DNA of 34,567 bases, taken from assembly GCA_001797185.1 (NCBI GenBank), contig MGOS01000095.1:12829-47395 (forward strand), written 5' to 3'. Source of the stretch: Clostridiales bacterium GWB2_37_7. Its GTDB lineage: Bacteria > Bacillota > Clostridia > Lutisporales > Lutisporaceae. A model generated the notes under the pieces. It did no database searches. It was not told the DNA's origin and worked only from the letters and a program-made list of their open reading frames with translations. Below are positions 1 through 34,567 of this stretch, piece by piece. The position numbers and the translations under genes were made by a program. How positions within the stretch are numbered: the stretch's first letter is position 1; each line of letters opens with the position of its first letter.

Positions 1-43
1 AATTAGCTTGGCTTATGTACAAGGAAAAGGAAATAGTATAGTG

Positions 44-71
44 AAGGGGTAACAGCTGGCTGTTACCCCTT
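44..71 (+). terminator. Hairpin/terminator-like inverted repeat AAGGGGTAACAGC-TG-GCTGTTACCCCTT
   Basis: 13-bp perfect inverted repeat followed by T-rich tgtttgttgg; ends an upstream gene outside the window. Confidence 0.6.
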
Positions 72-125
72 GTTTGTTGGGACTTCTTATGCCCACAGCC
101 TTCCTAAAAAATTCATATTTTCTTA

Positions 126-154
126 TTGACAGTTTGTTGCAATAAATATACAAT
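126..154 (+). promoter_or_regulatory. sigmaA-type promoter for uvrB-uvrA
   Basis: TTGACA (126-131), 17-nt spacer, TACAAT (149-154). Confidence 0.75.
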
Positions 155-159
155 TATTA

Positions 160-173
160 CGAACAAACGTTCT
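160..173 (+). promoter_or_regulatory. LexA/DinR (SOS) box
   Basis: CGAACAAACGTTCT matches Firmicutes consensus CGAACRNRYGTTYC at all specified positions but the last; overlaps the predicted +1 upstream of uvrB. Confidence 0.8.
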
Positions 174-177
174 TGTT

Positions 178-327
178 TATAACAAGATTTACTGAAAGAT
201 TTTTTGCTCTTTTTGCAAAAAATCTACCCGAGCGTTTCAACGAGGCAGGGGATATATGCCCACCGCCTATCACTAGAATCGGAACCCGCCACTTATAGAA
301 GTGGGGACATATTTTTGCCTCGTTATA
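178..327 (-). repeat. Interspersed ~150-bp structured element, copy 1 (reverse orientation)
   Basis: Reverse complement aligns end to end with the copies at 5278, 18440 and 20840; TATAAC.../...GTTATA termini; nested stem-loops. Confidence 0.93.
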
Positions 328-391
328 TTATGTTTACGGTCACTCCTTAAATGAGATATAATATATTATGTAAACCGTAAGGAGATTTAAT

Positions 392-2371
392 ATGGAGCAA
401 TTTAAAATAATATCAGATTACAAGCCTACAGGAGATCAACCCCAGGCTATTGAGGCTTTGGCGCAAGGGTTAGGAAAAGGTGATAGATTACAAACCTTAT
501 TGGGTGTTACGGGTTCAGGTAAAACCTTTACTGTGGCAAATGTCATTGAGAAGGTTCAGAAGCCAACTCTTGTACTGGCTCACAATAAGACTTTGGCAGC
601 ACAGCTTTGCAGCGAGTTCAAGGAGTTTTTTCCAAATAACTGTGTAGAATACTTTGTAAGCTATTACGATTATTATCAGCCGGAAGCTTATGTAGCTCAT
701 TCGGATACCTACATAGAGAAGGATGCTTCCATCAATGATGAAATAGATAAGCTGCGACACTCTGCAACGGCCGCAATTTTGGAGAGAAGAGATGTTATTA
801 TCGTAGCAAGCGTGTCCTGCATATATGGCTTAGGTGATCCGGAGGACTACAGGACTTTGGCTCTTTCTCTGCGTAAAAGCATGCAGAAGGAGAGAGATGA
901 AGTTGTAAAGAAATTGGTGGAAATGCAGTACGATAGAAATGATATAAACTTTATCAGAGGAACCTTTAGGGTAAGAGGAGATGTTGTTGATGTTTTTCCG
1001 GCTTCTTCCTCTAGTAAGGCAATCAGAATAGAGTTTTTCGGAGATGAAATAGAAAGGATACTTGAGATAGATTCGCTAACCGGTACGATAATCGGCGAGA
1101 TGCAGCACGCATTTATATATCCGGCTTCCCACTATGCGACTACTCCAGAAAAGCTGGAGGTAGCGATTAAGAATATAGAAGCGGAGCTGGAGCAAAGAGT
1201 CAAAGAATTTAAAGCGCAGGATAAGCTTTTGGAGGCTCAAAGACTGCAGCAGAGAACGAATTATGACATTGAGATGATGCGTGAGGTAGGTTATTGCTCC
1301 GGAATAGAGAACTATTCCAGACATATAAGCGGCAGAGAGCCGGGCAGCTCGCCCTTTACCTTAATGGACTTCTTCCCCGATGATTACCTGCTGGTAATCG
1401 ACGAATCCCATGTTACAATACCCCAGGTTAGAGGGATGTACTTTGGTGACAGGGCTAGAAAAGAATCCTTGGTAGAGTATGGCTTCAGACTCCCTTCTGC
1501 CTATGACAATAGACCCCTGAACTTCGGAGAATTCGAAGAGCGCATCAATCAAGTCATCTGTGTAAGTGCAACTCCAGCACAATATGAGCTGCAGAGAAGC
1601 AGCCAAGTGGTAGAGCAGATTATAAGACCTACAGGATTGATTGATCCTGAAATACAAATAAAGCCTGTAAAGGGACAGATTGATAGTTTAATCGGCGAAG
1701 TAAATGAAAGAGTAAACAAGCAGCAAAGAGTGCTGGTAACTACTCTTACAAAGAAGATGGCAGAAGACTTGACTGAATACATGAAGGAAGTTGGCATTAG
1801 AGTAAGATACCTGCATTCAGATATAGATACAATGGAAAGAATGAAGATTATCAAAAGCTTAAGAATGGGAGAATTTGATATATTAGTCGGAATTAACCTG
1901 CTGAGAGAAGGTTTGGATATACCGGAGGTTTCATTGGTAGCCATATTGGATGCAGACAAAGAAGGCTTCCTCCGATCTGAGACCTCATTGATACAGACAA
2001 TAGGTAGAGCGGCTAGAAATGTTGAAGGAACAGTAATTATGTACGCTGACAAAATAACCGACTCTATGCATAAGGCAATCAGCGAGACCAACAGAAGACG
2101 AATGATTCAAGTAAAACACAATGAAATGCACGGAATAGAGCCAAAGAGCATAATCAAAGCGGTAAGAGCTGTCATAGAAGCTACTACTGCTGCAGAGGAC
2201 TCCGTAAAATATGGAGCTGCAAGTGGGGCTAGCAAGATGAGAACCGAAGATATACTGAAGGTAATTAAGGCAATGGAAGATGAAATGAAGGATTGTGCAA
2301 AAAGCATGCAATATGAAAGAGCAGCGGAGCTAAGAGACAAAATTATTGAATTGAGACAGAAGCTGAAGTAA
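392..2371 (+). CDS. uvrB: Excinuclease ABC subunit B
   Basis: Walker A GVTGSGKT, helicase motifs, C-terminal UVR motif; RBS aaggag. Confidence 0.98.
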
Positions 2372-2384
2372 TTTGGAGGTTAAA

Positions 2385-5216
2385 ATGGCAAAGAATCAGA
2401 TCATTATTAAAGGAGCAAGAGAGCATAATCTTAAGAATATTGACGTAGAAATACCTAGAGATAAGTTTGTTGTTATAACAGGCTTAAGCGGCTCTGGTAA
2501 ATCCTCTCTTGCCTTTGACACCATATACGCCGAGGGACAAAGACGATATGTAGAGTCCCTGTCTGCTTATGCGAGACAGTTTTTGGGGCAGATGGAGAAG
2601 CCGGATCTTGACTATATAGAAGGTCTTTCTCCTGCGATTTCTATAGATCAAAAAACCACTAGCAGAAATCCCCGTTCTACAGTAGGGACAGTTACTGAGA
2701 TATACGACTATCTAAGACTTTTATATGCAAGAATCGGTACACCTCACTGTCATAAGTGCGGCAAGGAGATTTCAGCGCAGACCATAGATCAAATGGTGGA
2801 TATCATAAAGGGCTTGCCACAGGGTGCAAAGCTGCAGCTTTTAGCACCGGTTATCAGAGGTAAGAAGGGCGAGCACATAAAGGTTTTTGAAGACATCAAA
2901 AAAGGTGGATATGTAAGAGTCCGGGTAAACGGTGAAGTACTTGATGTAAACGATGAAATCAAGCTTGAGAAAAATAAAAAGCATAGCATAGAGATCATAG
3001 TAGATAGGCTGGTAGTCAAGGAAGGAATGGAGAAGAGGCTGACAGATTCCTTGGAAACGGTTATGGAGCTGACCAGTGGTATTGCCATTATAGAAATAAT
3101 CGGTGATAGAGAAATGATGTTCAGCCAAAATTTTGCTTGTGCAGATTGCGGTATCAGCATTGAGGATTTGGCACCCAGAATGTTCTCTTTTAACAGTCCC
3201 TTTGGCAAGTGTCCAAAGTGCGACGGCTTAGGAGGCTTGAGAGAGATGGATCCGGATATGATTATTCCGGATTGGTCAAAATCTATTTCACAAGGTGCTA
3301 TAGATCCGTGGAAGAATCTTGATGAAGAAAGCTGGTATTATAATATACTTGCAGCAGCAGCTAAGCGGTATAACTTTAGCTTGGACACGCCTATAGATCA
3401 GCTGCCTGCCGATATTGTAAACATGCTGCTTTATGGCAATAAAGGTGAAAAGATAAAGGTGAATTATTCCAGAGACTTTGGAAAAGGTGAAATTATGGTG
3501 GCTGTAGAAGGTGTAGTAAATAACCTTGAGCGCCGCTACAGAGAAACGAAGTCTGATTTCATGAGGGCAGAAATAGAAAAATATATGGCAATCAGACCAT
3601 GCCCTGAATGTAAAGGGCAGAGACTTAAGAAGGAAAGCTTGTCAGTTAAAATAGGCGGACTTTCTATAGCACAGGTTTGTGATATGTCAATATATAAGAT
3701 GAGAGACTTTTTCTTAGCCCTGCAGCTTACAGAAAAGCAAAAGCTAATATCTAAGCTGATACTGAAGGAAATTAATGAAAGACTGGAGTTTTTATTAAAC
3801 GTAGGTCTGGAGTATTTGACGCTGTCAAGAACGGCGGGAACCTTGTCCGGAGGTGAAGCCCAAAGAATAAGGCTTGCTACACAGATAGGCTCCAGCTTGA
3901 TGGGTGTGCTGTACATACTGGATGAGCCCAGCATAGGTCTACATCAAAGGGACAATGAAAAGCTACTGAAAACCTTAAGAAACCTGACTAGTCTAGGGAA
4001 CACCCTATTGGTGGTGGAGCACGATGAGGATACCATGCACGCAGCAGATCATATTATTGATATGGGCCCGGGCGCGGGTGTACATGGCGGTGAAATCGTA
4101 GCTGAAGGAACCTTACAAGACATTTTAAATTGTGAAGCCTCTATTACAGGTCAATACCTTAGCGGCAAGAAAAAAATAGAAGTGCCGGAGACAAGAAGAG
4201 TACCTAAGGACAATTGGATAGAAATTAAGGGAGCGAAGGAAAACAATCTTAAGAATATAGATGTACGCTTTCCTATGGGCGTATTTACATGTGTTACCGG
4301 CGTATCAGGCTCCGGCAAGAGTACATTGGTAAATGAGATACTTTATAAAGCAGCAGCTTCCAGCTTGTATAGGACAAAATTGCATCCCGGCGAGCATGAC
4401 ACGATAAAGGGACTGGAGCATTTGGATAAGATCATAGACATTGATCAGTCTCCTATCGGTAGAACCCCTAGGTCAAATCCTGCAACCTATACCGGGGTAT
4501 TTGATATCATCAGAGAAGTGTATGCAACGACCAATGAAGCCAAAATGCGAGGCTACAAAAATGGCCGTTTCAGCTTCAATGTAAAGGGTGGAAGATGCGA
4601 AGCCTGCAAGGGAGATGGCATTATAAAAATTGAGATGCAGTTCCTTCCTGATGTATATGTACCATGTGAGGTATGTAAGGGTAAGCGTTACAACAGAGAA
4701 ACGTTGGAAGTAAAATATAAAGGCAAGAATATATCTGAAGTGCTGGATATGACAGTTGAGGATGCTGTGGAATTTTTTGAGAATATTCCAAGAATACAAA
4801 GAAAAATGCAGACACTAAATGATGTTGGTTTGGGATATATCAAGCTAGGTCAGCCTTCAACACAGCTTTCCGGTGGTGAAGCACAGAGAATAAAGCTGGC
4901 GTACGAGCTTTCCAAGAGAAGTACAGGCAAGACCTTGTATATATTGGATGAACCTACAACCGGTTTGCATATTGCAGATATCCACAAGCTGCTGCATATA
5001 TTGGATAGACTTGTGGAAACGGGCAATACAATTGTAGTTATAGAGCATAACCTTGATGTAATAAAGAAAGCAGACCACATTGTAGATTTAGGACCTGAGG
5101 GTGGAGATCGCGGTGGTGTCGTCATTGCAGAAGGCACGCCGGAGCACATTGCAGAGGTCGCTGAATCTTACACAGGGCAGTTCCTAAAGAAGATATTAGA
5201 AAGAGATAGATATTAA
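2385..5216 (+). CDS. uvrA: Excinuclease ABC subunit A
   Basis: [24 protein letters not shown], two ABC ATPase domains, Cx2C zinc motifs; start moved from TTG 2373 to ATG 2385 after RBS ttggaggt. Confidence 0.97.
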
Positions 5217-5219
5217 TCT

Positions 5220-5252
5220 AAGGAGTATTTGGTAATATACCAAATACTCCTT
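5220..5252 (+). terminator. Intrinsic terminator after uvrA
   Basis: AAGGAGTATTTGGTA-ATA-TACCAAATACTCCTT, 15-bp perfect stem followed by gttt. Confidence 0.8.
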
Positions 5253-5277
5253 GTTTAAATTTGATATAATATATGAT

Positions 5278-5428
5278 TATAACGAGGCAAAAATATGTCC
5301 CCCACTTCTATAAGTGGCGGGTTCCGATTTCAGCAACAGGAGGTGGGCATATATCCACCTGCCTCGTTGAAACGCCTTGGGTAGTTTTTTGCAACAAATG
5401 CAAAAAACTTTCAATAAATCTTGTTATA
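5278..5428 (+). repeat. Interspersed ~150-bp structured element, copy 2
   Basis: AACGAGGCA...TGCCTCGTT closing stem (5281-5289/5360-5368), CCACTT-CTAT-AAGTGG hairpin, AGTTTTTTGCA/TGCAAAAAACT hairpin (383-393/399-409 in the 5000s). Confidence 0.95.
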
Positions 5429-5462
5429 AACAAATTAGAGCGGCAGAAAGGACTTGAAAAGT

Positions 5463-6305
5463 ATGGACATACAAAAAGCATTAGATTATGCAAAGCAGTG
5501 GGCAGTAGAAGCAGGTGCTTTGCAGTTGGAATACTTGCATAAGAAAATAAAGTACAATACAAAATCTTCAGATATAGATATGGTAACTGAGGTTGATTTG
5601 CTTTGCGAAAAGCTGATTATCAGCAAAATCAAGGAGGTTTATCCTTTGCACAGCATAATATCTGAGGAAGCAGGGAAATCGACAGATGAGAATGAATATG
5701 TCTGGATCATTGACCCTTTGGATGGTACGAACAATTACTTTCACGGATATCCTGCTTTTGCGGTATCTATTGCCTTGCGCTGTCGTAATGAGCCCTTAAT
5801 AGGTGTGATATATGTGCCTTATGCTGGAGAAATGTTTAGTGCTGCCAAGGGTATGGGGGCATACCTAAACGATATCAAAATAGAAGTATCGGCAACTGAC
5901 GGCCTAAAGGGCTCGCTGCTGGCAACTGGCTTCCCCTATGACAAGGCAGAGGATTTAAAGAATAACAACATAGAACTATTCGCGCACATTGTACCGGATA
6001 TCATGGGCATCAGAAGAAGCGGCAGTGCAGCTTATGACATGTGCTGTGTAGCCTGCGGTCGTTTGGATGGCTATTGGGAGCAGAAAATCAAGCTTTGGGA
6101 TATGGCAGCTGGAGAACTGATTATTCGTGAAGCCGGCGGAGAGGTTCTTTACAATGTCCATGAAAAGGGTATAAATATCATTGCAGGTAATCCAACCATG
6201 GTTAAACTGCTGCAGAGTAAGATTTCAGAAGTTTATAAGGACTTTTTAGGAAGAGGAAGAGATTTAACGCAAACACTACAATATTATAGAAAAAATAATC
6301 ACTGA
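5463..6305 (+). CDS. Inositol monophosphatase family protein
   Basis: WIIDPLDGTNNYFHGYP and WDMAAGELIIREAGG motifs; ATG 5463 preceded by agaaagga (track start TTG 5454). Confidence 0.93.
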   Translation: MDIQKALDYAKQWAVEAGALQLEYLHKKIKYNTKSSDIDMVTEVDLLCEKLIISKIKEVYPLHSIISEEAGKSTDENEYVWIIDPLDGTNNYFHGYPAFAVSIALRCRNEPLIGVIYVPYAGEMFSAAKGMGAYLNDIKIEVSATDGLKGSLLATGFPYDKAEDLKNNNIELFAHIVPDIMGIRRSGSAAYDMCCVACGRLDGYWEQKIKLWDMAAGELIIREAGGEVLYNVHEKGINIIAGNPTMVKLLQSKISEVYKDFLGRGRDLTQTLQYYRKNNH

Positions 6306-6330
6306 AAAGATAAGACGAAGGAGATATAGA

Positions 6331-6519
6331 ATGAATAAAAAAGAATTGCATAGAATATGTCCGCTTTGCGGGCAAGACAATAATTGTCAGCATAATCACA
6401 CTGAATGTTGGTGTGTTACAGTAAAGTTTCCTAAGCACGTATTAGATATGATTCCTGATAACAAAAAGGGTAAAGCGTGTATATGCAAATCATGTTTAGA
6501 AAAGTTTGAAAGAAATTAA
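6331..6519 (+). CDS. Cysteine-rich CWC-like small protein
   Basis: CPLCGQDNNCQH...CWC...CICKSCLEKF spacing resembles the cysteine-rich CWC family; RBS aaggag. Confidence 0.75.
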   Translation: MNKKELHRICPLCGQDNNCQHNHTECWCVTVKFPKHVLDMIPDNKKGKACICKSCLEKFERN

Positions 6520-6726
6520 TTAATACTATAACTGATGGTAGCAAATTCGTATTCTTAACAGATATTGTTGAGAAATCAGGATATAAGCTTGAATGTGACA
6601 ATACACTAAGAATAATATACATATTTCTAAATACGAGTAGCCAAAGGTTGTAGGGGCGGTTGACCACAGCCTTCCTCAAAAAAAAGTATGCATAGTTTAG
6701 CTTATAAAAGGTAATGGGGGATTAAA

Positions 6727-7221
6727 ATGATTTTTGACGCAAACGAGCTCTATATAGATTTTGTTGAGAGCAAAGATATTGATGATATTGTTGAAGTGTA
6801 TAATTCCAATAGGTGTTTTTTAGAGAATCATCTGGATGCAGAGAAGGTTACAGGTGATTGGATACACGAAGAGCTGGAGGCAATGAAAAAAGTCGATTTT
6901 TATTCCTGCAAAGTAGTTGAAAAGAGTTCAGGCAAGTTGATCGGAGTCATAGATTTTAAAATAGGTGAGGAAACTTATTTGTCACTATTAATGATACATA
7001 ATGATTATAAAAATAAGGGCTTTGGAGGATTCATCTATAAGGCTTTAGAGGACTATGCAAAATCACTCAAAAGCAAATCTATGAGAATAGATGTAGTTAC
7101 CAACTATGATGATGGGGTACTTGATTTCTGGATTGGAAATGGTTTTGTTAAAATCAAGGAAGTAGAACTAAATTGGACTGGGAAAATATTACCTGCAGTA
7201 ATTATGAAAAAAGGCTTGTAA
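6727..7221 (+). CDS. GNAT family N-acetyltransferase
   Basis: GNAT-like core ...LLMIHNDYKNKGFGGFIYKALEDYA...; FWIGNGFVKIKEVELNW. Confidence 0.85.
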   Translation: MIFDANELYIDFVESKDIDDIVEVYNSNRCFLENHLDAEKVTGDWIHEELEAMKKVDFYSCKVVEKSSGKLIGVIDFKIGEETYLSLLMIHNDYKNKGFGGFIYKALEDYAKSLKSKSMRIDVVTNYDDGVLDFWIGNGFVKIKEVELNWTGKILPAVIMKKGL

Positions 7222-7247
7222 TTTGTTTGTTCATGATTGCTAAAATC

Positions 7248-7280
7248 AAAATCAATATCAAAAATATTGATATTGATTTT
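7248..7280. terminator. Bidirectional hairpin between convergent genes
   Basis: AAAATCAATATCAA-AAATA-TTGATATTGATTTT, 14-bp perfect stem with A-rich and T-rich flanks, between stops at 7221 (+) and 7285 (-). Confidence 0.7.
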
Positions 7281-7284
7281 ATAA

Positions 7285-7962
7285 CTAAAACTTCTTTTGT
7301 TTTATTCCATTGGCAATCAGTACAGCCTTTATTTGCTTTAAGGTATCTGAATCTGATTTTAATATGATTGATCCCAAATCATGGCTATGCTCTACCAGCA
7401 GCTTGTCATTTAAGTCCAAAAAGGTAATGATTCTATTGAAGGGGAAATAGCCGGAGGGGTTATGGTAGTTTGATGGAATAGGAATTTCCAGCCTTAAATC
7501 GATGCCACGAATGATTATACCTTTGTTTGTAATATAAGCCATCATGGTTTTACTATTAACATAAAACAAAACCTCTACTATAATTATAATTAAAGCCAAG
7601 AATAATACCAAAGGCCAAGTAATTGCGGAAAAAGATCTGGTTTGTGCTACGGGAATTATAATTGCTAAGGCAGGTATAAAATATACCAGAAGTCTATCAG
7701 TCAGCCTGAACTTTCCTATGGGCAGCTTCACATGTACTGTAGAGTTTTTTAACTGTCTGCTTGAATACCAGTATTTAACAGAAGCTTGAGCATATAGCAT
7801 TACCAAAATCCCTACTGCGGAGGATATGAAAATCGCCAAGGTTACATAGGCTATACTGCCTGTAGCTTCAGTGATATTAATAAATGCGCTTGATATTGAC
7901 AGGTATATAAAGTAAGCTATTAGTGATATTATAAATACAACAGTTTTCATGGAGTTGGACAT
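7285..7962 (-). CDS. Hypothetical multi-pass membrane protein
   Basis: 225 aa, several hydrophobic segments and a soluble C-terminal region; RBS-like aaggagt upstream on the minus strand; only minus-strand gene supported. Confidence 0.75.
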   Translation of the reverse strand: MSNSMKTVVFIISLIAYFIYLSISSAFINITEATGSIAYVTLAIFISSAVGILVMLYAQASVKYWYSSRQLKNSTVHVKLPIGKFRLTDRLLVYFIPALAIIIPVAQTRSFSAITWPLVLFLALIIIIVEVLFYVNSKTMMAYITNKGIIIRGIDLRLEIPIPSNYHNPSGYFPFNRIITFLDLNDKLLVEHSHDLGSIILKSDSDTLKQIKAVLIANGIKQKKF

Positions 7963-8094
7963 GTTTCGACTCCTTTCTATAGTAAAAAATAGGATGTTTT
8001 TGTTAGTATTAGCAGATTTCCTTATATATATATCTTTACAAATTATATAGAAATATTATATAAAAAGCAACCATCTCAAATTCAGGAGGGAAAT

Positions 8095-9966
8095 ATGGAC
8101 GTTATTCTATCCCTTGAGGACAAACTGAAAAATCTGCCTGAGAAGCCCGGAATATATATCATGAGGGATGAGGGCAATGAAATAATATATGTAGGCAAGG
8201 CAAAAAACCTGAAGAACAGAGTGAAGCAATATTTCCAAGCCTCCAAGGGTCACAGTCCAAAGGTTGTGGCAATGGTGGAGAGAATCGTAAATTTGGAATA
8301 CATCATAACGGATACGGAGCTGGAAGCGCTTATTTTGGAGTGCAATCTCATTAAGAAGCATAGGCCTAAATATAATATTTTATTAAAGGATGATAAGCAT
8401 TATCCCTATATCAAGGTAACTGTGAACGAGGACTATCCACGGATTATGATTACCAGAGAAATTAAAAAGGATGGAGCAAAATATTTTGGTCCATATACAG
8501 ACAAAATGGCAGTTAATAGAACTATTGAGACCATCAATAAACTTTTCCCAATTAGAAGCTGCAATAAAAACATTGCAAGAATAGAGGGCAAGGAAAGACC
8601 TTGTTTGAATTTTCATATAAACAGATGCATGGCTCCCTGCCAAGGAAATATAGACAAACAGCAGTATAAGGATGTTGTAAGGGGCATCATCCTGGTGTTG
8701 GACGGCAAGCAGGAGGAAATGGTAGGAGCGCTGGAACAGAAAATGCAGCAGGCAGCTGAAAATCTAGACTTTGAAAGAGCTGCTGAGATAAGAGACAGCA
8801 TCGCATCTTTACGTAAAATTGGAGAGAGGCAAAAAATCATTTCTTCATCTATGGTAGATCAGGACATAATAGCTATGGCTCGTGCCGACGGAGAAGCCTG
8901 TATGCAGGTATTCTTTGTACGAGGAGGAAAGCTTATAGGAAGAGAGCATTTTCTATTAGATGGCAGTGATTTGAGTGATCACGGTGAGGTGCTATCCGGT
9001 TTTATTAAGCAGTTCTATAACGGAGATATCTTTGTGCCAAAGGAAATAATACTACAGCATGAAATTGAGGATGCAGATATCATTGAAAACTGGCTCAGCG
9101 AAAAAAGAGGCAGTAAGGTAAAGCTGACGATACCTCAAAAAGGGGAAAAACAAAAGCTTATAGAAATGGTCAGCAAGAATGCAGAGGACACAATAAAGCT
9201 CCTGGTAGAAAAATATAAGCAGGATGAGCAAAAATCAATGGGAGCAATCAGTGAGCTGTCCGGCTATATTGGCTTGCCTAAAGTCCCAAAACGCATAGAA
9301 GCCTTTGATATATCTCACCTGCAGGGAGTAGAGAATGTAGGCTCCATGATTGTTTTTGAAAATGGAAAGCCTAAAAATAGCGATTATAGAAGATTTAAAA
9401 TAAAATATATTGAAGGAGCAAATGACTACGAAAGTATGAAAGAGGTGGTAGAACGCCGATTTATTCATGGACTGAAGGAACGTGAAATGCTGGAGAGGGA
9501 AGGCAAGGATATTGATTCCGGCAAATTTGCGATGCTGCCTGATTTAATTTTGATTGATGGCGGCTTGGGCCAGGTCAATGCGGTACTACCGATATTAAAG
9601 GAGATGAATTTGGATATTCCTGTATGCGGTATGGTAAAGGATGATAAGCACCGCACCAGAGGCTTGATATACAATGAATTGGAAATACCGATTCCTATCA
9701 GCTCTCATGCTTTTAGACTTATTACACATGTGCAGGATGAAGCACATAGGTTTGCCATATCCTATCATAGGAGCTTGCGAAGCAAGACAGCAGTTCAGTC
9801 GCAGCTGGATGAGGTTCCAGGTGTTGGTCCTGCAAGGCGTCAAGCGCTGCTCAAAAAGTTTGGTAGCTTAAAAAATATAAAGGCTGCCAGCATTGAAGAA
9901 TTAAGTACTGTACAGGGTATGAACAAAAAAACTGCAGAAATGATATATAATTATTTTAACTTATAA
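8095..9966 (+). CDS. uvrC: Excinuclease ABC subunit C
   Basis: GIY-YIG domain (KPGIYIMRDEGNEIIYVGKAKNLKNRVKQYF), UVR motif, C-terminal HhH; RBS caggaggg. Confidence 0.98.
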   Translation: MDVILSLEDKLKNLPEKPGIYIMRDEGNEIIYVGKAKNLKNRVKQYFQASKGHSPKVVAMVERIVNLEYIITDTELEALILECNLIKKHRPKYNILLKDDKHYPYIKVTVNEDYPRIMITREIKKDGAKYFGPYTDKMAVNRTIETINKLFPIRSCNKNIARIEGKERPCLNFHINRCMAPCQGNIDKQQYKDVVRGIILVLDGKQEEMVGALEQKMQQAAENLDFERAAEIRDSIASLRKIGERQKIISSSMVDQDIIAMARADGEACMQVFFVRGGKLIGREHFLLDGSDLSDHGEVLSGFIKQFYNGDIFVPKEIILQHEIEDADIIENWLSEKRGSKVKLTIPQKGEKQKLIEMVSKNAEDTIKLLVEKYKQDEQKSMGAISELSGYIGLPKVPKRIEAFDISHLQGVENVGSMIVFENGKPKNSDYRRFKIKYIEGANDYESMKEVVERRFIHGLKEREMLEREGKDIDSGKFAMLPDLILIDGGLGQVNAVLPILKEMNLDIPVCGMVKDDKHRTRGLIYNELEIPIPISSHAFRLITHVQDEAHRFAISYHRSLRSKTAVQSQLDEVPGVGPARRQALLKKFGSLKNIKAASIEELSTVQGMNKKTAEMIYNYFNL

Positions 9967-10046
9967 GACTTTTTTGTTTGCTGTCCGTATTATAAAGTGA
10001 AAATACACAAAATGCATTTTAGAAAGAAATTTATGGAGGTAAATAT

Positions 10047-10310
10047 ATGAATAAAAGACTATACAGATCAAGAACAAAAAGAACCCTGTCAGGGGTTTGC
10101 GGTGGCTTAGAGGATTACTTTAATATAGACGTAACCATCATAAGATTGGTTTGGGTGCTTATTACGATTATGTCTGGCGGATTCCCAGGTATCGTGGCTT
10201 ATGTAATAGCAGTGTTCATCATACCAGAAGAACCCGTTGGCTATTACAATAGCGATATGAACAAAAACAATGCTGACTATGAGATAGATAAGGATGAAGA
10301 AAATAAATAA
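10047..10310 (+). CDS. PspC domain protein
   Basis: KRLYRSRTKRTLSGVCGGLEDYFNIDVTIIRLVWV. Confidence 0.9.
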   Translation: MNKRLYRSRTKRTLSGVCGGLEDYFNIDVTIIRLVWVLITIMSGGFPGIVAYVIAVFIIPEEPVGYYNSDMNKNNADYEIDKDEENK

Positions 10311-10325
10311 GAAGTAGGTGTACAT

Positions 10326-11072
10326 TTGAAACTTTTGGTTGATACACACTGTCATACCTTGTCCAGTGGTCACGCATACAGCACCATCAAAGAAATGGCT
10401 GACTATGCAAGCCAAATAGGGATGAAAATCATCGGTATGACGGATCATGGACCTTCTTTACCGGGAGCTCCACATATATATCATTTTGGAAATTTAAGAA
10501 TTCTGCCGGAATATATCAGCGGGGTGAGAATACTAAAGGGTGTTGAAGCAAATATTATGAGCTACGATGGTACGCTGGATATGCCGGAAAAATTTTTAAG
10601 TAAGCTGGAGCTTGTAATAGCTGGCTTCCATGATGCATGTCTGATACCTGGTAGTGTAGAGGAAAACACTCGAGCAGTAATAGGAGCGATGAAGAATCCT
10701 TTGGTGGATATTATTGCCCATCCCGGCAACCCGCAGTTTCCAGTAGATGTCGAGCGAGTTGTAGCTTGTGCAATAGAAACCAGCACATTGATAGAAATAA
10801 ACAATAGTTCATTTGGTAATGCGAGAAGAGGCAGTGAAGGAAATTGCAGGCAGATTGCACTGGAAGCCAAGGAAAAGGGTGCTATGCTTACTACTGGCAG
10901 TGATTCTCATATATGCTTCCACGTGGGCAAGTTTGACAAGGTACTTAAACTATTTGAGGATGTGGGAATTACTGAAGAACTGGTAATAAGCTCTAATCCA
11001 CAGAAATTGATTGATTTTCTGAACAAAAAGGGTAAAAAAATAAACTATGGCATAGAAGTCCCTTTTGTATAA
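10326..11072 (+). CDS. PHP domain phosphatase (YcdX-like)
   Basis: VDTHCHTLSSGHAYST..., GMTDHGP, HPGNPQ; TTG start with aggtg RBS. Confidence 0.88.
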   Translation: MKLLVDTHCHTLSSGHAYSTIKEMADYASQIGMKIIGMTDHGPSLPGAPHIYHFGNLRILPEYISGVRILKGVEANIMSYDGTLDMPEKFLSKLELVIAGFHDACLIPGSVEENTRAVIGAMKNPLVDIIAHPGNPQFPVDVERVVACAIETSTLIEINNSSFGNARRGSEGNCRQIALEAKEKGAMLTTGSDSHICFHVGKFDKVLKLFEDVGITEELVISSNPQKLIDFLNKKGKKINYGIEVPFV

Positions 11073-11169
11073 ACAGCGAATAACATATCGCGCTATAGAA
11101 TGAATGAAAATGTATAGTGCGAAATATATTGAATATATATAGAGTAAAAGCTTATCAGGAGGGATACAA

Positions 11170-12498
11170 ATGACCCTGAAAAGAGCCTTTACTCTTTTTT
11201 TATGTATTTTGATGCTAGCCTTCGTGGGCATGGGACCTATACTGCTTCAAAGGTATAGAGTTGAATATAATAAAAGCTATGAGTATATGAAAAATGAAAT
11301 ACCTTGGAGAGGAGTCATTACGGTTTGGGATTATCCCAGGCTTAATACGCAAAACGGTACAAAGCTTTCTTGGATGAGTGCTAAGATTAAGCAATTTGAA
11401 AAGCTTCATCCCGGCGTTTATATAGAATTTAAGGAATTGGAGCCTGCAGGTGGGTACACCTTGTTGAAGGCTGCTGCCAGCACAGGAGCATATCCCGATG
11501 TAGCGCCTGTAGGCAGTGATTATTATTTTATGTCAGAAGGCTTGTTAGAAGAATTAGATGATATAACAGAAACTGAAAAGTCTGATTTCCTACCAACTGC
11601 CTTAGAAAGTGCAAGCTATCAGGGCAGGCTTTATGGATTGCCATGGATCATGACGGGTTATACCATGCTGCTCAACACCTCAATGTTTAGCGAAAAAAAT
11701 ATTCCAATACCGCAGGATGGCAACTGGACCTTTGATCAATTTACAGATGCTGTCAAACAGCTTACCTATGATACCAACAGAAAGAAAGGTCCCGATGTGT
11801 TTGGCTTTAATTCTTATATTGAGCCGGGCGCTTATAATATCTATGGAATTCTTATGAGTGACGGAGCAGAAATCATAAGCAGTGAAAATGGCAGGTATGT
11901 CTATGAAGGTCCTCAAGCTTTGTCGGGCTTGCAGAAGCTATATCAGCTTAAGTACATTTATAAAGCTACACCTGATAATTTTGGGGAGGCAACTCAGGGA
12001 GAAGTTCTAAACTCCTTTATAAAGGGTAAAACTGCAGTCATTACTGCACCTTCTTGGACTATACCCTATATCAGAAATATTTCCTCAGACTCGGTTGAGT
12101 TTACAACAGCAAATTATCCGACCGGAAGTACAGAAATGCCTGTCAGCATTGGGTCAAGCACCTGTTCCTTTGCAGTATTTAAACAAAAGGATGAGAATAA
12201 GAGGGAAATGAGTATAGAATTTGTTAAGTTCTTAACTTCTGCAGAAGGTGAGGAGGAGCTGAAGAACTATGGATATTTCTCTGCACGCAAAACAGGAGAG
12301 AATTTATACCAAAATGACAAGGAAATGAGTATGATACAGCAGAGTTTAAGCTTTGTGGAGCCAATACCAAGGCACAAGAACTGGGAGCAAATTGACTTAA
12401 TACTGCAGTCAAGGGTTAAAGCCGCAATCATGGGAGAGTTGACACCGGAAGAAGCGATAAAAGATGCCAAGGAGCTGCTGCAAAAATATACGGAATAA
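11170..12498 (+). CDS. Extracellular solute-binding protein family 1, membrane anchored
   Basis: N-terminal hydrophobic helix, then ITVWDYPRLN...FEKLHPGVYIEF...; no lipobox Cys. Confidence 0.85.
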   Translation: MTLKRAFTLFLCILMLAFVGMGPILLQRYRVEYNKSYEYMKNEIPWRGVITVWDYPRLNTQNGTKLSWMSAKIKQFEKLHPGVYIEFKELEPAGGYTLLKAAASTGAYPDVAPVGSDYYFMSEGLLEELDDITETEKSDFLPTALESASYQGRLYGLPWIMTGYTMLLNTSMFSEKNIPIPQDGNWTFDQFTDAVKQLTYDTNRKKGPDVFGFNSYIEPGAYNIYGILMSDGAEIISSENGRYVYEGPQALSGLQKLYQLKYIYKATPDNFGEATQGEVLNSFIKGKTAVITAPSWTIPYIRNISSDSVEFTTANYPTGSTEMPVSIGSSTCSFAVFKQKDENKREMSIEFVKFLTSAEGEEELKNYGYFSARKTGENLYQNDKEMSMIQQSLSFVEPIPRHKNWEQIDLILQSRVKAAIMGELTPEEAIKDAKELLQKYTE

Positions 12499-12639
12499 AA
12501 TATTTCTATATACTGTGCAAACCACAAAAGTATTGTATAATGGAATTTGCAGCGAATGGTTGCAATAAAGCTAAACTGCATAAATTGTGCTATAATATTG
12601 AATAATAGAGCATATGCAGTACCTTAAGGGGGATTTACA

Positions 12640-13545
12640 ATGGAGAATTTAAAGATTGATATAGAAGCTTCGGGCATCAAAAATATAAGATTCAGTGAGC
12701 CTATGAGTCAGCACACATCCTTCAAGGTAGGAGGACCTGCTGAACTATTTTTTGAACCAGCTGATGTAGAAGAGCTGAAAAAGACACTTGGCTTTGTAAT
12801 AGAACATAAAATTCCATACTATGTAATAGGAAATGGAACAAATCTGCTGGTAGGCGACAATGGAATCCGAGGCGCTATTATAAAGGTTGGAGAAAGCTTT
12901 GGTGAAATAGATATTGTTGGAGAAGAGATAACTGTTGAATGCGGGGTGCTTCTTTCGACACTTTCCAAGGCTGCTGCCAGAAATGCCTTAACAGGCTTAG
13001 AGTTTGCCAGTGGCATACCTGGCTATCTGGGTGGCGCAGTTGCCATGAATGCAGGAGCCTATGGCGGTGAGATGAAGGATGTAATTGAGTGGGTGGAGGT
13101 TCTGGATGAAAATCTTGAGCTGCAAAGGTACACCAATACTCAGATGGAATTTAACTACAGAAGAAGTATTGTAGAACCTAGAGGATTTATCGTAGTTCGC
13201 TGCAAGCTTAAGCTTAAGAAAGGTGAACAAGAGCAGATAAACGGCATTATGTCGGATTTGGCTCAAAAGAGAAAAACAAAGCAGCCCTTGCATCTTCCAA
13301 GTGCAGGCAGTACCTTTAGGAGACCACCGGGGTATTTTGCCGGCAAGCTGATTGAGGATGCAGGACTTAGAGGCTTTGGCATAGGAGGTGCGCAGGTATC
13401 TGAACTACACTGCGGCTTTGTGGTAAACAGAGGTGAAGCTACAGCCAAGGATGTGTATGATTTGATTAAGTATGTACAGCGTACAGTTTTTAATCAGTTT
13501 GGAATAATGCTGGAAACAGAAATTAAAATATTAGGTGAATTTTAA
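12640..13545 (+). CDS. murB: UDP-N-acetylenolpyruvoylglucosamine reductase
   Basis: NTS-like SFKVGGPAELFFEP, GNGTNLLVGD, AGSTFRRPPGYFAGKLIEDAGLRG. Confidence 0.97.
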   Translation: MENLKIDIEASGIKNIRFSEPMSQHTSFKVGGPAELFFEPADVEELKKTLGFVIEHKIPYYVIGNGTNLLVGDNGIRGAIIKVGESFGEIDIVGEEITVECGVLLSTLSKAAARNALTGLEFASGIPGYLGGAVAMNAGAYGGEMKDVIEWVEVLDENLELQRYTNTQMEFNYRRSIVEPRGFIVVRCKLKLKKGEQEQINGIMSDLAQKRKTKQPLHLPSAGSTFRRPPGYFAGKLIEDAGLRGFGIGGAQVSELHCGFVVNRGEATAKDVYDLIKYVQRTVFNQFGIMLETEIKILGEF

Positions 13546-13568
13546 TGTGTCTAAGGACACATTTTTTT
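13546..13568 (+). terminator. Intrinsic terminator after murB
   Basis: TGTGTC-TAAG-GACACA-TTTTTTT. Confidence 0.85.
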
Positions 13569-13600
13569 ATTGTATAGGAAATTGAAATTTCCTATACAAT
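13569..13600. repeat. Perfect 15-bp inverted repeat (operator or hairpin)
   Basis: ATTGTATAGGAAATT-GA-AATTTCCTATACAAT. Confidence 0.8.
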
Positions 13601-13605
13601 GGGGG

Positions 13606-13800
13606 ACCTGTCGTGAAATACGGAATATATGGGAAATCAGTGTTCAATGAGGCGAATATTCTAGTGTAAAGGAAGATGGAGTTTCTGATACGATGAGAGA
13701 ATTCTCATAACCTTAAAGGAGGGAGCTCAGGATGCTTGCATCCGTGGTCGGGAACCATAGGGTTCCTTAGGGTCAAATAGTGCGGCGTGAGACGCATTTT
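13606..13800 (+). ncRNA. Candidate structured transcript between murB and PHP gene
   Basis: Possible promoter TTGTAT-N17-TATACA upstream; hairpins TGAGA-GAAT-TCTCA, GGATGC/GCATCC, GGAACC-ATAG-GGTTCC; TGCG/CGCA terminator ending TTTTTT. Confidence 0.45.
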
Positions 13801-13802
13801 TT
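13782..13802 (+). terminator. Terminator of the candidate RNA
   Basis: GCGGCGTGAGACGC followed by ATTTTTT. Confidence 0.55.
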
Positions 13803-13976
13803 ATGGCAAAATAAAATGACAAATACCCATGCATGCTATTAAGGTGTATAATATAAACAAAACTGTGTTTGTTTATATTAAGAGAATGACAAATAGTGTT
13901 TTGATAATAATAAAGGCAGGTTATAATATAAGTAGTGGACGCACCCATAGCGTCCAGCATTGAAGAGGTGGATGTT

Positions 13977-14711
13977 TTGATTACACTATACGCTGACTAT
14001 CATACCCACACAATCTATAGCCATGGCAAAGGTACCATCATGGACAATGTAATGGCTGCCAAGAGAAAAGGACTTACTGAAATAGCTATTACAGATCATG
14101 GTATACGTCACTTAACCTTTGGTGTGAGAAAGAAAAACATAGTCAAGATGAGACAGGAAATAGATAATATAAATGAACATTGTGAAGGTGTAAAGGTGCT
14201 GCTGGGAATGGAATGCAACATAATAAGCACTGAAGGCGATATTGATATGAATGACGATATTAGAAAACACCTTGATATATTGCTAGTAGGTTATCACATG
14301 ATGGTAATCCCCAAAAGTCTTAGAGATGCATGGAATATATACGGCTTGAACTATTTAGATAAATTTTTCTCCTATAATACTGAAAAGGTTAAGGAGAAAA
14401 ACACCATAGCAATAGCTAAAGCAATTGAGAAACACAAAATTGATATTATTACACATCCGGGTGCCAGAATCCCGATTGATACTACATATGTTGCGCAGAT
14501 AGCTGCTAAGGCTGGAACTGCTCTTGAGATTAATTCTCATAGCAGTGCTATGACTGCAGAACACGTAAAGGCTGCTGCCAAATATGGCGTTCAATTTGTT
14601 ATAGATAGTGATGCCCACAGACCTGAAGATGTAGGAAGACTTGACAATGGACTTAAAATTGCTTTGGAAGCAGGGCTAGACAGCAACCAAATAATTAATG
14701 CTATTAAATAA
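13977..14711 (+). CDS. PHP domain phosphoesterase
   Basis: YADYHTHTIYSHGKGT, AITDHGIRH, HPGARIPIDT, DSDAHRPEDVG; TTG 13977 with gaggtgg RBS preferred over track start GTG 13935. Confidence 0.85.
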   Translation: MITLYADYHTHTIYSHGKGTIMDNVMAAKRKGLTEIAITDHGIRHLTFGVRKKNIVKMRQEIDNINEHCEGVKVLLGMECNIISTEGDIDMNDDIRKHLDILLVGYHMMVIPKSLRDAWNIYGLNYLDKFFSYNTEKVKEKNTIAIAKAIEKHKIDIITHPGARIPIDTTYVAQIAAKAGTALEINSHSSAMTAEHVKAAAKYGVQFVIDSDAHRPEDVGRLDNGLKIALEAGLDSNQIINAIK

Positions 14712-14753
14712 GATAAATACTTGTATTTATTCTTTGTCTGAGGAGGAGGCTAT

Positions 14754-15617
14754 ATGAAATTTTTAATAGTTACCGGACTATCGGGAGCAGGCAAAAGCTT
14801 GTCTATAAAGTATTTAGAGGATTTTGGATATTTCTGTGTAGACAATCTTCCTCCTGCACTTATAGTTAAGTTTGCAGAGTTGTGGAGCCAAAGCAAAAGT
14901 ACCTCTGAAAATATTGCTTTGGTTATCGATATTCGAGGAGGTAAATTTTTTGATCAGCTGCAGGTTAGTTTGGAAGAATTAAAGAACGCAGGTTTTGATT
15001 ATGAAATACTATTCCTTGAGGCTTCAGATGAGATATTGATTAAGCGCTTTAAGGCTAGCAGGAGACAGCATCCCCTTGCTGTGGACGGTAGGATCATAAG
15101 AGGAATCAAAGCAGAACGCAGAAAGCTGGAGCATATCAAATCAAAAGCGAGCTTTATAATAGACACTACCAACATGCTGCCTTCTGATTTGAAGGATGAG
15201 ATGAAGCATCTGTTTGTAGAAGGGGGCAAGTCGGAGGGCATCAACATAAGTGTTGTATCCTTTGGCTTCAAATATGGAATACCCTTGGATTCTGATATGG
15301 TTTTTGATGTAAGGTTTTTACCAAACCCTTATTATGTAGAAAGCTTAAAGAAATACAGCGGTAATGATGAAGGGGTCAGAAGCTACGTAATGCAATGGCC
15401 GGAAGCAATTGAGTTTAAGAACAAGCTGGTGGAAATGGTGGAATTTCTTATTCCTAATTTCATCAAAGAAGGGAAAAGCCAATTGGTTATTTCAATTGGT
15501 TGTACCGGAGGCAGACATAGGTCTGTAACAATGGTAAACATGTTAAGTAAAAAGCTAAAGGAAAACAACCACAGGGTAATAGTAGAGCATAGGGATATTG
15601 AAGAGGATAACCACTAA
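14754..15617 (+). CDS. rapZ: RNase adapter/GTPase RapZ (YvcJ)
   Basis: [43 protein letters not shown]. Confidence 0.97.
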
Positions 15618-15694
15618 TAACATATAGCAGTACTGAGATTAATATAATATTAGTATGACTTAATAGTATATTAAGACATAATCAAAAAGGGTTC

Positions 15695-15783
15695 TACACC
15701 ACAAAGCTAACTTTATGTAAGTTGCTTCTCCACGATATGTTAAGAAGCCTGTGCAGCAAATATAAACTAAGCTTTGCGGTGTA
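15695..15783 (+). promoter_or_regulatory. Structured leader (three-way-junction-like) of yvcK
   Basis: TACACC-A-CAAAGCT (15695-15707) pairs with AGCTTTG-C-GGTGTA (15771-15783); internal hairpins AACTT/AAGTT and GCTTCT/AGAAGC; ends 4 nt before the GGGGG RBS. Confidence 0.6.
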
Positions 15784-15798
15784 TATCGGGGGATGAGC

Positions 15799-16893
15799 AT
15801 GAGAAATAAATCTATAAAAAGTCTTCTTTATGAAGCTGGTATATATTCGGGTGGTCCTAGGATAGTTACAATCGGGGGAGGAACAGGCCTCTCCGTATTA
15901 CTGAGAGGGTTAAAAAGGTTCACATCCAATTTGACGGCTATAGTCACAGTAGCTGACGATGGCGGAGGCTCAGGACTCCTGCGTGAAAACATGGGGATGC
16001 TGCCTCCCGGAGATATACGAAACTGTGTGGTTGCACTGGCAAATACGGAGCCTATTATCGAGCGTCTTATGCAATATAGATTCACGGAAGGTGATTTAAA
16101 GGGGCAAAGCTTTGGCAACCTTTTTATCGCAGCTTTAAATGATATTTGTGGCAGCTTTGATCAAGCAATTAAAGAGATGAGCAACGTTTTGGCTGTAACC
16201 GGCAAGGTTCTACCTGTTACACTGGAGGATATGGTGCTTTTTGCCGAGTTGGAGGACGGAACTATCATTAAAGGAGAATCGCAGATTCCTATAAAACAGC
16301 AGACCACAAATCAAAGAATCAAGAGGATATTTATAAAGCCATCAAACTGTTGCGCACTTCCTGAAGCACTTGAGGAGATCCAAAATGCAGATGCAATCAT
16401 ATTGGGTCCGGGCAGTCTATTTACTAGTATTATCCCTAATTTGTTGGTAAAGGATATCAGTAAGGCTATTAGTAAGTCAACAGCTATGAAGATCTATGTT
16501 AGCAACATCATGACGCAGCAGGGAGAAACGATTGGTTATAGTCTTGTTGATCATATAGATGCTATTAATCAGCATGCAGAAGAATTATACATTGATTATA
16601 CAGTTGTAAACAACGGTCCTATTCCTGATTACTTAATAGAAAAATATAGAATGGAGAATGCATCTCCCGTTAAAATAGATTATAATATTATAAGAGATAT
16701 GAACATAAAGGTAATCGAGGGGGACTTTGTAAGTATAGAGAAGGACTATTTAAGGCATAATTACAATCATTTATCGGAGGTAATCTTTGAGCTTATAAAT
16801 GAAGAGAAGCTTTCCAAGGATAAAAAAAGAATTATAGACTACTATTATGTAAATGGAAAGCTAAAGAAGCAGAAAGCAATGAATAAGGAGTGA
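15799..16893 (+). CDS. yvcK: Gluconeogenesis factor YvcK/CofD-like protein
   Basis: GGPRIVTIGGGTGLSVLLRGLK, VTVADDGGGSGLLRENMGMLPPGDIRNC; ATG 15799 spaces better from GGGGG (15788-15792) than ATG 15793. Confidence 0.95.
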   Translation: MRNKSIKSLLYEAGIYSGGPRIVTIGGGTGLSVLLRGLKRFTSNLTAIVTVADDGGGSGLLRENMGMLPPGDIRNCVVALANTEPIIERLMQYRFTEGDLKGQSFGNLFIAALNDICGSFDQAIKEMSNVLAVTGKVLPVTLEDMVLFAELEDGTIIKGESQIPIKQQTTNQRIKRIFIKPSNCCALPEALEEIQNADAIILGPGSLFTSIIPNLLVKDISKAISKSTAMKIYVSNIMTQQGETIGYSLVDHIDAINQHAEELYIDYTVVNNGPIPDYLIEKYRMENASPVKIDYNIIRDMNIKVIEGDFVSIEKDYLRHNYNHLSEVIFELINEEKLSKDKKRIIDYYYVNGKLKKQKAMNKE

Positions 16894-16898
16894 ACCGA

Positions 16899-17477
16899 AT
16901 GGAAGGTAATAATAATGATAACACATTGGAAGTAAAAGAAGGGCAGCAGGCAGAACAGAAAAGCAATAGGGATGAGATATTGTCATGGGTGAAGATGATC
17001 GTATCAGCCTTTGTTATAGCGATTGTATTGAGAACCTTTGTTTTTCAAATGGCCTTGGTAAATCAAATTTCAATGAATCCCACACTATATGAAGGGCAAA
17101 TGCTGATGATTTCGAAAATAAACTACCTTGTCGGAAACCCTCAAAGGGGTGATATTGTAGTACTAAAGGATGATGTAGAAAACAAGCTGCTTATCAAAAG
17201 AGTAATTGGATTACCTGGTGAAGAAATTCAGGTGCAAAATGGCAAGGTTTATATAGATTCAAAGGAGCTTGAACCAGACTACACGAGCTTTCCAACCTAT
17301 GCTTCTACACAGGAAGCGTGGAATTTGTCTCAGGGTGAGTACTTTGTGTTGGGAGATAATAGGGAGCGCAGTCGGGACAGTAGATCTGAAGACGTTGGGC
17401 TGATTAGCAGAAATAATATAATAGGAAAAGCGGTATTCAGGATTTGGCCTTTAAACAAGCTGGGATTGTTAAAATAG
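16899..17477 (+). CDS. lepB: Signal peptidase I
   Basis: N-terminal TM helix, QISMNPTLYEGQ catalytic Ser box, LLIKRVIGLPGE Lys box, LGDNRERSRDSR. Confidence 0.95.
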   Translation: MEGNNNDNTLEVKEGQQAEQKSNRDEILSWVKMIVSAFVIAIVLRTFVFQMALVNQISMNPTLYEGQMLMISKINYLVGNPQRGDIVVLKDDVENKLLIKRVIGLPGEEIQVQNGKVYIDSKELEPDYTSFPTYASTQEAWNLSQGEYFVLGDNRERSRDSRSEDVGLISRNNIIGKAVFRIWPLNKLGLLK

Positions 17478-17493
17478 ACGAGGTGCTTATAGT

Positions 17494-18438
17494 ATGACCT
17501 TTTCATCTATCGTAAAAAATGAAATATCTAAAATAAATACTGAAGAGAAATGCTGTCAATTGGCAGAATTATCCGCTTTGATTAAAATGACGGGTACGAT
17601 ACAAATTCATGGTAGAAACAGCATAGGTATCAAGCTTTCAACTGAGAATGCATCTATTGCCAGAATGCTTTTTACATTAATTAAGGATATATTTGATATT
17701 AATACAAGAGTTGCTGTTAGAAGAAACAAGCAGCTTAAGAAAAATAACAATTATACACTGTACATAGATACCCAAACCGGTGGAGAAACAGTACTTTTGG
17801 CAACTGGTATACTAACTAAGACTGAAGAGGGCATCAGAATAAATTACAGGCTGCCTCTTACGCTGGTCAAGAGGCCTTGTTGCAAGAAGGCATATCTAAG
17901 AGGTGTTTTTTTGGGAGGCGGTTCCATTAGTGATCCGGAAAAGACCTACCATTTGGAGCTTGTAACAAATAATAATGAATATGCAGAGTCCATAAAAAAG
18001 TTGATAAATAGTTATAACTTGAATGCAAAGGTTGTTAACAGAAAAGGGAACTATGTGGTATATTTAAAGGAAGGCGAACAGATAGTAGACTATTTAAATA
18101 TAATTGGTGCACACAAAGCCCTGCTAAGTCTAGAAAATGTTAGAATATACAAAGAGATGAGAAATAATGTAAATAGAATCGTTAATTGCGAAACTGCAAA
18201 TTTAAGTAAAATTGTAAATGCATCAATGCGGCAAATACATAACATAGAGCTTATAAAGTCCAGGATAGGCTTTGATAATATACCTGAAGGCTTAGCTGAA
18301 ATTGCAGAATTAAGGTTAATGTATCCTGATGCCAGTCTTAAGGAACTGGGAGAGATGATGAGTCCTCCAATAGGTAAATCAGGTATCAATCATAGACTAA
18401 GAAAATTGGATGAAATAGCTGAGAAAATAAAGCTATAA
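17494..18438 (+). CDS. whiA: Sporulation transcription regulator WhiA
   Basis: KNEISKI..., LAGLIDADG-like RGVFLGGGSISDPEKTYHLEL, C-terminal HTH PDASLKELGEMMSPPIGKSGINHRLRKL. Confidence 0.96.
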   Translation: MTFSSIVKNEISKINTEEKCCQLAELSALIKMTGTIQIHGRNSIGIKLSTENASIARMLFTLIKDIFDINTRVAVRRNKQLKKNNNYTLYIDTQTGGETVLLATGILTKTEEGIRINYRLPLTLVKRPCCKKAYLRGVFLGGGSISDPEKTYHLELVTNNNEYAESIKKLINSYNLNAKVVNRKGNYVVYLKEGEQIVDYLNIIGAHKALLSLENVRIYKEMRNNVNRIVNCETANLSKIVNASMRQIHNIELIKSRIGFDNIPEGLAEIAELRLMYPDASLKELGEMMSPPIGKSGINHRLRKLDEIAEKIKL

Positions 18439-18439
18439 A

Positions 18440-18589
18440 TATAACGAGGCAAAATATGTCCTCCACTTCTATAAGTGGCGGGTTCCGATTTCAGCGAAAG
18501 GAGGTGGGAATATACCCCCCTGCCTCGTTGAAACGCCTTGGGTAGTTTTTTGCAACAAGTGCAAAAAACTTTCAATAAATCTTGTTATA
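18440..18589 (+). repeat. Interspersed ~150-bp structured element, copy 3
   Basis: Same architecture as copy 2; begins 2 nt after the whiA stop codon. Confidence 0.95.
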
Positions 18590-18642
18590 AGAAATTCTGA
18601 GTGTACAAGCTTTTTTGTACCTTTATGTTGGGGGAATAGTAT

Positions 18643-19710
18643 ATGAGAAGAATTTCCGTAGAGCGGGTAAAGGACGGCATGGAGCTTGCCAAAACGCTAT
18701 ATAGCATTGAGGGTAATATTCTGTTGAATGCCGGAATTAAACTTAAAGAATCCTATGTAAATAAATTCAAAGAAATTGGAATAGGTGAAATTTACATAAA
18801 TGATAGTTTAAGCTCTGATATCTTTATTGAGGATATCATATCCGATGAGACAAGGTTTGAAGCTAGAATGGCAATAAAGAAGGCTATGGATCATGTAATG
18901 TGTGGCAATAACCTAGATGCCAAGCCCGTTAGAAATGCTGTAGGCAAGATTGTGGAAGAGCTATTGAGTGTTAAGGATGCTGTAATAAACCTACAGGACA
19001 TCAAAACCGTAGATAATTATACCTTTAATCATTCTGCCAATGTTTGTGTGCTTGCAGCTGTCACGGGGATTTCTATGGGTTATGATTCAAGCAAGCTGAA
19101 GGAGCTATGCTTGGGGGCCTTGTTTCATGATATAGGCAAAACTAAAATCCCAAATGAGATACTAAATAAACCGGGACCTTTGACACCTGAGGAATATGAG
19201 ATCATAAAAAGACATGCTAGATTTGGATATGAGATTTTGAAACAAAATGGTGAGTTGAGTTCCTATACCAGTTACATCGCTTTGACTCATCATGAACAAT
19301 ATAATGGAGAAGGGTATCCTTTGGGGCTGGTCGGAAAAGCGATACACGAATTTTCGAGGATCGTAAGTGTGGCAGATGTATATGATGCCATGACCTCAAA
19401 TAGAGTATACAGAAAGAGATTAAATATAAGTGAAGTAGTTGAATACATGATTTCATTAGGAAATCATCAATTTGATTATGAGATAGTAAGAAAGCTGTTA
19501 GAGCACATATCTGTTTTCCCCTTGGGTACTTATGTTACATTGAGTACCGGCGAAACTGCCATAGTAGTGGATAATAACAAAAACTTCCCTAGCAGGCCTG
19601 TTGTTAGACTCATAAAGGATCCTAGTGGGGTGGCATATGAGAACTTTAATGAAATTGACTTGACCAGCTATAATAGTATTGTAATAGCTGATGTATTAGA
19701 TGATATTTAA
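18643..19710 (+). CDS. HD-GYP domain c-di-GMP phosphodiesterase-like protein
   Basis: ALFHDIGKTKIPNEILNKPGPLT...HHEQYNGEGYPLGL...VADVYDAMTSNRVYR. Confidence 0.94.
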   Translation: MRRISVERVKDGMELAKTLYSIEGNILLNAGIKLKESYVNKFKEIGIGEIYINDSLSSDIFIEDIISDETRFEARMAIKKAMDHVMCGNNLDAKPVRNAVGKIVEELLSVKDAVINLQDIKTVDNYTFNHSANVCVLAAVTGISMGYDSSKLKELCLGALFHDIGKTKIPNEILNKPGPLTPEEYEIIKRHARFGYEILKQNGELSSYTSYIALTHHEQYNGEGYPLGLVGKAIHEFSRIVSVADVYDAMTSNRVYRKRLNISEVVEYMISLGNHQFDYEIVRKLLEHISVFPLGTYVTLSTGETAIVVDNNKNFPSRPVVRLIKDPSGVAYENFNEIDLTSYNSIVIADVLDDI

Positions 19711-19724
19711 TCAGGAGGTGTCTT

Positions 19725-20678
19725 ATGTATATTGGAGTTGACTTGGGTGGAACCAAAATAAAAATCGGAATGGTAGATGAAGAGGGTCAGATTGTAAGCA
19801 GTGGATTAATCGACACAGACCCATCTCATGATGATAAAGTAATTATGAAGGATATGACTGTAGAAATTGAAAGACTGATTAAGCAGGAAGGCATGCAGCT
19901 GCAGGATATAAAATCAATTGGAATTGGTGTTCCAGGATTGGTAGATTACCAAAAAGGCAGTATCATATATTGCACGAATTTGTCTTGGTACAATGTTGAG
20001 GCAGTGAATTATCTGAAGGAGCATTTCAAGATACCCGTCTATATAGAAAATGACGCAACCGTTGCAGCTTATGCTGAAAGCTTGTTTGGCTCAACTAAGG
20101 AAGCTAAAGATTCTGTGTTTTTAACGATTGGTACAGGTATAGGCGGGGGAATAATCATTAATAAACAAATAATCAGAGGTGCTCATGGAGCTGGGTCGGA
20201 AATAGGGCATACTGTGATAGGAGAAAATTTCTATGACTGCAATTGCGGCAGAAATGGCTGCTTTGAGACACTTGCCTCAGCAACCGCTATGATTAAGTAT
20301 GCCTTGCATAAAATGAATACCAATGCAGAGGTGTCCAGCTTACAAAGGGCTTATATTGAAAAAGGACAGCTGGAAGCAAAGGACATATTCGATCATGCGG
20401 CTATGGGAGACGCACTGTCAATAGAGACGGTGGATAGAACTGCAAAATACTTGGCTATTGGAATTGCAAATATATATAATATATTAGACCCGGAAATCAT
20501 AGCAATAGGCGGTGGGGTATCGAAGGCAGGGGATAGCTTCTTTGACTTGGTGCGCAGCAAGGTGAAGAAAATGACTTTGGTAGACAGCGATAATATAAAA
20601 TATGGTGAGATCGTTAGGGCTGAGCTGGGCAATGATGCCGGAATCATAGGAGCTGCTTTTTTAAGCAAGCAGGCATAA
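19725..20678 (+). CDS. glcK: ROK family glucokinase
   Basis: IGVDLGGTKIKIGMVD, GTGIGGGIIINKQIIRGAHGAGSEIGH, CNCGRNGCFE zinc motif; two genes of one pathway adjacent (pgi next). Confidence 0.9.
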   Translation: MYIGVDLGGTKIKIGMVDEEGQIVSSGLIDTDPSHDDKVIMKDMTVEIERLIKQEGMQLQDIKSIGIGVPGLVDYQKGSIIYCTNLSWYNVEAVNYLKEHFKIPVYIENDATVAAYAESLFGSTKEAKDSVFLTIGTGIGGGIIINKQIIRGAHGAGSEIGHTVIGENFYDCNCGRNGCFETLASATAMIKYALHKMNTNAEVSSLQRAYIEKGQLEAKDIFDHAAMGDALSIETVDRTAKYLAIGIANIYNILDPEIIAIGGGVSKAGDSFFDLVRSKVKKMTLVDSDNIKYGEIVRAELGNDAGIIGAAFLSKQA

Positions 20679-20691
20679 AAAAGATATTTGA

Positions 20692-20728
20692 GGATAGTAT
20701 ATATATGCACATATACTATCCTTTTTTT
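20692..20728 (+). terminator. Intrinsic terminator after glucokinase gene
   Basis: GGATAGTATAT-ATATGCAC-ATATACTATCC-TTTTTTT. Confidence 0.88.
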
Positions 20729-20802
20729 GAGCTTACATAAAGCTTAATATGTGGACTTATTTACTATTTACTGCAATTATTTGTGTAAAGTTACAATTGA
20801 TA

Positions 20803-20831
20803 TTGACCTGATTATGGAATAAATTTAATAT
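20803..20831 (+). promoter_or_regulatory. Promoter upstream of element copy 4/pgi
   Basis: TTGACC, 17-nt spacer, TAATAT; predicted +1 is at the left edge of the repeat element. Confidence 0.55.
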
Positions 20832-20839
20832 AAAGATAT

Positions 20840-20990
20840 TATAACGAGGCAAAAGATGTCCTCCACTTCTATAAGTGGCGGGTTCCGACTTTTGCAATAG
20901 GCGGTGGGCATATATCCCCTGCCTCGTTGAAACGCTCGGGTAGGTTTTTTGCAAAAAACACAAAAAACCTTTCATTAAAATCTTGTTATA
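20840..20990 (+). repeat. Interspersed ~150-bp structured element, copy 4
   Basis: Same architecture; third hairpin arms AGGTTTTTTG/CAAAAAACCT. Confidence 0.95.
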
Positions 20991-21019
20991 AGACTGAATA
21001 ATTGGAGGGAGCATGTAGA

Positions 21020-22360
21020 ATGAAAAGTTTAAAGATAGACTACAGCAAGGCTATGATAAAGCCTTATGAAATTGAAAATATGAAGGAACAAATCAAGGCT
21101 GCTCACCAACAGCTGCATAATAAGACAGGTGCTGGTAATGATTTCTTGGGTTGGGTAGAGCATCCAATCCAACACGATAAAAAGGAATTTGAAGAAATAC
21201 TGAAGGCTGCAGAGGAAATAAGAAGCAATTCGGAGGTTTTGATCGTAATAGGCATTGGGGGTTCATACTTAGGTGCCAGAGCGGCATTGGAGGCACTGAA
21301 TCACTCCTTCTATAATATGCTACCGAAGGATAAGAGAAAAGGTCCTGCAGTCTATTTCATGGGCAATAACATAAGCAGTACATATATGAAGCATTTGTTT
21401 GAGTTAATTGACGGTGTTGAAGTAAGTGTATGTGTTGTTTCTAAGTCAGGCACTACAACAGAGCCTGCTGTAGCCTTTAGACATATGAAAGCGTTTATGG
21501 AGCAGAAATATGGCAGAGAACAAGCTGCTAAGAGGATATACGCTATAACTGATGCCAAAAAAGGTGCTTTGAAGAAGCTGGCTGATGCAGAAGGCTATAA
21601 GAGCTTTGTGATTTCAGATGATATAGGCGGAAGGTACTCGGTATTGACTCCAGTTGGGTTATTGCCAATAGCAGCTGCCGGTTTGGATATAACCAAAATG
21701 ATGAAGGGTGCAGCAGCTGCATACCACGAGTATAACAACGAAGATTTGCTAAGCAATGAGTGCTATAAGTATGCTGCAATAAGAAACATACTTCACAGAA
21801 AGAACAAAGCAATTGAAGTACTTTTGAGCTATGAACCATCCCTGCAATATTTTATGGAGTGGTGGAAGCAGTTATATGGAGAAAGCGAAGGCAAGGATGG
21901 CAAAGGAATATTCCCTGCAGCTATGCTTTTCTCCACAGATTTGCACTCTTTGGGACAATTTGTGCAAGACGGTACAAGAAATATGTTTGAAACGATTATA
22001 AACGTTGAAAAGCCAAAGGAAGAAGTTATTATAATTGATGATGAGGAAAACCTGGATGGCTTGAACTTCATAAGCGGCAAGTCTATGGATTATGTGAACA
22101 AACAAGCTTATAGGGGTACAATGCTGGCTCACAATGACGGAGGCGTGCCAATCAGTGTGCTGAATGTACCGGAGCTAAACGAATATTATTTTGGGCAAAT
22201 GGTATATTTCTTTGAAAAAGCATGCGGCATAAGCGGTTATGTACTGGGCGTAAATCCCTTTGACCAGCCGGGAGTAGAGGAATATAAGAAGAATATGTTT
22301 GCACTGCTTGGAAAGCCGGGCTTTGAGGAGCTGAAAGAGAAGCTTGAAAGCAGATTATAG
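21020..22360 (+). CDS. pgi: Glucose-6-phosphate isomerase
   Basis: [52 protein letters not shown] 21020 with ttggaggga upstream. Confidence 0.97.
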
Positions 22361-22457
22361 TGTATAATATCGATAGGTTCCATAAACTGATATTGAAGCA
22401 TTGACTGATTTGTATTATCATTAAATTAAATACATTTAATATGAAAGCACAGAAAAA

Positions 22458-22481
22458 GCACATATGTATTTATGTGCTTTA
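22458..22481 (+). repeat. Hairpin upstream of dnaE
   Basis: AAGCACATA-TGTATT-TATGTGCTT followed by tattta. Confidence 0.5.
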
Positions 22482-22522
22482 TTTATGGACTATGTGCTTT
22501 TGCATATTGTAAGGTGGATAAA

Positions 22523-25500
22523 ATGAGTGATTTCGTACATCTGCACGTGCATACAGAATACAGCCTGTTGGATGGTGCCGGCAGGGTGGAAAGACTGGTT
22601 GAGAGAGCGAAGGACTTAGGAATGAAGTCTGTAGCAATTACTGACCATGGAGTAATGTATGGTGTAGTAGATTTTTATAAAAAAGCAAAAAGTCATGGAA
22701 TCAAGCCAATTATCGGCTGTGAAGTTTATGTGGCAGCCCGTACTTTGAAGGATAGAGATCCAAAGTATGACAGCAGTCAGTATCATCTTGTGCTGCTGGT
22801 TAAGAATCAAGAGGGCTACAACAATCTTATCAAGCTCGTTTCCATGGGCTTTACGGAAGGCTTTTATTACAAGCCTAGGGTTGATATAGAGGTGCTTAAG
22901 CAGCATTCTGAGGGTTTGGTGGCTTTGAGTGCTTGTCTTGCGGGAGAAGTTGCTACAAAGCTTTTGAATGGCAATTATGAAAAAGCCAAGGAAGCAGCAT
23001 TGCGCTACAGAGATATATTTGGAGAAGAGAATTTCTATCTTGAGGTGCAGGATCATGGAATTCAAGAGCAAGCCTTGGTTAATCAAGAAATTGTAAGACT
23101 TTCTAAGGAAACAGGTATACCCCTTGTTGCCAGCAACGACGTACACTATGTTGAACGAGATGACAGCAGAGCCCATGACATCCTGCTTTGCATACAAACA
23201 GGAAAAACTGTAGAGGATAGCGCAAGACTGAAGTTCAGCGGAGAAGAGTTTTACCTGAAGTCTCATGAAGAGATGTATGAGCTTTTTAAATACATTCCTG
23301 AGGCCATAGAAAATACAAATAAGGTTGCTGAAATGTGCAATATGGACTTTATATTCGGGCAGGTTCATTTGCCGGCTTTTGAGGTGCCGGAAGGCTATAC
23401 CTCGGATAGTTATATTCGACATTTGTGCTTTGAAGGCTTGAAAGAAAAATATTCTGAAATAACAGATGAAATTAGAGAAAGAGCAGAGTACGAGCTATCT
23501 GTAATAACCAAAATGGGCTATGCAGACTACTATCTGATTGTATGGGATTATGTTAGATATGCCAAGGACAACGGCATCATGGTGGGACCGGGCAGAGGCT
23601 CTGGAGCAGGCAGTTTGGTAGCTTACTGCTTAGGTATAACCAATATTGATCCCTTGAAATACAATCTTATTTTCGAGCGTTTCCTAAACCCTGAGAGGAT
23701 CAGCATGCCTGACTTTGATGTGGATTTTTGCTATGAAAGAAGACAGGAAGTCATAGATTACGTAATTGAAAAGTATGGCAAGGGCAGAGTGGCGCAGATT
23801 ATAACCTTTGGCACAATGGCTGCCAGAGGCGCCATAAGAGATGTTGGCAGAGCCCTTAATATTCCCTATGCTCAAGTGGATTTGATTGCTAAGAAGATAC
23901 CTTTTGAGCTGGGCATGACAATAGGCCGGGCCTTAGAGGTAAATCCCGAGCTTAAAAGACTATACGAAGAAGATGAAACAGTTATGCAGCTTATAGATAT
24001 GAGCAAGTCGGTAGAAGGTATGCCGAGACACTCCTCTACACATGCTGCCGGAGTGGTGATATCTAAAAAGAATGTAACAGAATATGTACCTCTGCAAATG
24101 AACGAGGATGTAGTAACAACTCAATTTACCATGGGTACCTTGGAGGAGCTGGGACTGCTCAAGATGGACTTTTTGGGTCTCAGAACACTTACGGTCATAA
24201 GAGACACTGTTGAAATAATCAAAGCAAAGGGTCTCGATGTACCTGATGTTGATCATTTGAACTATGACGATGCAAAGGTTTACAAGATGATTTCCGATGG
24301 AGAAACCTATGGGATTTTTCAATTGGAAAGCAATGGCATGACTCAGTTTATGAAGGAGTTAAAACCCAGCAGCCTGGAGGATATCATAGCGGGAGTTTCC
24401 CTATATAGACCGGGACCTATGGATCAAATTCCCAGGTATGTTCAAAACAAGTATAATCCGGAAAAAGTCAGGTATTTGCATCCAAAGCTGGAGGACATAC
24501 TGCAGGTTACTTATGGCTGTGTCATTTACCAGGAGCAGGTAATGCAGGTGTTCCGTGAGCTTGGCGGATATTCAATGGGCAGATCTGATTTGGTGCGCAG
24601 GGCGATGTCCAAGAAAAAGGCCGATGTCATGGCAAAGGAAAGAGCCAATTTCATCCATGGAATCATTGAGGATGGTAAGATAATCGTGCCGGGTTGTATA
24701 CGTAATGGAATAGATGCTGATATTGCCAGTCGTATTTTCGACGAACTGGCTGAATTTGCAAAATACGGCTTTAATAAGTCTCATGCGGCAGCCTATGCCA
24801 TTGTAGCTTATCAGACGGCATGGTTGAAGTACTATTATCCTGTAGAATTTACTGCTGCTTTGATTACCAGTGTTATGGGCAGCAGCGGCAAAGTAGCAGA
24901 ATATATCATGCATAGTAAAAATCTAAACATTGAGATATTGCCGCCGGATATAAATGAAAGCTATATCAAGTTTACAGTAAGTGAAAAAAATATAAGATTT
25001 GGTTTGGCTGCTGTAAAAAATGTAGGTATCAATGCCATTGCTTCCATCATACGTGGAAGAGATGAAAAAGGCAGCTTCAAGAGCTTGTATGATTTCTTAA
25101 ACAAAGTGGATTTAAGCTATATCAATAAGCGCACAGTCGAAAGCTTAATAAAGTGTGGTGCCTTTGACAGCTTGGGAGCTAAGCGAAGCCAAATGCTGGC
25201 AGTGTATGAGAAGCTGATGGATGGCGTGCAGGAGCAGAAAAAACGTAATGGTGAAGGGCAGCTTTCGCTTTTCGATTCTATAGAGACGACGGAATCTATG
25301 GAAAAAAACATATATCCAAACATTGAGGAGTATCCTCAGAATATGCTGTTATTCATGGAAAAAGAAATGCTGGGGCTCTATGTCAGCGGACATCCCCTGT
25401 TGGAATACAAGGAGCTGTTGGACAGAAAGATCAGCATTACCACAGTGGATTTGATGAAGCATAGTGATGAAGAGGATGTAGAGAAAAACATAGAGGATTT

Positions 25501-26023
25501 GAGCTATGATGGGCAAAAGGTAATCATGGGAGGTCTATTTGCCAGCGTCAAGCAAAAAAGCACCAAAAACAACAGCCTTATGGCATTTGCTCAGCTGGAG
25601 GATTTATATGGTACAATTGAAGTAATCATATTTCCAAGAACCTATGAAGAAAATGCAAGGTTCATTAAGTCGGACAGCATTGTATTGGTTGAAGGCAGGG
25701 TCAGCCAGCGGGAGGATGACGAAACCAAGATCATTTGTGAAAAAATAATACCCTTGGCAGAAGCGGAGCAGAAAAATCCTGGCAAGCTATATGTAAAAAT
25801 TAACTCAGTTCTACAGCCGGATATTCTGGAGCAGATCAAGAAGGTGTTGGCTCGCTACAAGGGTGAGCAGCCTGTATATGTTGTGGACGAAGGAAAAAAG
25901 GCAGGCAACAACAAGGCTCAAATAATGGTAGCTGATAAAAACATGTGGGTAGATATAAAGGATGAGTTGATAGCAGAACTGGCGAAAATATTAGGTAAGG
26001 AATGTGTAGCAATCAAAAAATAA
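22523..26023 (+). CDS. dnaE: DNA polymerase III subunit alpha
   Basis: PHP N-terminus FVHLHVHTEYSLLDGA, GPGRGSGAGSLVAYCLGIT, PDFDVDFCYERR; ATG 22523 with aaggtgg RBS (track start 22472 is too early). Confidence 0.98.
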   Translation: MSDFVHLHVHTEYSLLDGAGRVERLVERAKDLGMKSVAITDHGVMYGVVDFYKKAKSHGIKPIIGCEVYVAARTLKDRDPKYDSSQYHLVLLVKNQEGYNNLIKLVSMGFTEGFYYKPRVDIEVLKQHSEGLVALSACLAGEVATKLLNGNYEKAKEAALRYRDIFGEENFYLEVQDHGIQEQALVNQEIVRLSKETGIPLVASNDVHYVERDDSRAHDILLCIQTGKTVEDSARLKFSGEEFYLKSHEEMYELFKYIPEAIENTNKVAEMCNMDFIFGQVHLPAFEVPEGYTSDSYIRHLCFEGLKEKYSEITDEIRERAEYELSVITKMGYADYYLIVWDYVRYAKDNGIMVGPGRGSGAGSLVAYCLGITNIDPLKYNLIFERFLNPERISMPDFDVDFCYERRQEVIDYVIEKYGKGRVAQIITFGTMAARGAIRDVGRALNIPYAQVDLIAKKIPFELGMTIGRALEVNPELKRLYEEDETVMQLIDMSKSVEGMPRHSSTHAAGVVISKKNVTEYVPLQMNEDVVTTQFTMGTLEELGLLKMDFLGLRTLTVIRDTVEIIKAKGLDVPDVDHLNYDDAKVYKMISDGETYGIFQLESNGMTQFMKELKPSSLEDIIAGVSLYRPGPMDQIPRYVQNKYNPEKVRYLHPKLEDILQVTYGCVIYQEQVMQVFRELGGYSMGRSDLVRRAMSKKKADVMAKERANFIHGIIEDGKIIVPGCIRNGIDADIASRIFDELAEFAKYGFNKSHAAAYAIVAYQTAWLKYYYPVEFTAALITSVMGSSGKVAEYIMHSKNLNIEILPPDINESYIKFTVSEKNIRFGLAAVKNVGINAIASIIRGRDEKGSFKSLYDFLNKVDLSYINKRTVESLIKCGAFDSLGAKRSQMLAVYEKLMDGVQEQKKRNGEGQLSLFDSIETTESMEKNIYPNIEEYPQNMLLFMEKEMLGLYVSGHPLLEYKELLDRKISITTVDLMKHSDEEDVEKNIEDLSYDGQKVIMGGLFASVKQKSTKNNSLMAFAQLEDLYGTIEVIIFPRTYEENARFIKSDSIVLVEGRVSQREDDETKIICEKIIPLAEAEQKNPGKLYVKINSVLQPDILEQIKKVLARYKGEQPVYVVDEGKKAGNNKAQIMVADKNMWVDIKDELIAELAKILGKECVAIKK

Positions 26024-26207
26024 GAGGCAGAACAGTCCGCTCCATCAATGCATATTACTTTGGTAGGATGATGATGTGATATGTTTGGAATAATACTTAT
26101 GCAATTGTTAAATTCACTTGAAAAAATTGTGAATTTAATTTAAAATGAGTTTCATAGACATATGAGCAAAATTGCAGACACTCAGTTTTAGCATAGGGGG
26201 GAGCAAT

Positions 26208-26405
26208 ATGTGGACAGTAGTTTATCTAGCAAAAAACAAAAAAGAAGCCGAAAAAATGAGTGCACTTATTACTCAAGAAGGCGTATTAGTCAAAATACAA
26301 CCTATTACTAAAGGAGCCAATGAAGAAGATAGCTATTATGAGGTGTTGGTACCGGAAGCTGAAGTCGAAGAAGCTCATAGCATATTGATAGAATTAGGCT
26401 ATTAA
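26208..26405 (+). CDS. Small DUF2007-like protein
   Basis: MWTVVYLAKNKKEAEKMSALITQEGVLVKIQP...YYEVLVPEAEVEEAHSIL; RBS ggggag. Confidence 0.7.
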   Translation: MWTVVYLAKNKKEAEKMSALITQEGVLVKIQPITKGANEEDSYYEVLVPEAEVEEAHSILIELGY

Positions 26406-26418
26406 TTGAACTTAACAG

Positions 26419-26437
26419 AAACACTTAGGTGTTTTTG
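26419..26437 (+). terminator. Weak terminator-like hairpin
   Basis: AAACAC-TTAG-GTGTTT followed by TTG. Confidence 0.5.
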
Positions 26438-26494
26438 TTTTAACCTTTTGGGACAAAAAAGGTCCAAGTGGGACTATGTATAGGGGGAATAAGA

Positions 26495-27466
26495 ATGAAG
26501 AATATTGCTGTATTAACCAGCGGGGGAGATGCCCCAGGTATGAACGCTGCTATTAGAGCAGTTGTAAGAAGCGGAATAAATAGCGGACTTAGGGTTTTTG
26601 GAATAAAAAGAGGCTACAATGGGCTGATCCAAGGGGATATTCAGGAAATGAAAATGTCTTCCGTAGCTGATATTATACAAAGAGGCGGTACAATATTAAG
26701 AACAGCTAGAAGTGAAGAATTTAAGACGCCAGAAGGCTTAGCAAAGGCAGTAAATGTTGCGAAGATATTCAATATTGATGGTATTGTAGTAATAGGGGGA
26801 GATGGTTCCTTTGCCGGAGCGCAGAAGCTTACTGAAAGTGGAATTGCTTGCATAGGAATTCCAGGCACCATAGACAATGATTTGGCTTATACTGACTTTA
26901 CAATTGGCTTTGATACGGCGGTTAACAATGTATTGGATGCCATTAATAAAATTAGGGATACTTCAACCTCTCATGAAAGAGTGAGTATTATAGAAGTAAT
27001 GGGTAGACATTGTGGTGATATCGCTTTGCATGCCGGAATTGCAGGAGGAGCAGAAAGCATTATTGTTCCAGAAATAGAATTCTCAGTAGAAGATATATGC
27101 AGGAAGCTAATACAAGGCAAAAACAGGGGAAAGCTGCATAGCATAATTGTACTGGCAGAAGGTGCTGGAGATGGTGTCAAACTGGAAGAGAAAATTCGAT
27201 CTATGGTGGATATGGAAGTAAGGGCTACGATTTTAGGATATATACAAAGAGGCGGAAATGCTACTGCTGTTGACCGTTTGCTGGCAAGCAGAATGGGCGC
27301 AAAGGCTGTGGAGCTTTTGCTAGAAGGCAAGGAAGGCAGAGTTGTCGGTATCAAAGACAACAAAATCTTTGATATGGAAATTCATGAAGCACTCGCTATG
27401 AAAAAAATATTCAATAAGGATTTATATCAGCTATCTGATATTTTATCGAACAATCTGTCTGATTAA
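26495..27466 (+). CDS. pfkA: ATP-dependent 6-phosphofructokinase
   Basis: [39 protein letters not shown] (ATP-type GGDGS and PGTIDND); ATG 26495 with aggggg RBS. Confidence 0.96.
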
Positions 27467-27608
27467 ACCTGTCTTTTCTTAAAAATGTAGTCTTAAATGC
27501 CTAAAAGTGCTATAATATATAGATGTATTATGCTGTTAATTAGCTTATGTAAAGTATTAAATGAAAATAAAATATCATTTTAAGACTACAATAATAAGGA
27601 GGAATATA

Positions 27609-28880
27609 ATGTCTATGCTAGTTGGAAATTGTCTTGTTGCTCAGTCGGGAGGTCCTACTTCCGTAATTAACGCCAGTGCTTGTGGAGTAATCCAAGAAGC
27701 CTTTAAAACCGGAGAAATCAATCAGGTTTATGGTGCATTAAATGGAATCGCCGGAGTGCTGAATGAAGATTTATTTTCTTTCAATGAAGAAGCTCCGGAG
27801 GAAATAGAGCTTCTCAAGGTTACGCCTGCTTCAGCTCTTGGTTCCTGCAGATACAAGCTGAAATCTATAGAGCAAAGTGAAGGAGACTTCAAAAGGATAA
27901 TTGAGGTATTTAAGGCACATAATATAAGATATTTCTTCTACATTGGCGGAAATGACTCAATGGACACAGCACATAAGGTAAGCAAATATGCACAAAGTGT
28001 TGGTTATGACCTCAAATCTATAGGCGTACCAAAGACAATAGACAATGATTTGCCAATCACAGACCATACACCGGGTTTTGGAAGTACAGCTAAGTTTATT
28101 GCTACTTCAATGAAGGAAGTAGGTCTGGATGCAAGGGTTTATGACTATAAGACAGTAACAATCTGTGAGCTAATGGGTAGAAATGCAGGCTGGATAACGG
28201 CTTCCTCAGCTCTGGCAAAAACTCATGAGGACGATGCACCTCACTTTATATATCTCCCAGAAATACCATTCTCCTTCGAGCAGTTTGACAAAGATATCAG
28301 ATATGCTTTGGATAAATACAACTATGCGGTAGTTGCTGTCTCAGAAGGAATAAAGGATGCTGAAGGCAAGTATATTTCAGAAATGTGCAGTACTGTGCAA
28401 ATGAAGGATGCTTTTGGTCATGTACAGTTAGGTGGAGTTTCGACAGTACTTGAGTCCTATGTATCTCAAAACATTTGCAAGAAGGTCAGAGCTGTAAATT
28501 ACAGTACAATCCAAAGATGTGCAGCACATTGTGCTTCTCTTACGGATAATGAAGAAGCTTATCTTTGCGGACAAATGGCAGTGAGATATGCCATTGAGGG
28601 GCATACAGGCAAGATGGTAGGTCTATTTAGAGATAATACTTCTGAATATAAGTGTTCAACACAGCTAATAGATCTGGATGATGTGGCAAATAAAGAAAAG
28701 CCTATTCCTAGGGAATGGATAAATGAAGATGGAAACTTTGTAGAACAGCAAGTGATAGATTACATGAGACCCTTGATAATGGGTGAAGTAAAAATAAGAA
28801 TGGAAAACGGCATTCCAAGATACTGCAAGCTAAGCAAAAAGGTGATAAACAAAAGTGTAGAGCCTTGGGATGCAAAATAA
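27609..28880 (+). CDS. Pyrophosphate-type 6-phosphofructokinase
   Basis: QSGGPTSVINASACGV, IGGNDSMDTA, GVPKTIDNDLPITDHTPGFGS (K at the PPi-diagnostic position); RBS aaggagg. Confidence 0.9.
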   Translation: MSMLVGNCLVAQSGGPTSVINASACGVIQEAFKTGEINQVYGALNGIAGVLNEDLFSFNEEAPEEIELLKVTPASALGSCRYKLKSIEQSEGDFKRIIEVFKAHNIRYFFYIGGNDSMDTAHKVSKYAQSVGYDLKSIGVPKTIDNDLPITDHTPGFGSTAKFIATSMKEVGLDARVYDYKTVTICELMGRNAGWITASSALAKTHEDDAPHFIYLPEIPFSFEQFDKDIRYALDKYNYAVVAVSEGIKDAEGKYISEMCSTVQMKDAFGHVQLGGVSTVLESYVSQNICKKVRAVNYSTIQRCAAHCASLTDNEEAYLCGQMAVRYAIEGHTGKMVGLFRDNTSEYKCSTQLIDLDDVANKEKPIPREWINEDGNFVEQQVIDYMRPLIMGEVKIRMENGIPRYCKLSKKVINKSVEPWDAK

Positions 28881-28901
28881 AATCTAAGGCGGGATTATTA
28901 T

Positions 28902-30656
28902 ATGCGGAGAACGAAAATTGTTTGTACAATAGGGCCGGCTAGTGAAAATGAAGAAATGCTGATTCAACTTGTAAGCGCAGGTATGAATGTAGCTAGACTT
29001 AATTTTTCTCACGGCAATCATGAGGAACACAAAAAAAGAATAGATTCCATAAAAAAGGTTAGGCAAATGCTTCAAAAGCCTATCGCAATTATGTTGGATA
29101 CAAAGGGGCCTGAGGTAAGACTGGGCAGCTTTAAAGACGGTGCAGCTGAGATTAAGTCAGGGGATCAGTTTACGCTCACGGTAGAGGATGTGTTGGGCGA
29201 TAGCACGAGATGCAGCATAACCTACAAGGAGCTACCAAAGGAAGTCAGCGAAGGAACCAGGATACTTATTGCTGACGGTCTTATCGAGCTTAGAGCTGTT
29301 GGTAAAACTGAAACAGAGGTTATTTGTAACGTAGTAAACGGTGGCACTTTGGCCGATCGTAAGAATGTGAATATACCGGGGGCTACTTCCAAGCTGCCTG
29401 CAATTACTCAAAAGGATATATCTGACCTTATTTTTGGTATCGAAAATGAGATAGACATTGTGGCAGCTTCCTTTATCAGAAAAGCAGCAGATGTATTGGA
29501 AATAAGAAAAATTCTTGAACAGAACAATGGAAGCTTTATAAGTATCATTTCGAAAATTGAGAATCAAGAAGGCGTGGACAATATTGATGAAATACTTAAG
29601 GTATCTGACGGCTTGATGGTAGCAAGAGGAGACTTAGGTGTGGAATTGCCTGCCGAGGAAATACCTCTGACTCAAAAGATGCTTATAAAGAAGTCAAATG
29701 AAGCTGGCAAGCCTGTAATTACTGCTACCCAGATGCTGGATTCCATGACTAGAAATCCAAGACCAACAAGAGCAGAGGTTACAGATATAGCCAACTCTAT
29801 ATTTGATGGTACAGATGCCATCATGCTGTCAGGGGAAACTGCAGCAGGTAAATATCCAATAGATGCAGTGAAGACGATGGCGACAATTGCGGAGCGTACT
29901 GAAAAGGATTTGGACTATAGTCGTGTAGAAGGGAAAGTAGCTTATAAAGGCGACGTTACTGTGGCAAATGCCATCAGTCATGCTTCCTGTACAACTGCCT
30001 ATGAGCTGGGGGCAGCTGCAATCATTACACCAACCCAATCAGGTTCAACTGCCAGGATGGTATCAAAATTCAGACCGAAGGCTCCAATCATTGCAGCAAC
30101 CTTTGATGAAAGAGTTAGAAGAAAGCTCTGTTTAAGCTTTGGCGTACATTCTGTGCTTATAAAGGGGATAGACAGTACGGATGATTTAATAGAGCAGAGT
30201 GTAAACCAAGCTATCGTTCATGAATACATAACCAGCGGAGATTTGGTTGTGATTACTGCAGGTGTACCTGCTGGTGTAGCCGGCACCACCAACCTGATTA
30301 AGGTTCATATCGTTGGAAACATCGCGGCTAGAGGCATTGGTGTAGGTCAACATTCTGTAACTGGTAAGGTTGCTGTCATAAGAGACTTGGAAAAGGATGC
30401 AGCTAAGGTTGAAGAGGGAGATATACTTGTAGTTGTAAGCACTGACAGGGATGTTGTACCTTTGATGAAAATGGCTTCTGCCTTTATCGTTGAAGAAGGC
30501 GGTATAACCTCACATGCTGCAATAGTAGGTATTGCCTTAGGCAAACCTGTTATTGTTGGAGTTGCCAACGCTATGGATATATTTAAGGATGGTCAGATTG
30601 TAACGATGGATACAGTTCGCGGCTTGATATATAAAGGTACTGCCAGAGTATTGTAA
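28902..30656 (+). CDS. pyk: Pyruvate kinase with C-terminal PEP-utilizing domain
   Basis: RRTKIVCTIGPASENEEML, LDTKGPEVR, ATQMLDSM; C-terminal VEEGGITSHAAIVGIALGKPVIVG. Confidence 0.97.
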   Translation: MRRTKIVCTIGPASENEEMLIQLVSAGMNVARLNFSHGNHEEHKKRIDSIKKVRQMLQKPIAIMLDTKGPEVRLGSFKDGAAEIKSGDQFTLTVEDVLGDSTRCSITYKELPKEVSEGTRILIADGLIELRAVGKTETEVICNVVNGGTLADRKNVNIPGATSKLPAITQKDISDLIFGIENEIDIVAASFIRKAADVLEIRKILEQNNGSFISIISKIENQEGVDNIDEILKVSDGLMVARGDLGVELPAEEIPLTQKMLIKKSNEAGKPVITATQMLDSMTRNPRPTRAEVTDIANSIFDGTDAIMLSGETAAGKYPIDAVKTMATIAERTEKDLDYSRVEGKVAYKGDVTVANAISHASCTTAYELGAAAIITPTQSGSTARMVSKFRPKAPIIAATFDERVRRKLCLSFGVHSVLIKGIDSTDDLIEQSVNQAIVHEYITSGDLVVITAGVPAGVAGTTNLIKVHIVGNIAARGIGVGQHSVTGKVAVIRDLEKDAAKVEEGDILVVVSTDRDVVPLMKMASAFIVEEGGITSHAAIVGIALGKPVIVGVANAMDIFKDGQIVTMDTVRGLIYKGTARVL

Positions 30657-30682
30657 TTGATATAAGAACGATATAGATTAAG

Positions 30683-30704
30683 TGAGAGCTAGAAATAGCT
30701 CTCA
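30683..30704 (+). repeat. 9-bp GAAA-tetraloop hairpin
   Basis: TGAGAGCTA-GAAA-TAGCTCTCA. Confidence 0.7.
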
Positions 30705-30724
30705 GATTGATAACGTACTTGTAG

Positions 30725-30937
30725 AAAAATAAAAGTTTTGTATTAAGGCGCATTGTTATACAGTTTGTGTTGTACTCTGTGAAGAGAGGCTATAAAGTTC
30801 GTAAGCTGGCACGGATGCCAGGCGCTGATTCAGAGGCAAGGATGCCTCATTGAATCAGGTAGGACTTTTTAGTCTCACAAGCAGTCAAGTACAACCAAGC
30901 TGTATATTTTTGTGCTGTATACAAAGCTTTTATTTTT
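30725..30937 (+). ncRNA. Candidate structured ncRNA downstream of pyk
   Basis: Outer 19-bp helix 725-743/919-937; inner 19-bp helix 757-776/888-906 with one bulged U; hairpins 806-821 and 825-858; 863-874 hairpin (coordinates in the 30000s). Confidence 0.72.
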
Positions 30938-31070
30938 ATTACGCATTACCAATAGTCTTAGAGATAGAAATAGAAATAGCTCTCTTTTTATCTACTGCTT
31001 AAATTTATTTGTGGTAAAATATTTATATAGATTTATCTAACTGCTTATAATCAAGAATAGGAGAAAAGCT

Positions 31071-31505
31071 ATGCAAAGAAGCATCACTAAACTAACAACA
31101 AGATACTATGAAACAGATCAAATGGGGGTCATCCATCACAGCAATTATTATAGATATTTTGAAGTTGCTCGGACGGACTACTTAAAAATAATAATTGGGT
31201 TGACCTATAAGGATATTGAGCGAATGGGAGTAAGAATGCCAGTGACAGAAACGCACTGCAAGTATAAGGCTTCTGCACTTTATGATGATGAAATTACAAT
31301 AACAACGACTGTAAGAGAAATGACCGTTGCAAGAATAACCTTTGATTATGCAATTACCAGAGAAATAGATGGAGCCGTCATTGCAGAGGGTGCTACAGTC
31401 CATGCATTGACAAACGGCGATAATAAGCCCATTAATCTTAAAAAATACAGGGCGGAATTGTATCAACAACTCTTCGCCGCTGTCAATACTGAAATAACTG
31501 AGTAA
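31071..31505 (+). CDS. Acyl-CoA thioesterase, YbgC/4HBT family
   Basis: TRYYETDQMGVIHHSNYYRYFEVARTDYL hotdog signature; RBS aggaga. Confidence 0.92.
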   Translation: MQRSITKLTTRYYETDQMGVIHHSNYYRYFEVARTDYLKIIIGLTYKDIERMGVRMPVTETHCKYKASALYDDEITITTTVREMTVARITFDYAITREIDGAVIAEGATVHALTNGDNKPINLKKYRAELYQQLFAAVNTEITE

Positions 31506-31591
31506 TAAATTCTATAAATAGGAAAAATTGGTATAAAATCAGATGGAGTTGTTAATAATCAAAATAATATATAGGGAACTGATTCATTTTT

Positions 31592-31615
31592 GCACCCGTC
31601 TGGGTGCCTTTTTTT
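31592..31615 (+). terminator. Intrinsic terminator after thioesterase gene
   Basis: GCACCC-GTCT-GGGTGC-C-TTTTTTT. Confidence 0.9.
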
Positions 31616-31624
31616 GCATTAATG

Positions 31625-31652
31625 TTGATATTATAAAATAAAAAAGTTATAA
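31625..31652 (+). promoter_or_regulatory. Promoter of aminopeptidase gene
   Basis: TTGATA (31625) and TATAAT (31647-31652), spacer about 16-17 nt. Confidence 0.55.
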
Positions 31653-31673
31653 TGAAGCTAAATAAACTGATTA

Positions 31674-31699
31674 TTTAATTAGATGTACATCTAATTAAA
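31674..31699. promoter_or_regulatory. 26-bp perfect palindrome, candidate operator
   Basis: TTTAATTAGATGTACATCTAATTAAA just downstream of the predicted +1. Confidence 0.6.
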
Positions 31700-31734
31700 A
31701 TTATATTTATAATTTGCAAGGAGAAGGTGGCAGA

Positions 31735-32802
31735 ATGAAGGATCTTAGGTGCGAAAAATTAGCCTCAATTTTACTCAATCACTCCTTAAAGGTAAGAGCA
31801 GGAGAGAACTTAGTTATAAGAAGCAACTACAACGGAAAACCCTTAGTGGATGAAGTATATAAGCAAGCTATCAAAGCCGGCTTAAATGTTTATACACACG
31901 TAATGATAAACGAGCATAACAAATTTTTTATGGAAAATGCAACACAAGAACAATTTGAAAACGCCAATAAGTTCTTGGAGAATGTATATGCTATAGCGGA
32001 TGCTTTTGTAGTGATAGAAGCACCAGACAATGTGAAGCATCTTTCTAAGGTTGACTCCGAAAGAAACATGAAATACAATAAGGTATCCAGCCCCTTGGTA
32101 AAACTGATCACTGCAAAAAGATGGGTAATGACCAATTTCCCTACTCACGCATTTGCACAGGAAGCAGAAATGTCCTTAGAAGAATATGAAGATATGTTGT
32201 TTGATGCAACCATAGTAGATTATCAGCAGATGGATAGAGAAATGGACAAAATAATTGACATTTTTGACAAGACCGATACGGTTAGAATAGTCGGTAAGGA
32301 TACAGACTTGACTTTTAGTATAAAGGGCAGAAAGGGCATTAAGTGCAGCGGTGAAAACAATATTCCCGATGGAGAAGTTTTCTACGCCCCCATAACAGAT
32401 TCAGCCAATGGCTATATATATTATGAATTCCCCGCTATCAGATACGGGGTTCAGGTTGATGGCATCAGACTTGAGTTTAAAGACGGCAAGGTCATTAAGG
32501 CAACTGCCGATAAAAATGAAGAGTTCTTAAACAAGATTTTGGATTCGGATGAAGGCGCAAGATTTCTTGGAGAATTTGGAATAGGTCTAAATTATGGAAT
32601 ACAGAAATTTATTAAGAACATATTGTTCGATGAAAAGATTGGCGGCACAATACATTTAGCGGTGGGAAATGCTTACGAGGATTCCGGCGGAGACAACAGG
32701 TCTGTGGTTCATTGGGATATGATCAAGGAGCTTAGAGTAGACGGAGAAATCTATGCGGATGGTAAGTTGGTTCAAAAAAACGGAACCTTCCTATATGAAT
32801 AA
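31735..32802 (+). CDS. Aminopeptidase, M29 family
   Basis: ASILLNHSLKVRAGENLVIRSNY...; GEVFYAPITDSANGYIYYEFPA; GNAYEDSGGDNRSVVHWDMI; ATG 31735 after aaggagaagg. Confidence 0.93.
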   Translation: MKDLRCEKLASILLNHSLKVRAGENLVIRSNYNGKPLVDEVYKQAIKAGLNVYTHVMINEHNKFFMENATQEQFENANKFLENVYAIADAFVVIEAPDNVKHLSKVDSERNMKYNKVSSPLVKLITAKRWVMTNFPTHAFAQEAEMSLEEYEDMLFDATIVDYQQMDREMDKIIDIFDKTDTVRIVGKDTDLTFSIKGRKGIKCSGENNIPDGEVFYAPITDSANGYIYYEFPAIRYGVQVDGIRLEFKDGKVIKATADKNEEFLNKILDSDEGARFLGEFGIGLNYGIQKFIKNILFDEKIGGTIHLAVGNAYEDSGGDNRSVVHWDMIKELRVDGEIYADGKLVQKNGTFLYE

Positions 32803-32812
32803 TTTGTGAATG

Positions 32813-32851
32813 GCATAAGGTCAGGCGAAAGCTTGACCTTATGCTTTTTTT
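32813..32851 (+). terminator. Intrinsic terminator after aminopeptidase gene
   Basis: GCATAAGGTCAGGC-GAAA-GCTTGACCTTATGC-TTTTTTT, 14-bp stem. Confidence 0.93.
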
Positions 32852-32914
32852 GCATTTTTTAAGGCGAAATGAAAATAATAAGATATGAGTTATACTTTGA
32901 TAGGAGTGATTGAT

Positions 32915-33526
32915 GTGGATAAAAACTATATAACGGATATCCTGATAGATGACAATGACGAAAGAGAGCAAAGGATACATGAACTTCTCAGAGCCAGAAA
33001 ATCACTCAACGTAAATACAGAAATGCATAAGGTTTCGACCTTAGGTGAACGCATGTCAGATAGACTTGCTAAGTTTGCAGGCAGCTGGCATTTCTTGATT
33101 TTTTTTGGTATTGTAGTCTTAACATGGGGTGTCGTAAACACAACCTGGATACTGACAAAGCCCTTTGATCCATACCCTTATGTTTTCTTAAATCTTATTT
33201 TGGCGTGCATTGCATCCTTGCAGGCTCCCATAATTATGATGAGTCAAAACAGAGAATCCCAAAAGGATAGAATAAGAGCGGAGAACGATTATCTTATAAA
33301 TCTTAAGTCGGAAATAATATTGGAAGACATGCACATGAAGGTAGATGAACTGCTGGGTGATCAGAAAAGGTTGAAAAAACAGCTCAATGATATTATGATT
33401 AGTATGAATGGCACAAATCAAATATATGACGAAAAGGTCAGCGACCTGAGGAGCGATAAGGATGGAAAAGCAAATACCGGTGGTGAAGAACCGAGAATAT
33501 ACAATAGAGATAACAGGACTCACTAG
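32915..33526 (+). CDS. DUF1003 family membrane protein
   Basis: GERMSDRLAKFAGSWHFLIFFGIVVLTWGVVNT...FDPYPYVFLNLILACIASLQAPIIMMSQNRESQKDR; GTG 32915 with aggag RBS preferred over ATG 32885. Confidence 0.88.
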   Translation: MDKNYITDILIDDNDEREQRIHELLRARKSLNVNTEMHKVSTLGERMSDRLAKFAGSWHFLIFFGIVVLTWGVVNTTWILTKPFDPYPYVFLNLILACIASLQAPIIMMSQNRESQKDRIRAENDYLINLKSEIILEDMHMKVDELLGDQKRLKKQLNDIMISMNGTNQIYDEKVSDLRSDKDGKANTGGEEPRIYNRDNRTH

Positions 33527-34567
33527 TGAGGGAATGGGTGTCGGCAGGATTGAAGGCTTCACTGTTTTTGTTGAAGGAGCACTTCCACAGGAGCTTGTAA
33601 CAATTATAATAGTAAAAGTGCAGAAGACCTATGCCTATGGCAAGCTATTGAGCGTTGAAAGAGAATCACAGGAAAGGGTACTTCCTGTTTGTGGAATCAT
33701 GAAGCGCTGCGGAGGCTGTCAGCTTCAGCACCTAGACTACCAGGCGCAGCTGATAAATAAGACTCAGATGGTTAAGGACATCATGGTGAGAATAGGTGGT
33801 TTCAAAGATTTATTGATTCATGATGCCATAGGAATGCAGGAGCCCTGGAGATATCGCAACAAAGCGCAGTTCCCAGTAGGGTTTTCCGATGACGTGGTAA
33901 TAGGCTTTTATGCCAATCGCAGTCATGATATTATTGATACAGACAAATGCATCATTCAAGATGAAATTAACGATAAGATTATTGGTATCTTCAAAGAATA
34001 CATAAAGAAGTTTAGGGTTTCTGTTTATGATGAAAACAGCGGCAAAGGACTTATGAGACATATTGTAACACGCAAAGGCTTTAAAACCGGTGAGGTTATG
34101 GTATGTGCTGTAGTAAACGGCGATAGTCTCCCCAATACAGAATATCTAGTGAGCGCATTGACTGCTTTGATGCCGGAGATTAAAAGCATCGTGCTGAATG
34201 TGAATAAGCAACAAACCAACATAATACTTGGAGAAAAAAATATCGTATTATACGGCGAGGAAGCCATATTTGACTATATAGGACAATTCAAATTCAGGAT
34301 ATCACCAAACTCCTTCTTCCAAGTCAATCCGATACAGACCGATGTGCTGTACAACAAGGCTTTGGAGTATGCAGCCTTAAGCGGCAATGAAACAGTATTT
34401 GATGCATATTGCGGCATAGGCACCATATCTTTATTCTTAAGCCAAAAAGCGAAGAAGGTATATGGAGTAGAGATTGTACCTCAAGCAATAGACAATGCCA
34501 AGGAAAACGCTGTGCTTAACGGTGTGGACAATGTGGACTTTATGTTGGGAGAATCAGAAAAGATTAT
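33462..34567 (+). CDS. 23S rRNA (uracil-5-)-methyltransferase RlmD/TrmA family, truncated by window edge
   Basis: MEKQIPVVKNREYTIEITGLTSEGMGVGRIEGFTVFVEGALP (TRAM); C-x5-C-x2-C in VCGIMKRCGGCQLQH; FDAYCGIGTISLFLS; absent from the ORF track because it is open at the edge. Confidence 0.93.
   Translation, partial: MEKQIPVVKNREYTIEITGLTSEGMGVGRIEGFTVFVEGALPQELVTIIIVKVQKTYAYGKLLSVERESQERVLPVCGIMKRCGGCQLQHLDYQAQLINKTQMVKDIMVRIGGFKDLLIHDAIGMQEPWRYRNKAQFPVGFSDDVVIGFYANRSHDIIDTDKCIIQDEINDKIIGIFKEYIKKFRVSVYDENSGKGLMRHIVTRKGFKTGEVMVCAVVNGDSLPNTEYLVSALTALMPEIKSIVLNVNKQQTNIILGEKNIVLYGEEAIFDYIGQFKFRISPNSFFQVNPIQTDVLYNKALEYAALSGNETVFDAYCGIGTISLFLSQKAKKVYGVEIVPQAIDNAKENAVLNGVDNVDFMLGESEKI

Follow-up and report, generated by a model that had tools for sequence, protein, structure and literature searches.

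Downstream of pyk

The window, which is the whole stretch of 34,567 nucleotides of Clostridiales bacterium GWB2_37_7 that was analyzed, contains a gene for pyruvate kinase (pyk) and, downstream of it, a highly structured element bracketed by two copies of a terminator hairpin and followed by a thioesterase-family gene. Tandem phosphofructokinase-like ORFs (332 and 439 aa; 26468-28880), called by eye from their translation, lie just upstream of pyk. The features of the locus are as follows.

28902..30656, + strand: pyk (pyruvate kinase with PEP-utilisers domain; Pfam PF00224, PF02887, PF00391), upstream of the element and co-oriented
30684..30703, + strand: upstream terminator hairpin copy GAGAGCTAGAAATAGCTCTC, lacking a T-run (direct-repeat test against cross-paired flanks; T-run check)
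30703..30957, + strand: whole mobile element (dispersed copies with the same ends, TIR pattern scan, empty site in a congener)
30725..30937, + strand: long imperfect hairpin comprising both helices (MFE, z -13.6, consensus pairs of the genus copies)
30753..30910, + strand: TwoAYGGAY-like core (match to RF01731 at 33.2 bits and E 0.0017, short of the gathering score of 43)
30800..30805, + strand: conserved 5' junction strand CGUAAG (48-copy alignment)
30806..30821, + strand: hairpin 1, CUGGCA[CGGA]UGCCAG, candidate CsrA site 1 (fold, loop GGA, stem covariation)
30825..30858, + strand: hairpin 2, bulged, CUGAUUC..GAGGCA-AGGA-UGCCUC..GAAUCAG, candidate CsrA site 2 (fold, loop GGA, stem covariation)
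30833-30848, + strand: tip of hairpin 2, GAGGCA[AGGA]UGCCUC (same loop as in the flagellin leader of the same genome)
30858..30862, + strand: conserved 3' junction strand GGUAG (48-copy alignment)
30971..30989, + strand: downstream terminator hairpin copy TAGAAATAGCTCTC (30971-30984), then TTTTT (direct-repeat test, T-run check)
31071..31505, + strand: thioesterase-family gene, directly 3' of pyk in a congener (Pfam PF13279; L109)

The initial annotation had described positions 30725-30937 as two long helices that enclose a branched core without an ORF, and the fold agrees with most of this description. The outer helix (30725-30743/30919-30937) comprises 19 bp with one G-U pair, and the second helix (30757-30776/30888-30906) contains one bulged U. 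The structure is far more stable than expected by chance (z -13.6): its MFE is -102.8 kcal/mol, whereas 200 dinucleotide shuffles average -51.5 kcal/mol (sd 3.8) and none of them reaches its stability. Both GGA hairpins of the core, CUGGCA-CGGA-UGCCAG and the bulged hairpin with the AGGA loop, are present in the sequence and in the fold, and a search for ORFs of at least 60 aa found none that covers the region. A further hairpin that had been postulated, GACU-UUUU-AGUC, is absent from both the MFE structure and the consensus of 16 copies from the genus; in both, the strand in this region pairs with GAGAGGCUAUAAAGUUCG in an inner stem, so that the supposed purine-rich single strand is mostly helical. 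The consensus comprises 75 pairs, 13 of which show double changes that preserve the pair, and the structure of the element is well supported. The feature reaches beyond the annotated region to about 30703-30957 (limits approximate to a few bases), with the terminator hairpin copies on both flanks, and has inner arms enclosed by terminal inverted repeats (CAGATTGATAACG... / ...CATTACCAATAGTC).

Dispersal and insertion at terminators

The draft genome harbors eight near-full copies of the element, which are 89-95% identical, and several fragments or solo ends. Searches with blastn recovered many copies (87-92%) in a congener (G002) and diverged copies in G001 and G004, with no matches in the other sampled genomes. 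The copies end alike, near CAGATTGATGACAAACTTGCAG and the inverted form of this sequence. Among the solo ends and mini-derivatives in the same genome (L009, L010, L011, and L012), L011 consists of both TIRs joined without the core, and L012, which follows a gene, is reduced to an inverted repeat and a T-run, resembling a domesticated terminator.

The conservation downstream of pyk that had initially been considered is at odds with the dispersal of the copies and with the pyk locus of a congener (contig JAQSYB010000252.1, L109), where the thioesterase gene follows 38 bp after a pyk with 82% DNA identity to that of the window, with neither element nor terminator in between. Because of the dispersed copies and this element-less locus, the position next to pyk is incidental.

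Seven of the 16 genus copies are flanked on both sides by direct repeats of 12-21 bp, which are terminator hairpins and whose scores exceed those of every cross-paired flank (maximum 9.5). In the window, the identical stretch at 30690-30703 represents the left part of the target duplication, and the downstream hairpin copy is the one that still resembles a terminator. The same asymmetry is found in L001, L005, L006, and L043, where no more than 2-3 Ts follow the hairpin copy on the gene side, against 4-5 for the far copy; L003 is an exception, with a T-run also on the gene side. Almost all genus copies (14 of 16) follow a gene on their own strand. This orientation bias does not extend beyond the genus (19 with, 23 against) and was rejected as a general rule; placement in 3'UTRs may be specific to the subfamily of the window.

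The complete genome G057 contains related elements with a length of 284-287 bp and the TIR CTGCAATTCGTAATAT; 12 of 13 copies show flanking repeats, which measure 6-11 bp (mean 8.2 versus 3.8 for cross-pairs). Terminal inverted repeats and target-site duplications, the features expected of a MITE, occur in both sets of elements. No transposase with the same ends was detected in G057 or in the TIR scan of G000 and G002, using TIR pattern scans and 14 regions of G057 whose ORFs were judged by reading, in drafts that are incomplete. The mobility of the element is well supported. In two of the G057 copies (L202 and L203), a further palindromic repeat of a different kind (CAATCATTACGTGGCA..AGGCTTGACATATATAC) is nested in the right arm. 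In G402 (L204-L209), the very long, G+C-rich arms look complementary inside each copy and differ among copies, which suggests that the arms are copied from each other and do not drift independently.

Relationship to TwoAYGGAY

The element in the window did not reach the gathering score of any Rfam family. Its best sub-threshold match, and the only plausible one, is TwoAYGGAY (RF01731), with the 33.2 bits listed above; matches to SCARNA1, CRISPR-DR, and JA01 were taken as chance. The resemblance to 6S RNA, the raiA motif, and OLE RNA suggested at the outset was not reflected in the Rfam search, where none of these models matched at the gathering score or at E<=10. Homology to RF01731 is bridged by elements in G001 and G004, which match the window element by blastn (G001:C147, E 3.8e-6; G004:C78, E 3.0e-5) and pass the RF01731 cut-off at the same place. 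Congeneric homologs score 46-58 bits against RF01731, and those matched by blastn score 46-48 bits. The two hairpins that give the family its name are both present, as A-CGGA-U (30812-30815) and A-AGGA-U (30839-30842), the second with an A and not a Y before the GGA. By sequence comparison, the window element is a divergent relative of TwoAYGGAY and not a member at the Rfam threshold. RF01731 is multi-copy in many Clostridia, with >10 matches in several genomes; the passages of the published accounts considered here (PMC2864571, PMC4333381) do not mention mobility of TwoAYGGAY.

Conservation of the core and its loops

Among 48 diverse copies, which have a mean column identity of 38%, GGA is kept in the loop of hairpin 1 in 41 and in that of hairpin 2 in 45 (corrected by reading from automatic counts of 42 and 46, where a GGA in the stem of L088 and L092 had been miscounted), a conservation that is partly due to ascertainment, as many of these copies were found with the RF01731 model and the genus copies by blastn. 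The stem columns of both hairpins vary with compensatory pairs, and the covariation in the 48-copy alignment (0.340 versus 0.152 when shuffled) was not reached in any of 500 shuffles. RNAalifold, applied to the 48-sequence MAFFT alignment, found hairpin 1 alone, owing to misalignment; MAFFT misplaces the gap in hairpin 1 of the genus copies. Because misalignment limited RNAalifold, pairs were counted on the named structure, in an alignment that is still imperfect.

CACGAUG is a recurrent alternative loop that replaces xGGA in several unrelated lineages, either in hairpin 1 (L002, L062, L088, L099, and L103) or in hairpin 2 (L041, L092, and L096), and no element among the 48 copies has it in both. 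Hairpin 1 has lost its GGA in 12 of the 16 genus copies, mostly to CACGAUG, so that many genus copies retain one candidate CsrA site.

Candidate CsrA sites and the flagellin leader

In the passages considered here, Gardner and Eldai (PMC4333381) proposed that the xGGA loops of TwoAYGGAY bind CsrA; at the time of this clostridial prediction in 2014, CsrA-sequestering RNAs were known from Gammaproteobacteria alone. In the genome that contains the window, csrA and fliW adjoin the flagellin gene, and the flagellin leader contains a hairpin, AGUCAGAA[AGGA]UUCUGACU, 37 nt before the start codon. Of 15 leaders from element-bearing genomes, 14 have a stem-xGGA-stem hairpin ahead of the start codon (shuffled mean 0.34), a test covering the 15 genomes with a resolved csrA-type leader; the leaders of five others are partly resolved. 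The leaders of G057, AGGCA[UGGA]UGCCU, and G333, GCGGCA[AGGA]UGCCGC, share letters with element hairpins. As expected of a CsrA-sequestering RNA, the GGA-loop hairpins of the element match the flagellin leader of the same organism, a likely target of CsrA.

CsrA is present in 32 of the 34 RF01731-positive genomes versus 105 of the 359 others, and flhA in 34 of 34 versus 122 of 359, among genomes that are not phylogenetically independent. When flagellated genomes are considered alone, the association of CsrA with RF01731 is not significant (p=0.37). Co-occurrence was rejected as proof of CsrA binding because flagella explain it equally well.

Origin and putative function of the element

We propose that the element is MITE-like and non-autonomous, that it belongs to a divergent subfamily of TwoAYGGAY type, and that it entered the intrinsic terminator after pyk. 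Its insertion would have produced two copies of the terminator hairpin, of which only the far one kept the T-run. Since the hairpin on the gene side mostly lacks a T-run and the far copy has one, transcripts of the upstream genes would be expected to include the element; transcription of pyk would run through it and stop beyond. According to the computed structure, the RNA in the extended 3'UTR would form a long stem carrying two hairpins with xGGA loops. Because these hairpins resemble the predicted CsrA site of the flagellin leader in the same genome, every insertion would supply one or two further CsrA sites, which might titrate CsrA or mark the host mRNA for CsrA. To this reading, in which a MITE-like element enters terminators and adds a two-site candidate CsrA-binding RNA to host 3'UTRs, we assign a probability of roughly 0.55. 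That the element is a mobile, divergent TwoAYGGAY-type element inserted at a terminator is very likely. Its RNA probably binds CsrA. The element may have the role of a mobile CsrA decoy; we are inclined to slight doubt as to whether it acts as a decoy or in 3'UTR regulation via CsrA.

A purely selfish MITE without any role in the cell, whose inverted repeat and hairpins serve transposition only, e.g., as DNA hairpins for a transposase, would equally have TIRs, target duplications, dispersal in multiple copies, and an empty site, and neither the many copies with one hairpin lacking GGA nor the absence of an orientation bias outside the genus would be surprising. However, the ends and the duplication lengths vary by lineage (12-21 bp terminators here, 6-11 bp in G057) and the loops of the core are fixed, which is the reverse of what recognition of the ends alone predicts. 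Moreover, pairs are kept more often than neutrally expected in the genus (48 of 73 one-sided changes versus 31.5, counted as cells and not as independent events), and the element loops match those of flagellin leaders, which makes a purely selfish element unlikely. It is less likely still, and indeed improbable, that the element is mainly a transcription terminator or a stabilizer of mRNA 3' ends that acts via its long helix and A/T tracts: the very stable helix with its oligo-U side, the position after genes, and the truncated copy L012 would fit such a function, but the near-invariant GGA loops and the CGUAA/GGUAG junction, which recur across families and would be incidental, are left unexplained. 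The reading as a separate ncRNA gene that follows pyk and resembles 6S, raiA, or OLE RNA, initially inferred from the high structure and the lack of an ORF, is contradicted by the repetitive nature of the element and by the empty site. It finds no matching Rfam model among the three and has become highly implausible, so that what stands of that assignment is a conserved, structured, RNA-like element.

The TwoAYGGAY family and the idea that it binds CsrA were known beforehand; the mobility, the insertion at terminators, and the identity with the leader are new as far as the searched literature shows, where nothing on the family of the element was found under MITE and ncRNA, MITE and CsrA, or terminator and IS. 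The hairpin identity between element and leader provides independent evidence for the clostridial CsrA prediction of 2014, as set out in the passages considered (PMC4333381), and the copies described here show a TwoAYGGAY-type RNA that travels as a transposable element. If the proposed reading is true, regulatory RNA sponges can originate and shift their copy number via transposition. It is a still more tentative notion that a mobile family, through its entry into intrinsic terminators, installs copies of the CsrA sites of flagellin leaders in 3'UTRs across clostridial genomes, which would constitute a distributed, evolvable sponge outside Gammaproteobacteria.

Comparison with known systems

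Like bacterial MITEs, RUP, and BOX, the element is short and non-coding, possesses TIRs and target duplications, and occurs in multiple copies; unlike these, it has a conserved RNA core that is common to elements with different ends and, in the genus, is located at terminators. With TwoAYGGAY (RF01731), as described in the relevant passages of Weinberg et al. 2010 (PMC2864571), it has in common the basal stem, the two xGGA-loop hairpins, and a similar junction. TwoAYGGAY is spread over Clostridia, as are the relatives found here, and the congeneric relatives pass the cut-off, whereas the window copy falls below 43 bits, and its subfamily has long TIRs and is found at terminators.

The hairpins of the element carry GGA in the loop, as do those of CsrB, CsrC, RsmX, RsmY, and RsmZ; these are stand-alone sRNA genes of Gammaproteobacteria, whereas the element is a dispersed mobile repeat that is likely transcribed as part of a 3'UTR. 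In Bacillus subtilis, the flagellin (hag) leader controls translation in cis and carries a second GGA at its Shine-Dalgarno site, and in both respects it differs from the element. It is the xGGA-loop stem that the element shares with the CsrA-bound hag leader, and the leader tips of G057 and G333 consist of the very letters of element hairpins.
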